Positions 1 through 64,000 of a stretch of DNA of 64,000 bases are shown piece after piece. The DNA is from Mesorhizobium sp. 65-26 (GTDB lineage Bacteria > Pseudomonadota > Alphaproteobacteria > Rhizobiales > Rhizobiaceae): NCBI GenBank assembly GCA_001899205.1, contig MKVL01000009.1, forward strand, positions 1-64,000, given 5' to 3'. Below the pieces are notes generated by a model. That model did not search any database and had not been told where the DNA came from. It saw nothing but the letters and a program-made list of their open reading frames with translations. Made by a program: the position numbers and the translations under genes. The stretch's first letter is position 1, and every line of letters begins with the position of its first letter.

Positions 1-1
1 T

Positions 2-124
2 GGCGCGGCCATCGCCCCGACCCTTGCCAATGCTGGCGTCTATATCCCGACCTGCGGTTATTACACCAACCTCGTTTGGAATGGCTTCGCCTGGGTTTAT
101 GTTCAGCAGTACGTCTGCGGCTAA
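2..124 (+). CDS. C-terminal 40 residues of a small secreted-type protein (partial)
   Basis: The window opens inside a reading frame that ends at TAA (122-124). The visible 40 residues are rich in Gly, Tyr, Trp and Val, contain two Cys, and end in VCG. There is no charged tail, which suits the end of a small exported or surface protein. The start and any signal peptide lie outside the window. I do not recognise a family. A strong hairpin follows 22 bases later, consistent with the end of a transcript. Confidence 0.45.
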   Translation, partial: GAAIAPTLANAGVYIPTCGYYTNLVWNGFAWVYVQQYVCG

Positions 125-146
125 GGCGGCAAAATTTACATAGCTT

Positions 147-176
147 TTTTGGGGGTGGTGTTTACCGCCCCCAAAA
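147..176. other. Strong hairpin after the partial gene
   Basis: A T-run and a G-run pair with a C-run and an A-run around the loop GTTT (160-163), giving a stem of about 13 bp with one G-U pair. T-rich sequence lies before the stem and A-rich sequence after it on both strands. It is therefore not a textbook intrinsic terminator in either direction, although it could stop or stabilise the upstream transcript. Confidence 0.5.
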
Positions 177-278
177 GCGCGTTGACCGGGGTCTGCCATC
201 AGATGTCCAAGCATAAGCTAAAAGATGGTGGGCGAACTCTCCACGTTCGTTGGCCCCCCGGTCAACAATCGCGTTTGG
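171..278. repeat. MITE-like element with nested inverted repeats
   Basis: GTTGACCGGGG at 181-191 is matched by its exact reverse complement at 256-266. The similarity continues outward imperfectly: the left side begins CCAAAAGCGC (171-180) and the right side, read in reverse, begins CCAAACGCGATT. Inside, CCATC (196-200) can pair with GATGG (224-228) around a small AGC-ATAA-GCT hairpin. No gene is encoded. It resembles a miniature inverted-repeat element or a structured intergenic repeat. No clear target-site duplication is visible. Confidence 0.4.
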
Positions 279-321
279 ACGTAGTTTTGGAAGGAGTAGC
301 AACCCAATTAGGTAGCTTAGG

Positions 322-1350
322 CTAGGCGCCCCGCAAGCGGCGCTGCCGCCAGGCGTCCAGCGTCTGGTCGATGATGAGCTCGGGGACGTGATCAATCTCG
401 AAGACGGCGTCGATCTCCAGCACATCGAGTTGTTCCAGGAAGTATGACGGCGCGCCATGGCGCAGCCGCGCGGCGTCCTTGGCGGTGGTTATCAGGTCGA
501 GCCCTTCGGCGCGCGCGGTCCTGACCAGTTCGCCAAGCTCGTCCTCGCCATAGACGTGATGGTCCGGGAACGGCCGGGCAATCGCCACGTCGCCGCCGGC
601 CGCGCGCAGCGTGTCGAAGAACTTGTCCGGATGGCCGATGCCGGCGAAGGCCAGGAAGCGCCTGCCGGCGAACCGACCGGTGTCCCTCGGCTCGGCATGC
701 GCCTCAAAAATGGGGCGGCCGGCGCGCGCCGCCTTGCGCACGACGACGTCGGCGGCCGTCCCCTCGCCCATCTTCAGCAGCGCATCGGTGAAGACCAGTT
801 GGTCGACGATGCTGGCCCGCAGCGGACCGGCCGGAATGACGCGGCCATTGCCGATGCCATACCGGGCGTCGACCACGATCAGGGCGAAATCGATATGGAT
901 GCGCGCACTCTGGAACCCGTCGTCCATGATCAGGAAGTCGCAGCCCTGCTTTTGCAGCAGGCGCGCGCCTGCCGCACGGTTGGCCGTCACGGCCACAGGG
1001 GCGTGTTCGGCCAGGAGCAAGGGCTCGTCGCCGACATGCTTGGCGCTGTCATGGCCGGCGTCGACAAGATGGGGCTCGCCATAGGCGCCACCGCCATGGC
1101 CGCGCGACAGGATGCCGGGATTGAGCTGCATGCGCCTTGCCTGCCTGGCAAGCGCGATCGCCACCGGCGTCTTGCCGGTGCCGCCGACGGTGAAGTTGCC
1201 GACGCACAGAACCGGTATGTCGACGGGTTCCCGGCGCGCCCTGCGCAGCATCCGGCCAGCGGCGAGCTTGTAGGCGAAAGAAAGCGGCGACAGTGCGAAA
1301 GCGCGCCAGTCAGGCTTCTCCCACCAGAAGGGCGGCGCCTCGCTGGCCAT
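322..1350 (-). CDS. lpxK: Tetraacyldisaccharide 4'-kinase LpxK
   Basis: This protein phosphorylates the 4' position of the tetraacyldisaccharide-1-phosphate lipid A precursor at the inner membrane. The 342-residue length fits the family. The ATP-binding P-loop is seen as VGNFTVGGTGKTP around residues 51-63, and an FAGIGHPDKFF motif follows near residues 235-245. A hydrophobic amphipathic N-terminus (LSPLSFAYKLAAG) suits membrane association. It is the last gene of a minus-strand envelope cluster directly after waaA, separated by a short repeat. The pairing of lpxK with waaA is the usual rhizobial arrangement. Confidence 0.95.
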   Translation of the reverse strand: MASEAPPFWWEKPDWRAFALSPLSFAYKLAAGRMLRRARREPVDIPVLCVGNFTVGGTGKTPVAIALARQARRMQLNPGILSRGHGGGAYGEPHLVDAGHDSAKHVGDEPLLLAEHAPVAVTANRAAGARLLQKQGCDFLIMDDGFQSARIHIDFALIVVDARYGIGNGRVIPAGPLRASIVDQLVFTDALLKMGEGTAADVVVRKAARAGRPIFEAHAEPRDTGRFAGRRFLAFAGIGHPDKFFDTLRAAGGDVAIARPFPDHHVYGEDELGELVRTARAEGLDLITTAKDAARLRHGAPSYFLEQLDVLEIDAVFEIDHVPELIIDQTLDAWRQRRLRGA

Positions 1351-1357
1351 CAGCGCC

Positions 1358-1400
1358 TGATGCCGAAAAGTGCGAGACGGTTTTCGAGCGAGATCATGCT
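1358..1400. repeat. Rhizobial intergenic repeat between waaA and lpxK
   Basis: The stretch has the form TGATGCCGAAAAGTG, a short spacer, GGTTTTCGAGCGAGATCATGC. The CGAAAA and TTTTCG arms are complementary and can form a hairpin. Related sequences occur at 18.6 kb and 38.1 kb in this window. From memory, this is a common dispersed motif of Mesorhizobium genomes. Confidence 0.55.
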
Positions 1401-2717
1401 CTAGCGCCCGTTCGCGCCCTTCAGGCGCGATTTGACGATCAGGGGCTGGATGTAGGGCTCGAGCGACCTCAGCGTATGCGCCAGCGCGCCGCGCATCTCA
1501 TCGACGGTAGCTGAGCCGGCCGCGATCATCTCGTGACGAGCCACCTCGTTGCTCAGAAGGAAATTAACGGCGCCGGCCAACATGTCGCGATCGCGCACCA
1601 GCTTGGCGCCACCCCTGTCCAGCAGGCGCTGATAGGCCTCGCGAAAATTCTGGACGTTGCGCCCAGCCAGCACCGCCGTCTCCAGCATAGCCGGCTCCAG
1701 CGGGTTCTGCCCGCCCTCGGAGGTGAGCGAACGGCCGACGAAAGCGATTTCGGTGAGCCTGAGGTAAAGTCCCATCTCGCCGATCGTGTCGCCAAGCAGG
1801 ATGTCGGTGTCGGGCGTCAGCCTTTCGTCCTTGCTGCGCCGCGCAACCTTCAATCCCATGCCGGAAATCTGCTCGGTGAGCGCCTCGGCGCGGTCGGGGT
1901 GGCGCGGCACGATGATCGTCAGCAGGCCGCGATGGCGCGACTGCAGCGCCGCGTGAACCTCGGCTGCGACCACCTCCTCGCCCTCGTGGGTCGAGATCGC
2001 CGCCCAGGTCGGACGGCTGCCTATCTGGCGCCGCAACGCATGCAACGCCTTCTCGTCGACCGGCGGCGGGGCTGTATCCCCCTTGAGGTTGCCGGACACC
2101 GTGACCGGCCGGGCGCCGAGCGAGCGGAAGCGCTCGCCGTCAACGTCGGACTGGGCGACGACATGGGCCATGTTCTCGAACAGCGCTTCGGCGATGTGGG
2201 AGCGCTTCTTCCACGACTTGAACGAGCGATCGGACAGCCGGCCGTTGATCAGGACCTGCGGGACGTGACGCGCGCCGAGCTCAAGGATGGTCATCGGCCA
2301 GATCTCGGATTCCGCGATGATGGCAAGGTCGGGCCGCCAATGGTCGAGGAACCGGCTGACCGCCGGCTTGAGGTCGAGCGGCACATACTGGTGGATGATA
2401 CGGTTGCCGAGACGCTCCTCGGCCACCTGCGCGGAGGTGACCGTGCCAGTGGTCAGCACGATGTTGACGCCGTAGTCGAGAATGCTTTCGATGACGGGGA
2501 CGACGGCAATCGTCTCGCCGACGCTCGCGGCGTGCATCCAGATCAGTGGCCCTTCCGGACGCGGGCGGCCAGCCATGCCGTAGCGTTCGCGACTGCGGGC
2601 ACGGTCCTCCTTGCCCTGGGACGTGCGCCAGGCGACGTAGGGGCCGATCAGCGGATAGGCCGCGGCGCCGGCAAACCGGTACGCTGTCAGCATGGCGCGC
2701 GCCCAGCGCTCGCTCAT
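1401..2717 (-). CDS. waaA: 3-deoxy-D-manno-octulosonic acid (Kdo) transferase WaaA
   Basis: WaaA transfers Kdo from CMP-Kdo to lipid IVA during LPS core assembly. The protein has 438 residues, a short N-terminal membrane anchor (YPLIGPYVAWR), the family motif MHAASVGE near residues 61-68 carrying the proposed catalytic Glu, and a GT-B C-terminal half with GGQNPLEPAM. The start overlaps the stop of the upstream DUF374 gene by 4 bases, so the two are probably translationally coupled. Gene order and length agree with rhizobial homologues. Confidence 0.94.
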   Translation of the reverse strand: MSERWARAMLTAYRFAGAAAYPLIGPYVAWRTSQGKEDRARSRERYGMAGRPRPEGPLIWMHAASVGETIAVVPVIESILDYGVNIVLTTGTVTSAQVAEERLGNRIIHQYVPLDLKPAVSRFLDHWRPDLAIIAESEIWPMTILELGARHVPQVLINGRLSDRSFKSWKKRSHIAEALFENMAHVVAQSDVDGERFRSLGARPVTVSGNLKGDTAPPPVDEKALHALRRQIGSRPTWAAISTHEGEEVVAAEVHAALQSRHRGLLTIIVPRHPDRAEALTEQISGMGLKVARRSKDERLTPDTDILLGDTIGEMGLYLRLTEIAFVGRSLTSEGGQNPLEPAMLETAVLAGRNVQNFREAYQRLLDRGGAKLVRDRDMLAGAVNFLLSNEVARHEMIAAGSATVDEMRGALAHTLRSLEPYIQPLIVKSRLKGANGR

Positions 2718-3505
2718 CGCCGGCCGTCCACGAGGCGGTAGGCTTCCGCGGTTGCTGCGTTCAGGGCGGCAGTAACCTCGAGACGCTTCTCCTCCATCTG
2801 GGCATCGTCGGCACCGGCCGGCACGAACACCGGCTCGCCAATGACGATAGACGAGCGCCCGAACGGCAGGTTGATCGTGGTCTTGTCCCAGGTCCGCTCA
2901 AGCACCTTGCGCCGGCTGGTGGCGATCGCCGCGGGAAGGATGGGACGCCCTGAAAGGCGCGCCAGGAGAACAATGCCAAGTCCCGCGTCGCGGGGCGTGC
3001 CGTGAGGTATGTCTGCGATCATGGCGACGTTCTTGCCGGCGACCAGCGACTTTTTCAGGGCAATGAGCGCTTTCGCGCCACCCTTGTCGAGGTGCCGGGC
3101 GTTGTCGCGGCCGCCGGAGCCCCGCACCGCCTCGATGCCGAATTTCTCCAGCGCCAGCGCGTTGAGTTCGGCATCCGCGCTGCGCGACACCATGGCGACC
3201 AGGGCCTTGTTCTTGGGATAATAGGCCGGTGTCAGAAGATGCTGGCCATGCCAGAGCGCGATGATGCCCGGCTCCAGATGCGCATAATCGCCGCTGTCAA
3301 ACTGTGCCGACCCTTTCACGACAGTGTTGGTCAGCCGCACGAGACGCAGGAACTGGGCAAGCAGGCTTGCGATCGCGTTCTTGACGAATCGCGACTGCGC
3401 CAGCGGCTCACGGATTCTGCGCCAGATCTTCGTCGAGCCGGCGTTCCGGCCCTTGCGCCGGCGTGCGGACCTTGTCACCGGCCCCTTCACCACTTCCTCT
3501 TTCAT
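2714..3505 (-). CDS. DUF374 lysophospholipid acyltransferase-family protein
   Basis: The DUF374 family is related to lipid A and phospholipid acyltransferases. The 263-residue protein shows ALWHGQHLLTPAYY near the middle, which carries the family His, and the downstream IADIPHGTPRDAG and PILPAAIATS segments. I start at ATG 3505 (MKEEVVKGP) because the frame continues upstream into the DUF4170 gene, only 4 bases away. A basic N-terminal stretch (RSARRRKGR) precedes the first hydrophobic segment. Its place between DUF4170 and waaA suggests an envelope lipid role. The exact acyl acceptor is unknown. Confidence 0.88.
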   Translation of the reverse strand: MKEEVVKGPVTRSARRRKGRNAGSTKIWRRIREPLAQSRFVKNAIASLLAQFLRLVRLTNTVVKGSAQFDSGDYAHLEPGIIALWHGQHLLTPAYYPKNKALVAMVSRSADAELNALALEKFGIEAVRGSGGRDNARHLDKGGAKALIALKKSLVAGKNVAMIADIPHGTPRDAGLGIVLLARLSGRPILPAAIATSRRKVLERTWDKTTINLPFGRSSIVIGEPVFVPAGADDAQMEEKRLEVTAALNAATAEAYRLVDGRR

Positions 3506-3509
3506 TGCG

Positions 3510-3755
3510 TCAACCGGCGGTCTTGCCTTCGGGATCAAGCAGCCGGTGCAGATGAACGACGAAGTAGCGCATGTGGGCGTTGTCCACGCTGGCCTGCGCC
3601 TTGGCTTTCCACGCGACATGCGCCGACTCGTAGTCCGGGTAGATGCCGACAATGTCGAGCGCGTTCAAATCGCGAAACTCGGTGCCGCCGAGCGTCTTCA
3701 GTTCGCCGCCGAACACCAGATGCAAAAGCTGCTTTTTTCCGTCTTCCGCGGCCAT
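3510..3755 (-). CDS. DUF4170 domain protein (81 aa)
   Basis: A small soluble protein starting MAAEDGKKQLLHLVFGGEL at ATG 3755, with the segments DLNALDIVGIYPDY and AHMRYFVVHLHRLLDP. It matches DUF4170, a family found almost only in Rhizobiales next to the inositol-phosphatase and DUF374 genes, as here. An in-frame start 54 bases upstream exists but adds an unlikely N-terminus. The function is unknown; the context suggests a link to LPS or envelope biogenesis. Confidence 0.85.
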   Translation of the reverse strand: MAAEDGKKQLLHLVFGGELKTLGGTEFRDLNALDIVGIYPDYESAHVAWKAKAQASVDNAHMRYFVVHLHRLLDPEGKTAG

Positions 3756-3832
3756 GTCGATCCTTCGCATATTCCTGGTTCGCGTCTGGTCTAGACCAAA
3801 GCCGGCCACTTTGGAACCAGCGATAGTGCTGT

Positions 3833-4639
3833 TCAGCCCTCAAGGCCGGCGATGACGCCTGTCAGCACGTCCAGCAGTTCACCACTGCCGGCGGCAAGGG
3901 CACTGTGATTCGTCACCGGGCCGGCATAGCGCGGCTGCTGGCCGAGCGGGTCGAGCAACGCGCCACCCGCCTCGCGCAGGATGAGGTCGGCGGCGGCAAT
4001 GTCCCAGTCATGCGCGTTGGGCTTGACGAATGTAGCGTCGAGCTTGCCGCCCGCGATCATCGCCAGCCGATAGGCGAGCGAGGGAACATGGGGCGCGCGA
4101 TGGACTCTGGTCTTCCAGGCATCGGGCATCAGGTCGACCATCGGCTTCGGTCCCGCGATCCACGCGGTTTCACCGGGTACGCGCACGGTGATTCGCTGGC
4201 CGTCGAGGAAAGCGCCCTGCCCCGGCAGCGCCCAATAGGTCTCTTCCTTCGCTGGGCATTCGAGCACGCCGGCCAGGGAACGGCCGTCCTCAACCACGGC
4301 GACACTGACGCACCAGCTATGGAGCCCGTCGAGAAAGCCTCGCGTGCCGTCGATCGGATCGACGACGAAGGTGCGGCGCGCGGTGAGCCGCGCGGCGTTG
4401 TCAGCCGTCTCCTCCGAAAGCCAGCCATAGTCGGGCCGCGCCGCCAGAAGCGTCGTGCGCAGATAGGCGTCGGCGGCATGGTCCGCCTCGCTGACCGGCG
4501 AAGTGCCGCCTTTCATCCAGACCTGCGGATTCTTGCCGAAATAGCGCATGGCGATGCGGCCCGCTTCGCGGGCGGCATCGCGCAGAAGCGAAAGATCCTC
4601 GGCGGCGCCGGCAAGGTTGGCCAGGCTATGCTCCGGCAA
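3833..4639 (-). CDS. Inositol monophosphatase / CysQ-like 3'(2'),5'-bisphosphate nucleotidase
   Basis: A Mg2+-dependent phosphatase of 268 residues. The family motifs are present: WLSEET with the metal-binding Glu pair, FVVDPIDGTRGF as the DPIDGT core, and AHDWDIAAADLI as the WD motif near the C-terminus. Bisphosphate nucleotidases of this type recycle PAP from sulfate assimilation. Inositol phosphate or another sugar phosphate is also possible, and the sequence alone does not decide. The start overlaps the end of the upstream TldD/PmbA gene by 14 bases. Confidence 0.87.
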   Translation of the reverse strand: MPEHSLANLAGAAEDLSLLRDAAREAGRIAMRYFGKNPQVWMKGGTSPVSEADHAADAYLRTTLLAARPDYGWLSEETADNAARLTARRTFVVDPIDGTRGFLDGLHSWCVSVAVVEDGRSLAGVLECPAKEETYWALPGQGAFLDGQRITVRVPGETAWIAGPKPMVDLMPDAWKTRVHRAPHVPSLAYRLAMIAGGKLDATFVKPNAHDWDIAAADLILREAGGALLDPLGQQPRYAGPVTNHSALAAGSGELLDVLTGVIAGLEG

Positions 4640-5969
4640 GGGTCATGCCTTCGATCAGGAGCGTCGGCGCTGCCGTGCCGAAATTGCGGTCGAGATCGCT
4701 CGCCGGAACCATGTTCAGGAACATGGTCTTCAGGTTCGACGCGATGGTCACCTCGGCGACAGGATAGGCCAATTCGCCATTCTCGATCCAGAATCCGGAG
4801 GCGCCGCGGCTGTATTCGCCGGTCACCATGTCGACGCCCTGGCCGAACACCTCGGTGACGTAGAAGCCGGACTTCAGCGAGCGGATCAGATCCTCAGGCG
4901 AGCGTTCGCCGGGCTCGATGGCAAGATTGGTCGAAGACGGCGACACGGAGGAACCGCCGCGCGCGCCGCGTCCGTTGGTGACGAGGCCCAGCTCCCGAGC
5001 GGCCGAGGTCGACAGGAACCAATGATTGAGCACGCCCTTATCGACCATGAAGAGCTTCTCGCCCTCGACGCCCTCGCCGTCGAAGGGGCGCGAGGCTTGG
5101 CCACGACGGCGCAGCGGCTCGTCGGTGACGGTGATCGAAGCGGCGGCAACCTGCTTGCCCATCATGTCGCGCAGGAAGCTGGTCTTGCGGGCCACGGCCG
5201 CGCCGTTGATGGCGCCGGCAAGATGGCCGGCAATGCCGCGTGCGACGCGCGGATCGAACACCACATTGACCGGACCTGTCGCGGCCTTGCGCGCGCCGAT
5301 GCGCCGAATGGCCCTCTCGCCGGCCTTGCGGCCGATGTCCTCGGGCGCGTCGAGGTCGGCGAAATGCTGGCGAGAGGAGAATTCGTAATCGCGCTCCATG
5401 CCGGTGCCCTCGCCGGCGATGACGCTGGTGGAGCGGGAGAAACGGGAGGCGACATAATGGCCGAGAAACCCGTGCGAAGTGGCAAGGACTAACCCGCCGA
5501 GCCCGGCGCTCGCGCCGCTGCCGGCCGAATTGGTCACGCCCTTCACCGCAAGCGCGGCAGCCTCGGCGGCGAGCGCGGCCTCCTTCAACTGGTCGGCCGA
5601 AACCTCGGTGGCGTCGAACAGATCGAGGTCACGCGTCTCGCGCGCAAGCAGCGCCGGATCGGCAAGCCCCTGCCAGGGATCTTCCGGAGAAACCCTGGCC
5701 ATCGCGACGGCACGTTCGGCCAGCATATTGGCGTCGGCGGTCGCGGTCGCCGAGACGCTTGCCACGCGTTTGCCGACGAAGACGCGCAGCGCGACATTGT
5801 CGCTTTCCGATGCCTCCGTGCCTTCCACCTTGCCGAGACGCACCGACACGCCGGTCGAGCGACCGCGAACGGCAACGGCATCGGCAGCGTCGGCGCCGGC
5901 CTTGCGCGCCGCCTCGACCAATGACGCGACGCGATCGGTCAATTTCGCTGCGTCGAGTGTGTCGGTCAT
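4626..5969 (-). CDS. TldD/PmbA-family metallopeptidase-like protein (PmbA type)
   Basis: A 447-residue member of the TldD/PmbA family, which in E. coli acts as the TldD-TldE protease on unfolded small peptides and antitoxins. The start at ATG 5969 (MTDTLDAAKLTD) is chosen over an extended frame because no family homology lies upstream. Features include the N-terminal VRGRSTGVSVRLGKVE region and the C-terminal YSRGASGFWIENGELAYPV segment with VAEVTIASNLK. The sequence lacks an obvious HExxxH motif, which points to the PmbA/TldE subunit rather than the metal-bearing TldD subunit. Confidence 0.9.
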   Translation of the reverse strand: MTDTLDAAKLTDRVASLVEAARKAGADAADAVAVRGRSTGVSVRLGKVEGTEASESDNVALRVFVGKRVASVSATATADANMLAERAVAMARVSPEDPWQGLADPALLARETRDLDLFDATEVSADQLKEAALAAEAAALAVKGVTNSAGSGASAGLGGLVLATSHGFLGHYVASRFSRSTSVIAGEGTGMERDYEFSSRQHFADLDAPEDIGRKAGERAIRRIGARKAATGPVNVVFDPRVARGIAGHLAGAINGAAVARKTSFLRDMMGKQVAAASITVTDEPLRRRGQASRPFDGEGVEGEKLFMVDKGVLNHWFLSTSAARELGLVTNGRGARGGSSVSPSSTNLAIEPGERSPEDLIRSLKSGFYVTEVFGQGVDMVTGEYSRGASGFWIENGELAYPVAEVTIASNLKTMFLNMVPASDLDRNFGTAAPTLLIEGMTLAGA

Positions 5970-6187
5970 GGCGTGATCCTGATTTCCGGCCGGTTTCGGG
6001 CAGTGGCCGCTCCCGCACCATCTATTGTCCCGCCCCGGCTTGTGCAATGGGAGACGCCGCAAATGCCGCGGCGGGTGCCGGACCTTTGCATTATCACGGC
6101 AAAAACCGATTCCGATTTTCCGGCTCATACGCTAGGGAACAGTCCAGGCATTCAAACCCATTCGGCGTTCCGCCTGGAGCACATGAC

Positions 6188-6604
6188 ATGACCCCGTTCC
6201 ATCTCGCCTTCCCGGTCCGCGATCTCGACGAGACCCGCGCCTTCTACGGCGACGTTCTGGGCTGCGCGATCGGCCGCTCGTCGGCGACGTGGGTCGACTT
6301 CGACCTGTTCGGGCACCAGATGTCGGCGCATCTGCGCCCGCAGGCCACCGAAGCCGCCCGCGACGGCAAGGTCGATGGCGTTGCCGTGCCCATTCCGCAT
6401 TTCGGCGCCGTGCTCCTGATGGACGAATGGGAGCGGCTGGCCGCCCGCCTAGAGGCGCGCGACGACATCGACTGGCTGGAACGGCCGATGGTGCGGTTCA
6501 AGGGAGAGCCCGGTGAACAGGCCACGCTGTTCATTCGTGACCCGTCCGGCAACGCGCTCGAATTCAAGGGGTTCCGCTCGCTGGAGCAGGTGTTCGCGCA
6601 CTGA
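6188..6604 (+). CDS. VOC-family (glyoxalase/bleomycin-resistance fold) protein
   Basis: A 138-residue single-module vicinal-oxygen-chelate protein. It begins MTPFHLAFPVRDLDETRAFY, typical of the fold, with the first likely metal-ligand His at residue 5, and ends with the DPSGNALEFKGF motif that carries the last Glu ligand. Members include dioxygenases, isomerases and resistance proteins, so the substrate cannot be named. The 3' end overlaps the convergent hydrolase gene by 41 bases. Confidence 0.87.
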   Translation: MTPFHLAFPVRDLDETRAFYGDVLGCAIGRSSATWVDFDLFGHQMSAHLRPQATEAARDGKVDGVAVPIPHFGAVLLMDEWERLAARLEARDDIDWLERPMVRFKGEPGEQATLFIRDPSGNALEFKGFRSLEQVFAH

Positions 6605-7202
6605 CGCGCAAAACCTCGTCGACAGTCATGACGTCGGCGACGTAGCGCATGTTCTCCAGCGATGCCTGGTGAAGCTCCGGCCTGGCGCAGGAGCAGGCAT
6701 CCGACGCGACGATGACCTCGTAGCCCATGTCCGCCGCATGGCGAACGCTGGTTTCCACGACCGAATTGGTGGCAATTCCGGCCATGATCAGCCGCTCGGC
6801 CCTCAACACGCGCAGGATTTCCTCCAGCTGCGAGCCATAGAAGGCGTTGACCCTGGAGTGCTTGACCACGAACTCGTCACCGATGGGACCGAGGCTTTCG
6901 TGGAAAGCCGCCCCCCAGCTCCCCTCGACCATGGCGTCATTGGCGACGACATCCCGGAATATCTTGCAGTTTCGGTTAACGTCGGCATGGCCGGCGGCGA
7001 AAGCGATCCTCACCGAGACGACCGGTATGCCCAGCGCGCGCGCGCCGGCGAGCAGGCGCGCGGCATTGTGCTTCAGCGCGGCCCGGTTGGGATCCTCCGC
7101 GGCGACCCCGACCCTTATCTTGCCACGCGGGTCGAGGACCTCGTTCTGGTAGTGCATCGCCACCAGAACGGTCCTCATGCCATCCGTCGCCTGTCCAGAC
7201 AT
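6564..7202 (-). CDS. Isochorismatase-fold protein with altered catalytic triad
   Basis: This 212-residue protein has the isochorismatase / cysteine-hydrolase fold, seen in the MHYQN segment, KHSRVNAFYGSQLEEILR and AGIATNSVVETSVRHA. The family triad is Asp, Lys, Cys. Here the Asp position appears to be His17, the Lys is kept (Lys114), and the nucleophilic Cys of the TNxCV motif is Val148. It is therefore unlikely to be a normal cysteine hydrolase; EntB-type members also lack the Cys. It is the last gene of the liv-type operon, one base after the metallo-hydrolase gene, so it probably acts on the imported compound or binds it. Confidence 0.82.
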   Translation of the reverse strand: MSGQATDGMRTVLVAMHYQNEVLDPRGKIRVGVAAEDPNRAALKHNAARLLAGARALGIPVVSVRIAFAAGHADVNRNCKIFRDVVANDAMVEGSWGAAFHESLGPIGDEFVVKHSRVNAFYGSQLEEILRVLRAERLIMAGIATNSVVETSVRHAADMGYEVIVASDACSCARPELHQASLENMRYVADVMTVDEVLRVSARTPAPASGTP

Positions 7203-7203
7203 G

Positions 7204-8100
7204 CTAGGCCTGCGAGGCGTAGTAGCGTATGGCGAAATCGATCCATTCCGGGAAGTGCCAGTCCGGATGTTCGCCGCGGATCTCCGGCCCCAGCCCGGCG
7301 ATGATCCGCTCCGGCGTCTGGCCGGCGGACCGGGCCGCGCGCACGCGCTCTCCGAGGCCGGCTATATAGTCCCGCACGCCGGCGACGATGTCGGCGCCGC
7401 CGATCTCGCCATGGCCAGGGACGACGATTTCCGGCCGCAGCGCCAGGCAGTCGTCGAGCGCGGCGATCCAGTTGGCCGCATCGATGTCGGTGTCATGCGG
7501 CGGAAACCACGGGAAGATCGGGAAGGTCTTCTCCTCCGCCAGATCGCCGGTGAACAGGATGCTGTCGTCGGGAAGGAAAACGATCTGGTCGCCGCGCGTA
7601 TGCGCCTTGCCCCAGCTCCGCAGGATCACCCGGCGCCCGCCAAGATCGATCTCGTGGCTGGTGCCGTCGTAGAGCGTATCCGCCTCGACGAGCTCCGTGC
7701 CTTCCAGCGCCTCGGCGATCGAAGGCCCCATGGTCTTGAACATGGCAAGGTAGGCTTCTCCCTTGTCGGCCAGCTCGCGCGCCTGTTCGCTGTTGTAGAG
7801 GATTTCCGCCTCGCCCTTGAACGGCGCGACACCGTAGCCGTGCTCGGGATGAAAATGCGTGAGCGTCACGATCAGCTCACGCGTGCCGGCAAGGCGGCGT
7901 GCCGCTTCCAGCACGGCCTGGCCGTTCTTCGGTCCCATGCCGGTGTCGACGACCAAGGCGGTGTGATTGCCGAGCACGATGCCGATGTTGGGCACCAGCG
8001 GCACGCGATGGTCGGGAATGACCCAGACACCATCGGCGATTTCCCGGATGGCGGTGGTATCGACGACGGGCGCCGGCGGGTTGGGCTGTTGCTCAGACAT
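7204..8100 (-). CDS. Metallo-beta-lactamase-fold hydrolase
   Basis: A 298-residue MBL-fold protein starting at ATG 8100 (MSEQQPNPPAP). Metal-ligand motifs are visible: HFHPEH at residues 82-87, then WGKAHTRGD, LFTGDLAEE and VPGHGEIGG. The usual HxHxDH has Glu86 in place of Asp, which may alter the second metal site. The start overlaps the livM stop by 8 bases, so it belongs to the transporter operon. A hydrolytic role on the imported ligand (ester, lactone or thioester) is an inference. Confidence 0.87.
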   Translation of the reverse strand: MSEQQPNPPAPVVDTTAIREIADGVWVIPDHRVPLVPNIGIVLGNHTALVVDTGMGPKNGQAVLEAARRLAGTRELIVTLTHFHPEHGYGVAPFKGEAEILYNSEQARELADKGEAYLAMFKTMGPSIAEALEGTELVEADTLYDGTSHEIDLGGRRVILRSWGKAHTRGDQIVFLPDDSILFTGDLAEEKTFPIFPWFPPHDTDIDAANWIAALDDCLALRPEIVVPGHGEIGGADIVAGVRDYIAGLGERVRAARSAGQTPERIIAGLGPEIRGEHPDWHFPEWIDFAIRYYASQA

Positions 8101-9202
8101 TGGCGGTTCCTGTGTTACCGGATGTTGTCGCAAGGCCGGATGTCGACGTCTTGCTTCGGGGAAGTTCGATCTCATGGCCGCCGGTCAGGCCTTGCGGACG
8201 AAAGAGGATGATGAGCAGCATGGCCGCGGCAAGGGCGACATCTCCCAGCCCCGGCGGGGTCGCGATCGACCACGAGGTTCCGGGCAGCACGAAGCCGACT
8301 TCGACCAGTCTCAGCAGTTCCGTAAGTATGGAGATGCCGATCGCGCCGATGACGGCGCCGGCAAGGCTTCGCATGCCGCCCACCACCAGCATGGTGACCA
8401 GCAGGAACGTCAGGTCGAGGTAGAAGCTCTCGACCCGAAGCGTGCCGAGGAAGTGACCATAGAGGACACCGGCAATGCCGGTGACGAAGCCGCTCACCAC
8501 AAAGGCCGCCAGCCGCTCGCGAACGATACGCACGCCCGAGCCGCGCGCCGCGACTTCGTCCTCGCGGGAGCCGCGAAGGGCAAGCGCGCCGCGCGTTTCC
8601 TGATAGACGAAAGCGACGGCGATCGCCACCATCGCCGTCAAGCCGGCCGTCCAGAGGCCAACATAGGACGGCAGCCCCATGAGCGACTGCTGGCCACCGG
8701 TCAGCGCGGTCCAGTTGCCGAGCACGATGTAGCAGATGAACATCAGGGACAGCGTCGCGATCGCCGCGCCGATGCCGGACAGGCGCATGATCGGGATACC
8801 GATGACAAGCGCCATCAGGCCGGCCATGACGCCGCCAGCCAGGGCGCCCCACAGCGGCGACAGATGCGCCGCCGCCAGCCAGGCTGGCAGATCCGGCAAG
8901 AAAGTCGACTTCATGCCCGGCGCCATGGTCAGAAGGGCGGACGTGTAGGCGCCAACCGCCATGAAACCGGCGCTGCTGAAATTCATCACCCCGGAATTGC
9001 CCATGAATATATAGAGGCCGACCACCGCGACGACATGGATCAGGCAGAAGATGACCCGGCGTTGCAGGACGATGTCGCCCATCCCGGCAAGCAGCACGAT
9101 TGTCAGCACGATCCCCACAAGCGCGGCGAGCGGAACCAGCCTGCGCAGGCCGTCGCGCGCGGCGGGCCGCCAGCCGATGCGGTCACTAATCGACGCAGCC
9201 AT
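8093..9202 (-). CDS. livM: Branched-chain-type ABC transporter permease LivM
   Basis: A 369-residue inner-membrane permease of the hydrophobic amino acid uptake (HAAT) family. It begins MAASISDRIGW at ATG 9202 and has about nine to ten hydrophobic segments. The family signature NSGVMNFSSAGFMAVGAY lies near residue 70, and the EAA-like cytoplasmic loop (RGSREDEVAARGSGV) near residue 245. The open frame continues upstream through livH, but family homology starts at this Met. It pairs with LivH to form the membrane channel. Confidence 0.92.
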   Translation of the reverse strand: MAASISDRIGWRPAARDGLRRLVPLAALVGIVLTIVLLAGMGDIVLQRRVIFCLIHVVAVVGLYIFMGNSGVMNFSSAGFMAVGAYTSALLTMAPGMKSTFLPDLPAWLAAAHLSPLWGALAGGVMAGLMALVIGIPIMRLSGIGAAIATLSLMFICYIVLGNWTALTGGQQSLMGLPSYVGLWTAGLTAMVAIAVAFVYQETRGALALRGSREDEVAARGSGVRIVRERLAAFVVSGFVTGIAGVLYGHFLGTLRVESFYLDLTFLLVTMLVVGGMRSLAGAVIGAIGISILTELLRLVEVGFVLPGTSWSIATPPGLGDVALAAAMLLIILFRPQGLTGGHEIELPRSKTSTSGLATTSGNTGTANV

Positions 9203-9204
9203 CG

Positions 9205-10089
9205 CTAGACCCGTTCTTTCAGATTGCGGGCCGGGAACAGGCCCTGCGGGCGGAACAGCAGGATCGCGATGACGATCACGAACAGGAAGGCCTCGCGGAA
9301 CGGCCGGAGTTCGGCAGGCAGGAATGCCTGGAGCAGGATCGTCACGACACCGACGAAGAAGCCGCCGACGGCCGCTCCGAAAAGATTGCCGAGCCCGCCG
9401 ATGACCGTGGCGACGAAGGCGATGATGACGATCTGCACACCGAAGCGCGGCTGGACGAAGCCGGACTGCGCGGCGAACAGCACCGCCACGACGGCCGCCA
9501 GCAGGCCGCTCAGGCCGAAGGCGATCGCGATCACCGCGTTGGCGCGCACGCCCAGAAGCCGGGACATGGTGAAATTCTCGGCCGAGGCGCGCATCTGCAG
9601 GCCGAAGCGCGTCCATTTGAGGAATGCGGTCAAGGCGGCGAGCAGCGTCAGGCAAACGACGATTGTGACCAGCTTCAAGGCACTGACCTGCAGTGACCCG
9701 ATGGAGACGGTGCGGCTGAGTGCCGGCAAGGGATCGAGCGCCTTCGGCCGCGAGCCGACAAGGAAGACCAGCAATTTCTGCAGGAACATGCTGACCGCGA
9801 AGGAGGAGATCAGCAGCGTCGCGGAATCGGCGCCACGCAGCGGGCGGAAGGCGATCCTTTCGGTGGCCAGCGCCAGCAGAACCGCGGCTGCGATGGCGAC
9901 AAGGATGGCGACGGCCACCGGGCTGCCGGAGAAGGCAAACAGCATATAGGCGGCCACGGTCACGAGCTCCGCATGAGCGAAGTTCGCGAGCCGCATGACG
10001 CTGAAGATCAGTCCGATGCCGAGCGCGGTCAGGGCGTAGAGGCCGCCGACGCTCACGGCATCGATCAATATCTGCGCGGGATCGATCAT
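9205..10089 (-). CDS. livH: Branched-chain-type ABC transporter permease LivH
   Basis: The second permease of the HAAT transporter, 294 residues. It has about eight membrane spans, the N-terminal GLYALTALGIGLIFSVMRL segment, NFAHAEL immediately after, and a C-terminal FRPQGLFPARNLKERV tail. It lies 2 bases upstream of livM and overlaps livF by 4 bases, which shows translational coupling. The substrate class could be branched-chain amino acids, amides or aromatic acids. Confidence 0.93.
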   Translation of the reverse strand: MIDPAQILIDAVSVGGLYALTALGIGLIFSVMRLANFAHAELVTVAAYMLFAFSGSPVAVAILVAIAAAVLLALATERIAFRPLRGADSATLLISSFAVSMFLQKLLVFLVGSRPKALDPLPALSRTVSIGSLQVSALKLVTIVVCLTLLAALTAFLKWTRFGLQMRASAENFTMSRLLGVRANAVIAIAFGLSGLLAAVVAVLFAAQSGFVQPRFGVQIVIIAFVATVIGGLGNLFGAAVGGFFVGVVTILLQAFLPAELRPFREAFLFVIVIAILLFRPQGLFPARNLKERV

Positions 10090-10871
10090 TGCGCGCCACC
10101 TCGCGGAGCAAGGCCGAAATAGGCGGCTTCGAAGTCAGGATTGCCGGAAAGCTCGGCCTCGGTCCCCGACATCCGGATGATGCCCCCGTTAAGCACATAG
10201 GTTCGGTCCGCCACGCGCAGGGCGCGGGCCGCGTTCTGCTCGACCACCAGGATCGAGACGCCGGCCTCGCGGATCGAAGCGAGCATGGCGTAGATCTGAT
10301 CGGTGATCTTCGGCGCGAGGCCGAGCGATGGTTCATCCAGCATGAGAAGCGTCGGCTTCGACAGGAGCGCCCGCGCGATCACCAGCATCTGCTGCTCGCC
10401 ACCCGAAAGCCTCCCGGCGGATTTATTGCGTCGTTCGCCCAGGATCGGGAACGTCTTGAAGAACCCTTCGATCTCTCGAGCGGCCTCGGCCGTATCCCGG
10501 CGGATCGTCGCGCCAAGCCTCAGGTTCTCCAGCACTGTAAGGCTCGCCAGCACGTGACGGCCCTCGGGCACCAGGGCGATGCCGCGCCTCACGGTCTGCT
10601 CCAAGGGCTGGCCGATGGTCGGCTGCCCCTTGAACGTGACTTGCCCGCCGGCTGGCTTCACCGTCCCGGCAATGGCCGCGAGCAGCGAGGATTTGCCGGC
10701 GCCATTGGGGCCAACGATCGAGATCACCTGTCCCGCGCCGACGTCCAGGCTCAATCCATCGAGCGCCGTGATCGGGCCGTAGCGGACCGTGAGCCCCCGT
10801 ATCGACAGCAGCGGCGCGAGAGTTTCCGCGCTCCCCTGCCGACCGCCACCTTGCCCTGCAATCGCGGTCAT
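10086..10871 (-). CDS. livF: ABC transporter ATP-binding protein LivF
   Basis: A 261-residue ATPase starting at ATG 10871. Walker A is GPNGAGKSS, the signature is LSGGEQQ and Walker B is LLMLDEPSLGLAP, a form diagnostic of LivF. It energises the HAAT permease pair from the cytoplasm. About 20 residues before the ABC domain (QGGGRQGSAETLAP) look disordered and are slightly longer than usual. It overlaps livG and livH by 4 bases each. Confidence 0.93.
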   Translation of the reverse strand: MTAIAGQGGGRQGSAETLAPLLSIRGLTVRYGPITALDGLSLDVGAGQVISIVGPNGAGKSSLLAAIAGTVKPAGGQVTFKGQPTIGQPLEQTVRRGIALVPEGRHVLASLTVLENLRLGATIRRDTAEAAREIEGFFKTFPILGERRNKSAGRLSGGEQQMLVIARALLSKPTLLMLDEPSLGLAPKITDQIYAMLASIREAGVSILVVEQNAARALRVADRTYVLNGGIIRMSGTEAELSGNPDFEAAYFGLAPRGGAQ

Positions 10872-11584
10872 GCCGGCTCCGCTCCAAGATAGGCGGAGCG
10901 GAAGGCCGTATCCCTGAAGACATCGGCCGGAGAACCTTCCGCGATGGTACGGCCGCTGGCCAGGACATGGAGTCTTTCGCAAAGCCCCATCACCAGCTTC
11001 ATGTTGTGCTCGATGACCAGAACGCCGCAGCCGAAATCGGCACGAATGCGGCGGATCAGATCGCCGAGCGCTTCGGCCTCGCCAATGTTCAGCCCCGCCG
11101 CGGGCTCGTCGAGCAGCAGGAAATTCGGCTGCAGCGCCAGCGCCCGGGCAATGCCGACACGGCGCTCCTCGCCATAGCTCAACGCATTGCCGGGCATGTG
11201 CGCCCTGGCGGCAAGCCCCATGTAGTCGAGCAACTCGGCCGCGCGCCGCCGTGCCGCCGCGCGTCCCAGTCCACGACTGCCGAGGCCGACCTCGAGGTTT
11301 TCGCTGACGGTGAGGCCGGGAAACAATCGAACGGCCTGAAAGGTACGAACGACACCGCTGCGCGCCAGCCGGTCTGCGCGCAGCGGGCCGGTCTTCTCAC
11401 CGGCAAGCGTCACGGAACCCTGGTGAGGCTGCTGGAAGCCGCTCAGCACGTTGACCATGGTCGTCTTGCCGGCGCCGTTCGGCCCGATAAGGCCAAGGAT
11501 CTCGGTGCGCTGCAACGCCATCGAGACATTCTCGATGGCGCGCACTCCGCCGAAACGAACGGTGATGTCGGTTGCCCGCAGCAT
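10868..11584 (-). CDS. livG: ABC transporter ATP-binding protein LivG
   Basis: A 238-residue ATPase of the HAAT family. Walker A is GPNGAGKTT, the signature region is LSYGEERRVGIARAL, and Walker B is FLLLDEPAAGLN, the LivG form. ATG 11584 (MLRATDITVRF) is chosen as the start because the long upstream frame lacks homology. The C-terminus ends early, after FRSAYLGAEPA, as is usual. It follows the binding-protein gene by 26 bases. Confidence 0.93.
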   Translation of the reverse strand: MLRATDITVRFGGVRAIENVSMALQRTEILGLIGPNGAGKTTMVNVLSGFQQPHQGSVTLAGEKTGPLRADRLARSGVVRTFQAVRLFPGLTVSENLEVGLGSRGLGRAAARRRAAELLDYMGLAARAHMPGNALSYGEERRVGIARALALQPNFLLLDEPAAGLNIGEAEALGDLIRRIRADFGCGVLVIEHNMKLVMGLCERLHVLASGRTIAEGSPADVFRDTAFRSAYLGAEPA

Positions 11585-11610
11585 CGCTATTTCCGTGTCG
11601 CGATCAGGTT

Positions 11611-12783
11611 TCAGTCGAGATGCACGGTCTCCGGAGCAAATTTGCCGACCGCGCTGAACTTGCCGCCCTGGCTCTGCAGGATGGTCATCGGACGCGTGGT
11701 CTGGATGTGTAGTTGCGGCGTGTAGGTTGTCGGGCCGATGGCCAGCGGTTCCTTGGTGAAGCTGTCGAGCGCCGCCGATACCTTGTCGGCGTCGAACGAC
11801 CCCGCCTTGTCGACCGCCTTGGCCCATGCTTGGAACAGCGAATAGCCGCGGATCGAATAGGACGTGTCCGACTTCTGACCGTATTCGGCCTCGTAGCGCT
11901 TGAAGAAGTCGTTGACGCTTGCATCCGGATCATCGCCATAAGTCGAGCCGTAATTGGCGACGAAGAAATTGCTGAGGTTGGGAACGGTGCCGGCCCAATA
12001 GTCCCCGTCCATCGATTCACCGGTCAGGATCGGCTGGTCGATGCCGGCGGCGCGCAACTGGCGAATGGCGCTGGGCCCGCCCGGCGCGTAGGAGCACAGG
12101 ACGACGAAGTCCGGCTTGGCGGATAGGCTGGTGATGCGGGTGACCTGCGCCGAGACGCTGGGATCGCCATTGAGGAACGTGTCCTCCCCGGCAAGCGCGG
12201 CATCGCCGGCCAGTTCCTTCCAGCGCTTGCTGAAGCTGCCGCACAGTGACTTGGTGAACGAGATGGTGTTGTCGAGCAGCACATAGGACGAGCGCCAGCC
12301 CTTCTCCTTGTAGGCCCATTCAGCCAGCAACGCGCCTTGCGACTGCGCGGCGTTGGAGATCGAGTAGGCATAGGGCCCGATGCCGGTCACGCCGAACTTC
12401 GGATCGGACGCGCCGGACAGCGACACGACATTGCTCTGCTGCGCGATGAAGGCGCCGGGGGCGCCGAAGTCGAAATCGCTGGGAAACAGGATGGCCTTGG
12501 CGCCCTTGCCGATGACTTCGACCGCCCCGTCGGCGCCAAGCGGCGGCTCGGACTTGTTGTCGAACTTGACGACTTCGATCTGGCTGCCGAGCAGGCCGCC
12601 CTTGGCATTGATCTCCTTGATCGCCAGCAGCGCGCCGTTGATGGAGCTGGCGTCGATCGGCTGGAACCAGCCGCTGTACGACATGACGAAACCGACCTTG
12701 ACGGGGTCGGCCGCGTGGGAAGGTGCAATCGCGCAGCCGAGAGCCGCGAGCGACATCGTGATGGCTTTGCCCAGACGCTTCAT
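11611..12783 (-). CDS. Periplasmic substrate-binding protein of the liv-type transporter
   Basis: A 390-residue Leu/Ile/Val-binding-family protein (Peripla_BP_6 fold). It starts with a clear signal peptide (MKRLGKAITMSLAALGC, cleaved after SHA near residue 24) and continues DPVKVGFVMSYSGWF. It is the first gene of the operon, preceded by a GGGGAA-type ribosome site. The ligand cannot be read from the sequence. The two downstream hydrolase-fold genes suggest a compound that is hydrolysed or isomerised after import. Confidence 0.9.
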   Translation of the reverse strand: MKRLGKAITMSLAALGCAIAPSHAADPVKVGFVMSYSGWFQPIDASSINGALLAIKEINAKGGLLGSQIEVVKFDNKSEPPLGADGAVEVIGKGAKAILFPSDFDFGAPGAFIAQQSNVVSLSGASDPKFGVTGIGPYAYSISNAAQSQGALLAEWAYKEKGWRSSYVLLDNTISFTKSLCGSFSKRWKELAGDAALAGEDTFLNGDPSVSAQVTRITSLSAKPDFVVLCSYAPGGPSAIRQLRAAGIDQPILTGESMDGDYWAGTVPNLSNFFVANYGSTYGDDPDASVNDFFKRYEAEYGQKSDTSYSIRGYSLFQAWAKAVDKAGSFDADKVSAALDSFTKEPLAIGPTTYTPQLHIQTTRPMTILQSQGGKFSAVGKFAPETVHLD

Positions 12784-13140
12784 GAAGATGTTCCCCTTGT
12801 TTTTTCTTCTCTCCGGCACGCCGACCGGCCAGCCTTCTCCCCGGCTGGGAACAGTCGCCTGCGCAAGAAATCAATTCGTTACGATACGAACGATTATGAC
12901 GTTACAAGCAGTTTTCCCGGCGCGCAATCGCAAATTTGGATTGGCAAAGGCACCATCCGAAAGGCATGGACAACAAAGGCTACAGGCTGTGCGGGTGGAC
13001 CTGGCGGCCAAATCCGAGCCGATGCGCGGTGCATTGCCTTGGCACGAAATTCAGTCTAAGCGACCTTTCATCGGAGGTCGTTGCGTGTCAGCCTCGATGC
13101 CGACAACCGTTCCGCTCGATTGCGAGGAAGCCACGATACG
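12784..13140. other. Divergent intergenic region between the liv-type operon and marR
   Basis: This 357-base stretch separates two divergent transcripts and holds no convincing gene. Its middle is relatively AT-rich (12870-12945), which suits back-to-back promoters. A palindrome at 12875-12890 is the best operator candidate. I see no riboswitch or RNA gene. Confidence 0.6.
12875..12890. promoter_or_regulatory. Candidate MarR operator
   Basis: TTCGT (12875-12879) is repeated in inverse as ACGAA (12886-12890) with a 6-base spacer. A shifted pair CGTT/AACG overlaps it. It lies 92 bases before the binding-protein start in the liv-marR divergent region, a position where the MarR protein could act on both transcripts. 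Assigned from symmetry and position only. Confidence 0.35.
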
Positions 13141-13644
13141 ATGTTTGATTCCCCCGATGCAGTCGGCTCGATCCTTCCGCTTGGCAGCAGCTTCGGCAAC
13201 AGCCTCCGGCACGTCAACAAGCTGATCCAGCGCGACCTCGGCAACCGCATCGCGCCGCTCGGGATCACGCTTGGCCAGTGGTATGCGTTGCGCACCCTAT
13301 GGATCAATGACGGGCTGACGCAGATCGAGCTCGCGCAGAAGTCGGGAGCCGCAGGCCCGGCCATGGTGATCGCGGTGCGCAGTCTGCTCGCCATGGGACT
13401 GGTCGAGCGCAAGCGCGATCCATCGGACCAGCGCAAATACATCATCTCGCTGACCGAGAAAGGCAGGCGGTTCGAAGTGCCGGCGCTTCAGGCCGCCATC
13501 GACGCGAATACGGCGGCGACGGCAAACATCAAGCCGGAGGAATTCGAGATCTGCATGCGCGTGCTGCGGCAGGCGCATCAGAACCTCCTGACCAATGCCG
13601 GCCTGGGCGACCCCAACCTGGACATCGACGCCATCGTCGCCTAG
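13141..13644 (+). CDS. MarR-family transcriptional regulator
   Basis: A 167-residue winged-helix regulator. The MarR core is visible as LGQWYALRTLW, LTQIELAQKSG (recognition region), MVIAVRSLLAMGLVERKRD and the wing DQRKYIISLTEKG. ATG 13141 is preferred over an in-frame TTG 60 bases earlier. It is transcribed away from the liv-type operon and is the likely local repressor of it and of itself, responding to the imported ligand or a metabolite. That link is inferred from position. Confidence 0.88.
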   Translation: MFDSPDAVGSILPLGSSFGNSLRHVNKLIQRDLGNRIAPLGITLGQWYALRTLWINDGLTQIELAQKSGAAGPAMVIAVRSLLAMGLVERKRDPSDQRKYIISLTEKGRRFEVPALQAAIDANTAATANIKPEEFEICMRVLRQAHQNLLTNAGLGDPNLDIDAIVA

Positions 13645-13735
13645 AGCATTTTGCAGCCAAATGGAAACATTCGGCGTGGCACAAATGCGGCAAAAACAAA
13701 GGGATAGAGCGGTTCCGGAACCGCTCTAGCCGCGC
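13644..13735. repeat. RIME-type intergenic repeat with perfect 24-base palindrome
   Basis: The sequence opens TAGAGCATTTTGC and contains ACAAATGCGGC, matching the repeat near 37.95 kb. It ends in a perfect palindrome at 13705-13728 (TAGAGCGGTTCC followed by its reverse complement). The palindrome can fold into a strong hairpin at the ends of marR and epmA, which converge here, and may serve as a terminator for both. Such repeats are dispersed in Rhizobiales genomes. Confidence 0.6.
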
Positions 13736-13741
13736 GGCCCT

Positions 13742-14788
13742 TCAAGCTTCCGCCACGGGCGTCCAGATCACGTCATCGATCCTGGATGCGCCCGTCGCCA
13801 GCATCACCAACCGATCGAAGCCAAGCGCGATGCCGCTTGCCGGCGGCATGATGGCAAGGGCCGCGAGGAAATCCTCGTCCAGTGGATAGCGTTCGCCGTA
13901 GATGCGTTCCTTCTCGTCCATTTCGAGAATGAAGCGGCGGCGCTGCTCGTCCGGGTCGGTCAGTTCGCCAAAACCATTGGCGAGCTCGACGCCGCAGCAA
14001 TAGAGTTCGAAGCGCTCGGCGACGCGTGGATCCGCACTGGCCGGCCGCGCCAGTGCTGCCTCGGCGACCGGATATTCGCAAAGCACGGTGGCGCGGCCGA
14101 GGCCGAGGTTGGGCTCGACCTTCTCGACCATCACGCGGCTGAACAGATCGGCCCAATTGTCGTCGGGCGCCGTCCGCAGGCCCGCGCCGGCCACGGCCTG
14201 GTACAGCGCCTCGCGATCGGTGCTGCCGTCCGCGGCCACGCTCGCCAGCAGATCGATGCCAGAATATCGGGCGAAAGCATCGGCGACCGTCAGCCGCTCG
14301 GGTTCGGCGAAGGGATCGCATTCGCGACCGCGAAAGACGAAGCGGCTCGCCCCTGCCCGCCCGGCCGCCAGCGCCAGCATGGCGGCGCAGTCCCGCATCA
14401 GGCTGTCATAGTCCTCTCCCACCCGGTACCATTCCAGCATGGTGAATTCCGGATGGTGCAAGGGCCCACGCTCGCGGTTGCGATAGACCGGCCCGAAACT
14501 GAATATCCTGGTTTCACCGGCCGCCAGCAGCTTCTTGCAGGCGAATTCCGGCGAGGTGTGCAGGTAGAGCGGTTGAAGTCGCCCGTCCGGGCCGATGGCC
14601 TGGGTGGCGAAGGCGGCGAGATGCGCCTCATTGCCAGGAGAAACCTGTAGCGCGGCGGTATCGACCTCGATGAAGTCGCGCTCGGCGAACCAGTCGCGCA
14701 GGGCGGCCGCGATGCGGTTGCGCGCCATGAGGCGCGGACGCCGGTCGGCATGGACGTGAGGCGTCCACCATGGTGAAGCGAGCGTCAT
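13742..14788 (-). CDS. epmA: Elongation factor P-(R)-beta-lysine ligase EpmA
   Basis: A class II lysyl-tRNA-synthetase-like enzyme of 348 residues that lacks the anticodon-binding domain. It attaches (beta-)lysine to a conserved Lys of EF-P. Motif 2 is seen as [22 protein letters not shown] (split across [13 protein letters not shown] and PLHHPEFTM), and motif 3 as [13 protein letters not shown] near the C-terminus. ATG 14788 is chosen as the start. The gene is divergent from efp, its protein substrate. No EpmB (lysine 2,3-aminomutase) gene is found in this window. Confidence 0.93.
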
Positions 14789-14914
14789 GGAAGCGACATC
14801 ATCTTGAGCGGATTCGCATACGGGGCTGGCGGTTGCGCCCAAGATGCGCTAGGGCGGCACAGGACGGCTTTCGCGGCCGATTTGTGCAAATCAACGATTT
14901 CAGGATTGAAAACC

Positions 14915-15484
14915 GTGGTGAAAGTCATCGCCAGTTCCCTACGCAAAGGCAATGTCGTCGACAAGGACGGCAGGCTTTATGTGATCCTCTTTGCCGAAAA
15001 CATCCATCCCGGCAAGGGCACGCCGGTGACCCAGCTCGACATGCGCCGCATCGGCGACGGGGTGAAGGTTTCGGAGCGCTACCGCACCACCGAGCAGGTG
15101 GAGCGTGCCTATGTCGAAGAGCGCGAGCACACCTTCCTCTACAGCGACGGCGAAGGCTTCCACTTCATGAATCCGGAAAGCTACGACCAGGTGGCGGTGT
15201 CGGAGAGCGTGGTGGGGGACATGGCGCCTTATCTGCTGGAAGGCATGGCCGTGCAGGTCGCCCTGCACAATGGCATCGCCATTTCGCTCACCTTGCCGCA
15301 GCGCGCGGTCTTCGAAGTGGTCGAGACCGAACCGGTCACCAAGGGTCAGACGGCTTCGTCCTCCTACAAGCCCGCCGTGCTTTCCAATGGCGTGCGCACC
15401 ACCGTTCCGCCGCACATCTCCGCCGGCACCCGCGTGGTGGTGATGACCGAGGACGGTTCCTACGTGGAACGCGCCAAGGACTGA
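14915..15484 (+). CDS. efp: Elongation factor P
   Basis: EF-P rescues ribosomes stalled at polyproline runs. The start is GTG 14915: with it the protein is 189 residues, the usual rhizobial length, and the modified lysine falls at Lys34 in HPGKGTP, matching the E. coli numbering. The OB-fold domains follow, with the C-terminal [19 protein letters not shown] signature. Modification by the adjacent EpmA is expected. A hairpin terminator follows at 15516. Confidence 0.96.
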
Positions 15485-15515
15485 TCCGCGACACGGACTA
15501 CTGGTTTACTGGCGG

Positions 15516-15548
15516 GGCGCTTCCGGACGGAGGCGCCTCGCTTTGTTT
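15516..15548 (+). terminator. Intrinsic terminator of efp
   Basis: GGCGCTTCC (15516-15524) pairs with GGAGGCGCC (15529-15537) through nine pairs including one G-U, with loop GGAC. A T-rich tail (CTTTGTTT) follows. It lies 31 bases after the efp stop. Confidence 0.6.
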
Positions 15549-15572
15549 GCGTGCGCGGCGCATGGGATTGCG

Positions 15573-16427
15573 CTAGCGTGACATGGTCACGCCCAGCTCG
15601 GCGCGCCGCCATGCCGAAGGCGAAATGCCGACGGATCGCTTGAACTCGCGCCCGAAATGATAGACGTCGCAAAAGCCGCATGCCTCGGCGATCTCGGCGA
15701 TCGGCTGGTCATCCTGCACCAGCAATGACTGCGCATGCATCAGCCGCTCGCGCATCAGCCACTGATGCGGGCTGGTGCGGAGATGGCGCTGGAACATGCG
15801 CCGGGTCTGCGACGGCCCGAGCCCGGTGACGGCCGACAGGGCCGACGCGTTCCATGCAAAACCGAGCGCGGCGCGCATGGCTTCGAGGCCCGAGGCAAGC
15901 GGCTTTGGCAGGTCGTCGCTGTCCGCTCCGGCCAGCGCACGGTCGACCAGCAGCAGGAACTCCGCGACCAGTTGCCCGAGACGCAGGTCGAGGCTGTCGT
16001 CGCGACGACGCAGAGCCGCAAACAGGCGCTCGAACCATGGTATCGGGCTTGCCCCCTCGGCGAAAACAGCGCGCGGCATCCCCTCCCCGAACAGCTTGCG
16101 CCGCAGGATCGCCGGCTCCGGCCCGTCCAGCCTGAACCACAGCACGGTCCAGGGGTCGCGCGGATCGGCACAGTGGACATGCGGCGCTTCGTTCGCCATC
16201 CAGACCAGTTGTCCCGGTCCGACATCGATCCTCTGTCCGAGCGTTTCGACATAGCCGGCGCCGGCCGAGCAATAGAGGATGTCCTGCCCGGGATAGACGG
16301 CGCGTTCTATCCGGTAATCCGGCCCGGCGGCGACTTTTCCAGCGCGCAGCACGCTGAACGCGGCGCGGGTCCACGCGGAGGCCGGCACATAGTGAAAACT
16401 CTCGATTACGGACGTTCTTTTTTCCAT
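15573..16427 (-). CDS. AraC-family regulator with N-terminal cupin domain
   Basis: A 284-residue regulator. The N-terminal half is an AraC-type sugar-binding cupin (LYCSAGAGYVETLGQ, PGQLVWMANEAPHVH). The C-terminal half carries two helix-turn-helix motifs, ending IAEACGFCDVYHFGREFKR. It diverges from the PhyH gene and so probably controls the dioxygenase/ribose-type cassette. A well-spaced promoter predicts that transcription begins at its ATG (16427), giving a leaderless message. Confidence 0.88.
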   Translation of the reverse strand: MEKRTSVIESFHYVPASAWTRAAFSVLRAGKVAAGPDYRIERAVYPGQDILYCSAGAGYVETLGQRIDVGPGQLVWMANEAPHVHCADPRDPWTVLWFRLDGPEPAILRRKLFGEGMPRAVFAEGASPIPWFERLFAALRRRDDSLDLRLGQLVAEFLLLVDRALAGADSDDLPKPLASGLEAMRAALGFAWNASALSAVTGLGPSQTRRMFQRHLRTSPHQWLMRERLMHAQSLLVQDDQPIAEIAEACGFCDVYHFGREFKRSVGISPSAWRRAELGVTMSR

Positions 16428-16472
16428 GCGCGTTTTATACAAAAAATGCGTTCCCTTTGTCCATTTTGTTCC
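16427..16472 (-). promoter_or_regulatory. Promoter of the AraC gene with overlapping direct repeats
   Basis: Read on the minus strand, TGGACA (16463-16458), an 18-base spacer and TATAAA (16439-16434) place the transcription start at about 16427, the A of the ATG. Two T-rich repeats, CTTTGTCC (16455-16462) and TTTTGTTCC (16464-16472 on plus), are spaced roughly one helical turn apart and cover the -35 region, a plausible AraC-type operator for self-control and for the divergent PhyH gene. Confidence 0.4.
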
Positions 16473-16606
16473 CCGATGGAGGGGCTAAATTCTGCTTAAG
16501 AGCCTGGGATTTCCGGCCGGACACGGATCGGCACCGGGCCGTCAAAAAGGTTCAGGGGCGCCCGTGCTGCATCGCGGGACGCCTTGCGGTTCTAGGGAGA
16601 ATACCG

Positions 16607-17371
16607 ATGCTCGCGATGACCAGACATGAGGCCGAGCTTTACGCACGCGACGGCTACATCATTCGCCGTGGCCTGCTGGACGCCAATGAAGTCGCCAACT
16701 TCCGCGACCACGCCCGTAAGCAGCTCGAGGAGGAGCAGAGCAAGGGCGGCGTGATGGCCAAGGGCGACAAGGAAGGCAAGACCACGCTGCTGAAGATGTG
16801 GACCAAGGCCGAGGACGACAAATACGGCCTGCTGGCGCGCGACGAGCGGATGGTCGACCTGGCCGAGGACGCCGTCGGCAAGCCGATCTACCTCTACAGC
16901 CACAAGATGACGATGAAGCAGCCCAACGAGGGCGGCGCCTGGGAATGGCACCAGGATTTCGGTTACTGGTACAATTACGGCTGCCTGGCGCCGGAAATGA
17001 TGAGCATCTACGTCGCGCTGGACAAGGCGACCCGTGAAAACGGCTGCCTGCAGGTGCTCAAGGGCACGCACAAGCTCGGCCGCCTCAACCATATCCGCGA
17101 GAACGACCAGACCAATGTCGAGCAGGAGCACCTTGAAGCGGCCCTGCAGCGCTTCGAGCACATCTATGTCGAGATGGAAGCAGGCGACGCCCTGATCTTC
17201 GACGGTAACCTGCTGCACCGCTCGGACGCCAACCGGTCCGACACGTATCGCTGGGGCTACATCTGCTCCTACAACGCCGTCGAGAACGCGCCTTTCAAGA
17301 AGGTGCGCGAATACGGCAACTACGAACAGTTGCGCAAGGTGCCTGCCGGTTCTTTCCAGCAGGCATCCTGA
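16607..17371 (+). CDS. Phytanoyl-CoA dioxygenase (PhyH) family Fe(II)/2-oxoglutarate enzyme
   Basis: A 254-residue double-stranded beta-helix oxygenase. The iron ligands are visible as HQD (His115, Asp117) and the distal His204 in LLHRSDANRSD, with a following Arg to hold 2-oxoglutarate. ATG 16607 has an AGGGAGA ribosome site. Bacterial PhyH members hydroxylate or oxidatively cleave varied small molecules, so phytanoyl-CoA is not implied. It lies before a ribose-type transporter and probably acts on the imported compound or its product. Confidence 0.88.
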   Translation: MLAMTRHEAELYARDGYIIRRGLLDANEVANFRDHARKQLEEEQSKGGVMAKGDKEGKTTLLKMWTKAEDDKYGLLARDERMVDLAEDAVGKPIYLYSHKMTMKQPNEGGAWEWHQDFGYWYNYGCLAPEMMSIYVALDKATRENGCLQVLKGTHKLGRLNHIRENDQTNVEQEHLEAALQRFEHIYVEMEAGDALIFDGNLLHRSDANRSDTYRWGYICSYNAVENAPFKKVREYGNYEQLRKVPAGSFQQAS

Positions 17372-17381
17372 ACAGCCACGA

Positions 17382-17397
17382 CCGGGCGCAAGCCCGG
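17382..17397 (+). other. GNRA-capped hairpin between the PhyH and transporter genes
   Basis: CCGGGC, loop GCAA, GCCCGG form a perfect 6-bp hairpin 10 bases after the PhyH stop. No T-run follows, so it is more likely an mRNA-stability or partial attenuation element inside the operon than a full terminator. Confidence 0.4.
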
Positions 17398-17506
17398 CCT
17401 TGAGGACTTCGATCCCGACTTGGGCCCAGGCCAGGGATCGATGAGGAGATGAAGAACAGCGACGGGACGGCTGCAGCCGTCGCGCCGCCGTCCAGGGAGG
17501 AATGAG

Positions 17507-18529
17507 ATGGCCGATACGGTCAGGAGCGGCGCACGCGCGGCAGCCGCAGGCCGGTTTGAATTGTCGCGACTCTTGCGGGTCCGTGAGGCTGGCGTGTTCA
17601 TCGCGCTGGTCGTGATCTGCTTGTTCCTGACCTTCGCGACCGACGCCTTCCTCACATCAGTCAACCTGCTCAACATCGGCCGCCAGGTCTCGCTGCTCGG
17701 GATCATGGCTGTCGGCATGACGTTCGTGCTGATCTCCGGCGAGGTGGATCTTTCCGTCGGATCGACCTACGCCTTTTCCGGACTTGCCACCGGCATGCTG
17801 ATCATCGCCGGCTGGGGACTGCTGCCGGCGCTTGGCGTCGGTCTCTTCGCCGGCGTGGTCATAGGCGTCGTCAACGGCATCCTGTCCACCTATGGCCGCC
17901 TGCCCTCGCTCATCGCGACACTCGGCATGCTCAGCATCGTTCGCGGCGCCGCGCTCATCCTGACCAACGGCCAGCCCGTCACCGTCAACCTGCGCAACGG
18001 CGCGCAGCCGAGCGTGCTCGACACCTTCAACTTCATGGGTCAGGGCTACCTGTTCGGCATCATTCCGATGCAGCTCGTGTTCTTCGCCGTCATCGCCGTG
18101 CTGGCGTGGCTGGTGCTGTCCTATTCGAACTTCGGCTTCCGCGTTTATGCCGTAGGCGGCAGCGCAAAGGCGGCGCGCGTGTCCGGCATCTCGGTCAACA
18201 CCGTGAAGATCTGGGCCTTCGTGCTGATGGGACTGCTTGCCGCCTTCGCCGGCATCCTCAGCCTTGCCTTCCTGCCCAGCGGACAGGCCGGCCGCACGGG
18301 CCTCGGGCTGGAGCTCGACGTTATCGCCGCGACCATCGTCGGCGGCGCCTCGCTGTCGGGCGGTGAAGGCACCATCCTTGGAACCATACTCGGCGTGCTG
18401 ATCATCGGCGTGATGCGCAATGGCCTCGTGCTGATGGGCGTATCGCCCTTCGTGCAGGAGCTGATGATCGGCCTCGTCATCATCATCGCCGTCGGCATCG
18501 ACAAATGGACCACGCGCCGCACGGCGTAG
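17507..18529 (+). CDS. Ribose-type ABC transporter permease (RbsC family)
   Basis: A 340-residue inner-membrane permease with about nine to ten hydrophobic spans. Family signs are VDLSVGSTYAFSGLATG near residue 80, KAARVSGISVNTVKIWAF (EAA-like loop), and GGASLSGGEGTILGTILGV in the C-terminal third. A GGGAGGAATGAG ribosome site precedes ATG 17507. It works with the binding protein and dual ATPase downstream. Confidence 0.92.
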   Translation: MADTVRSGARAAAAGRFELSRLLRVREAGVFIALVVICLFLTFATDAFLTSVNLLNIGRQVSLLGIMAVGMTFVLISGEVDLSVGSTYAFSGLATGMLIIAGWGLLPALGVGLFAGVVIGVVNGILSTYGRLPSLIATLGMLSIVRGAALILTNGQPVTVNLRNGAQPSVLDTFNFMGQGYLFGIIPMQLVFFAVIAVLAWLVLSYSNFGFRVYAVGGSAKAARVSGISVNTVKIWAFVLMGLLAAFAGILSLAFLPSGQAGRTGLGLELDVIAATIVGGASLSGGEGTILGTILGVLIIGVMRNGLVLMGVSPFVQELMIGLVIIIAVGIDKWTTRRTA

Positions 18530-18531
18530 AG

Positions 18532-18642
18532 CCGGACACGGATTTCAGGCCGCGTCAGGCTGAAATCTGAATCCGGTTCCAGATCAGAGAGATAGCGCAT
18601 GATGTCGTCCGAAAATCGCAGCCCATTTTTCGACATCGTGTT
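18532..18642. repeat. Two intergenic palindromes between permease and binding-protein genes
   Basis: The first is GATTTCAG (18541-18548) facing CTGAAATC (18560-18567), extended by CCGGA and TCCGG at the outer ends. The second has GATGTCG facing CGACATC around CGAAAATCG...TTTTT (about 18600-18638). Such elements inside operons often stabilise the upstream message and raise binding-protein expression relative to the permease. The second belongs to the family seen at 1.36 kb. Confidence 0.55.
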
Positions 18643-18674
18643 CTAGGCAATCAAGCCAAAAGGGAGGACTATCC

Positions 18675-19643
18675 ATGAAAATCAGACACGTCATTCTCGC
18701 CGCGGCGCTCAGCCTGCTGCCCGCGCTCGCGCATGCCGAGGCCAAGCTCGCCGACTTCTCGCTCGCCGATCGCATCAAGGCCAAGATCGCCGCCGGCCAG
18801 CCGCTCGACATCTACGTTTCCTACCATGACGTCTCGAACGAGTTCGCGCCCTTCATGAAGGCCGGCGTCCAGCGCGCCGCCACCTCGGACAAGGTCAACG
18901 CGCAATTCATCGGCCCGGTCGGCGCCGACGCCGACGGCCAGATCAGCGAGATCGAGACGCTGATGAGCAAGATGGATGGCCTGGCGATTTCGTCGGTGTC
19001 GACCGACGCCCTGGCGCCGCTGATCGACAAGGTCATCGCCGCCGGCATCCCCGTCGTCACCTTCAACACTGACAATCCCGAAAGCAAGCGCCTGGCCTTC
19101 GCCGGCCAGGATCTCGTGCAGTCGGGCCGCGAGGCCGGCAAGCTGATGGCCAAGGTTCTCGGCGGCAAGGGCAAGGTGATGATCACCACCATCGACGCCG
19201 CCGCCCAGTGGTCGCTCGATCGTGAGAAGGGCGCGCGCGAGGCGCTGAAGGCCGAGCCCGGCATCGAGGTGGTCAGCACGCTGAACACCGGAACCGACCC
19301 GCAGAAGATCTATTCGGCGATCGAGAACGCCATGCTGGCGAATCCCGCGATCACCGGTGTCCTGTCGCTGGAATGCTGCTCCACCCCCGCCGCCGGTACC
19401 TGGGTCGAGCGCAACAAGGCCGCCGACAAGGTGAAGGTGGTCGGTTTCGACCTGCTCGACCAGACCGTGCAGCTCGTGCAGAGCGGCGACGTGCAGGCCA
19501 CGATCGACCAGGCTCCGGAAAAGCAGGGCTTCGCCGCGGTCGACCTCCTCGTCCAGTTCCTGAAGGGCCAGACGATCGAGAACCTCGACACCGGCGTCGG
19601 CGTCTACACCAAGGAAAACATCGCCGAGGTGGCCAAGAAGTAA
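18675..19643 (+). CDS. Ribose-type periplasmic sugar-binding protein (RbsB family)
   Basis: A 322-residue exported protein with a signal peptide (MKIRHVILAAALSLLPALAHA). The LacI/RbsB-type fold shows in the IYVSYHDVSNEF start, the ISSVSTDALAPLIDKVIAAGIPVVTFNTD segment (quoted in parts as SSVSTDALAP and GIPVVTFNTD) and DQAPEKQGFAAVD. A strong AGGGAGGA site precedes the ATG. Ribose, another pentose or a nucleoside-like compound could be the ligand. Confidence 0.91.
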   Translation: MKIRHVILAAALSLLPALAHAEAKLADFSLADRIKAKIAAGQPLDIYVSYHDVSNEFAPFMKAGVQRAATSDKVNAQFIGPVGADADGQISEIETLMSKMDGLAISSVSTDALAPLIDKVIAAGIPVVTFNTDNPESKRLAFAGQDLVQSGREAGKLMAKVLGGKGKVMITTIDAAAQWSLDREKGAREALKAEPGIEVVSTLNTGTDPQKIYSAIENAMLANPAITGVLSLECCSTPAAGTWVERNKAADKVKVVGFDLLDQTVQLVQSGDVQATIDQAPEKQGFAAVDLLVQFLKGQTIENLDTGVGVYTKENIAEVAKK

Positions 19644-19702
19644 CAATGCCAGCGTGACGGGCTGGCGGGCCGTACGCCCCGCCTGCCCGTCGAGCCAGCG
19701 CG

Positions 19703-21214
19703 ATGACGGCCTCCCCCGCAAACATCGTCGAGATCGCCGGAGTAACCAAGCGGTTCCCCGGCGTGCTCGCGCTTGATCGTATTTCCGTCGGCTTCCGGGC
19801 CGGTGAGGTTCACGCAGTGATCGGCGAGAACGGCGCCGGCAAGTCGACCCTGATGAACATCCTGGCCGGGGACCTGCGCCCCGACGGCGGCAGGCTGCTG
19901 GTCGACGGCAAGGAGGTGAAGCTCGCCTCCCCGCTCGACAGCCGCGCCCAGGGTATCACCGTCGTCTACCAGGAGCTTGCGCTCTGCCCGACGATGAGCG
20001 TGGCCGACAATATCATGATGTCGGACATGGCGGCGCGATCGGTCGTCTCGCTGCTGCCGCGCGACATGATGCGGCGCGAGGCGCGCGCCGCCCTCACCCG
20101 CCTCGGCATGGGCGGCCTCGATCCGGACACCAAGGTCGGCCGCCTCTCGGTCGCCGAGATGCAACTGGTCGAGATCGCCGGCGCCGTCCGCCAGAATGCC
20201 CGCGTGCTCGTGCTGGACGAACCCAATTCGGCGCTGTCCAAGCGCGAGAGCGAGAGGCTGTTCGAGGTCGTCAAGCAGCTGCGAGCCGAAGGCGTGACCA
20301 TCATCTACGTATCGCACCATCTGCGCGAGGTGCTGGACATCGCCGATCGCGTCACGGTGATGCGAGACGGCCGCACGATCGTGACGATGGACAATGAGGG
20401 CCTGTCGGAAGACCAGCTCATCCGGGCGATGGTCGGCCGCGATCTTGGCGCCGCCCTGCAATGGTCGCTTCAGGTCGAACCCAGGCCTGAAGGCGAGGAC
20501 TCCGTGCTGACGGTCGAGAACCTCGAAGCGGCGGGACTGGAAGACGTCAGCTTCAGCGTGCGCGCCGGCGAGATTCTCGGCATCGGCGGACTTCCCGACT
20601 CCGGCAAGGACGGGCTTGGCGACGCGCTTTTTGGGCTCAGCGCCCGGCGTGGCAAGGTCACCATCGACGGCAAGGAACTGCGCGGCGCCGATCCTCTCGC
20701 CGCCATACGCCTCGGCATGTCCTTCGTTCCCGCCGACCGGCGCGGCGCCGGCGGTCTCCTGCGGATGAGCGTGGCCGACAATGTCGTCTCCGCCTCGCTG
20801 CCGCGCTTTTCGCTGGCCGGCTTCGTACGGCGTGGCGCGGTCAGGCGGGAGGCCCGCGCCCAGGTCGCGCGGCTCGATGCGCGGATTTCACATCTCGGCC
20901 AGAAACTGGGAACGCTTTCGGGCGGCAACCAGCAGAAGATCATCCTCGGTCGCAGCCTCGTCACCAACCCGCGCGTGCTGGTGCTGCACGAGCCGACGCG
21001 TGGCATCGACGTCGGCGCCAAGGCGGAAATCTATTCGATCCTGCGCGGCATCGCCGGCGAGGGCATGGCGATCGTCATGATCTCCTCGGAGATACCGGAG
21101 TTGATCATGAACGCCGAACGTGTGCTTGTGCTGCGCGACGGCCGCCTGTCGGGCGAGCTCACCGGCCAGTCGATCAACGAGACAGCGATCCTCGCACGCG
21201 CCATGACATCCTGA
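19703..21214 (+). CDS. Ribose-type dual ABC ATPase (RbsA/XylG family)
   Basis: A 503-residue protein with two ABC domains. Domain 1 has Walker A GENGAGKST (residues 41-49) and the LDEPNSAL Walker B. Domain 2 has a degenerate Walker A (LPDSGKDGLGD), the signature LSGGNQQK and LHEPTRGIDVGAK. The Walker B Asp of domain 2 is His here. Asymmetry of the second site is usual in this family, but the His is worth noting. It starts 59 bases after the binding-protein gene. Confidence 0.92.
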   Translation: MTASPANIVEIAGVTKRFPGVLALDRISVGFRAGEVHAVIGENGAGKSTLMNILAGDLRPDGGRLLVDGKEVKLASPLDSRAQGITVVYQELALCPTMSVADNIMMSDMAARSVVSLLPRDMMRREARAALTRLGMGGLDPDTKVGRLSVAEMQLVEIAGAVRQNARVLVLDEPNSALSKRESERLFEVVKQLRAEGVTIIYVSHHLREVLDIADRVTVMRDGRTIVTMDNEGLSEDQLIRAMVGRDLGAALQWSLQVEPRPEGEDSVLTVENLEAAGLEDVSFSVRAGEILGIGGLPDSGKDGLGDALFGLSARRGKVTIDGKELRGADPLAAIRLGMSFVPADRRGAGGLLRMSVADNVVSASLPRFSLAGFVRRGAVRREARAQVARLDARISHLGQKLGTLSGGNQQKIILGRSLVTNPRVLVLHEPTRGIDVGAKAEIYSILRGIAGEGMAIVMISSEIPELIMNAERVLVLRDGRLSGELTGQSINETAILARAMTS

Positions 21215-21228
21215 AAACGGGAATGCGG

Positions 21229-22179
21229 ATGACCAAGCCAAAGATAACCATCGTCGGCAGTTTCGCGGTCGGGCTGACCATGCGGGCGCCCAAGCTGCCC
21301 ATTTTCGGCGAAACCATGCTCGGTACCGATTTCGACATGGGTCCCGGCGGCAAGGGCTCGAACCAGGCCGTCGCGACGGCGCGGCTGGGCGCGGCCTCGT
21401 CGCTGCTCGCCATCCTCGGCACCGACAAGCTCGCCAGCATCGCCACCGACCTCTATGCGGCGGAAGGCGTCGACACCGCCCTCGTCACCACGCGCACGGA
21501 GCGCGCGACGGGCGTCGGCTTCATCATCCTCAACGACAAGGGCGAGAACTTCATCATCCTCGACATGGGTGCCAACGAGCTCATGGACGCGGCGACGGTG
21601 GACACGGCAGAAGCGCGCATCGCCGAAAGCGATGTCGTCATGACCGTGCTGGAGGTGCCGACGGCGGCCGCAACCCGGGCGATGGAACTTGGTCGCAAGC
21701 ATGGCGCGCGGACGATCCTCAACCCGGCGCCGGCGCGCCAGTTGCCGGACACGATCTTCGCCTCGGTCGACTACCTCACGCCGAACGAAAGCGAGCTGCG
21801 CATCCTGCTCGGCCTGCCGGCCGATGATCCCCGGTCATCGCGCGAACTCGCAAGGGAGCTGCGGCGGCGCGGCGTGCGTAATGTCGTCGTCACGCTCGGC
21901 CGCAGCGGCGCGCTGATCCTGACCGACGAGCTCGACGTCATGGTGCCGGCGGTGCCGGTCGAGGTCACCGACACGACCGGCGCCGGCGACGCCTTCAATT
22001 CGGGCTTCGCGATCGCGCTGGCCGAGGGCCGCGACATCGTCGAGGCCGTGCGTTTCGGCGTCGTCTGCGGCGCGATCGCCTGCACCAGGCTTGGCGTCAT
22101 CCCCGGCCTGCCCCAGCGCGCCCAGGCTGACGCGCTCTATGCAGAAGCCATGAAAACCGTATGGAAGGAGCACCCGTGA
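21229..22179 (+). CDS. rbsK: PfkB-family sugar kinase (ribokinase type)
   Basis: A 316-residue carbohydrate kinase. The N-terminal GPGGKGSNQAVATARLGA matches the ribokinase substrate-binding signature, and the C-terminal DTTGAGDAFNSGF holds the catalytic Asp and anion hole. ATG 21229 is preferred to the ATG six bases earlier because GGGA (21219-21222) is then properly spaced. D-ribose phosphorylation is the default guess from its neighbours. Its stop overlaps the rbsD start (GTGA). Confidence 0.88.
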   Translation: MTKPKITIVGSFAVGLTMRAPKLPIFGETMLGTDFDMGPGGKGSNQAVATARLGAASSLLAILGTDKLASIATDLYAAEGVDTALVTTRTERATGVGFIILNDKGENFIILDMGANELMDAATVDTAEARIAESDVVMTVLEVPTAAATRAMELGRKHGARTILNPAPARQLPDTIFASVDYLTPNESELRILLGLPADDPRSSRELARELRRRGVRNVVVTLGRSGALILTDELDVMVPAVPVEVTDTTGAGDAFNSGFAIALAEGRDIVEAVRFGVVCGAIACTRLGVIPGLPQRAQADALYAEAMKTVWKEHP

Positions 22180-22637
22180 ACCGCAACCGACTGCTGAACG
22201 CCGAACTCGCTCACGCCATTGCCTCCATGGGGCACGGCGATTTGATGATCATCTGCGACGCGGGTTTTCCCATTCCGTCGAGCGCATGGCGCATCGACCT
22301 CGCCATCACGCCGGACGTTCCCGATCTGGAGACCGTGCTGACGCCGATTGCGGCCAACCTGATCGCCGAACGCGTCGCCTACGCCGACACGCTGCCGGTG
22401 CACAACGCGCCGCTGCTGGAGAAGGTGAAGCGCCTGTTCCCGGACGCCGACCATGAAACCGTCAAGCACGAGACCATTCTGGGCGAGATGGCGGCCAAGG
22501 CCAAGGTGATCGTGCGCACCGGCGCCTTCGACCCCTGGGGCAACATCCTGCTCTATTCCGGCGTCGACGTTCCGGCGTGGTTCTCCAAGCCCGGCGTCGT
22601 CGCGCCCGACTACTACGCCAAGAAGCTCAAGGGCTGA
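22176..22637 (+). CDS. rbsD: RbsD/FucU-family sugar mutarotase, C-terminally extended
   Basis: RbsD converts ribopyranose forms to those used by ribokinase. GTG 22176 is the start: GGAAGGAG sits five bases upstream, and it overlaps the kinase stop by 4 bases. The 153-residue protein has the catalytic His region (IASMGHGDLMIICDAGFPIP). The usual YxN near the C-terminus reads WGN (DPWGNILLYSG), and about 20 residues (DVPAWFSKPGVVAPD and onward) extend past the normal end. The substrate may therefore differ from ribose. Confidence 0.86.
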   Translation: MNRNRLLNAELAHAIASMGHGDLMIICDAGFPIPSSAWRIDLAITPDVPDLETVLTPIAANLIAERVAYADTLPVHNAPLLEKVKRLFPDADHETVKHETILGEMAAKAKVIVRTGAFDPWGNILLYSGVDVPAWFSKPGVVAPDYYAKKLKG

Positions 22638-22639
22638 GC

Positions 22640-23470
22640 GTGCCGAGGATCTTCGATTTCGGCGGCCGCGAGGTTGAGCGAAGCATCACCGTCGCCGGTC
22701 TGCGCGCCTTGCGGCAGGCCGGGCAGCGTGTCGCCCAGGTCACGGCCGAAACGGCTGACGAGGCGTCGGCCGCCGAAGCCGCCGGCGTCGAGATGGTGGT
22801 CTGCCGGGCCGCCAACGTCGCCCGCGTCCGCGAGGGATCGCGCCGCGTCTTCGTGACGGCCGCGCTCGGCTTCGCCGACGCGGTGACCGGCGACGAGGTC
22901 CTGCGCACCGCTTTTTCGGCAATTATGTCTGGCGCGGACGCGGTCATCACCGGACGCGGCTTCGATACGGTTCGCATGCTGGCCAATGAACGGATACCGG
23001 TCATGGGCCATCTCGGTTTCGTGCCGCGCAAATCGACCTGGGTCGGGAGCATCCGGGCCGTCGGCAAGACGACGGCCGAGGCGGTCGAGCTCTGGGACCA
23101 GTTCCGGCGGCTGGAGGATGCCGGCGCCTTCGCGGTCGAGTGCGAGATCATACCGGCTGATCTGATGGCGGAAATCCACCGCCGCACCGCGCTGGTCACG
23201 GTGTCGCTCGGCTCGGGCGCCGAGGCGGACGTCATCTTCCTGTTCACGTCGGACATCTGCGGCGAGTCGGCCCGCCTCCCCCGCCACGCGCGGGCCTGGG
23301 GCAATCTGGCTGCCCTGCACAAGCAGGTGCGTGATGCCCGGACCGACGCGCTCTCCGCGTTCCGCGGGGAAGTCGACGGCGGCAGCTATCCCGGCAAAGC
23401 CGAGACGTCGGCCATAGCGGAGGAAGAGCTGGAAAGGTTCCGGGCCTTCCTGGATTCGTCGAAGCAGTGA
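22640..23470 (+). CDS. PanB-like (ketopantoate hydroxymethyltransferase fold) protein
   Basis: A 276-residue TIM-barrel protein from GTG 22640, 2 bases after rbsD. The PanB-like core is clear: IPVMGHLGF (residues 119-127) and an EC motif with Glu167 at the place of the PanB catalytic Glu. However, the GDS motif that carries a metal Asp in true PanB is replaced by CRAAN (residues 55-59). It is therefore probably not making ketopantoate. As the last gene of the ribose-type operon it may cleave or form a carbon-carbon bond in a sugar-derived acid. Confidence 0.75.
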   Translation: MPRIFDFGGREVERSITVAGLRALRQAGQRVAQVTAETADEASAAEAAGVEMVVCRAANVARVREGSRRVFVTAALGFADAVTGDEVLRTAFSAIMSGADAVITGRGFDTVRMLANERIPVMGHLGFVPRKSTWVGSIRAVGKTTAEAVELWDQFRRLEDAGAFAVECEIIPADLMAEIHRRTALVTVSLGSGAEADVIFLFTSDICGESARLPRHARAWGNLAALHKQVRDARTDALSAFRGEVDGGSYPGKAETSAIAEEELERFRAFLDSSKQ

Positions 23471-23489
23471 TCGGCTGGCGCGTTCGCGC

Positions 23490-23507
23490 CCGGCCTTGCA
23501 AGGCCGG
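23490..23507 (+). terminator. Palindromic hairpin after the PanB-like gene
   Basis: A perfect 18-base palindrome (CCGGCCTTGCAAGGCCGG) lies 20 bases after the stop. It lacks a following T-run but separates the ribose-type operon from the next promoter. Confidence 0.4.
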
Positions 23508-23522
23508 CGGGTGATTTCCCGC

Positions 23523-23557
23523 TTGACTGGACGATCGCAGGCACTAGGCTAAGCAGA
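23523..23557 (+). promoter_or_regulatory. Candidate promoter of the amide operon
   Basis: TTGACT (23523-23528) and TAGGCT (23545-23550) are 16 bases apart, a plausible housekeeping-sigma promoter. The predicted start near 23557 lies just before two small hairpins and an attenuator-like structure. Confidence 0.45.
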
Positions 23558-23561
23558 AATA

Positions 23562-23640
23562 CCGGCCTCGTTCGCCGGACGGCAAGAATGCCTCGTATGC
23601 CACGCCCACCCGGCGGCGGCTGCGGGGCATTGTCATTTTT
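23562..23640 (+). promoter_or_regulatory. Attenuator leader before amiC, candidate ANTAR (AmiR) target
   Basis: Two short hairpins stand side by side: CCGGC/GCCGG (23562-23578, loop of 7) and GGCA/TGCC (23581-23592, loop AGAA). A larger hairpin then pairs AATGCCTCG (23587-23595) with CGGGGCATT (23623-23631), with further pairing inside, followed by TGTCATTTTT. The second small hairpin shares bases with the 5' arm of the terminator-like hairpin, so they exclude each other, as in ANTAR antitermination. The loops do not match the usual hexaloop consensus exactly. Confidence 0.5.
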
Positions 23641-23650
23641 GGGGCTTTGT

Positions 23651-24745
23651 TTGAAACGGCGCGTCGAAGTCGGCATCCTCTATTCCCGCTCGGGGAGCTA
23701 TCAGCTCGTCTCCGACGCATGCCGGACAGGCGCGATGCGCGCGATCGCCGACGTCAATGCCGATCGCGCGCATCCGATCGAGATCGTGCCGATCGAGCGC
23801 GACCCGCAAAGCAATGCCGATCGCTACGCGACGCTTTGCGAAGACATCTTCCGGACCAGCAGCGCGCGCCATGTGGTCGGCTGCGTCACCTCCTGGAGCC
23901 GCAAGGAGACGATCCCCGTCCTGGAAAAGGCCGGCGGCATGCTCTGGTATGCCTGCCCCTACGAGGGCTTCGAGGCCAACGAGCATGTCGTCTACATGCA
24001 CGCCTGCCCCAACCAGCATCTCGTGCCCCTGATGGCCCATGTCGTGCCGCGTTTCGGCGCCAACGGCTTCCTGCTGGGCTCGAACTACATCTGGGGCTGG
24101 GAAATGAACCGCGTGGCGCGCGACCTGATCGCCGACGCCGGCGGCAAGGTGCTCGGCGAGCGCTATCTGCGCATCGGCGAGACCGACGTGTCGCGCCTGA
24201 TCGAGGAAATCCGCGCCACGCGCCCGAACTTCATCCTCAACAATCTGATCGGCACCTCCTCCTACGCCTTCCTGGCCGCATACAAGGAACTGGGCCGCGA
24301 GGATCCGGGCTTCAGCCCGGAGAGCTGCCCGGTCATCTCCTGCAACCTCACGGAGGGTGAGCTCCCGGCGATCGGCGAGACCGGCCGGGGCCATCTGTCC
24401 GTCGGCCCCTACTTCGCGCCGCGACCGGCCGCCTTCGCCTCGTCCTTCGAGGCATCCGCCTACGCCTCCGTGCAGGTGATGGCCGACGTGCTTTCGCGTG
24501 ATCCCGACGCCGACCTCGCCACGTTTTCGCGGGCGTTCGCCGAACGCCGCTTCTCGACCCGCCTCGGCCCGATCGCCATCGATCCGCATTCGCAGCACGC
24601 GACGCTGCCCGTCATCATCGGGCGTATCGCCGACGGCATGTTCGAGGTGGTCAGCCGCGAGGAAGAAGTCGCGCCGGATCCGTATCTGTCGCGCTACGAC
24701 CCCGCAAAGACGTTCGGCCGGCCGCGCCTGAGGGTGGTCTCGTGA
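23651..24745 (+). CDS. amiC: AmiC-type amide-sensing regulator (periplasmic-binding-protein fold)
   Basis: A cytoplasmic amide sensor that in Pseudomonas holds AmiR inactive until an amide binds. The Peripla_BP fold is seen in VEVGILYSRSGSYQ at the N-terminus, VGCVTSWSRKETIPVLE and LNNLIGTSSYAF. No signal peptide is present, as expected. I place the start at TTG 23651 (364 residues) because GGGG (23641-23644) is well spaced and the start then falls after the attenuator. ATG 23588 in the same frame would lie inside the terminator stem. The stop overlaps amiR by 4 bases. Confidence 0.82.
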   Translation: MKRRVEVGILYSRSGSYQLVSDACRTGAMRAIADVNADRAHPIEIVPIERDPQSNADRYATLCEDIFRTSSARHVVGCVTSWSRKETIPVLEKAGGMLWYACPYEGFEANEHVVYMHACPNQHLVPLMAHVVPRFGANGFLLGSNYIWGWEMNRVARDLIADAGGKVLGERYLRIGETDVSRLIEEIRATRPNFILNNLIGTSSYAFLAAYKELGREDPGFSPESCPVISCNLTEGELPAIGETGRGHLSVGPYFAPRPAAFASSFEASAYASVQVMADVLSRDPDADLATFSRAFAERRFSTRLGPIAIDPHSQHATLPVIIGRIADGMFEVVSREEEVAPDPYLSRYDPAKTFGRPRLRVVS

Positions 24746-25344
24746 GCCGGGCCTCGCGCATTCCCAATCTAGGCGGCGCCAAGGCGTTCGTGCTGCATCG
24801 TCCGCACCCGACCGTGCAGGCGATGACCCGGCAATTGTCGGCGATCGGCCTCGACACGGTGGATTGCTGGCCGGAATTGCCGGCGGAAGCGCTCGCCGCC
24901 GACTTCGTCTTCTTCGACGCCGATCTGGGCTTCGACGAGCAGTTTCCGTGGAAGCCCGGCGAGGCGCCGATGCCTCTTGTGGCGCTGATCGGCTCCGAGG
25001 CGCCCGGCCGCATCGAATGGGCGCTGTCGCACAAGGCCGACGCGCAACTGCTGAAGCCGGTCGGCAATGCCGGCGTCTACAGCGCCCTGCTGATCGCAAG
25101 GCAGAGCTTCGAGGCCCGTAAGCACCTCGCCGCCGAGATCGCCTCCCTGCGCCAGCGCGTGGCCGAGCGCCAGACCATCGTGCGCGCGGTCGAGGCCCTG
25201 TCGAAGGGCGCGGGCGAAGGACGCGCCTACGGACAACTGCGTTCGCTGGCGATGAGCTGGCAGATCAGCGTCGAGGAAGCGGCGCGGCGCATCGTGGCAA
25301 TGACGGACGAAGAAGGCGGCAATGACCACTCCCATAGCGCCTGA
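24742..25344 (+). CDS. amiR: AmiR-type antiterminator with C-terminal ANTAR domain
   Basis: A 200-residue RNA-binding regulator from GTG 24742. The N-terminal part is a degenerate receiver-like domain (FVFFDADLGFDEQ). It continues into a coiled coil (AAEIASLRQRVAERQ) and the ANTAR three-helix domain, with AYGQLRSLAMSWQ and VEEAARRIV. AmiR binds tandem hairpins in nascent RNA to prevent termination. It is co-transcribed with its sensor amiC and overlaps the next permease gene by 23 bases. Confidence 0.86.
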   Translation: MSRASRIPNLGGAKAFVLHRPHPTVQAMTRQLSAIGLDTVDCWPELPAEALAADFVFFDADLGFDEQFPWKPGEAPMPLVALIGSEAPGRIEWALSHKADAQLLKPVGNAGVYSALLIARQSFEARKHLAAEIASLRQRVAERQTIVRAVEALSKGAGEGRAYGQLRSLAMSWQISVEEAARRIVAMTDEEGGNDHSHSA

Positions 25345-26230
25345 TCTTTCGACCGGGGCTCGGGTGGTCGCCAAGCCGCGCCCCGGCGTGTGGAAGCGGC
25401 TGCTCAAGCGCCCGCTGGCGGTTGCCGGCCTGGTGATCATCGCCATCGTCGTCATCGGCGCGATTCTCGCGCCCTGGCTGACCGGCTATGATCCGAACGA
25501 GCAGATGTTCGACGGGCTGACGATCGAGGGATCGCCGCTGCCGCCGAACGCCAAGTTCTGGCTGGGCACCGACCTGCTCGGGCGTGATCTTCTGACCCGC
25601 ATTCTCTACGGCGCGCGCACGTCGCTGATCATCGGCATCGTCGCAAATGGCGTCGCGCTCCTGATCGGCACGCTGGTCGGCGTCACGGCCGGCCACTTCC
25701 GCGGCTGGGTCGGCAGCGTGCTGATGCGCTTCACCGACCTGATGATGGCCTTCCCGGCGCTGCTTCTGGCCATCTGCCTGGCGGCGGTGTTCCAGCCCAG
25801 CCTGTGGATCGTCGCCATGGTCATCGCGCTGGTCAACTGGGTGCAGACGGCGCGCGTCATCTTCACCGAGACAAGCTCGCTGTCCGAGCGCGAGTTCATC
25901 GCCGCCGAGCGCACGATCGGCGCCGGCGCTCCAAGGATCCTGTTCCGCCACATACTGCCGCATCTCGTGCCGACGATCATCGTCTGGGGCACGCTCGGCA
26001 TCTCGACCACGGTGCTGCTGGAGGCGACGCTCAGCTATCTCGGCATTGGCGTGCAGCCGCCGACGGCCTCGTGGGGTAACATCATCTTCGAGAACCAGAC
26101 CTATTTCCAGGCCGCGCCCTGGCTGGTGTTCTTCCCCGGCGCGGCGATCCTGGCGCTCGCCCTGGCGTTCAACCTGATCGGTGATGCGCTGCGCGACATC
26201 CTCGACCCGACGCAGAGAGGGCGGGAATGA
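25322..26230 (+). CDS. Peptide/nickel-type ABC transporter permease (DppC family)
   Basis: A 302-residue permease with an N-terminal cytoplasmic leader, about six spans, the WLGTDLLGRDLLTR motif typical of DppC and OppC, and the EAA loop ERTIGAGAPRILFRHILPH. It begins inside the end of amiR, showing tight coupling with the regulators. With the AmiC/AmiR control and the formamidase downstream, the imported compound is probably an amide or amide-containing small molecule. Confidence 0.91.
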   Translation: MTTPIAPDLSTGARVVAKPRPGVWKRLLKRPLAVAGLVIIAIVVIGAILAPWLTGYDPNEQMFDGLTIEGSPLPPNAKFWLGTDLLGRDLLTRILYGARTSLIIGIVANGVALLIGTLVGVTAGHFRGWVGSVLMRFTDLMMAFPALLLAICLAAVFQPSLWIVAMVIALVNWVQTARVIFTETSSLSEREFIAAERTIGAGAPRILFRHILPHLVPTIIVWGTLGISTTVLLEATLSYLGIGVQPPTASWGNIIFENQTYFQAAPWLVFFPGAAILALALAFNLIGDALRDILDPTQRGRE

Positions 26231-27147
26231 TCACCTATCTTGGCCGTCGCATCATCCAGTCGGCGCTCATCCTGCTTGGCGTCTCGCTGATCACCTTCGC
26301 GCTGCTTTACCTGCTGCCGGCCGATCCGGTCCGCCAGATCGCCGGGCGCAGCGCAACACCGGAGACGGTTGAGAACATCCGCCGGCAGCTCGGCCTCGAC
26401 CAGCCGTTCGTCATCCAGTACTGGCGTTACCTGGGCGGCCTGATCAACGGCGATCTCGGCCGTTCCTACATCCAGCGCTCGCAGGTGACGGAGCTCATCG
26501 TCTCGCGTCTACCGGCGAGCCTGCTGCTGATGGTCGGCGCGATCGTCTGCGAACTCGCCATCGGCCTGACGATGGGGCTGATCGCCGCCGTCAAGCGCGG
26601 CACGCCCACCGACCAGACGCTGATGGTCGCCTCCTTCGTCGGCGTGTCGGCGCCGCAATTCGTTGTCGGCCTGCTGCTGCTCTACGTCTTCGCCGTGCGC
26701 CTGGGCTGGTTCCCGATCGGCGGCTACGGCACATGGCGGCATCTCGTGCTGCCCTCGCTGACCATGGGTATCCTCGGCGCCGGCTGGTACGCGCGCATGA
26801 TGCGCTCGTCGATGATCGACGTGCTGCGCCAGGACTACATGCGCACCGCCCGCGCCAAGGGTCTGGCGCGCGCCGCCATCATCTTCCGCCATGCGCTGCC
26901 CAACGCCATCCTGCCCGTGATCGCCATGATCGGCATCGATGTCGGCATCTTCATGGGCGGCATCGTGGTGGTCGAAAGCGTGTTCGGCTGGCCGGGCATC
27001 GGGCAACTGGCCTGGCAGGCGATCCAGCGCGTCGACATCCCGATCATCATGGGCGTCACGCTGGTCTCGGCCTGCGCCATCGTGCTGGGCAACCTGCTCG
27101 CCGACATTGTGGCCCCGTTCATCGACCCCCGCATCAAGCTCAGATGA
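26227..27147 (+). CDS. Peptide/nickel-type ABC transporter permease (DppB family)
   Basis: A 306-residue permease. It starts MITYLGRRIIQSALILLGVS, with LLPADPVRQIAGRSATPE in the first periplasmic loop, the EAA loop RTARAKGLARAAIIFRHALPN, and the C-terminal DIVAPFIDPRIKLR. Its ATG overlaps the DppC-type stop (ATGA). The order permease C before B, with the binding protein third, is unusual compared with the classical dpp order. Confidence 0.92.
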   Translation: MITYLGRRIIQSALILLGVSLITFALLYLLPADPVRQIAGRSATPETVENIRRQLGLDQPFVIQYWRYLGGLINGDLGRSYIQRSQVTELIVSRLPASLLLMVGAIVCELAIGLTMGLIAAVKRGTPTDQTLMVASFVGVSAPQFVVGLLLLYVFAVRLGWFPIGGYGTWRHLVLPSLTMGILGAGWYARMMRSSMIDVLRQDYMRTARAKGLARAAIIFRHALPNAILPVIAMIGIDVGIFMGGIVVVESVFGWPGIGQLAWQAIQRVDIPIIMGVTLVSACAIVLGNLLADIVAPFIDPRIKLR

Positions 27148-27181
27148 GAATGAAAGAACAACCAGAGAAAGGGAACAACCA

Positions 27182-28825
27182 ATGAAACGATTCCTGGTAT
27201 CCACCGTGGCGGCGTCGGCGCTGGCGCTGATGCTCGGCATGAGCAGCGCGCGCGCCGAGAGCGCCGTCGACCCCAACATCAAGCAGGGCGGCGACATCAT
27301 CATCACCTACAAGGACGACGTCGCGACGCTCGATCCCGCCATCGGCTACGACTGGCAGAACTGGTCGATGATCAAGAGCCTGTTCGACGGGCTGATGGAC
27401 TACGAGCCGGGCACCACCAACCTGACGCCCGATCTCGCCGAAAGCTACGATATCTCGCCGGACGGCAAGACCTTCACCTTCAAACTGCGCCACGGCGTGA
27501 AGTTCCACAATGGCCGGGAGATGACGGCCGACGACGTCAAGTATTCGCTCGACCGCGTCACCAACCCAAAGACCCAGAGCCCCGGCGCCGGCTTCTTCGC
27601 CTCGATCAAGGGCTATGACGACATGGCCGCCGGCAAGGCCGAGGGTCTCTCCGGCGTCACCGTCGTCGATCCCTACACAGTCAAGTTCGAGCTGACCCGT
27701 CCGGACGCCACCTTCCTGCACGTGATGGCCATCAATTTCAGCCACGTCGTGCCGAAGGAAGAGGTCGAGAAGTACGGCGCCGACTTCGGCAAGCATCCGG
27801 TCGGCACCGGTGCCTTCAAGCTCGCGGAATGGACGCTCGGCCAGCGCATCGTCTTCGAGCGCAACGCCGACTACTGGCACAAGGGCCTGCCGCATCTCGA
27901 CAAGATCACCTTCGAGATCGGCCAGGAGCCGATCGTGGCGCTGCTGCGCCTGCAGAAAGGCGAGATCGACGTGCCCGGCGACGGCATCCCTCCGGCCAAG
28001 TTCCAGGAGGTGATGGCTGACCCCGAGCAGAAGGCGCGCGTCGTCGAAGGCGGCCAGTTGCACACCGGCTACGTCACCATGAACACCACGATGGCGCCCT
28101 TCGACAACGTCAAGGTGCGGCAGGCGGTCAACATGGCCATCAACAAGGCGCGCATCGTCCAGATCATCAACAACCGCGCGGTGCCGGCCAACCAGCCGCT
28201 GCCGCCGTCGATGCCCGGCTACGACAAGGACTTCAAGGGCTACGCCTACGATGTCGCCAAGGCCAAGGCGCTGCTCGCCGAGGCCGGCCACCCCGACGGC
28301 TTCGAGACGCAGCTCTTCGTCATGAACACCGACCCCAATCCGCGCATCGCGCAGGCGATCCAGCAGGACCTCGCGGCCATCGGCATCAAGGCCAGCCTCC
28401 AGTCACTGGCGCAGGCCAATGTGATCGCGGCCGGCGGCGACAAGGCCGGCGCGCCGATGATCTGGTCGGGCGGCATGGCCTGGATCGCCGACTTCCCGGA
28501 TCCGTCCAACTTCTACGGGCCGATCCTCGGCTGCGCCGGTGCCGTGCCCGGTGGCTGGAACTGGTCGTGGTACTGCAACAAGGACCTCGACGCGAAGGCA
28601 GCCGAGGCCGACTCGATGGTCGATCCGGCCAAATCGGCGGATCGCGAGAAGATGTGGAGCGCGATCTACGACAAGATCATGGAAGACGCCCCCTGGGCGC
28701 CCGTCTTCAATGAACAGCGCTTCACGATGAAGTCCGCGCGCATGGGCGGCGCCGACAACCTCTATGTCGACCCGGTCCATATCCCGATCAACTACGACAA
28801 TGTGTATGTGAAAGATGTGCAGTAA
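27182..28825 (+). CDS. Family 5 periplasmic solute-binding protein
   Basis: A 547-residue SBP_bac_5 protein with a signal peptide (MKRFLVSTVAASALALMLG, cleaved after ARA near residue 26). Family segments include DVATLDPAIGYDWQN, GKTFTFKLRHGVKFHNG and VRQAVNMAINKARIV. ATG 27182 follows an AGAGAAAGGGA site, and the open frame upstream is ignored because it covers the permease. The C-terminus has three Cys near ILGCAG and WYCNK. The ligand is probably an amide or peptide-like compound. Confidence 0.92.
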   Translation: MKRFLVSTVAASALALMLGMSSARAESAVDPNIKQGGDIIITYKDDVATLDPAIGYDWQNWSMIKSLFDGLMDYEPGTTNLTPDLAESYDISPDGKTFTFKLRHGVKFHNGREMTADDVKYSLDRVTNPKTQSPGAGFFASIKGYDDMAAGKAEGLSGVTVVDPYTVKFELTRPDATFLHVMAINFSHVVPKEEVEKYGADFGKHPVGTGAFKLAEWTLGQRIVFERNADYWHKGLPHLDKITFEIGQEPIVALLRLQKGEIDVPGDGIPPAKFQEVMADPEQKARVVEGGQLHTGYVTMNTTMAPFDNVKVRQAVNMAINKARIVQIINNRAVPANQPLPPSMPGYDKDFKGYAYDVAKAKALLAEAGHPDGFETQLFVMNTDPNPRIAQAIQQDLAAIGIKASLQSLAQANVIAAGGDKAGAPMIWSGGMAWIADFPDPSNFYGPILGCAGAVPGGWNWSWYCNKDLDAKAAEADSMVDPAKSADREKMWSAIYDKIMEDAPWAPVFNEQRFTMKSARMGGADNLYVDPVHIPINYDNVYVKDVQ

Positions 28826-29759
28826 CTGCGACTACACCATCCACGGACGCCACCACCACTTCGGCTGGGACAACTCGTTTGTCCCGGCCCAGCGGGTGGC
28901 GCCCGGCTCGACGATCGAGTTCCAGTGCCTGGATTCCTCGGGAGGGCAGCTCAAGTCCGACAGCACCGTCGGCGACATCGCGGCCCTCGACTTCGGCCAG
29001 ATCAACCCGGTGACCGGGCCGATCTTCGTCGAGGGCGCCGAGCCCGGCGACGCGCTCAAGGTGACGATCGAGGCCTTCAAACCGTCCGGCTTCGGCTGGA
29101 CGGCGAACATTCCGGGTTTCGGCCTGCTCGCCGACGACTTCAAGGAGCCGGCGCTGAACATCTGGAAGTACGACGCCACCTCGCTCGAGCCGGCGCTGTT
29201 CGGCAAGAACGGCCGTGTTCCGCTGAAGCCCTTCGCCGGCACCATCGGTAACGCGCCCGCCGAGAAAGGCCTTCACTCCGTCGTGCCGCCCCGGCGCGTC
29301 GGCGGCAACCTGGATATCCGTGACCTTGCTGCCGGCACCACGCTCTACCTGCCCGTGGAGGTCGCGGGAGCCCTGTTCTCCGTCGGCGACACCCATGCGG
29401 CGCAAGGCGACGGCGAAGTGTGCGGAACCGCCATCGAAAGCCCGATGGACGTCGTGCTCAAGCTCGACCTGGTGAAGGACGCGCGGCTGAAGATGCCGCG
29501 CTTCACCACGCCAGGCCCGGTGACGCGCCATCTCGACGCCAAGGGCTACGAGGTGACGACCGGCATCGGTCCGGACCTGATGACGGGCGCCAGGGAAGCA
29601 GTCGCGCAGATGGTCGACCTGTTGGCCGCCAGCCACAAGCTCGATCCGGTCGAGGCCTATATGCTTGCCTCGGTGTGCGGCGACCTCAGGATCAGTGAGA
29701 TCGTCGACATGCCCAACTGGGTGGTGTCGTTCTACTTCCCTCGCTGCGTCTTCGAATGA
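28815..29759 (+). CDS. Acetamidase/formamidase (FmdA/AmdA) family protein
   Basis: A 314-residue metal-dependent amidase that releases ammonia from short amides. It begins MCSNCDYTIHGRHHHFGWDNS, typical of this subgroup, with the His cluster near the start, and contains GDALKVTIEAF, PFAGTIGNAPAE and GDTHAAQGDGEV (ligand region). ATG 28815 overlaps the binding-protein gene by 11 bases. It fits as the enzyme that uses the imported amide, with nitrogen supply as the likely purpose. Confidence 0.92.
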   Translation: MCSNCDYTIHGRHHHFGWDNSFVPAQRVAPGSTIEFQCLDSSGGQLKSDSTVGDIAALDFGQINPVTGPIFVEGAEPGDALKVTIEAFKPSGFGWTANIPGFGLLADDFKEPALNIWKYDATSLEPALFGKNGRVPLKPFAGTIGNAPAEKGLHSVVPPRRVGGNLDIRDLAAGTTLYLPVEVAGALFSVGDTHAAQGDGEVCGTAIESPMDVVLKLDLVKDARLKMPRFTTPGPVTRHLDAKGYEVTTGIGPDLMTGAREAVAQMVDLLAASHKLDPVEAYMLASVCGDLRISEIVDMPNWVVSFYFPRCVFE

Positions 29760-31561
29760 GCGCAAGCCTGGATAAAAGGCGCGAGGAGACCGCCGAAAAG
29801 ACGGGGCCGGTGCTCGACATCACCGGCCTCTCCATCGCCGTGCGCGGCGAGGACGGCGAACGCGAAGTCGTGTCGAACCTTTCGCTGACGCTCGGGCGTG
29901 GAGAGACGCTGTGCATCGCCGGCGAATCCGGCTCGGGCAAGTCGATGACCGCGCTGGCGATCATGCAGCTCCTGCCGAAGCCGGCGGCTCGCATCGCGGC
30001 GGGGACGATCAGGCTCCGCGACGCCGAGCGCAATGACGTCGATCTCACGACGCTCGACGAGCGGCGGATGCGACGTATCCGCGGCGACCGGATCGCCATG
30101 ATCTTCCAGGAGCCGATGACCTCGCTCAACCCCGTGCTGTCGATCGGCCGCCAGCTCACGGAATCGATCGAGGTGCATACCGGAGCCTCGCGCGCCGAGG
30201 CACGGCGGCGCGCCATCGAGGCGCTGAAGTCGGTTCGCATCTCCGAGGCCGAGAGCCGCCTCAAGCAGTTTCCGCACGAGCTTTCCGGCGGCATGCGCCA
30301 GCGTGTGATGATCGCCATGGCGCTGGCGCTCGAACCGGCCGTGCTGATCGCCGACGAGCCGACGACGGCGCTCGACGTCACGGTGCAGGGCGAAGTGCTG
30401 GAGCTTCTTCGCGACCTGCAGCGCGTGCACGGAACCAGCATCATCCTCATCACCCACGACATGGGCGTGGTGGCGGAGATGGCCGACAGGGTCATCGTCA
30501 TGCGCAACGGCCGCATGGTCGAGGAAGGCGCCACCGGGGACATTTTCGCGAAGCCGCAGGCCACGTACACGCAGGAACTGCTGTCGGCGGTGCCACGCAT
30601 CGGCGAAGGTCCGGGCCGGCGCCCGTCGCGTCGCGACGATGGCACTGCGAATGACCACGTCGCCGAAATCAACGATCTGAGCGTCCGTTTCGATCTGCGG
30701 GGCGGCCTGCTCGGCCGCGTCAACCGTCGCGTTCACGCGGTCGAGGGCGTGAGCTTCTCGATAGCACCGCACGAAACGCTGGCGCTTGTCGGCGAATCCG
30801 GATGCGGCAAGTCGACCACCGCGAAGGCGCTCGCCGGCCTCGTGCCCTATGAGGGCGCAATCAGGATCGGCGGCCGCAATCTGTCAGGGCTCGGCGGCGA
30901 CGAACGCAAGGCGGTGCGCCGCGACATCCAGATGGTCTTCCAGGACCCCTTCGCGTCGCTCGATCCGCGCATGCGCGTCGGCGAACTGGTGGCCGAACCT
31001 CTGCTGATCCATGGCATAGGCTCGAAACAGGAGCGTCGCGACCGTGTGGCGGCACTATTCGAGCGGGTCGGTCTCTCGGCAGATCAGATGGAGCTCTATC
31101 CGCACGAATTCTCCGGCGGCCAGCGCCAGCGCATCTGCATCGCCCGGGCACTCGCGCTCAGGCCGAAGCTGATCATTGCCGACGAGAGCGTCTCGGCGCT
31201 CGACGTTTCGGTACAGGCCCGCGTGCTCGACCTGTTGAAGGAACTCCAGAGCGAGTTCGGCGTCGCCTATCTCTTCATCTCGCATGACATGGCGGTGGTC
31301 GAGAACATATCCGACCGTGTCGCGGTGATGTATCTCGGCCAGATCGTCGAGATGGGGACGCGCGACCAGGTCTTCTCCAACCCGCGCCATCCCTACACGA
31401 AGCGCCTGATCGAGGCCGTTCCAGTACCCGACCCGACGCGCCGCCGCAGCCGCTTCGCTCGGCTCGACAAGGAGATCGCCAGCGCGACGCGAAAGGTCGG
31501 CGACGATCCGCAAAGGCTGACGTTGCGAGATGTTGGCGACGGCCATCTCGTGGCCGGATAA
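29756..31561 (+). CDS. Fused dual ABC ATPase (DppD-DppF type)
   Basis: A 601-residue protein that joins the two ATPases of a peptide-type transporter. Domain 1 has GESGSGKSM and LSGGMRQR. Domain 2 has [17 protein letters not shown] and the [12 protein letters not shown] Walker B. Both carry the extra oligopeptide-type C-terminal region ([12 protein letters not shown]). It overlaps the formamidase stop by 4 bases and closes the operon. The convergent patatin gene ends 20 bases later. Confidence 0.93.
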
Positions 31562-31581
31562 GGGGGATATGGCAGGGCGGT

Positions 31582-32430
31582 TCAGTCCTGCCTTGCGCCT
31601 TTGGCCACGGCCTCCACAGCCCTCTCCACCTCGCGCTTCAGTTCGTCCTTGATCGCCACCGTCTCGCTCATCAGCGCATCGATCTTCAGGAAATCGAGCA
31701 CGCGGTATTTCGACACGGCCGGCCGCACCAGCACATGCGGCTGGCATTGGGCGAGCTTGTTGGCGATGATCGACTGCATCATCAACTGCGTGGCGCCATA
31801 CATGAGGTCGACCGAGGTCGGGTGACGGCGTTCGGCGTCGCTCGGCGCGCCGACGACATCGACGGCGATCACGATATCGGCCTCGTCGGCGATCAGGTCG
31901 AAGGGCACCGGGTTGTAGATGCCGCCATCGATCAGCAGGCGGTCGTCGCGGATGACCGGACGGAACACCGCGGGAATGGCGGCGGACGCGGCGAGCGCCG
32001 AATGCAGTTCACCCTCCGAAAAGACCGCGAGCTTGTGGCCGAAATAGTCGGTCGCGGTCACCTTCAGCGGTATCCGCAATTCCTCGAAGGTTTCGGGAAT
32101 GTGCTCGGGCAGGAACGCCTTGAGGATGCGCTCGACGTTGAACTGGCTCACCCTTATGCCACCCTGCACCGCCTCGGCCAACGTCCCCGGCCGCGACCGC
32201 CACATGCGGGAGGCTACCTCGGCCCGGCTGCCGAGGATCGAACGGGCATACTCATGGATGTCGCGGCCCGTCATGCCGGCGGCCATGCCAGCGCCCATGA
32301 TGGCGCCGATCGAGGAGCCGGCGATGGCGACCGGCTTTATACCCAGCTCGTCGAGCGTCTCGATGACATGGATATGCGCCAGTCCGCGCGCTCCACCGCC
32401 ACCAAAAGCAATGCCGAAGCGCGGGCTCAT
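31582..32430 (-). CDS. Patatin-like phospholipase (RssA/NTE family)
   Basis: A 282-residue serine acyl hydrolase. It has FGGGGARGLAHIHV (oxyanion loop, residues 9-22), the nucleophile elbow GSSIGAIMG with Ser near residue 40, and the catalytic Asp in DGGIYNPVP. The N-terminal RFGIAFGGGG is typical of cytoplasmic bacterial patatins. Its start overlaps the stop of the upstream M16 peptidase gene by 4 bases, so the three form one minus-strand unit. Confidence 0.92.
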   Translation of the reverse strand: MSPRFGIAFGGGGARGLAHIHVIETLDELGIKPVAIAGSSIGAIMGAGMAAGMTGRDIHEYARSILGSRAEVASRMWRSRPGTLAEAVQGGIRVSQFNVERILKAFLPEHIPETFEELRIPLKVTATDYFGHKLAVFSEGELHSALAASAAIPAVFRPVIRDDRLLIDGGIYNPVPFDLIADEADIVIAVDVVGAPSDAERRHPTSVDLMYGATQLMMQSIIANKLAQCQPHVLVRPAVSKYRVLDFLKIDALMSETVAIKDELKREVERAVEAVAKGARQD

Positions 32431-33812
32431 CCCTTGTTGGCCTCGTCCGACTTCGGCCCAACCAGCATGATGGTCGGCTCGACGGAAAGCAGCTTCGCCG
32501 CAGCCGCCTTCACATCGTCAAGGGTGACGGCGTTGATGAGCCCGGCACGACGCTGCATGTAGTCGATGCCCAGCTTGTCGACCTGCAGTTCGACAAGCGT
32601 GGCGGCGATCGAACTGGAGGAATCCAGGTTGTTGATGGCGTAGGCGCCGATCATGTACTTCTTGGTCGCGTCCAGCTCCGCCTGCGTCGGCCCTTCCTCG
32701 GCCAGGCGCTTGACCGTGTCGCGCACGATGGCCAGCGTTTCCGCGGCCCGGTCCGAGCGCGTCGCGGTGGAGATGAGCAGAAGGTTCGAGTGGTCCCGAT
32801 TGACCAGCGATGAGCTGACGCCATAGGCAAGGCCACGCGTCTCGCGCACTTCCTTGAACAGGCGCGACGTGAAGGTTCCGCCGCCGAGTATCTCGTTCAT
32901 CAGCACGGCCGCGAAGAAGTCCGGCGCCTTGCGCTTCACGCCCGGATAGGCGAACTGGAGCGAGGTCTGCGGCAGATCGTAATTGACCTGGACACGCTGC
33001 CCCAGGCGAGGATCGACGTCCGGTACCGGGGTCAGCTGCTGCTTTTCGGGCAACTCGCCAAAGACCAGATCGAGCTTCTTCTTGAGCGTTTCGGCATCGA
33101 TGGCGCCGACCACGGCGACATGCAGGCCATCACGCCCGAACATCGCCCTATGGAAGGCGGTCAGGTCGGCGGCGGTGATGCCGGCCAGGCTGGCCTTGGT
33201 GCCCTGGTCAGGTCGAGCGTAGGGATGCGTGTCATAGATCGCCCGGGACCATTTCTTCTGGGCAATGGTATCCGGGTCGTTCTCGCCGGCGATGATACCC
33301 GACAGGATCTGCGCGCGGATGCGGTCGATGGGTGCCTGGTCAAAACGCGGCGCATTGACCGCCAGGCGCAGAAGATCGAACGCTTCCTCCTTGTGATCGG
33401 CAAGCATGCGCATCGAGCCATAGATCCCGTCGCGCGTTTCGTCGAAGCTCATCTCCGCTCCGGCATCGTCCAGGCGCTTCTGGAAGGCCTCGCTGTCGAG
33501 ATCGCCGGCGCCCTCGTCGAAGAGCCCGGTCATCAGGTTTGCCAACCCTTCCTTGCCGGACGGGTCCTGCGACGAGCCGCCGCCAAAGACGAGGCGCACG
33601 GCGACGACGGGCACGGAATAGTCCTCCACCAGCCAGGCGGTAACCCCCTTCGACGACGTTACCTCCTGGATGTTCATCTCGGCGCGCGCGGCAAGCGCGG
33701 GCAGAAGCAGGAAGAACAGGGCAAAGGAAAGCGTTGCGATGGCACGAGAGAACCTTCCGTCTCGGCCCGCACGCCCCGCAGACGAGGTCATCGGCACATA
33801 AGCCAGGCTCAT
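32427..33812 (-). CDS. M16-family peptidase homologue, non-catalytic partner
   Basis: A 461-residue pitrilysin-family protein. A signal-type hydrophobic segment (ATLSFALFFLLLPALAARA) follows a basic N-terminus. The active HxxEH is missing: the corresponding region reads GLANLMTGLFDEGAGD. Such a subunit normally pairs with a catalytic M16 protein, here the gene 2 bases upstream. ATG 33812 (MSLAYVPM) is the chosen start. The pair probably works in the periplasm. Confidence 0.9.
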   Translation of the reverse strand: MSLAYVPMTSSAGRAGRDGRFSRAIATLSFALFFLLLPALAARAEMNIQEVTSSKGVTAWLVEDYSVPVVAVRLVFGGGSSQDPSGKEGLANLMTGLFDEGAGDLDSEAFQKRLDDAGAEMSFDETRDGIYGSMRMLADHKEEAFDLLRLAVNAPRFDQAPIDRIRAQILSGIIAGENDPDTIAQKKWSRAIYDTHPYARPDQGTKASLAGITAADLTAFHRAMFGRDGLHVAVVGAIDAETLKKKLDLVFGELPEKQQLTPVPDVDPRLGQRVQVNYDLPQTSLQFAYPGVKRKAPDFFAAVLMNEILGGGTFTSRLFKEVRETRGLAYGVSSSLVNRDHSNLLLISTATRSDRAAETLAIVRDTVKRLAEEGPTQAELDATKKYMIGAYAINNLDSSSSIAATLVELQVDKLGIDYMQRRAGLINAVTLDDVKAAAAKLLSVEPTIMLVGPKSDEANKG

Positions 33813-33814
33813 GA

Positions 33815-35185
33815 TCAATTCCCCGCCTGTTGCTGCGGCAAGAGATAGCCGGTGGTTGCGTGGTCGAGCACCAGATAACGCGCGGCGACGGCCTTGACCT
33901 CGTCGGCTGTGACCTTCCCGATCCGGTCCGGCCATTTCCTTATGTCCTCGACCGTGCCACCAGTGGCTAGCGTGGCTCCGTACATGTTGGCCATCGTCTC
34001 CTGCTTGTCACGGGCGAAGACCATGGATCGCTCCAGCCGTAGCTTGGCCTTGTCCACCTCTTCCTCGGTCACACCCTCCTTCGCGATGCGCGTTACCTCG
34101 GCATTGACGGCAGCCTCGACGTCGGCGAGCTTCGCATCGCCGCTCGGCGTGGCGTAGACGGTGAAATTGGTGGCGTCGAGCATGGTGCCCTGGAAGTAGG
34201 CGCCAACGCTTGAGGCTATGCCCTGCTTGACCACCAGCTGCTGGTAGAGGCGGCTGCGAGTTCCCCCGCCCAGGATCTCCGCCAGGAGGTCGAGCGCCTC
34301 GGCCTCCCCCGGCTTGCCGGTATGGTAGGAGGGCACGACCCATTGCGTCGAGAAGCTCGGCACGCTGACGCGAGCATCCGTGAGGGTTACCGTGCGCCTG
34401 GTGTTCTGCTCAGGTTCGACGGGACGCACGCGCGGCTGCAGGTCGGGACCGCGCGCCACCTTGCCGAAGGTCTTCTCTGCCAGTGCCTTGACCGTCTCCG
34501 GCTCGACGTCGCCGGCCACCACCAGCACGGCGTTGTTGGGCCGGTAGTACTTGTCATAGAAGGCGACCGCGTCGGTGCGGTTGAGCTGCTCCATCTCCTG
34601 CATCCAGCCAATGACCGGAATGCGGTAGGGCTGGTTCTGCCAGAGCGTGGCGCTGACCTCCTCGTCGAGGACGGCTTCCGGATTGTTGTCGATGCGCGAG
34701 CGGCGTTCCTCCAGGATGACGTCGCGCTCGGTCTTGATGACGTCGTCTGTAAGGATGAGGTTGCGCATGCGGTCAGCCTCGAAACTCATCATCTGTTCGA
34801 GCGCGGACGGCGCCACCGTCTCATGGAAGGCCGTGTAGTCGTAGGAGGTGAAGGCGTTGTTCGAGCCGCCGATATCGGAAACCGCGCGGTCGAATTCGCC
34901 TGCCGGGTGATTGCTCGTCGCCTTGAACATCAGGTGTTCGAAGAAGTGGGCAATGCCCGACTTGCCCGGCGGTTCGTCGGCGCTGCCGACCTTGTACCAG
35001 ACCATATGGGTGACAATGGGCGCACGATGGTCCGGGATGACCACCACCTCCATGCCGTTGTCGAGCAGGAAATCCTTGACCTCGAGCGACCCTGGCGCGC
35101 TTTCGGCCAACGCGGAACCGCCTGCAACCAGGCCAAGCGACGCCCCAAGCAAGGTCGCGCGCAGCCATCCAGCCTCAAATTTCAT
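33815..35185 (-). CDS. M16-family zinc metallopeptidase, catalytic subunit
   Basis: A 456-residue pitrilysin-type protease. It has a signal peptide ([19 protein letters not shown], then ALA) and the inverted zinc motif HFFEH near residue 77, with the downstream Glu in the following helix. The C-terminal half carries the M16_C domain ([13 protein letters not shown]). The start is ATG 35185; the long upstream frame crosses an intergenic gap. It forms a pair with the HxxEH-lacking partner. Confidence 0.92.
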
Positions 35186-35319
35186 CAACGGCTCCGGTTT
35201 GTCGTGGTGGGGACGATAGGCAGGGTTTGGCGGGCAAGCAAAGTGAATTGTTCGTAATTGGCCGGCAAAGGCGGCCTTAAAGAGGCGGCGGTGAACGAGA
35301 TCTCGGCGCGCGCCAACGC

Positions 35320-35877
35320 TCAGGCGGTGGCCTCGATGAAGCGGATGACCGTCTCGCCATAGCCGCGCTCGTCGATGATGGAAAAGCCCGGGCCTACTTC
35401 GAATGGCGCCGAGGCGGCTTCCTCCACCACGCACAACGCGCCGGGCCGCAGCCAACCGCCGGTCCGCGCCGAGCGCAACGCGCGTTCACCCAGTCCCTTG
35501 CCGTAAGGCGGATCGGCGAACACAAGATCGAACGCGGCAATCGTGCCGGCCTCGCCAAGCTGGGTGGCGTCGCGGCGGAATATCTTGGTCCGGCCGGTCA
35601 GCCCGAAGGCCTCGACATTGGAGCGGATCAGGCCGCGCCCTTCAGCCGATTCCTCGATGAACACACAATAGGACGCGCCGCGAGACAGCGCCTCGAGGCC
35701 AAGCGCGCCAGTGCCGGCGAAGAGGTCGAGCACCCGGCCGCCTTCGAGCTGCCCGGCATGGCGGTGCGCCAGAACGTTGAACACCGCCTCGCGGGTGCGG
35801 TCGGTGGTCGGGCGGATGGCATGGTCGCGCGGCGTCGCCAGCGGACGCCCGCGAAACTCACCGCCGACGATCCGCAT
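35320..35877 (-). CDS. rsmD: 16S rRNA (guanine(966)-N2)-methyltransferase RsmD
   Basis: A 185-residue SAM-dependent methyltransferase acting on G966 in the 30S subunit. [16 protein letters not shown] starts the protein, the SAM loop is [19 protein letters not shown] (quoted within limits as [10 protein letters not shown]), and the catalytic motif is FADPPYGKG. The start overlaps the end of the pseudouridine synthase gene by 20 bases. The rsmD next to rluB-type arrangement is common in Rhizobiales. Confidence 0.95.
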
Positions 35878-37885
35878 TGCCACCTCTCGGCCCCTTGGGG
35901 CCGCCGCGTGGCCGCTCACCGTCCTTGCCGCCTCGATCAGCGCGGTCGTCCCGGGACTTGCCGAAAGGCCTGGCGCCCGCAGGCTTGCCACCAGGCTTGA
36001 AGGAAGCCTTGCGCGCCTTGGTTTCGGCCGCCCTCGCGGCATCGGCTTCCGCCCTGCCCTTGCCGATCGGCCGCGCGCCAGGAGCCATCCAGACATTGGC
36101 CTTGCGCTGGCCAGGCGGCTCGATCGGCCGCTGCTCGCGCTCAGGCTTCTTGCCACCGAACCCACCGCGCGGCTTGTCACCAAAACCGCCACGGTCCGGC
36201 TTGCCGGCGAAGCCAACGCGCTCCGGCTTGCCGCTTCGTTCGCCAAATGCCCTGTCGGGCTTCGTCGAGAGCTTGCCGAGAGCCTCGTCGCGGCTGCCCT
36301 CACGGCGCTTACGGGCCTTGATCAGGCCGCCCTCGCCGATCGGCCGCCGATCGATGTCGCGGCCAGCCGGCTTCGGCCGAGCCTCCTCCTCGCGGGGCGG
36401 CTCGGTTCGACGCGTCGGTTTGTTGGAGAAGGGCTTGGTAATCTCGGCGTCGAAATTGGCGCCCGACTCCTCGACAAGGCGCTCACCGAGCTGCTCGCGC
36501 AGCATGCGGCCCTTGATCTCCTGCACGTGTCCCTCGGGCAATTCGTTGAGCTGGAACGGCCCGTAGGAGATACGGATCAGCCGTGTCACGTCGAGACCAA
36601 GCGCACCCAGTATGTTCCTGACCTCGCGGTTCTTGCCCTCGCGCAGGCCGAGCGTCAGCCAGGCATTGGTGCCCTGCTCGCGATCGAGCGTCGCTTCGAT
36701 CGAGCCGTAGAAGACCCCGTCGACGGCGATGCCGTCGCGCAGGCCAGCGAGAGCCTTTTCCTCGACCTTGCCGTGGACACGCACCCGATAGCGCCTCAGC
36801 CAGCCGGTGGCGGGCAGTTCGAGCACACGCGCCAGACCGCCATCGTTGGTGAGCAGCAGCAGGCCTTCGGTGTTGATGTCGAGACGGCCGATCGTCATCA
36901 GGCGCGGCAGGTCTGCCGGCAGGACGTCGAACACGGTCTTGCGGCCTTCGGGATCGCGGTTGGTGGTCACCACGCCGGCCGGCTTGTGGAACAGGAACAG
37001 ACGCGTGCGCTCGATCGGCGGGATCTCCATGCCGTCGAGATGGATGACGTCGGCCGCCATGACGTTGAAAGCCGGCGACGACAGCACCTTGCCGTTCACC
37101 TTGACGCGCCCCGACGCAATCAATTCCTCGGCGTCGCGGCGCGAGGCAATGCCGGCGCGGGCCAGCCGCTTGGCGATGCGCTCGCCTGGTTCCTCCGAAG
37201 CTTCGGCGGGACGCGAACGCGGCTTGAAGCCGCCCTGCGGGCGATCGCCGCCGAAATCCCGCTTCGGCCGGTCGGCGAAGTCGCGCTTGGGACGATCGGA
37301 GAAATCGCGTTTGGGGCGATCGAAGCGCTTTTCGCCGCCTGCGCCGTCGGCCTCCATCGGCCGGTCGCCGCGTGGCGTAAATGGCTTGCGCGGACCCTCA
37401 CGCTTTTCAAACGGCTTGCCCTCGCGCGGCGGTCCCTTGCGGAACGGCCTGTCGCCACGTGGCGCCCCGCCCTCGCCAACCTCACGCGGCTTGTATTCAC
37501 GCTTGAAGGGGCGCTCGCCCTCCGCGGCCATAGGCCGGTCACCGCGCGGGGTGTAGGGTTTGCGTGCGCCTTCGCGCTTCTCGAAGGGCTTGCCTTCGCG
37601 CGGTGGCCCCTTGCGGAACGGCTTGTCGCCGCGCGGAGCGCCACCCTCGCCTGCCTCGCGCGGCTTGAAGCTGCGCTTCGGCCGCTCGCCGTCGGCTGCC
37701 TGGGCACGGTCTTCGCGCGGCGCATAGGGCTTGCGCGCGCCTTCGCGCTTCTGAAAAGGCTTACCCTCCGGGCGTGGCCCCGCACGGAAAGGCTTGTCGC
37801 CACGCGCCGCGCGCGCGCCCTCGGCCTTGGGGCCGCTCTTGCTGGGTCTTTTCCCGCGCGAAGGTTTCTTGTCGTTGTCGTCCAT
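35858..37885 (-). CDS. RluB-type 23S rRNA pseudouridine synthase with long basic repeat tails
   Basis: A 675-residue protein, more than twice the size of a plain RluB. The core lies in the middle: an S4 RNA-binding domain (RLARAGIASRRDAEELIASG) and the synthase domain with catalytic Asp in GRLDINTEGLLLLTNDGG. Before it are about 210 residues of Lys/Arg/Gly/Pro-rich repeats, and after it a similar basic tail of about 180 residues. The extensions are typical of rhizobial homologues and probably bind rRNA. ATG 37885 follows AAGG; an in-frame GTG 33 bases earlier is less likely. Confidence 0.92.
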   Translation of the reverse strand: MDDNDKKPSRGKRPSKSGPKAEGARAARGDKPFRAGPRPEGKPFQKREGARKPYAPREDRAQAADGERPKRSFKPREAGEGGAPRGDKPFRKGPPREGKPFEKREGARKPYTPRGDRPMAAEGERPFKREYKPREVGEGGAPRGDRPFRKGPPREGKPFEKREGPRKPFTPRGDRPMEADGAGGEKRFDRPKRDFSDRPKRDFADRPKRDFGGDRPQGGFKPRSRPAEASEEPGERIAKRLARAGIASRRDAEELIASGRVKVNGKVLSSPAFNVMAADVIHLDGMEIPPIERTRLFLFHKPAGVVTTNRDPEGRKTVFDVLPADLPRLMTIGRLDINTEGLLLLTNDGGLARVLELPATGWLRRYRVRVHGKVEEKALAGLRDGIAVDGVFYGSIEATLDREQGTNAWLTLGLREGKNREVRNILGALGLDVTRLIRISYGPFQLNELPEGHVQEIKGRMLREQLGERLVEESGANFDAEITKPFSNKPTRRTEPPREEEARPKPAGRDIDRRPIGEGGLIKARKRREGSRDEALGKLSTKPDRAFGERSGKPERVGFAGKPDRGGFGDKPRGGFGGKKPEREQRPIEPPGQRKANVWMAPGARPIGKGRAEADAARAAETKARKASFKPGGKPAGARPFGKSRDDRADRGGKDGERPRGGPKGPRGGNADRRR
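37328..37804 (-). repeat. Three coding tandem repeats of about 58 codons
   Basis: Residues 28-84, 85-142 and 143-186 of the pseudouridine synthase repeat a unit beginning RGDKPFRKGPPREGKPF and continuing EKREGARKPYTPRGDRP. Copies 2 and 3 are nearly identical. A shorter DRPKRDF motif then repeats three times. The DNA copies of about 174 bases are prone to slippage and copy-number change. Confidence 0.85.
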
Positions 37886-37948
37886 TTTGCCTTGCTCATC
37901 TGCGCTGTTGCGCGCCACGGGTCCCGGCGGACACGTAAAAGAGGTCTA

Positions 37949-38137
37949 GAGCATTTTGCGGCGAGGTGGAATCACCCGGCGCTGCACAAATGCGGCTCAT
38001 TCAAACAGATAGGGAAAATGCCCGATCCTGTTTGAGCGCACCCCGCTCCAGCATCTTGATCTTGCGCTGATCCGTTTTCCGAACCGAGGTCGGCCAAGCA
38101 AAAGCCGATTCCGGTCGCCGAGATCATGCGCTAGATA
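37949..38137. repeat. RIME-type and GATCATGC-type intergenic repeats
   Basis: The first part (37949-38060) begins TAGAGCATTTTGCGG, includes GGTGGAATCACC (hairpin) and ACAAATGCGGC, and matches the copy at 13.65 kb. The second part (38071-38137) has CCGTTTTCCG and ends GAGATCATGCGCTAG, like the copy at 1.36 kb. Together they fill most of the gap between the pseudouridine synthase and tadA genes. Confidence 0.55.
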
Positions 38138-38184
38138 ACAGGATCACTGTCGGGTGGCGAGGAGATAATCGGAATGGAAACCGC

Positions 38185-38637
38185 GTGAAGCGGCCTGATT
38201 TCATGGCCTTGGCGATGAAGGAAGCACAAGCCGCCGCCGATCGCGGAGAAGTGCCGGTGGGCGCCGTCATCGCCAAGGGCAACAGCGTCGTCGCAAGCGC
38301 CGGGAACCGAACGCGCGAACTCGCCGATCCAACCGCGCATGCGGAGATGCTGGCGATCCGCGAAGCCTGCCGCGTCCTTTCCAGTGAAAGGCTGACGGAT
38401 CTCGATCTCTACGTGACATTGGAGCCCTGCGCCATGTGTGCTGGCGCGATCTCCTTTGCCCGGCTTCGCCGGCTGTATTTCGGAGCGGCCGACGAAAAGG
38501 GCGGCGCGGTGGTCAGCGGCGTCCGCTTCTTCGCCTCGCCTACCTGCCACCATACGCCCGACATCTATCCAGGCATCGGTGAGAGCGAGGCGTCGCTGCT
38601 CCTGAAAACGTTCTTCAAGGAGCGGCGCGACGTTTAG
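38185..38637 (+). CDS. tadA: tRNA-specific adenosine deaminase TadA
   Basis: TadA deaminates A34 of tRNA-Arg(ACG) to inosine. The 150-residue protein has the deaminase motif HAE (residues 52-54, His zinc ligand and catalytic Glu) and PCAMC (Cys82, Cys85). The start is GTG 38185, with a GGAATGGA site upstream; ATG 38203 is possible but would trim the first helix. It is divergent from the pseudouridine synthase gene. Confidence 0.94.
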   Translation: MKRPDFMALAMKEAQAAADRGEVPVGAVIAKGNSVVASAGNRTRELADPTAHAEMLAIREACRVLSSERLTDLDLYVTLEPCAMCAGAISFARLRRLYFGAADEKGGAVVSGVRFFASPTCHHTPDIYPGIGESEASLLLKTFFKERRDV

Positions 38638-38676
38638 CTCGGTTAGCGAGCGAAGCGACCACCCCCGACAGCAACG

Positions 38677-38700
38677 AAAAAGGGGCCGAAGGCCCCTTTT
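38677..38700. terminator. Bidirectional terminator between tadA and the lipoprotein gene
   Basis: AAAAGGGGCC, loop GAA, GGCCCCTTTT form a strong stem with an A-run before and a T-run after, so it can end both the tadA message and the convergent lipoprotein message. Confidence 0.85.
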
Positions 38701-38747
38701 GGTCGCTTGAGAAACCGAGGTTCCAGCCGAAGCCAGAACGGAGAACC

Positions 38748-39428
38748 CTAGAGCGACGGCAGCCAATCGAAGAGGCCGCTGCTCTTCTTGCCCTCCGCCT
38801 CTTTCTTGAGACGGCGTTCCTTCTTGTACTCGTCCTCGCCGAGCTGGTCCTGCGGCGCGGTGCTGGCGGGCGTGCGGTAAGCCAGCGGCGGCTCGCTGAG
38901 ATATTTGCGGGTATTCGGATCGCCCTGCTTGCTCTCGGCCAGGCGCCTCTGGATCTCCGCAGCCTTGCCCTTGTCGGAATCGGCCGGTGTCCAGCGCGGC
39001 GGATGGCTCGAGGCCGAGTCGGCCATCGCCTTCCTCACCGAGACGGGGTCGGTCTGAACATCGTCGACGATCTGCGACTGGTACGATGGATCGTCCTGGT
39101 GAGCGGTTGCCTCGGCGCGCAGCCTGGCGCGCCGCTGCTCGGGCGATTCCGGCCAGTTGGCGCTGGCCGTCTCGATGCTGTCCTGCGGCGCCGGCAGGTT
39201 GTCCTTCTGGCCCGGAGCCGGCTTCACCAGCGCGGGACGCGGCTTGTAGTCGATCTTGTCCTTGCGCGACGGCGCGAACGAGAAGGCGTTCGACAGGTCA
39301 CCGGCCAATTGCTCGCCGGCGGTCTTGTCGGTCCCGTAGGTCGGCGAGCCGACGCATCCGGCAAGCGCCAGCCCCGATACGATAAGCGGCGCCAGGAAGG
39401 CGAGGCGCACGTGATATCCATCGGTCAT
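38748..39428 (-). CDS. Hypothetical outer-membrane lipoprotein
   Basis: A 226-residue protein with a lipoprotein signal: a short hydrophobic stretch (LAFLAPLIVSGLALAGC) ends in the lipobox with Cys near residue 25. The mature part is rich in Pro, Ala, Gln and charged residues and looks largely disordered, ending KKSSGLFDWLPSL. I know no function. It lies downstream of ileS on the same strand, a recurrent rhizobial neighbour, with a 188-base gap. Confidence 0.75.
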   Translation of the reverse strand: MTDGYHVRLAFLAPLIVSGLALAGCVGSPTYGTDKTAGEQLAGDLSNAFSFAPSRKDKIDYKPRPALVKPAPGQKDNLPAPQDSIETASANWPESPEQRRARLRAEATAHQDDPSYQSQIVDDVQTDPVSVRKAMADSASSHPPRWTPADSDKGKAAEIQRRLAESKQGDPNTRKYLSEPPLAYRTPASTAPQDQLGEDEYKKERRLKKEAEGKKSSGLFDWLPSL

Positions 39429-39616
39429 GCAAAAAATCCCACTCTAGACAATCTCTCGATCATCGTCGGCCAAGGCTCCCGCCCTTCGTACATGCACTTC
39501 CGACGAAAATCCGGCGACAATTTGTCGTTTGCAGTTTCGCGTCTTTACCTCAACCACTCGTTAAGGGCAACGCACGGGCGGTTAACACGCGTCCGTGCGT
39601 TGCATTTGTGCACCGA

Positions 39617-42592
39617 TCAAAGGCGGCCAAGCGCCTTCAATTCGTGCAACACCGCCGCATCGCGCGCCGAAACATCCGGGAATTCGGCGTCATGGCCGAC
39701 ATCGGCGGTGTAGCGCCACGAGCGCGCGCAACGCTTCAGGCCGCGATCCTCGGCCTTTTCGACGACCACGGCGACGCCCTTGACGTCGTCGAGGGCGAAT
39801 GCCCCGGCCGGCGCGTCGCCATGCGCGATGACGAGGTCACTGGTGATTGCCATCTCGGCCATGTCAACATCGGCGATCGCCGCTTCGAGCGACGCGTCGT
39901 TGATCGTCACCACCGGAACCGCTTCGAGCGACGAACCGATCACCTTCTGGGCACGCGCGATCTCGAGCGCACCCGTGACGACCCGGCGCACCTGCCGCAC
40001 CTTGCGCCACTTCTCGGCGAGCGCATCGTCCTTCCATGCCGCGGGAATTGCCGGGAACTGGTCGAGATGCACCGAGCGCGCTTCTGGATGGCGCTCGAGC
40101 CAGGCCTCCTCCATTGTGAAGGGAAGCATCGGCGCCAGCCACTTGACGAGGCAGTCGAAGAGGTGGCGAACAACCTGCACCGATGCCTTGCGCTTCACGC
40201 TGGACGGCGCCTCGCAGTAAAGCGCGTCCTTGCGGATGTCGAAGTAAAAGGCCGACAGCTCGACCACCATGAAATCAAGCAGCGCACGGGTGATGCGCTT
40301 GAATTCGAAGGCGTCGTAGCCCTGGCGCACCACCTCATCGAGCTCGGCGAGCCGGTGCAGCATCAGCCGTTCCAGTTCCGGCATCTCGGCCAGCGGAACG
40401 TCGTTACCCTCGTCATGGGCCAGCGTGCCCAGCATCCAGCGGATGGTGTTGCGCAGCTTGCGATAGGCGTCGATGTTGGTCTGCAGCACGTTCTTGCCGA
40501 GCCGCTGGTCTTCCCAGTAATCCGTGGTGACGACCCACAACCGCAGGATATCGGCGCCGGACTGCTTGATGACGTCCTGCGGCACGACCGTGTTGCCGAG
40601 CGACTTCGACATCTTGCGGCCTTCCTCGTCCATGGTGAAGCCATGGGTGACCACCGCGTCGTAGGGCGCCCTGCCCCTGGTGCCGCAGCTTTCCAGCAGC
40701 GAGGAATGGAACCAGCCGCGATGCTGGTCCGAGCCCTCGAGGTAGAGATCGGCCGGCCATTTCAGGTCCGGACGATCTTCCAGCGTGAAAGCGTGCGTCG
40801 AACCCGAATCGAACCACACATCGAGAATGTCCATGACCTGGCGCCACTTGGCCGGATCGTGATTGCCGAGGAATCGCTCCTTGGCCCCCTCGGCGAACCA
40901 GGCGTCGGCCCCTTCCGTCTCGAAAGCATCGACGATGCGCTGGTTGACCGCTTCGTCGCGCAGCACGTTGCCGTCCTCGTCCGCGAAGACCGCGATCGGT
41001 ACGCCCCAGGCGCGCTGACGCGACAGCACCCAGTCGGGCCGCTCCTCGATCATGGCGCGGATGCGGTTCTGGCCGCCGGCGGGCACGAAGCGCGTGTCGT
41101 CGATGGCCTTGAGCGCGCGGCTGCGCAGGGTTGTCCCGTCGCCGAGGTCCTTGTCCATGTAGACGAACCACTGCGGCGTGTTGCGGAAGATGATCGGCTT
41201 CTTCGACCGCCAGGAATGCGGATAGCTGTGCTTCAGCCGCCCACGCGCGAACAGCATGTCGCGCTTGATCAGCTCTTCGATGACCGACTGGTTGGCATTG
41301 CCCTTCTTGCCGTTGTCGTCGATGACACGCGCCGCCCCGCCTTCGCGATCCGGGCCAAAGCCCGGCGCGTCCTTGGTGAAGAAACCACCGTCATCGACGG
41401 TGAACGGGATCGAGGTGTCCACGCCGCGCCGGCGCAGGTCCTCGGCCGCGTCCATCCATGCGTCGAAATCCTCGCGGCCATGGCCGGGCGCGGTGTGGAC
41501 GAAGCCGGTGCCGGCATCGTCGGTCACGTGGTCGCCGGCGACCATCGGCACGGGGAAGTCGTAGCCGCCGCCGAGCCCCTTGAAGGGATGCGCCAGCGTC
41601 AAGCTGTCCAACTCCTCGGCGCTGATGCCGCGAAGGCGCTTCAGCGTGACCTTGGCCTTGGCCTGGCTGTCCTCGGCCAGTGCGTCGGCGAAGATGAGCT
41701 TCTCGCCGGGCTGCGGGCCAAAGGTATTCTCGGCCGCCGTCACCTCATAGAGGCCGTAGGCGACGCGCGGCGAATAGCTGACGGCGCGGTTGCCCGGCAG
41801 CGTCCACGGCGTGGTCGTCCAGATCACGACGTGGGCTTCCAGCAGGTCCAGGGACTTGCCGCTCAGTTCCGGCTTTTCAGCGGCGCCATCCGCGACGCCG
41901 GCAACAACGAGGCTGGCGACCGGGAATTTCACCCAGACCGTGTCGCTCTCGTAGTCCTGGTACTCGACCTCGGCCTCGGCGAGCGCGGTGCGCTCGACCA
42001 CGCTCCACATCACCGGCTTCGAGCCGCGATAGAGCTGGCCCGACATGGCGAATTTCATCAGTTCGCCGGCGATGCGCGCCTCGGCGTGGAACGCCATCGT
42101 CGTGTAGGGATGCTCGAAGTCACCGATGACGCCGAGGCGCTGGAATTCGGCGCCCTGGACCTTGATCCAGTGCGCGGCAAACTCCCGGCACTCCTTGCGG
42201 AATTCGTTGACCGGTACCTCGTCCTTGTTCTTGCCCTTGGCGCGATACTGCTCCTCGATCTTCCATTCGATCGGCAGGCCGTGGCAGTCCCAGCCAGGCA
42301 CATAGTTGGAATCGAAGCCGCGCATCTGGAAGGAGCGCGTGATGACGTCCTTCAGGATCTTGTTCAGCGCGTGGCCGATATGGATGTTGCCGTTGGCGTA
42401 GGGCGGGCCGTCATGCAGCACGTATTTGGTGCGGCCGGCGGCGTCCTGCCGGAGCTTGCGATAAAGGTCCATGTCCTGCCAGCGCTTGACCAGCACCGGC
42501 TCCTTCTCAGGCAAGCCGGCGCGCATCGGAAATTCGGTCTGCGGCAGGTAAAGGGTCTTGGAATAGTCGATCGTCTCGGCGGTATCGGTCAT
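39617..42592 (-). CDS. ileS: Isoleucyl-tRNA synthetase
   Basis: A class I aminoacyl-tRNA synthetase of 991 residues that charges tRNA-Ile and edits Val. The HIGH motif is [11 protein letters not shown] near residue 70, the CP1 editing domain includes [12 protein letters not shown], and the KMSKS loop reads [10 protein letters not shown] near residue 660. The C-terminal part carries the anticodon-binding domain. The usual Cys4 zinc tail at the C-terminus is absent, as in many alphaproteobacteria. A long antisense frame on the plus strand is a GC artefact. Confidence 0.97.
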
Positions 42593-42648
42593 CGGTCTGC
42601 CATGTGCATTGCCCGGCGTTGGAAGGCTCAGGCGTTGAAGTCTTCACT

Positions 42649-42704
42649 TTGGCGCATATCGTTTCCCAAAACGGAGCCCGCTTCCGGGCGACATGCGTTG
42701 ATGT
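42649..42704. repeat. Single copy of the GCGCATGTCG-type palindromic repeat
   Basis: GGCGCATATCGTTTCCCAAAAC, a short middle and CCGGGCGACATGCG form an imperfect inverted repeat. It resembles the unit triplicated at 56.56-56.73 kb, which shows that the family is dispersed in this genome. Confidence 0.5.
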
Positions 42705-42925
42705 TCTGAAAAAGCGCGTTTGGCCACGCGCAAGACTCCCGGCGGCTCCGGCGGCGCTCAGGCCACCCGGAACACCGGGCTGGTAATTCGTATCGCAATG
42801 GCGAAAGGACGCGAAACCATCGTCATGGCAGGGCTTTTAGCGGATGACGCGGCAGGAATAAAGCGCCTAAAGCATGTCCGCGGAAAGTAGGGGTAGCGGA
42901 TAAAGCAAAGCGTGGGAGACGATCC

Positions 42926-42952
42926 GGGCGCGTCCGAACGAACGACGCGCCC
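42926..42952 (-). terminator. Hairpin terminator candidate of mipA
   Basis: GGGCGCGTC pairs perfectly with GACGCGCCC over nine bases around a nine-base loop, 15 bases past the mipA stop. On the minus strand it is followed by moderately T-rich sequence rather than a T-run. Confidence 0.45.
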
Positions 42953-42966
42953 TCGAGCCGGCGCGC

Positions 42967-43764
42967 CTACATGGTGAAGTCGAACCTGTACGTCGTCGAA
43001 ACGCCGAACATAAACTGGTCGCGGTTGCCCCGCTCCCGCACCAGGCTGGAATCGGCGGCCGGCCCCATCAGCCGGGAATATTCGCCGAACAGGCTGGCGG
43101 TCATCGGGTCCGTCACCTTCCAGGTGATCGCGCCACCGAGGCCGACCGACTTCAACCCGCCACCCGGGTGGTATTCGCTGAGCCCGGACGCGGCCGCCTC
43201 CTTGGCGTCAACGCCGTAATAGGCGTCGAAATAGTTGGCCGAGGCGAAGGACACGCGTGGACCGCCCGATATCCGGACTTGCGGCGTGACGTCGTAGAAG
43301 GCATCGGCGGCAATGTCGCCGACAAAGCCGTTATGGGCGCGGATGCCGTGTCGCAGTTCGGCGCGCATGCGCAGCCAGTCCAACGGATAGAACTCGAAGA
43401 AACCGCCGGCCTCGCCGCCCCAGCGAACGGGGTCGAGCCCCTTCAGTTCGTCCTTGCTGTCGCGCGTGAACAGGAACTTTCCGGTCAGGCCGGCGCGAAT
43501 ACCGCCATCGTCAATCAACGCCAGCGAGATGTTGTCGTTGCGCGAGGTGAAACGGGCCGCCGGACCGGCCTTGCCGAGCGAGACGATCGGCGAGGCGCTG
43601 AGCATATAGCGCTTGCCACCCTCGAAATTCGGCGCGATCAGGCCAGTGGCGCCAAGCGTCAGATACCAGTCGCCCGATATCCAGCTTCCCTCGCCCGCCC
43701 AAGAGGGGGATGCGGTAAGAAGGCCGCAGGCAACAGCCAACGAAATCGTCCCGACAACACGCAT
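42967..43764 (-). CDS. MipA/OmpV-family outer-membrane protein
   Basis: A 265-residue beta-barrel protein with a signal peptide (MRVVGTISLAVACGLLTASPSWA). The mature part alternates hydrophobic and polar residues and ends in an aromatic strand (FGVSTTYRFDFTM). MipA/OmpV members bind murein-synthesis scaffolds or act as osmolarity-linked porins, and the role here is unknown. It is monocistronic, lying 171 bases below the AraC gene. Confidence 0.85.
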   Translation of the reverse strand: MRVVGTISLAVACGLLTASPSWAGEGSWISGDWYLTLGATGLIAPNFEGGKRYMLSASPIVSLGKAGPAARFTSRNDNISLALIDDGGIRAGLTGKFLFTRDSKDELKGLDPVRWGGEAGGFFEFYPLDWLRMRAELRHGIRAHNGFVGDIAADAFYDVTPQVRISGGPRVSFASANYFDAYYGVDAKEAAASGLSEYHPGGGLKSVGLGGAITWKVTDPMTASLFGEYSRLMGPAADSSLVRERGNRDQFMFGVSTTYRFDFTM

Positions 43765-43935
43765 CGTTACCCCCTACGCGAAACACAGTGGCGGGAACAC
43801 CCGGCCATGCCCAAGCCATGGCGCGGGTTCGGTAAAATTTGACTTAACTTTGAAATATCAGCGGCGGTTGGCTCGGCGCGGCGCCGCTCGCACCGGCCGC
43901 CTCACCGACCTCCGATTGCCGGAATTCCCGGCACA

Positions 43936-44937
43936 TCACGCCTGCCGCAATGGCGCCTGTCTCACCTTGTCCGGCGTCGAGCCCGTCCAACTTCGAAAGG
44001 CGCGATAGAAGGAGTTCGGCTCGTCGAAACCGAGCAGGAACGCGATCTCGGCCGCCGGCAATTCGGTTTTCTGCAAATAGTGCCGCGCCAGCGCCTCGCG
44101 CGTCTCGTTGAGGATCTGCTGGAAGCTGGTGCCCTCTGCCTCGACCCGGCGCTGCAGCGTGCGCTTGCTGAGCGCGAGCTTGCGGCCGATCGCCTCCATC
44201 GAGACCAGGCCGCTGGGCAGGCCTTCCAGCAGCGCAGCGCGCACGCGCGCGCCGGTCGTCGCCGGCGCTTCGAGATCGGCAAGGCGCTGGCGCAGTTCCG
44301 GTTCGAAAGCCGACCACAGAAGTTCGTTGGAGGTGAGGAACGGCCGCGTCGCATCGGTCTTGGAGAAGGTTACGCGATGTCCATCACCGCGCTTCAGCCG
44401 CGTATCGAGGAACGCCTCATAGGGTTCCGGCGACGGGGGCAACGCCGTGGTGGTGACCTCGACCGGGCAGATGCGCTCGCGCGTCCCGATACGTGCCAGG
44501 GTGACGCAGAACAGCAACTCCATCAGCACCAGCGACATGGGCGGCGCCAGCGGTGCATCAAGCCAGGCGAACTCCACCGTCACCGCGTCGCGTGTCTCGG
44601 CGATATCGAGGCGCATCGGCCCGACCAGCGGCTTGTAGCGCGCGATGCGCCGGACCGCGACGAGCAGGTCCGGGCTGCATAGCGCCGCGAACAGCGGCGG
44701 CAGAAAGGACTCGCTGCGCACCACCTCGCAAACCCGGATGGGAAAGACCGGATCGCCGCTCTCGGCCTCGATGCCGGTCCAAAGCCGATAGTACTGCTCG
44801 GACCCCAGCCGCGCGACCGGCTGCCGCAAGAGGTCCTCGGGCAGGCCGGCGCGACGCAGCGCATTGGCCGGCACGACGCCGAGATCCCTCAGCAGCGTGC
44901 GCCACGTGGTGTCGAGCGCGTAGCCGGGCGTCTTCAT
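43936..44937 (-). CDS. AraC-family regulator with arabinose-binding-like N-domain (Arabinose_bd)
   Basis: A 333-residue regulator of the OruR/ArgR-like AraC subgroup. The N-terminal part (YALDTTWRTLLRDLGV and the YYRLWTGIEAESGDPVFP segment) matches the Arabinose_bd domain. The C-terminal HTH pair contains SMEAIGRKLALSKRTLQRRVEAEG (read as KLALSKRTLQRRV) and IAFLLGFDEPNSFYRAFR. It lies 51 bases below the SDR gene on the same strand and may control it. Confidence 0.9.
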   Translation of the reverse strand: MKTPGYALDTTWRTLLRDLGVVPANALRRAGLPEDLLRQPVARLGSEQYYRLWTGIEAESGDPVFPIRVCEVVRSESFLPPLFAALCSPDLLVAVRRIARYKPLVGPMRLDIAETRDAVTVEFAWLDAPLAPPMSLVLMELLFCVTLARIGTRERICPVEVTTTALPPSPEPYEAFLDTRLKRGDGHRVTFSKTDATRPFLTSNELLWSAFEPELRQRLADLEAPATTGARVRAALLEGLPSGLVSMEAIGRKLALSKRTLQRRVEAEGTSFQQILNETREALARHYLQKTELPAAEIAFLLGFDEPNSFYRAFRSWTGSTPDKVRQAPLRQA

Positions 44938-44988
44938 CTTTGCATCCCATCACCGCCCGACATGGATCGGACACTCGCCACCCTTTGT

Positions 44989-45807
44989 CTATGCCCCGAT
45001 GCCGAAGCGCGTCCGCATGCCGCGAAGGAAAGCATCGTCATCGCTGGCGCGACGGGCGGCAAGGATCTCCAGGGCATCGGCGCCTGCCTCGAAGCGCAGC
45101 CGGTCGGTGTTGTCGATCGTCGCGGCATAGACGACCTCGGCGATCGATTCAGGCGACGCGCCATGCAGCATCTGGCCAAATGCCGCCATCGTCGATTGCA
45201 CCGTGGGCTGGTACTCGACCAGCGCTGGATCGTTGCTGAAATCGAGCGAGCGGCCGCCGAAATCGGTCTGGATACCGCCGGGCTCGACGATCCTGACGTG
45301 GATGCCGAGCGGCAGGAGTTCATAGTGCAGCGCCTCGGAGAGCCCTTCGACCGCAAATTTGGTCCCGTGATAGAGCGAGCCCAATGGAAAGGTCATGCGG
45401 CCACCGATCGAGGAGATGTTGACGATGGTGCCGGCGCGGTTTTCGCGAAAATGCGGCAGCAGCGCCTTGGTCACGGCGAACAGGCCAAGCACGTTGACGT
45501 CAAACTGGCGCCGAATCTTGTCCTGCGGCGTCGCCTCCAGCGGGCCATAGGCGCCGTAGCCGGCATTGTTGACGAGAGCGTCGATGCGCCCGAACTTCCC
45601 GATACCGGCGGCGACCGCGGGCTCGATCGAGGCGACGTCTTCAACATCGAGGCGAGTGACCAGCGTGTTGTCGAGCCCGGTGAGCTCGCTCTCCTGTTCG
45701 GGCCTACGCATGGTCGCGATAACGTTCCAGCCCCTGGCCTGGAACTGCCTGGCGGTGGCGCGGCCGAGGCCGCTCGACGTGCCGGTGATGAGAATGGTCT
45801 TGGTCAT
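44989..45807 (-). CDS. Short-chain dehydrogenase/reductase
   Basis: A 272-residue classical SDR. The cofactor motif is TGTSSGLGRATA (TGxxxGxG) near residues 8-19, the NNAGYGAYGP motif lies near residue 85, and catalytic Ser and YHGTKFAVEG (YxxxK) follow near residue 155. An Arg after the Gly motif (MRRPEQ) favours NADP(H). A strong AAAGGAG site precedes the ATG. The substrate is not predictable. Confidence 0.92.
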   Translation of the reverse strand: MTKTILITGTSSGLGRATARQFQARGWNVIATMRRPEQESELTGLDNTLVTRLDVEDVASIEPAVAAGIGKFGRIDALVNNAGYGAYGPLEATPQDKIRRQFDVNVLGLFAVTKALLPHFRENRAGTIVNISSIGGRMTFPLGSLYHGTKFAVEGLSEALHYELLPLGIHVRIVEPGGIQTDFGGRSLDFSNDPALVEYQPTVQSTMAAFGQMLHGASPESIAEVVYAATIDNTDRLRFEAGADALEILAARRASDDDAFLRGMRTRFGIGA

Positions 45808-46011
45808 GGTCGTGCTCCTTTTTCGAGCATGACCCTACGAGGGCGGCACAGGACAAGCATTGGCGAACCGTGCCATTCAACTATCCGATCGCGCCAAACC
45901 GACTGCATAAATCCAGCTTATCAGTATCCCAAGATTTTGAAGACGTTACACCGCCTTTCGTCGCCTGTAGCTTCGACGGCGCTTGTTCAAAACATACGAG
46001 TCCGGTGGCTG

Positions 46012-48450
46012 ATGCAAACACATGCGAGAGTGGTGATCGTTGGCGGCGGCTGTGTCGGCGCCGGTATCCTCTATGGGCTGGCCAAGCGCGGGTGGACCGA
46101 CGTGGCGCTGCTGGAACGCACGCAATTGACGGCCGGCTCTACCTGGCATGCGGCCGGCCTGATCCCCTCCTATGCCCGCAACATCAATGTCGGGCGCATG
46201 ATCAACAAGACGATCGAGATCTATGAGGGGCTTGAGGCCGAGACCGGGCAGCCGGTCGGCTGGCACAAATGCGGCCAGCTTCGCATCGCCAACAGCCATG
46301 ATCGGCTCGACGAGTTCAAGAGCTATATGAGCGTCGCCGAGGTGCAGGGCATGCGGGCACATCTGCTCACGCCCGACGAGGCCCGCAAGCTCTGGCCGCT
46401 GCTCGACAACAAACACATGCTCGGCGCGCTCTATCATCCCGACGACGGCCATATCGCGCCGGCCGATGTGACGCATGCCATGGCCAAGGGCGCACGGGAT
46501 CTCGGCGCCAAGGTCTATCTCAACACCGAGGTCATCGGGTTCAAACGGACCGCCAGCGGTGAGTGGCTGGTCCAGACCAACAAGGGCGACATCACCTGCG
46601 AGCACGTGATTACAGCCACCGGAAATTACGCACGCCAGACCGGAGCGCTGCTCGGCCTCGACATCCCGGCGATCCCGATCCTGCACCAGTACTGGATCAC
46701 CGAAGCCGTCCCGGAAGTGGTGGAGCGCAAGCGCGCCGGCCGGCCCGAAATGCCGATCCTGCGGGACGAGGGTTTTGAGGGCTATCTGCGCGAGGAAGGC
46801 GACGGGCTGATGTTCGGCCCTTACGAGCGCACCGCGAACCTGAAGCTGTTCGCCGAGGACGGCGTTCCCGCCTGGTTCGGCGCCGACCTGCTGGAAGAGG
46901 ATTTCGAGGCGGTGTCGTGGAACTGGGAACAGGCGCTGCAACTGGTCCCTGCGCTGGGGCGCGTCGGCATCAAGGCCAATGTGCGCGGCCCCTTCCAGAT
47001 GACGGCGGACGAGTTGCCTTTGATGGGGCCAGCCTGGGGGCTACCCAATGTCTGGCTGGCCGAAGGTGTACCAGGCGGCATCCTGTGGGGTGGCACGATC
47101 GGCTATTACCTATCGGAGCGCATCGTCGAGGGCGGCAACAGCCTCGACACCTACGACCTCGACCCGCGCCGCTTCGGCGACTACGCCAACAAGGAATGGA
47201 CGCGCGAGAAGGTACGCGAGGCTTGGGGCACGCATGCCGAGCAGAAATATCCCGGGCAGGACATGCCCGCCGCCCGCCCGCAGAAGACCGCGCCTTCCTA
47301 TGACAGGCTGACAGAGCTCGGCGCCGTCTGGGGCGTACTCAATGGCTGGGAGATGCCCAACTGGTTCGCTCGTGACGGCGTCGAGGCCAAGGACCAGTAC
47401 AGCTGGCGCTGGACGGCCAAGGGGAACCTCGTCGGCGAGGAGGTTCTGGCGGTGCGCAACGCCGTCGGCCTGGTCGAGATGACGCCGATGACCAAGTTCG
47501 AGGTGTCCGGCCCGAATGCGGCGGCGTGGCTGGACAGGATCATCGCCAATCGCCTGCCGGCGGTCGGCAAGGTGACGCTGGCGCATCAGTTGACGGCGAG
47601 CGGCGGCGTGCAGGCCGAGTACATGGTTGCGCGGCTTGGCGAGGACTTCTTCTACCTGATCTCGACGCCGCGCGCGGAGCGCTGGAACTTCGACGACCTT
47701 TCGAGGCTGCTTCCCGCCGACGGCAGCGTGAGGCTGACCAACGTCACCAACGATCGCGGCTGTTTCACCATCGTCGGGCCGAAGGCGCGAGAGGTGCTGC
47801 GACCGCTGACCGAGATCGACCTGTCGAACGAAAGCTTCCCATGGTTCGGCGTGAAGACCGGCACCGTAGGCCTGGCGAGCGACGTGCGGCTGCTGCGCGT
47901 CAACTATGAGGGTGAGCTTGGCTGGGAACTCTACCATCCCCTGCCCTACCAGCGGCAATTGCTCGACACGCTCCTGAAGGAGGGCGAGAAGCACGGAATG
48001 CGGCTGGTCGGGCTGCACGCGCTGGAGTCGCTCCGGCTCGAAAAATCCTATCGCGCCATGTACCGCGACATGAACCCGGAGCTGAACGCGCTGGAGAGCG
48101 GGCTGGAACGCTTCATCCGCCTCGACAAGGGCGATTTCGTCGGCCGCGACGCGGTCCTGAAATACAAGGAGCGCAACGACCAGCGCCGCTCGGTGACAAT
48201 CAGGATCGACACCGATGGCGCCAGCACGCTTGCCAATGAAGGGCTCTATAGCGATGGCGCGCTGGTCGGGCGCGTCACCTCGGGCGGCTATGGCTACGCG
48301 CTCGGCCACGACGTGGCGCTGGCGCTGCTGCCCGAGCGGCTGAGCAAGCCAGGCACGAAGCTCGACGTCGCCATCCTGGGAGAATTGAGGATCGCCGAGG
48401 TCATCGCGGATTCGCCCTACGATCCGACATCGGCCAGGGCACGCATGTAA
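46012..48450 (+). CDS. Dimethylglycine/sarcosine dehydrogenase-like flavoprotein with GcvT domain
   Basis: An 812-residue two-part enzyme. The N-terminal FAD-dependent oxidoreductase has GGGCVGAGILYGLAKRG and the STWHAAG motif, whose His46 is the covalent flavin site in dimethylglycine dehydrogenase. The middle FAO_M region leads to a C-terminal aminomethyltransferase domain (GCV_T) that binds tetrahydrofolate. Such enzymes demethylate N-methylated glycines and pass the C1 unit to folate. ATG 46012 is chosen; an open frame of 350 codons upstream is antisense to the SDR gene. Confidence 0.92.
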   Translation: MQTHARVVIVGGGCVGAGILYGLAKRGWTDVALLERTQLTAGSTWHAAGLIPSYARNINVGRMINKTIEIYEGLEAETGQPVGWHKCGQLRIANSHDRLDEFKSYMSVAEVQGMRAHLLTPDEARKLWPLLDNKHMLGALYHPDDGHIAPADVTHAMAKGARDLGAKVYLNTEVIGFKRTASGEWLVQTNKGDITCEHVITATGNYARQTGALLGLDIPAIPILHQYWITEAVPEVVERKRAGRPEMPILRDEGFEGYLREEGDGLMFGPYERTANLKLFAEDGVPAWFGADLLEEDFEAVSWNWEQALQLVPALGRVGIKANVRGPFQMTADELPLMGPAWGLPNVWLAEGVPGGILWGGTIGYYLSERIVEGGNSLDTYDLDPRRFGDYANKEWTREKVREAWGTHAEQKYPGQDMPAARPQKTAPSYDRLTELGAVWGVLNGWEMPNWFARDGVEAKDQYSWRWTAKGNLVGEEVLAVRNAVGLVEMTPMTKFEVSGPNAAAWLDRIIANRLPAVGKVTLAHQLTASGGVQAEYMVARLGEDFFYLISTPRAERWNFDDLSRLLPADGSVRLTNVTNDRGCFTIVGPKAREVLRPLTEIDLSNESFPWFGVKTGTVGLASDVRLLRVNYEGELGWELYHPLPYQRQLLDTLLKEGEKHGMRLVGLHALESLRLEKSYRAMYRDMNPELNALESGLERFIRLDKGDFVGRDAVLKYKERNDQRRSVTIRIDTDGASTLANEGLYSDGALVGRVTSGGYGYALGHDVALALLPERLSKPGTKLDVAILGELRIAEVIADSPYDPTSARARM

Positions 48451-48452
48451 GG

Positions 48453-48468
48453 CGGGCGCGGCCCGTTT
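48453..48468 (+). terminator. Weak hairpin terminator of the flavoprotein gene
   Basis: CGGGC, loop GCG, GCCCG, then TTT, starting 3 bases past the stop. The stem and T-run are short. Confidence 0.35.
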
Positions 48469-48655
48469 GGCGACAGGGCCGCTGGCTATCTGCGGTACGC
48501 CCGCGCCGCAATGTCCTGTGCAATCGCCATCTGCGCTAAGCGTCGGAAATATAAACGTTAAGACTTGGCCGCTCCACACGCTGGACGTGCAAGATGATTG
48601 AGATTACCGTTCGCCTCGGCCGCAAGATGCGGCGGACTTCTGAGGAGGCGGAATC

Positions 48656-49210
48656 ATGACGTTGCAAGGCGATGCCCTGAAAGACGCGATCGGACGGACT
48701 CGCGACAAATGGGGATGGTTCGTGGCACTTGGCGTGCTGCTTTTGATCTTCGGCGGCATTGCCTTCGGCAATCTCTTCATTGCCACCGTGGCATCGGTCT
48801 ATGTCGTTGGCTGGCTGATGCTGATGGCCGGCATCATCGAGATCATCCACGCCTTCGGCGTCAAGACCTGGGGACGGTTCTTCTACTGGCTGCTCAGCGG
48901 CCTGCTCTATGCCATCGCCGGCTTCTTCGCCTTCGACAATCCGCTGCTCGCCTCGGCTGTGCTGACGCTGCTGCTGGCGATATCGCTTGTCGCCTCGGGC
49001 GTGCTTCGCGCCTGGGTCGGGCTGCAGCACCGGCCGGAAAAGGGCTGGGGATGGCTGGTCGCGGCCGGCGTCATCACCGCGCTTGCCGGCCTGGTCATTG
49101 CCAGCGGCTGGCCGGTCAACAGCATCTGGGTGCTCGGCATGTTCCTGGCGATCGACCTGATCTTCCAGGGCTGGTCGTTCATCGCCCTTGGGCTCGCGCT
49201 GAAGAAATAA
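48656..49210 (+). CDS. HdeD-family membrane protein
   Basis: A 184-residue integral membrane protein with six predicted spans arranged as three DUF308 repeats, for example WFVALGVLLLIFGGIAFGN, VLTLLLAISLVASGVLRAW and GWGWLVAAGVITALAGLVI (each under 20 residues). HdeD is linked to acid resistance in E. coli; rhizobial copies are uncharacterised. A GAGGAGG-like site precedes the ATG. It converges with ribF with only 4 bases between the stops. Confidence 0.9.
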   Translation: MTLQGDALKDAIGRTRDKWGWFVALGVLLLIFGGIAFGNLFIATVASVYVVGWLMLMAGIIEIIHAFGVKTWGRFFYWLLSGLLYAIAGFFAFDNPLLASAVLTLLLAISLVASGVLRAWVGLQHRPEKGWGWLVAAGVITALAGLVIASGWPVNSIWVLGMFLAIDLIFQGWSFIALGLALKK

Positions 49211-49214
49211 TGCC

Positions 49215-50198
49215 CTAAAAGGCAACCTTGGCGTCAAGTTCCGACAGCGGCTTGACGCCAGTCAACAATGCCCGGGCCTCGGCCTCATCCTGCCTCATCT
49301 GCGTGACCAGCGCGTCGAGGCCATCGAACTTGACCTCCGGGCGCAGGAAGCCGAACAGCGACACCGCGCAGGTCTCGCCGTAGAGATCACCCGAGAAGTC
49401 GAAAACAAAGGTCTCCAGCAGCGGCGCCCCGTTGGCGTCGACGGTCGGACGGCGGCCGAAGCTGGCAACGCCGTCATGCAGCGTGCCGTCGGCACGCCGC
49501 AGGCGGACGGCATAGATGCCCTCCCGCAGCCCGGTTTCCGGCGAAAGTCTCATGTTGGCTGTCGGAAAGCCAAGTGTACGACCCAGTTTCTGACCGCCCA
49601 CCACCTCGGCCTCGATCGTGTACCGATAGCCGAGCAAGCCGGCCGCCTCCGCCGCCGCTCCCTCGCAGAGCAGCGCCCGGATGCGGCTGGACGACACCAC
49701 CTCGGCGCCCTCGTCGCGAAATGCATCGACCAGCGTGACACCAAAACCGTGGCGCTCGCCGGCTGCCATGAGATAGGCAGGGCCACCCTGGCGGTCTTTT
49801 CCGAAATGAAAATCGAACCCGGTCACGGCATGGGTAACGCCGAGATTTCTGTCCAGGACACCGGTAACGAAATCCTCCGCCGACAGGTTCGCGAAATCAC
49901 GGTCAAAGGGCTGTTCGACGACTGCGGCGAAATCCAGAAGCGTCAGCAGCCGCGCCTTCATCGGCGGCGGCGTCAACACGAACAGCGGGGTGTCCGGCCT
50001 GAACAGCTTGCGTGGATGCGGCTCGAAGGTCAGCACCAGAGCCGGAACGCCGCGCCGGCGTGACTCCGCCAAGGCACGTTCGAGCACCGCCTGATGGCCG
50101 CGATGAACGCCGTCGAAATTGCCGATGGCGACGACGCCGCCACGCAGGTGGGCCGGCAGCGGCGCGGTCGCGGAAATACGTTCGATGATTGCCGTCAT
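49215..50198 (-). CDS. ribF: Bifunctional riboflavin kinase / FAD synthetase RibF
   Basis: A 327-residue enzyme that makes FMN and then FAD. The N-terminal nucleotidyltransferase domain shows GNFDGVHRGHQ (HxGH-like). The C-terminal kinase domain shows LGRTLGFPTANM, the GxPTAN motif. It is usually near ileS in proteobacteria; here ileS lies about 7 kb away, separated by the mipA, AraC, SDR, flavoprotein and hdeD genes. Confidence 0.95.
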   Translation of the reverse strand: MTAIIERISATAPLPAHLRGGVVAIGNFDGVHRGHQAVLERALAESRRRGVPALVLTFEPHPRKLFRPDTPLFVLTPPPMKARLLTLLDFAAVVEQPFDRDFANLSAEDFVTGVLDRNLGVTHAVTGFDFHFGKDRQGGPAYLMAAGERHGFGVTLVDAFRDEGAEVVSSSRIRALLCEGAAAEAAGLLGYRYTIEAEVVGGQKLGRTLGFPTANMRLSPETGLREGIYAVRLRRADGTLHDGVASFGRRPTVDANGAPLLETFVFDFSGDLYGETCAVSLFGFLRPEVKFDGLDALVTQMRQDEAEARALLTGVKPLSELDAKVAF

Positions 50199-50405
50199 CT
50201 GCAGCTACGCGTCGTCATCAAGATGTCGCGGCCTCCCGAGACGGCACGCGGAGCGACGTCGCGGTGTCTGGGGTGAGGCGATCCGGCATGGCGCATGAAA
50301 TGTCCGTACGGTGTGGCGAAAATCGAACTCGCGGTGCTGATAGCGGAACAGCCGGTGGGTGTCACCACCAATGCCAAGTTGCCAGGCACAGGGCGAACGG
50401 CTGGC

Positions 50406-51023
50406 CTAACGCAACGCCCCACGCACCAGCCCCAGAATCTCATTCTGGACGGCCTTTTGCTTGTCGATGTTGAAATGCCCGACCTCCGCCATGTCGGAGT
50501 AATCCTTGTTGAGCAGCCTGCCATGGAAGCCCGGTCCGGCAACGAGCGGCTCACCCCAGCCATGTGTCTTAAAGTAATAGTTGACAGCCCGCCGCACGTT
50601 CGCGGGCACGGGATGCGGACCGGTGGCGGCCAGGCTCACCAGCAGGTCGACCTTGATGCCGGCCTTCTGCAATTGCTCGGCGATGCGGATCGCGCCATTC
50701 GCACCGAGCGAGTGCCCGATAAGGATGACCGGGCCAAGCCGTCCCCGCTGGGCGTCGGCGATGATCGTGCGAGCGACGACACCCGATGCGGTATGGGAAT
50801 CGACATGGGATTCGATACCTTGCGCAGCAAGGCGCTCGCCCATTTCGTCCAGGCCTGTCGAGAAAATGTCGCCGAAGCCGCGCAGCAGGTAGATCTCAGG
50901 CTGCCGCTTGCCTGTTGCATGAGCCTGCGCGTTCGGCCGCGCGACAGCCACGGATGCCTGGAGACCGGCAACGCAGACCATCATCACCAGAAGTCCGGCG
51001 CGCGCCAGGCCTGAAAACCGCAT
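50406..51023 (-). CDS. Exported alpha/beta-hydrolase-like protein
   Basis: A 205-residue protein starting at ATG 51023 with a signal peptide (MRFSGLARAGLLVMMVCVAG, cleaved near AVA). The nucleophile elbow GHSLGANG lies near residue 105, in the order typical of lipase-like hydrolases, with LLRGFGDIFSTG as an early loop. A His in GHFNIDK near the C-terminus may complete the triad. Its stop faces a 207-base gap before ribF. The substrate is unknown. Confidence 0.8.
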   Translation of the reverse strand: MRFSGLARAGLLVMMVCVAGLQASVAVARPNAQAHATGKRQPEIYLLRGFGDIFSTGLDEMGERLAAQGIESHVDSHTASGVVARTIIADAQRGRLGPVILIGHSLGANGAIRIAEQLQKAGIKVDLLVSLAATGPHPVPANVRRAVNYYFKTHGWGEPLVAGPGFHGRLLNKDYSDMAEVGHFNIDKQKAVQNEILGLVRGALR

Positions 51024-51024
51024 C

Positions 51025-51618
51025 TCAATCTCCGCGTTTGAAAAGCGGCACGACCCGGCCGGTTCGCGCCGCATAGGCTTCGTATTCCTTGCCGAAAGCG
51101 GCCCGCATCATGTCCTCTTCCTTTCCGACCCGCGCGAAATAGAAGATGGCAACGCCCGCGAGGCCGGCAAGTCCGGCGAACCAGTTCGGCAGCAGGAACG
51201 CCTGTGCGATCGCCCATAGCCAGAACGACGAATACATGGGATGGCGCACGAAGCGATAGAGACCGTCGGTGACGAGTCTGTGATCGTCACGGATCTCGAG
51301 CGACACCGACCAGTTGCGACCAAGCTGCCGGTGCGTCGCGTGGAACAGCAAAAGGAATCCGAGTTCCACAGCGAGGCCGACCCAGCCCATCCAGGGTCGG
51401 AACACATAGTTCGCGAGCGCCGGAAAACCTGTCGACAGATAGATGATCGGAATGACCGCGAGACCGGCCGTGGCCGCTCCCAGCGCCAGCCGATCTGTCA
51501 GGCTTCGGGAATCGGAAACGACACGAATGCGCCTGGCGTGACGCTGGTGGGGATAACGGATAGCGGCCCAGGCCAGGAGGCCTATCGCCCAGATGATGGC
51601 TGCCACGGTCTGGGTCAT
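51025..51618 (-). CDS. Isoprenylcysteine-methyltransferase-like (ICMT/PEMT) membrane protein
   Basis: A 197-residue membrane protein with about five spans. The C-terminal part holds the SAM-binding signature of the ICMT/PEMT family: YRFVRHPMYSSFWLW followed by KEEDMMRAAFGKEYEAYA. ATG 51618 (MTQTVAAIIW) is the start. It ends 1 base before the hydrolase gene and overlaps the upstream large hydrolase by 4 bases. The methyl acceptor in bacteria is generally unknown; lipids are one possibility. Confidence 0.87.
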   Translation of the reverse strand: MTQTVAAIIWAIGLLAWAAIRYPHQRHARRIRVVSDSRSLTDRLALGAATAGLAVIPIIYLSTGFPALANYVFRPWMGWVGLAVELGFLLLFHATHRQLGRNWSVSLEIRDDHRLVTDGLYRFVRHPMYSSFWLWAIAQAFLLPNWFAGLAGLAGVAIFYFARVGKEEDMMRAAFGKEYEAYAARTGRVVPLFKRGD

Positions 51619-52787
51619 GGATTGTCGGCTTCCGGGAGCGGGCCGAAAATATCGCGTTCGGCGCGCAGCATTACAGGCGTCGGCCCGCAGCATATTTGAA
51701 AAAAATCGTACCAGTAACGTTTCGAATTGCCGAAAATATACTGATAGTGAACGCGAAACGGGTTCATCTTGATGCGCCGATACGTCTCGTCCAACAGCAT
51801 CTGCCGCACCTGAACCTCGCGCACATAGGCAAACGTCGGGCGCGTGCGCAGCTTCATCTCGTCGGCGGGATTGGTCCTGAAGAAATTGATGACGTCGGTC
51901 ATGCATTGGATTTCGGTCCAGCCGATCCGTTCATCCCGCGACAGCAGGCCGACACGCTCGCGAAATTTCCCGCCCGCAGGATGCAGCCCGGCCTTCAGCG
52001 CCGTCGAGCCCAATGTCAGCACGGTCGTCTGACCGCAATATCCGGCAAAATCAGGGTCGATGCGCAGGCAGCGGGCGGCAATATCGAGGATAAGCATCCC
52101 TCCGGTGGAATGACCGACGAGGATCAGTTCGTCCGCCCGCTCCCGCCTTGCACGATCGACCACCGCCTGAGCGAAGCGTTCCATGAGGGCTTCTGCGTCC
52201 GGTCGCTTGCCCCGGATGAAATGCTGCGAGAATGACCACAGATCCATCAGATGGTTGACGGACCAGCGCTTGCCCAGAATTGCCTGCGCCGTGGCGTAGA
52301 CGACAAGGCCAGGCAAGACCGAAAGCCAGCCGAGCCAGGGCGCGGTCAACCAGCCGGCAAGCAGCCCCAGCAGCGTGAAGATCAGGAACGCAACAAACGG
52401 ATAGAGAAAATAGAGCGCGAACCGCCAGGCCTTCCGGAAGAAGCGGTAGGCCGTGCCGGTGAGCACGAAATCGGCAAAGGCGATCAGGTACCTCCCCACG
52501 CGCGCGGGCAAGGGGCGGGCGAAATCGGTCCGGACCAGATTGTCGACGGTAAAAAAGCTGAAGTCGGTCGCAGTCGCCCAGCAATTGTCCCGCGACCGGG
52601 CATCGATACGGACCGTGCCGATTTCTCCCGTGTCGGATACGGCCATCGGCGACATTCGCGTCTCGATGTCCCATAGGGCATCGAAGCGCGCGAGCTCGCG
52701 CTTCATCCGCTCGAAGAACGCCGCCGGAGACTTGGGATCGTAACCGCCGACGAAAAAAATGCATCGGCGCTGAATGATCTGCTTCAC
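51615..52787 (-). CDS. Membrane-anchored alpha/beta-hydrolase-fold protein
   Basis: A 390-residue protein with two to three membrane spans in the middle (FALYFLYPFVAFLIFTLLG and GWLSVLPGLVVYATAQAIL) and a following hydrolase core with LILVGHSTGGM (Ser nucleophile elbow). The start is GTG 52787, preceded by AAGGACGAG; a GTG at 52811 is an alternative. It forms a tight trio with the ICMT-like and exported-hydrolase genes. The family is not characterised as far as I know. Confidence 0.78.
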   Translation of the reverse strand: MKQIIQRRCIFFVGGYDPKSPAAFFERMKRELARFDALWDIETRMSPMAVSDTGEIGTVRIDARSRDNCWATATDFSFFTVDNLVRTDFARPLPARVGRYLIAFADFVLTGTAYRFFRKAWRFALYFLYPFVAFLIFTLLGLLAGWLTAPWLGWLSVLPGLVVYATAQAILGKRWSVNHLMDLWSFSQHFIRGKRPDAEALMERFAQAVVDRARRERADELILVGHSTGGMLILDIAARCLRIDPDFAGYCGQTTVLTLGSTALKAGLHPAGGKFRERVGLLSRDERIGWTEIQCMTDVINFFRTNPADEMKLRTRPTFAYVREVQVRQMLLDETYRRIKMNPFRVHYQYIFGNSKRYWYDFFQICCGPTPVMLRAERDIFGPLPEADNP

Positions 52788-52822
52788 CGACTCGTCCTTA
52801 CAGCCATCCACTGGCCGGGGAC

Positions 52823-53683
52823 CTACCGCAGCCTCGCGATGACGGCGGCCGGCCGATAGCCATGCTTCTCCAGGAAAGCCGCCAGCCTGCCCGGATCCGG
52901 GTTGTGAGGCTCGCCATAGTCGCGAGCATGAATGCCTCCCGATACATAGAGCACGTCGAAGCCGTTGTCCGCCGCGCCCTTGACGTCGGTCATCATGCCA
53001 TCGCCGATCGCCAGCACCCGCGAGCGCTCGACAGGACGGCCGAGGAGATCTTCCACCTCCTTCATCGCCACCGCGTAGATCGGCGCGTGGGGCTTGCCGG
53101 CGATGAGCGTGCGGCCACCGAGTTGGCTGTAATCGCGCGCCAGCGCGCCGGCGCACCAGATGATCCTCTCGCCGCGCTCGACCACGATATCGGGGTTGGC
53201 GCAGACGAAAGGCAGGTTGCGCGCCCGCAGCCGCTGCAAGAGCTCGGCATAGTCCGCGGGGGTTTCCACCTCGTCGTCGAACAGGCCGGTGCAGACCACG
53301 CTGTCAGCCTCGAATTCCTCGACCAGTTCGATGTCGAGGCCGTCATAGATCGTCAGGTCGCGCTCGGCGCCGATGTGGAAGATCTTGCGCGGCCCCTCGA
53401 CGATCAGGTCGCGCGTCACGTCACCCGACGTGACGACGCGGTCGTAGGTGCCGGCGGGAACGCCGATCACCTCCATCTGCGCGACGACATCGACATTGCG
53501 GCGCGGCGAATTGGTGATCAGAACAACCGGTATCCGCGCCGCCCGCGCGGCGGCGAGCGCCGCCGAAGCCGCGGGGAAGTGGCTTTCGCCATTGTGCACC
53601 ACGCCCCACACGTCACACAAAATGGCTGAGTAGTCCTTCACGACATCCGCGAGCGAACCAATGATACCGGGCGAATCGGCCAT
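52823..53683 (-). CDS. Class IIA HAD-like hydrolase (TIGR01459 type)
   Basis: A 286-residue HAD phosphatase-like protein. Motif I reads LCDVWGVVHNGE, where the second Asp of the usual DxD is Trp; this is normal for the TIGR01459 subgroup. Motif II is VVLITNSPRRN and motif IV AIGDGMMTDVKGA. In rhizobia it usually lies next to ribF; here three genes separate them. The start ATG 53683 follows CAGGGAA. The substrate is unknown; sugar phosphates are typical for NagD relatives. Confidence 0.9.
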   Translation of the reverse strand: MADSPGIIGSLADVVKDYSAILCDVWGVVHNGESHFPAASAALAAARAARIPVVLITNSPRRNVDVVAQMEVIGVPAGTYDRVVTSGDVTRDLIVEGPRKIFHIGAERDLTIYDGLDIELVEEFEADSVVCTGLFDDEVETPADYAELLQRLRARNLPFVCANPDIVVERGERIIWCAGALARDYSQLGGRTLIAGKPHAPIYAVAMKEVEDLLGRPVERSRVLAIGDGMMTDVKGAADNGFDVLYVSGGIHARDYGEPHNPDPGRLAAFLEKHGYRPAAVIARLR

Positions 53684-53908
53684 GCTGTTTCCCTGAACTC
53701 TGTCGGCAAGAACCGCGACCGAAGGGTCGCGGAGACCGGCCCGGCTTAGCCGAAGCTTCCCGGCATGTCACCAGCTTTTGGCTCAGGCTTGCCCTGGCGC
53801 AACGAAGCGTCCTGCCCTGCACTTGTGCAGGTCGGGCATCACGGCGCATTGTGCGCACTCGCGCGACCGGCACGAGTGAAGCCGGCCGGCTCTCCTTGAG
53901 ACCAGTCC

Positions 53909-54541
53909 ATGCCCGATCCAGCCAATCATCTCGCCTTCGCGCTGATATGCCTCGGCATGGTGCTGACACCCGGGCCGAACATGATCTACCTGATTTCGCG
54001 GTCGCTCTCGCAAGGCCCGAAGGCCGGGCTGATCTCGCTCGGCGGCGTCGCGACGGGTTTCCTGTTCTACGTGCTGTCGGCCGCCTTCGGCATCACAGCG
54101 CTGCTGCTGGCGGTGCCGTTTGCCTATGACGTGCTGCGTCTTGGCGGCGCGCTCTACCTCTTGTGGCTGGCATGGCAGGCGGTGAGGCCCGGCGGGCGCT
54201 CGCCGTTCCAGGTTCGGGAACTACCCAGGGACAGGCCGAGAAAGCTGTTCATGATGGGACTGATGACCAACCTGCTCAACCCGAAGGTCGCGGTCCTCTA
54301 TTTGTCGCTGCTGCCGCAATTCATCAACCCCGCCAAGGGCCATGTCCTGTCGCAGTTGCTGGTGCTCGGCGGCACGCAGATCGCCATCAGCCTCAGCATC
54401 AATTCGATCATTGCGGTAACGGCCGGCTCGATCGCGGTGTTCCTCGCCGGCCGCCCGCTGTGGCTCCTCATCCAGCGCTGGATGATGGGCGGGGTGCTGA
54501 CCGCGCTGGCGCTGAAGATGGCGACGGACGCGCAGCGCTGA
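53909..54541 (+). CDS. LysE/RhtB-family amino acid exporter
   Basis: A 210-residue membrane protein with about six spans. The family signature MVLTPGPNMIYLISRSLSQG (read as LTPGPNMIYLISRS) lies near residue 20, and LNPKVAVLYLSLLPQF in the middle. Such proteins export homoserine, threonine, lysine or related compounds. It converges with the DUF2189 gene, with 18 bases between the stops. Confidence 0.92.
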   Translation: MPDPANHLAFALICLGMVLTPGPNMIYLISRSLSQGPKAGLISLGGVATGFLFYVLSAAFGITALLLAVPFAYDVLRLGGALYLLWLAWQAVRPGGRSPFQVRELPRDRPRKLFMMGLMTNLLNPKVAVLYLSLLPQFINPAKGHVLSQLLVLGGTQIAISLSINSIIAVTAGSIAVFLAGRPLWLLIQRWMMGGVLTALALKMATDAQR

Positions 54542-54559
54542 TCGACACAGTTCCCGTTC

Positions 54560-55384
54560 CTACATCGGCCTGCGTGTCTGAGCCACGCGCTCCGGCTCGA
54601 CCACCTTGCGATAGAGATGCCAGGTGGCGTGGCCGAGGATGGGGATGACCACGGCAAGCCCCGCGAAGAGCGGGATCGAGCCAATGATCAGCAACACCGC
54701 CACGATCAGCCCCCAAAGCGCCATCTGCAATGGGTTTGCCATCACCGCTCGCGCCGATGTCTCGATGGCGGCGACCGCCCCCACATCGCGGTCGAGCAGC
54801 AGCGGGAATGCCACCACTGTTGTCGCCAGCACGACCACGGCAAAGATGAAGCCGGCGGCGTTGCCGAACAGAATCAGCGTCCAGCCCCGGCTGGTCGTCA
54901 GCACATCCCGCAGGAAAGTACCGATCGAGGCAGGCGCCTCGTCGCCGAACAGCCTCGTGTAGATCGACTGCGCGGTGAACAACCACAGCAGGAACAGCGC
55001 GAACAGCAGGATGCCGATCACCGCGATCGACGGCAGCGCCGGCGAGCGGCGGACATCGAGCGCATGCCGCCAGTGGGTACTCATGCCAAGCTCGCGCCTG
55101 CGGCTGATCTCGTAAAGGCCGATGGCCGCGAAAGGACCGATCAGCGCGAAACCGGACATCAGGGGATAAACGAGCTGAATCGCATTGGAGCCCGACGACC
55201 ATTGCGTCAGGATCAGCCCGACGATCGGATAGATCAGGCAGAGAAAGACATAGTGCGAGGGCTTGGCCCAGAAATCGTCGAAGCCGAGCCGCAAGGCATC
55301 CATCAGATCCGCGGTGGTGATGCGACGCACCGCGGGCTGCACGTGGATACCCTGCGCGTTCGCCATGACATGAAAGCCGGCCAT
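54560..55384 (-). CDS. DUF2189 membrane protein
   Basis: A 274-residue protein with about six hydrophobic spans after a soluble N-terminus. The DUF2189 signature is visible as ALRLGFDDFWAKPSHYVFL and PLMSGFALIGPFAAIGLYE, with LLLDRDVGAVAAIETSARA before the last spans. A strong GGGAGG site precedes ATG 55384. Its function is unknown; it is widespread in alphaproteobacteria and is often called a cytochrome c oxidase subunit-I-like membrane protein without proof. Confidence 0.86.
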   Translation of the reverse strand: MAGFHVMANAQGIHVQPAVRRITTADLMDALRLGFDDFWAKPSHYVFLCLIYPIVGLILTQWSSGSNAIQLVYPLMSGFALIGPFAAIGLYEISRRRELGMSTHWRHALDVRRSPALPSIAVIGILLFALFLLWLFTAQSIYTRLFGDEAPASIGTFLRDVLTTSRGWTLILFGNAAGFIFAVVVLATTVVAFPLLLDRDVGAVAAIETSARAVMANPLQMALWGLIVAVLLIIGSIPLFAGLAVVIPILGHATWHLYRKVVEPERVAQTRRPM

Positions 55385-55532
55385 AACCTACCTCCCGTGT
55401 GTTTCGGGGGCGGTCACCGCCTGGGGTGGCCGCCCGTAGCTGCCACTTCATGAACGTCGCCATCATAGCCGATCTGCCCGCAAAAGTCGCCGCGGGCGCC
55501 ATTTTTCATTCCTCCTCACGCAATTTTCATCA

Positions 55533-55931
55533 TCAGGGCACGGGCGAATTGAAGACCGCTTCGATGCGATGGCCATCCGGATCGATGACGAATGCCGCGT
55601 AATAGTGCGGACCGTAGTGCGCCCGCAAACCGGGTCCGCCATTGTCACGGCCGCCTTGCGCGAGCGCGGCGGCATGAAAACGCGCGATGCTGTCACGGTC
55701 GGGAGCGGCGAAGGCCAGATGAAAGCCGGCGCCGGGCGGACGTCGCTTGCCGCTCTGCTTGAGCGCCAGCTTGTCGCCGCCGCCGGGAAGGCCGTAGCCG
55801 ACGGCCTGGCCTGTCTCACCCGGCCTCAGATCCTCCCAGACCCTGACGTAGCCGAGCGGAGCAAGGGCTGCGTCGTAAAAGGCGGCGGCGCGTTCGATAT
55901 CCGACACGCCGAGAGAAATGTGATGGAGCAA
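55533..55931 (-). CDS. VOC-family protein (TTG start)
   Basis: A 132-residue glyoxalase-fold protein. I choose TTG 55931 because GGGAGG sits five bases before it and the fold begins at once (LLHHISLGVSDIERAAAFY). The C-terminal DPDGHRIEAVFN carries the last metal Glu. The in-frame ATG 78-93 bases upstream would add an unrelated N-terminus. The substrate is unknown. Confidence 0.82.
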   Translation of the reverse strand: MLHHISLGVSDIERAAAFYDAALAPLGYVRVWEDLRPGETGQAVGYGLPGGGDKLALKQSGKRRPPGAGFHLAFAAPDRDSIARFHAAALAQGGRDNGGPGLRAHYGPHYYAAFVIDPDGHRIEAVFNSPVP

Positions 55932-56030
55932 GCCAGCCTCCCGCTCGTCTTCAGAATCGACCCGTGAGCATCCGGTGCGATTTTGGCAGGCCTGCCCGGC
56001 AAAAGCCATGATCGCCGGTATCAAGGCCGG

Positions 56031-56546
56031 ATGACCATCGCAACCGATCCTCTCCTCCCCGGCACCAGCAGACGCACGCTGCTCAAGATGGCTGGCCTCG
56101 CGACGCTTACCGGACTTGCCGCCTGCGGCACCGTCTCGCCGTCGCTTCCGACAGGCGAAAGCGCGGGTGTCTCATCTTCGGCGACGGCGACGCTCGCCCG
56201 CCTTCGCGCCACGGCCGGGCGCGGCCCGCTGGTGCCCGATGCCCAGCTCGAACAGGCAGCGCTCCAGCAGGCCGGCTACATGGCGGCGCGCGGCCGCATG
56301 AGCCACACGACCGGCTGGGGCAAGGATTTCGCCTCACGCATGAAGGACAATGGCGTGCGGGGCGCGGCGGCCGAGAACATTGCCGCTGGCCGATTCGACC
56401 TCGACAAGCTGTTCGATATCTGGATGCATTCGGACGGCCACCGCCGCAACATCCTCGACACGGACTTCAACCGCTTCGGGCTGGCCTATACGCGCGACGG
56501 ACGCGACCCCGGCCTGCGCTATTGGGCGCTCGTGCTCGGAAGGTAG
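56031..56546 (+). CDS. CAP/SCP-domain lipoprotein
   Basis: A 171-residue secreted protein of the cysteine-rich-secretory (CAP) fold. The N-terminus SRRTLLKMAGLATL resembles a Tat-type signal and ends in a lipobox (LTGLAACG, Cys near residue 28). CAP motifs include HTTGWGKDFASRM, AAENIAAG and WMHSDGHRRNIL. Bacterial CAP proteins are little understood; membrane lipid or peptidoglycan contact is possible. Confidence 0.87.
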   Translation: MTIATDPLLPGTSRRTLLKMAGLATLTGLAACGTVSPSLPTGESAGVSSSATATLARLRATAGRGPLVPDAQLEQAALQQAGYMAARGRMSHTTGWGKDFASRMKDNGVRGAAAENIAAGRFDLDKLFDIWMHSDGHRRNILDTDFNRFGLAYTRDGRDPGLRYWALVLGR

Positions 56547-56560
56547 CACCGGCCGTCTCT

Positions 56561-56730
56561 CTGGCGCATGTCGTTTGCCCCAAAACCGCTACGCACTTTT
56601 GGGCGACAGGCGTGCTTGTCTGGCGCATGTCGTCTGCCCCAAAACCGCTATGCACTTTTGGCGGCAGGCGTGCTTGTCTGGCGCATGTCGTTGCCCAAAA
56701 CCGCTATGCACTTTTGGGCGGCAGGCGCTA
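56561..56730. repeat. Three tandem copies of a 58-base palindromic repeat
   Basis: The unit starts CTGGCGCATGTCGTTTGCCC, continues CAAAACCGCTACGCACTTTT and ends GGGCGACAGGCGTGCTTGT. Copies lie at 56561-56619, 56620-56677 and 56678-56730. Each can fold, since TGTCG...GCCC...AAAA faces TTTT...GGGC...GACA. The last copy runs into the stop of the oxygenase gene. A diverged single copy is at 42.65 kb. Confidence 0.85.
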
Positions 56731-57711
56731 TTTGGTCGTCGCCTTGAACTTGCCCATCAGATAGGGGCCGGACAGGACCGGCTCGTATTTCGGCGCCTCG
56801 CCGTCGGCCAGACACACGTCCAGCACCCTGATCTCCGCATGCCAGTTCGGCTGATGGAAAAAGGCCATTGACTGGCGCCGGTCCTGGCCGCCCTCCTCCG
56901 CCGGCGGGTTGACCACCCGATGCACCGTGGACACCCATCGATCGTTCGTCCAGCGCGCCATGAGATCGCCGATGTTGATGACGAAAGCGCCGGGAACCGG
57001 CGGTACCGGCGTCCATTCACCGCTGGGCGCGATGATCTCCAGGCCGCGCGACCCGGCCTGCGGCAAGAGGATCGTCAGGCTGCCATAATCCGTGTGGGCG
57101 CCGGCGCGGATCTGGCCCGGCTTGGGCGCGACATGCTGCTCCGGATAGTTGAGTGCCCTCAGGGCGCTGATCGGCGCATTGAGATAGCTGTCGAAATAGG
57201 TCTCGGGAAGGCCAAGCGCGGTGGCGAAGACGCGCATGATACGTACGGCCAGGTCTTCGAGCGCCGCGTAATAGGCCTTCCAGGCGTCGATGAATCCTTC
57301 CGGCGCTTCGGGCCAGATGGTCTCGGCGTAACAGAAGGCCAGCGCCTCCCGGTCTGTCATGCCCGCCGGCACGCGAAGCGGTCCGCCGTTGAAGCTCTCC
57401 TTGAGGTCGGGCGGCGTGTCGACATTGCGGGATTTGGCCAGCGCTTCCATCTCCGGGCCGAGATAGCCGTAGGGATAGCCTTTGTAGGGCGCCTTCGAGC
57501 GCTGCTTTTGCTCGGGCGGCAAGTCGAAGAAGGCACGAGCCCTCAACCATGCCGCATCGATCACCGTCTGCGGAATACCGTGATTGCTTACTGCGAGGAA
57601 ACCTGTGTCGCGGCAGATGCGGTCAACCTCGGCGCCAAGCGCCTTCTTGCCGCCGGCATCGGAGCTTTCGAACCGGCCGAGATCGAATACCGGAAATGTC
57701 GGGTTCTGCAT
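56728..57711 (-). CDS. Isopenicillin-N-synthase-like Fe(II)/2-oxoglutarate oxygenase
   Basis: A 327-residue member of the IPNS/2OG-Fe(II) family. The N-terminal DIOX_N domain (FPVFDLGRFESSDA) is followed by the oxygenase domain with iron ligands in AGAHTDYGSLTI (HxD) and STVHRVVNP (His), and the RQSMAFF motif that binds 2-oxoglutarate. Bacterial members are mostly of unknown substrate, despite the penicillin name. GAGGAAG precedes ATG 57711. Its stop overlaps the tandem repeat. Confidence 0.9.
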   Translation of the reverse strand: MQNPTFPVFDLGRFESSDAGGKKALGAEVDRICRDTGFLAVSNHGIPQTVIDAAWLRARAFFDLPPEQKQRSKAPYKGYPYGYLGPEMEALAKSRNVDTPPDLKESFNGGPLRVPAGMTDREALAFCYAETIWPEAPEGFIDAWKAYYAALEDLAVRIMRVFATALGLPETYFDSYLNAPISALRALNYPEQHVAPKPGQIRAGAHTDYGSLTILLPQAGSRGLEIIAPSGEWTPVPPVPGAFVINIGDLMARWTNDRWVSTVHRVVNPPAEEGGQDRRQSMAFFHQPNWHAEIRVLDVCLADGEAPKYEPVLSGPYLMGKFKATTK

Positions 57712-57798
57712 CGTCTCGCTTCCTCCGTTGCGAACGTCGGTTCGGGAAACGATGCAGTCCGGTCCGTGAACCGGCTAGGACCAACCGATGCGCTAGTC

Positions 57799-59331
57799 CT
57801 AGTCCATATGGACGGCCGGAGCGCCGCCTGTTGGAGCCGCCTTCGGTTTGCGCAACAGGAACACGAACGGGATGGCGAGCAGCGTCATCACCATCAGGAT
57901 CTTGAAGTCGTTGATGTAGGAAATCATCATCGCCTGCAGGTTCACCACCCTGTCGACCTGTGACAGCGCTGTCGGATCGCCGCTCGCCGCCGCCGGCGAA
58001 ACCGCCCAGAGATTGGGATTGTACGGATTGATGAAAGCGGCGAGCTCGCCGTGATTGATCTGCGTGTTGCGCACCATCAGAAACGTCACCACCGAGACAC
58101 CGATCGACGAACCGAGATTGCGCACCAGGCTGAACAGAGCGGTGGCGTCCGTGCGGTAGCGAGCGTCGAGCGTGGCGAAGGCGACCGTCGACAGCGGCAC
58201 GAACACCATGCCCATGCCCAATCCCTGGATGATGCCCGAGCTGATGATGAGCCAGTTGTCCATCTGCGGCGTGAAGCTCGCCATGGTGTAGAGCGATTGC
58301 GCGGTGAGCAGGAAGCCGATGACGACGAGAATCCTCGCGTCGATCCTGTGCATGATGCGACCGACCACTAGCATCGAAATCATCGTGCCGATGCCGCGCG
58401 GCCCCATGACGACACCGATGGTGATGGTCGGGTAGCCGAAGATGGTCGACAGCATCGGCGGCAGCAGCGACATCGAGGCCAGGATCAGCACACCCATCAC
58501 GAAAATGAAGGCGAGGCCGGTCACGAAATTCCGATCGAGGAAAATCTTGGGGTCGATGAACGGATGCTCCGCCGTCACCATGTGGATGATGAAGACCCAG
58601 AAGCCGGTGAGTGAAAGGCCAAGCTCGATCCAGATCTCGGGCGAGGAGAACCAGTCGACCTCGCCGCCGCGGTCGAGCATGAGCTGCAGCGCGCCGACGC
58701 CGAGCGAGATCATGGCGAAGCCGAAGAAATCGAAGCTTCGCACCCGCCTGGCGACGGCCGGCAGATAGGCGATCATCCCGAGCAGCGCCAGTATGCCGAC
58801 CGGAAGGTTGATGAAGAAGACCCAGCGCCAGTTGAAGTTCTCGGTCAGCCAGCCGCCAAGCGTCGGACCAAGGATCGGCCCCAGCATGATGCCCGCGCCC
58901 CAGATGGCCATCGCCTGGCCGTGGCGCTCCCTGGGATTGATGTCGAGCAGGAAGGTTTGCGACAGCGGCACGATCGCCGCGCCGAACACGCCCTGCATCA
59001 GCCGGAAGAAGACCATGGTCTCCAGGCTCCATGCAAGGCCGCACAGCATGGAGAAAGCGGTAAAGCCAACCACGGACGTCAGGAACAGTTCCTTGCGGCC
59101 GAAACGGTCGGCAAGCCAGCCCGTGACGGGCGTCATGATCGCCGCGGCGACGATATAGGACGTCAGCACCCAGTTGATGTTGTCGGGCGAGGCGCCGAGA
59201 TCGCCGGTCATGGTCGGCAGGGCGACATTCGCGATGGTGGTGTCCAGCGCCTGCATGATGGTCGCCAACATGAGCGCGACCGTAATCAGCCCACGATGTG
59301 GCACTTCTTTGAATGGCTCTGGCGTGCTCAT
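57799..59331 (-). CDS. emrB: DHA2-family MFS drug exporter (EmrB type)
   Basis: A 510-residue proton-driven exporter with 14 predicted spans. Family signs are LDTTIANVALPTMTGDLGAS (read as DTTIANVALPTM) near residue 30, WLADRFGRKELFL (motif A) near 80 and GPILGPTLGGWLTENFNWRW (read as GPILGPTLGG, motif C). With the HlyD-type protein upstream it can span the envelope. A gap of 381 bases separates it from emrA, unlike the tight pair seen elsewhere. Confidence 0.93.
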   Translation of the reverse strand: MSTPEPFKEVPHRGLITVALMLATIMQALDTTIANVALPTMTGDLGASPDNINWVLTSYIVAAAIMTPVTGWLADRFGRKELFLTSVVGFTAFSMLCGLAWSLETMVFFRLMQGVFGAAIVPLSQTFLLDINPRERHGQAMAIWGAGIMLGPILGPTLGGWLTENFNWRWVFFINLPVGILALLGMIAYLPAVARRVRSFDFFGFAMISLGVGALQLMLDRGGEVDWFSSPEIWIELGLSLTGFWVFIIHMVTAEHPFIDPKIFLDRNFVTGLAFIFVMGVLILASMSLLPPMLSTIFGYPTITIGVVMGPRGIGTMISMLVVGRIMHRIDARILVVIGFLLTAQSLYTMASFTPQMDNWLIISSGIIQGLGMGMVFVPLSTVAFATLDARYRTDATALFSLVRNLGSSIGVSVVTFLMVRNTQINHGELAAFINPYNPNLWAVSPAAASGDPTALSQVDRVVNLQAMMISYINDFKILMVMTLLAIPFVFLLRKPKAAPTGGAPAVHMD

Positions 59332-59712
59332 GACATGGAACTTCCAGCCGGTAACAAAATCGTGTAGGTCTGGTGCAAGGTTTCCGGGCGGCGAGGCTTT
59401 CCATGCGGAGAGACACTCATCGCGGTGGGACGCGATATCGATGCGGGGGTCACATCAATCGAGCGTCTCGATGGAATGGGCGCCCGCCGCCCGGAAACCG
59501 AAGGACCGAAAGATATCGGCGCTGAATGATCGGACTTCGAAGCCAGCCGCGCTGCGACCGGCACCGCAATCATCCCAGCGCGACCTCCCATCGGACCAAA
59601 CCTGCCATCTTCGTTACCTCTTGCTCCCAAGCGATCCTGGCGAAGTCGCCCGTCGCTCTAAGTCTTTGTCCTCAAACAGCCCCGGAACGCGTCGCGCTTT
59701 CCTGGAACTGCC
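59332..59712. other. Unexplained 381-base gap between emrA and emrB
   Basis: I see no convincing gene. A minus-strand frame of 100 codons (59328-59630) has a composition unlike its neighbours and no recognisable motif, so I leave it out. The region has no strong terminator. It may contain a second promoter for emrB or be a remnant of lost sequence. Confidence 0.5.
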
Positions 59713-60882
59713 CTAGTTTGCCTCGCTGGCGGTGGCATGGCCGAACAGTTTCGGCAGACCACGGGCAACCCCTGTATCGACCGTGACCGTCGCGCTCATG
59801 CCGGTGCGCAGCGCCATCCTGGCATCGGGATCGTTCAGTTCCAGGCGCACCGGGATGCGCTGTGTGACCTTGACCCAGTTGCCCGTGGCGTTCTGGGCAG
59901 GCAGCAGCGAAAACTCCGCGCCTGTTCCGGCGCCTATGGCCTTCACCGTCGCCTGGAAGGTCCTGTCCGGATAGGTGTCGAGGACGATGTCGGCCTTCTG
60001 GCCAGGCTTCATATTGGTGAGCTGTGTTTCCTTGAAATTGGCGTCGACCCAGATGTCACCGGTCTCGACCAGGGAAAACAGCGGCGTGCCACTGCCGACG
60101 AACTGTCCGACCTTGAATGACGAAGCTTGCGAGACGACGCCATCCGCCGGAGCCCTGACGGTGGTCTGCGCGAGATCGTAGGCGGCCTTGTCGCGCGCTG
60201 CCAGGGCCGACATGACAGTCGGATGCTTGTCGGTTTCGATATCGGGATTGCCGCCGAGCGCCGCCTTGGCGCTGACGATACCCTGCTGCGCGACGGCCAG
60301 TTGCTGCTTGGCCTTGTCGAGGTCGTTGCGGGCCTGGTCGAGCGACGACTTGGCGTTGATGCCTTTCTGGGCAAGGTCGGCCGCGCGGTCATATTGCGAC
60401 TGCGCATAATCGACTTCGCTCGAAGCGGACTTTTCCTGCGCCATCGCCTGACTATAGGCGGCGCGCAACTGCTCGACGTTGAGGCGCGCGGCGGCGACCG
60501 CCGCATCAGCCTGGGCAAGCGCGATCCGGTGAGGCTCGGGGTCAATGGCAAACAGCACGTCGCCCTTCTTGACAAGCTGGTTGTCGGCGATGTCGACCTG
60601 AACGACTCGACCAGCGATGTCGGAGGCGATCGACACCTTGGCTTGCTGAAGGTTGGCGTTCTCGGTTTCCTGGTAGCGGCCACCGGTGACCCAGACATAG
60701 CCGCCGGCCGCGGCAAGCACGAGAGGCAGCGCGACCATCAGCAGCAAACGACCGGGGCCGCGCTTCTTCTTCAAAGCGGCCGGAGCCGGCTGCATGGGCG
60801 GAGGTGTCACGGCCACAGGCTGCGAAGGCGCTTCCATCTCCAGCTTGGTAACGTTCTCTTCCACTTTGGCCACGGCATTCAT
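59713..60882 (-). CDS. emrA: HlyD-family membrane-fusion protein (EmrA type)
   Basis: A 389-residue adaptor with one N-terminal membrane span (RLLLMVALPLVLAAAGGYVWV in part) after a Pro-rich cytoplasmic tail. It has the biotinyl-lipoyl-like halves (IASDIAGRVVQVDIADNQLV and VRAPADGVVSQASSFKVGQF, each 20 residues) and a coiled-coil hairpin between. It links EmrB to an outer-membrane channel. It overlaps the marR stop by 4 bases (ATGA). Confidence 0.93.
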   Translation of the reverse strand: MNAVAKVEENVTKLEMEAPSQPVAVTPPPMQPAPAALKKKRGPGRLLLMVALPLVLAAAGGYVWVTGGRYQETENANLQQAKVSIASDIAGRVVQVDIADNQLVKKGDVLFAIDPEPHRIALAQADAAVAAARLNVEQLRAAYSQAMAQEKSASSEVDYAQSQYDRAADLAQKGINAKSSLDQARNDLDKAKQQLAVAQQGIVSAKAALGGNPDIETDKHPTVMSALAARDKAAYDLAQTTVRAPADGVVSQASSFKVGQFVGSGTPLFSLVETGDIWVDANFKETQLTNMKPGQKADIVLDTYPDRTFQATVKAIGAGTGAEFSLLPAQNATGNWVKVTQRIPVRLELNDPDARMALRTGMSATVTVDTGVARGLPKLFGHATASEAN

Positions 60883-61358
60883 GCTGCTGCGCCTTCCGTA
60901 CTCTTGACCTTCTCGCAGGATGGCGTTTCGCCATCCGCCAGGTTCTCCGCCATCGCTTCCAGCGCCCTGATGAGGACGTGTCGATCACCCGTCGAGACAC
61001 CCGTTAGCGATTCTTCGTAAACTTCTCCTGCCAGACTCTTGATCTGGGCATAGGCCTCCCTCGCCTTCGGCGTCGGGAAAATCATCCGGACACGACGGTC
61101 GGTCGCGTCGGCGCGGCGTTCGATCCAGCCGCTTTCCTCCATGCGGTCGACCAGTCGCGAGACGCTGATCGGCTCGATTTCAAGGAGCTCGGCAAGCCTC
61201 GCCTGCGCAACGCCTTCCTCCTTGGCGACGCGGACCAGAAGCCGCCACTGCGCCGAGGAAAGCCCCACGCCACTGGCGCGCGCCTCGAAGCGCTTGCGCA
61301 GCAGGCGTTGCACATCGTGGATCAGGAAGCCCAATCTATCTATGCCGGAGGAGACCAT
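60879..61358 (-). CDS. MarR-family repressor of the emr operon
   Basis: A 159-residue regulator with the MarR winged helix (LSSAQWRLLVRVAKEEG, LAELLEIEPISVSRLVDRME, and the wing ATDRRVRMIFPT). I place the start at ATG 61358 because the promoter predicts transcription from exactly this base and the ATG nine bases upstream would fall inside the -10 box. It heads marR-emrA-emrB and is expected to repress it until a toxic compound binds. Confidence 0.9.
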   Translation of the reverse strand: MVSSGIDRLGFLIHDVQRLLRKRFEARASGVGLSSAQWRLLVRVAKEEGVAQARLAELLEIEPISVSRLVDRMEESGWIERRADATDRRVRMIFPTPKAREAYAQIKSLAGEVYEESLTGVSTGDRHVLIRALEAMAENLADGETPSCEKVKSTEGAAA

Positions 61359-61393
61359 GAGCGGCATATATAATAAGCGTGCTTACTATTCAA
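61358..61393 (-). promoter_or_regulatory. Promoter and MarR operator of marR-emrAB
   Basis: On the minus strand TTGAAT (61393-61388), a 17-base spacer and TATATG (61370-61365) give a good promoter, with the start at about 61358, the A of the marR ATG. The spacer contains a near-perfect palindrome: on the plus strand TAAGC (61374-61378), GT, GCTTA (61381-61385), extended to 61370-61389 with one mismatch. A repressor there would block RNA polymerase. Confidence 0.6.
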
Positions 61394-61564
61394 GCCGCCC
61401 TTTCGGCCGGAAGAAAATAATTGCGACCGCCGTCATGCATCGTGCCCGGCGCCGTGCAAAAAGAGCTTCATGCACCAAAGCAAAGGCGGCTCGCTCCCCG
61501 CGGCGAAAGGCGGTCTGTTGCGCGACAACGCGATGTCGATGCGCGACGACAATACGGAGGATCG

Positions 61565-62494
61565 ATGATCGACATCTGGCGGGTGGGCATTGTTCCGGAG
61601 CCGATCGAGAAGGCTCTGAACCCGGAGGGGCTGGACAAGAAGAGTCGCGTCATCTGGCTGCCCGACCAGGGTCCCTTCCGCTACATCGCCGACCCGTTCG
61701 GCCTCGCGCATGACGGGCTCTTCACCGTCCTCGTCGAATTCTACGACCATCGGGTGGGCCGCGGCGAAATCCACTATTACAGCTACGACGTTGCCTGGCG
61801 CCTGAAAGAGCGCGGCGTTGCCCTGCGGCAGGACTTTCACCTCTCCTATCCGCAAGTGATCCGGCAGGGGGAAGACATCTTCATGCTGCCGGAAGCCTAC
61901 CAGAGCGGACGGTTGACGCTTTACCAGGCGGTCGACTTTCCCAGGACATGGCGTCCCGTAGCCGTACTGATGGAAGAGCCGGCCGTGGATGCGACGGTCG
62001 TCCGCCACCAGGATCGATGGTGGATGTTCCATGCGCTCCACGGACAGGACGGCAGGGACCTGCGCGAATTGCACGTGGCCTTCGCCGATGATCTGACGGG
62101 CCCCTGGCGCGGCCACGCGGCCAACCCGGTTCGCACGGGGCGGGAATCGTCCCGTCCCGGCGGGTCGCCGATCATGCACAATGGCCAGCTCTATCTTCCG
62201 GCGCAGGATTGCGTTGCCGGCTACGGCTCGGCGCTCCACCTACTGCGGATCGACGAACTCAGCCCCGACGCGTTCTCCGCCAGCATCGTCAGACGGCTGT
62301 CGCCCGAGGGCTGGCTCCACGGATATCGCGACGGGCTGCATACGCTCTCCGACGGCGGCGCAGTCACCCTGATCGACGTCAAGCGCAACGAACGCCCTCG
62401 CATGCGCCATGTCATCAAGATGCGGAAATGGCTGCGACGGCAGTTGAACCGTATGCGGCCAGGCAAACCAGTATCCGAGGCACCGTCCGGCTAG
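61565..62494 (+). CDS. Glucosamine inositolphosphorylceramide transferase-like beta-propeller protein
   Basis: A 309-residue protein starting at ATG 61565 after CGGAGG. It shows the five-bladed propeller repeats of the GINT1 N-terminal / GH43-like fold: YIADPFGLAHDG, HLSYPQVIRQGEDIFMLPEA, and GGSPIMHNGQLYLPAQDC, each with the acidic or His residues typical of a glycan-binding face. No signal peptide is present. Bacterial copies usually lie in surface polysaccharide clusters, but none is visible here. The role is unknown. Confidence 0.72.
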   Translation: MIDIWRVGIVPEPIEKALNPEGLDKKSRVIWLPDQGPFRYIADPFGLAHDGLFTVLVEFYDHRVGRGEIHYYSYDVAWRLKERGVALRQDFHLSYPQVIRQGEDIFMLPEAYQSGRLTLYQAVDFPRTWRPVAVLMEEPAVDATVVRHQDRWWMFHALHGQDGRDLRELHVAFADDLTGPWRGHAANPVRTGRESSRPGGSPIMHNGQLYLPAQDCVAGYGSALHLLRIDELSPDAFSASIVRRLSPEGWLHGYRDGLHTLSDGGAVTLIDVKRNERPRMRHVIKMRKWLRRQLNRMRPGKPVSEAPSG

Positions 62495-62757
62495 ATGCCT
62501 CGGACCGCGGGCTTCATCCACAGGCACGAGGGCTGGTCATTTGACATTTGCAACCCGGCAAAGGCTGGGCAACTATGCGGCCGTCAAATGCAAAACCCCA
62601 TTCCTGTGATTGATTTCGATGTTCGCTTCATTCGCTCCGTGAGCGGGACAGAGCTATTGCGACTTTCACAATCGGCACTCTAGGAAAAGACAGCAACTGG
62701 CGATCCTTCGCTTCTGATGTTCGCGTTGGACCGCCGACGATGGCGGGAGGAACCACG

Positions 62758-63672
62758 ATGAAACTTGGACTGCTTACGGCCCCATTCCCGGATACGCCGC
62801 TTGCCGATGTCGCGGACTGGGCAAGCGCTTCCGGCTTCGAGACCCTGGAGATCGCATGCTGGCCGAAATCGACCGGTCAGGCGCGCCGCTACGCGGGAAC
62901 GTCCCATATCGATGTCGCCTCGGTTTCGGAACAGCAAGCGCGCGAGATTTCGGCCATGCTCGGCGAAAAGGGCCTCTCGATATCGGCGCTCGGCTACTAC
63001 CCCAACCCGTTGCATCCGGACGCGGCCCACCGCGAGGCGGTCATCGGACATCTGAAGGACGTGATCACCGCCGCCGGCAAGATGGGGGGCGGGCTGGTCA
63101 ACACTTTCTGCGGCGGCGACGCGTCGAAGGCGCTGGACGACAATTGGCAGGATGCGCTGAAGGTCTGGCCGGACGTCATCGCCTTCGCCCGGGACAAGGG
63201 GGTGAAGCTGGCTTTCGAAAACTGCCCGATGATCTTCAGCCGCGACGAATGGCCGGGCGGACACAACATCGCCTATTCACCGCTGATCTGGCGTCGCATC
63301 TTCGAGGCATGGGGCGGCGACGTCGGCATGAATTTCGATCCCTCGCACCTCGTCTGGCAGATGATAGACCAGGGACGGTTCATCCGCGAATTCGGCGCGC
63401 ATATCGTCCACGCGCACGCCAAGGACCTCATGATCGACCGCGACGGACTCTACGAGCGCGGCATCATGTCGGCGGGCATCGGCTGGCAGGTACCGCGCAT
63501 GCCCGGGCTCGGCGAGGTCGACTGGACCGTGTTCTTCTCCGGCCTCTACCGGGCCGGCTATGACGGGCCTATCGTCATCGAACACGAGGACCGCCGTTTC
63601 GAAGGCAGCGACGAAGCGGTAAAGCGCGGCTTCCTGCTTGCCCGCGACGTGCTTCGGCCGCTGGTCAAGTAA
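62758..63672 (+). CDS. Sugar phosphate isomerase/epimerase-family TIM barrel (AP endonuclease 2 fold)
   Basis: A 304-residue barrel starting at ATG 62758, eight bases after GGGAGGAA. The metal-ligand positions are visible as Glu in KLAFENCPM, Asp and His in NFDPSHLVWQ, His in HAHAKDL and Glu in IVIEHEDRRFEG. These features fit xylose-isomerase-like epimerases, such as those acting on inositol- or ketose-derived compounds. The exact substrate is not clear. The 263-base gap before it holds no gene. Confidence 0.9.
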   Translation: MKLGLLTAPFPDTPLADVADWASASGFETLEIACWPKSTGQARRYAGTSHIDVASVSEQQAREISAMLGEKGLSISALGYYPNPLHPDAAHREAVIGHLKDVITAAGKMGGGLVNTFCGGDASKALDDNWQDALKVWPDVIAFARDKGVKLAFENCPMIFSRDEWPGGHNIAYSPLIWRRIFEAWGGDVGMNFDPSHLVWQMIDQGRFIREFGAHIVHAHAKDLMIDRDGLYERGIMSAGIGWQVPRMPGLGEVDWTVFFSGLYRAGYDGPIVIEHEDRRFEGSDEAVKRGFLLARDVLRPLVK

Positions 63673-63687
63673 AGTTCCGATACCGCC

Positions 63688-64000
63688 TCAATCGCGCAGA
63701 TCCAGGTTCCAGGTCTGCCCGACGAGGTCCTTGCCGAAGGAGTGATGATGCTCCTCCTCGGCCAGCGTGAAACCCGCCGCCTGATAGATGCGGCGGGCCG
63801 AACCCAGTATGTCGTTTGTCCACAGCGTCAGCGTCTCGTAGCCCTTGGCACGGGCGAAGGCGATGCATTCGTCGACCAGCCGGCGGCCGATGCCGAGACC
63901 GCGCGCCGAGGGCTCGACATAGAGAAGGCGCAACTTCGCCACTTCCGGCGACTTGCGCACCACGAAGACCGATCCGACAACCTCCCCTTCCCGCTCCGCG
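63688..64000 (-). CDS. GNAT-family acetyltransferase (5' end outside the window)
   Basis: The minus-strand frame runs off the right edge without a clear start, giving about 103 visible codons. The acetyl-CoA-binding motif A is clear: [20 protein letters not shown], followed by [12 protein letters not shown] and RIYQAAGF. Upstream residues ([13 protein letters not shown]) continue the fold. Many rhizobial homologues are fusions with an N-terminal MarR-type domain, which may lie beyond the edge. Confidence 0.86.

Follow-up and report, generated by a model that had tools for sequence, protein, structure and literature searches.

A candidate AmiC-AmiR-controlled transcription attenuator with a divergent hairpin loop in front of a rhizobial transporter and amidase-family operon

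The closest described relatives of the leader examined here are those read by ANTAR antiterminators. The amiE leader of Pseudomonas aeruginosa, by its published description, carries an A at position 1 (A1) and a G at position 4 (G4) in the loops of both hairpins (PMC3369931, PMC3369936), and PMC8934654 describes EutV as stacking Tyr164 on G4 and contacting the RNA with Asn173, Arg175 and Arg177. For actinobacterial ANTAR RNAs, PMC8164766 reports both A1 and G4 in 'more than 50%', which amounts to an earlier proposal of looser loops. The leader described here lies in a 64,000-nt stretch of Mesorhizobium sp. 65-26 (contig MKVL01000009.1, positions 1 to 64,000; hereafter the window) and consists of two small hairpins, P1 and P2, and an intrinsic terminator. 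The locus is like P. aeruginosa AmiC-AmiR/amiE in its sensor-antiterminator pair, in a terminator overlapped by a small hairpin and in heading an amide operon, the amiE leader again being taken from its published description (PMC3369931, PMC3369936), but here P2 is without G4, the P1 loop has 7 nt and is without A1, and AmiC-AmiR heads an operon for an Opp-type transporter and an amidase-family protein. With the EutV leaders of Enterococcus faecalis it has the P1-P2-terminator geometry in common, and the equivalents of Tyr164, Arg168 and Met172 are mostly kept in AmiR (numbering of PMC8934654), whereas P2 again has no G4 and AmiR continues after Met172 with a SWQIS-like stretch. Rhizobial NasT leaders (genomes G155, G271, G041 and G147) share the GGC/GCC P2 stem and the overlapping terminator, but have A1 and G4 in the loops of both hairpins (e.g. 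AAUGGC and AAAGCU), and NasT has an NQNRK-like stretch after Met172. In our literature search this AmiR leader of Alphaproteobacteria was not found described, though it may figure in the supplementary tables of PMC3369931.

The first two genes of the operon had been named amiC and amiR from the sequence alone, and matches to PDB entries 1pea and 1qo0 and to the Pfam AmiR_N and ANTAR families agree with this (Table 1). An AmiC-type sensor stands directly before a protein with AmiR_N and ANTAR domains, the latter barely above the Pfam cut-off (29.6 vs 27.3), and by eye no signal peptide is evident in AmiC. The sequence-only reading had amiC begin at ATG 23588; we correct this to TTG 23651, most likely the true start, as ATG, GTG or TTG is found at the equivalent place in 37 of 49 non-redundant relatives. 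It had also described a transporter and formamidase operon, of which the Opp/Dpp-type transporter genes stand, while the enzyme can be called to the acetamidase/formamidase family only, scoring 119.4 bits against a cut-off of 500 for the FmdA formamidase model (NCBIfam NF045496). The gene order of the window recurs in the operons of 17 of 20 relatives; L242-L244 have a different order and no amidase-family match. Among the matches listed, the AmiC of the nearest named loci is 89-93% identical to that of the window. The gene upstream (22577-23470) encodes a ketopantoate hydroxymethyltransferase-like protein (PF02548, E 1e-33) and, by eye, ends an apparent sugar ABC transporter and kinase cluster.

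Table 1. Positions of the leader elements and operon genes in the window
Feature	Position	Strand	Remarks
Likely promoter, -35 TTGACT (23523-23528), 16-nt spacer, -10 TAGGCT (23545-23550)	23523..23550	+	expected start ~23557
5' tail conserved among leaders, mostly A[AC]AUA, directly 5' of P1	23557..23561	+	alignments A1/A2
Hairpin P1, CCGGC-CUCGUUC-GCCGG, 5 bp, 7-nt loop	23562..23578	+	covariation in relatives
Hairpin P2 (proposed antiterminator), GGC-AAGAAU-GCC	23581..23592	+	GGC-N6-GCC kept in relatives
Intrinsic terminator (23588-23630) with T-rich tail to 23640; 5' arm overlaps P2	23588..23640	+	pairing in relatives
amiC, amide-sensor protein, TTG start	23651..24745	+	Peripla_BP_5 E 1.4e-85; PDB 1pea (AmiC) E 3e-39
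amiR, ANTAR RNA-binding antiterminator	24742..25344	+	AmiR_N E 5e-9, ANTAR E 5.9e-7 (Pfam); PDB 1qo0 (AmiR) E 1e-5
Two Opp/Dpp-type permeases, SBP_bac_5 family-5 binding protein, acetamidase/formamidase-family enzyme, double ATPase	25322..31561	+	Pfam

The leader (23557-23640) lies between the gene ending at 23470 and amiC, and the small hairpins before a stable T-tailed hairpin that had been proposed there were found in place. Its terminator has 8 basal pairs, the arm folds at -27.4 kcal/mol and the T tail is interrupted (UUGUCAUUUUU). The six bases said to be common to P2 and the terminator arm reduce to five (23588-23592), with a sixth possible through A23587 and a U of the tail. The promoter suggested upstream is also plausible: 46 of 49 non-redundant relatives have TTGAC 30-90 nt 5' of P2 (the exceptions being L106, L107 and L108), 43 of those 46 at 54-61 nt, and TTGAC occurs in 4% of shuffled stretches, though a strict sigma-70/terminator consensus scan reported neither the leader promoter nor a plus-strand terminator, its sole match in the region being a minus-strand terminator-like site over P1. 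Folded on its own the leader is unremarkable (z -0.95; matched or bettered by 31 of 200 shuffles), and Rfam assigned it to no family at the curated threshold, with three chance-level matches (E 1.9-6.4), so the significance of the leader comes from comparison with relatives and not from single-sequence folding. A leader peptide was considered and rejected, as the P2-to-start distances of 49 relatives spread over all three frames (18, 17 and 14), indicating that the leader is not coding.

Relatives were drawn from two sets of amiC loci: the best 80 of 219 loci from a scan with one genome per species, and 30 taken, the window's own included, from the 48 amiC genes at E<=1e-100 in 297 Rhizobiaceae genomes. 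These sets overlap in species and together give 110 leaders, 49 of which remain below 90% identity; amiR is present in the fetched stretch at all 110 loci. A set of 86 leaders combines 49, 20 and 17 sequences, its 49 also belonging to the 110, and the 17 sister P2s (L248-L264) and the labels for presence or absence of P1 were set partly by eye. Alignment A2 holds 45 leaders, without L023 (end misplaced), L108, L110 and L111 (no P1) and the near-copies L016 and L020.

A P2 of the form GGC-N6-GCC and a matching terminator arm were found in 110 of 110 leaders (the arm of L023 by inspection), and the GGC arm of P2 is kept throughout even though the terminator makes no use of it. In A2, 96.7% of the cells of P1 and the terminator are paired (96.0% for P1, 97.2% for the terminator), against at most 54.6% when the partner is slid. 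Double-change cells number 37 against a shuffled mean of 12.6 and pairs changed on both sides number 5 against 2.5, neither being reached in 500 shuffles, with the caveat that related sequences can exceed shuffles without any structure; further pair types were not above shuffles (191/500). Thirteen of the double-change cells fall in P1, where three of five pairs have changes on both sides, and 24 in the terminator, 23 of them in one pair. Pair 23589-23629 is A-U in 14 leaders, U-A in 14, C-G in 7, G-C in 2 and unpaired in 8. The three pairs of the P2 stem are invariant in 45/45 leaders and hence show no compensatory changes. The search for compensatory changes in all three stems that had been suggested thus succeeds for P1 and the terminator, while P2 neither covaries nor fails. 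RNAalifold preferred, on alignment A1, to pair the CCG of P1 with a CGG around the P2 5' arm, an arrangement that relies on G-U pairs and was rejected because the P1 pairing has U-A in place of C-G in 8/45 leaders. A model (R2) built from 23 leaders that fall outside the genus to which the tool assigns the window recovered the window site at 63.2 bits (E 1.7e-20, on a short, rough calibration), with the next-best match at E 0.048. It could be argued that the site is a plain terminator of the upstream genes, with no regulatory role, since it lies between two genes and its single-sequence fold is not significant. However, it sits behind a position-conserved promoter, and an invariant P2 and a compensating P1 across genera would be needless for a simple terminator, making this explanation highly improbable.

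The element was then followed by its linkage to amiC-amiR. Model R1 gave 74 matches in 66/297 Rhizobiaceae genomes at E<=0.001, half of which (37/74) lie, by position, just upstream of amiC genes at E<=1e-100. Another 20 precede further amiC-amiR pairs, whose AmiC is 38-47% identical, 5 are followed by other genes or by a broken amiC, and 12 look like chance and were dropped (L199, L201, L203-L205, L207, L208, L210-L214). Overall 57/74 matches precede amiC, rising to 46/49 at E<=1e-6; 27 of the 74 are the sequences from which R1 was built, and without them the figure is 30/47. AmiR was checked beside 56 of these 57 (G296 excepted). Reading the leaders of the 11 amiC genes without an R1 match (L248-L258) revealed P2 and a terminator in each, which together with the 37 found by R1 places P2 and a terminator before 48/48 amiC genes of the 297 genomes. 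The window's own genome has one strong R1 match (the next at E 0.15), and a search of it for ANTAR proteins gave AmiR alone at E<=0.001 and two matches at 0.01. Over 385 genomes of the class, R1 had matches in 30, strong only in the window's genome (G000) and G336, and the others look like chance terminators. A phylum-wide search found AmiR in 33/398 genomes, and many of the distant ones among the 20 stretches read are without a clear element.

These data bear on whether the attenuator is instead read by some other factor (a metabolite, another protein or an RNA-binding regulator), with the ANTAR protein acting elsewhere. Such a reading would account for loops that mismatch the published ANTAR code and for the replacement of the RNA-contacting residues that follow Met172 in EutV (NQNRK-like in NasT, SWQIS-like here), but it does not sit well with an element that goes with amiC in the sampled Rhizobiaceae (48/48 genes and 46/49 strong matches), with an AmiR that stands alone among ANTAR matches in its genome at E<=0.001 (two matches at 0.01), with a geometry that is that of ANTAR attenuators, or with the lack of any Rfam match at threshold; we consider it improbable.

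Several loci outside the main pattern were noted along the way. In G166, a second copy of the element (L180, G166:C1:757802-757891, E 3.1e-10) precedes an operon that encodes an ABC transporter and includes a solute-binding protein, in a stretch without an amiC-amiR match, the genome's amiC-amiR being elsewhere; this element is likely a trans target. L179 (G272:C2) keeps the leader and the transporter and amidase-like genes, with amiC matching over 25 residues only and amiR unmatched in the stretch, and its regulatory pair is apparently broken. In L190, L197 and L209 (~380-600 after orientation), GGC-N6-GCC and a terminator lie upstream of an AmiC/UrtA-like binding protein 27-28% identical to AmiC, with loops AUCAGG, AAAGAG and GAUGAA and permease-like ORFs downstream in L190 and L197; these are possibly single-hairpin ANTAR leaders of another regulon. 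Outside the class, the amiC leader L301 (G949, ~2854) has a P2-like hairpin with canonical A1 and G4, GGC-AAUGAA-GCC, in contrast to the alphaproteobacterial loops.

The sequence-only reading had cautioned that the hexaloops might be divergent, which was right and goes further than supposed. Position 1 of the P2 loop is A in 84/86 leaders (exceptions L091 and L191) and in 109/110 of the larger set, and position 4 is never G (0/86 and 0/110), being A in 44, C in 44 and U in 22 of the 110 leaders. The 3' side of the terminator can pair with loop positions 5 and 6, and position 6 follows it. Among CCGGC-type P1 hairpins the loop has 7 nt in 30/35 non-redundant leaders, and the fourth place is G in 30/30 of those loops, so P1 retains the G that P2 is without. 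Set against the features of ANTAR-target leaders (Ramesh 2012), the window has two small hairpins (about 20/86 relatives being without a clear P1) and a P2 3' arm that overlaps the terminator through 23588-23592, with terminator pairs that compensate, but not the A1/G4 hexaloops in both hairpins. A descriptor with A1 and G4 in both loops matched 0/110 leaders, and a single A1/G4 hairpin occurs somewhere in the stretch in 9/110. The dual descriptor, combined with an overlapping terminator, was applied as a positive control to 12 NasT stretches from relatives and gave one match each in L216, L217, L218 and L227 and none in two shuffle rounds; in the other 8, the NasT leaders may lie elsewhere or outside the descriptor. 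The four genomes with a NasT match also carry an AmiR leader.

With labels set partly by eye, about 20 of the 86 leaders (L108, L110, L111, L194, L198, L200, L215, L248-L256, L259-L262) show no clear P1, and its absence is unsure in L200, L253-L256 and L262. Single P1 scores often fall within shuffles, a typical P1 scoring 0.015 and those of L019, L092, L106, L107, L184, L191, L202, L206 and L263 scoring 0.12-0.30. The TTGAC-to-P2 distance is 44-47 nt in L110, L111 and L248-L252, versus 54-61 nt in most leaders with P1, but the other P1-less leaders show no such shortening (52-55 nt in L253-L256 and L262, 68 nt in L215), and TTGAC is absent from the stretch in L108, L194, L198, L200 and L259-L261. 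On the AmiR tree, the labels for presence or absence of P1 require at least three changes. The P1-less loci L245-L247 have the same operon order as the window and an amidase-family protein that is 80% identical. In P1-less L194, an 8-bp hairpin upstream could capture the P2 5' arm (AUGCCAUU/AAUGGCAU, by eye) and so exclude P2, which may add another level of regulation in this one leader.

To compare the proteins, 10 NasT and 49 AmiR sequences were aligned, with EutV positions mapped by spacing and not by structure. At the Tyr164 equivalent 43 of the 49 AmiR have Y and the other 6 have F; at Arg168 all 49 have R, and at Met172 46 have M and 3 have T. Immediately after Met172, NasT has N in 10/10 and AmiR mostly S, followed by W in 47/49. 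NasT has K or R at position 143, where 44/49 AmiR have Q, and at position 149 K stands in 10/10 NasT and V in 48/49 AmiR. Most members of a second AmiC-AmiR group carry W, M, L or F at position 164. ERR after Met is kept in a sister group, so the change following Met172 does not track the loss of P1.

Taken with the loops, these residues raise the question of ordinary loop drift in an ANTAR dual-hairpin leader that AmiR recognises in the known way. The order and overlap of P1, P2 and terminator are the same, A1 of P2 is kept in 84/86 leaders and the fourth-place G in 30/30 of the 7-nt P1 loops, among 49 AmiR the Tyr164 equivalent is kept in 43 (with Phe in 6 more), that of Arg168 in 49 and that of Met172 in 46, and the actinobacterial RNAs, by the figure quoted from PMC8164766, have A1 and G4 in only 'more than 50%'. 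Against it stand a P2 without G4 in 86/86 leaders, the dual descriptor at 0/110 compared with 4/12 NasT stretches, and about 20/86 leaders without a clear P1, and we think this explanation unlikely, though it deserves to be kept in mind.

Given the conserved promoter position, P1, P2 and terminator, the linkage to amiC-amiR and the conserved operon, our preferred reading is that the leader probably attenuates transcription under the control of the AmiC-AmiR pair encoded behind it (probability roughly 0.85). AmiR binding, the class of ligand and the direction of control are modelled on P. aeruginosa AmiC-AmiR and E. faecalis EutV. By default, RNA polymerase would start near 23557 and stop at the terminator (23588-23640). 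AmiC, as a presumed sensor of amide- or urea-like compounds, would release AmiR on binding its ligand, and AmiR would then bind the P2 loop, plus P1 where present, and hold P2 closed. A closed P2 would take 23588-23592 from the terminator and allow transcription into amiC, amiR, the transporter genes and the amidase-family gene, so forming a positive loop.

Judged from the aligned leaders, the loop code appears to depart from the published one, in that P2 has A1 without G4 and P1 seems dispensable in some lineages. The exclusion of G4 from the P2 loop and the apparent single-hairpin forms in orthologous operons are what make the leader a new form among ANTAR antiterminators, one that may follow a loop code of its own and occur naturally with a single hairpin. 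More tentatively, and with the odds somewhat against so full a proposal, AmiR proteins of the Rhizobiales and Rhodobacterales may read a distinct code in which one hairpin with A-N-N-(not G)-N-N is essential and P1 is optional, gained or lost several times, with position 4, which would be G in NasT targets and any other base in AmiR targets, separating two ANTAR circuits within one cell. The finding bears on two ideas, that G4 is required in each loop and that both hairpins of the dual motif must be contacted (PMC8934654). Both are directly testable here, since P1 is present in some orthologous operons and missing from others, and since one genome can hold two ANTAR leaders with a common P2 stem but a different base at loop position 4. 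For rhizobia themselves, it points to a conserved and probably regulated operon.
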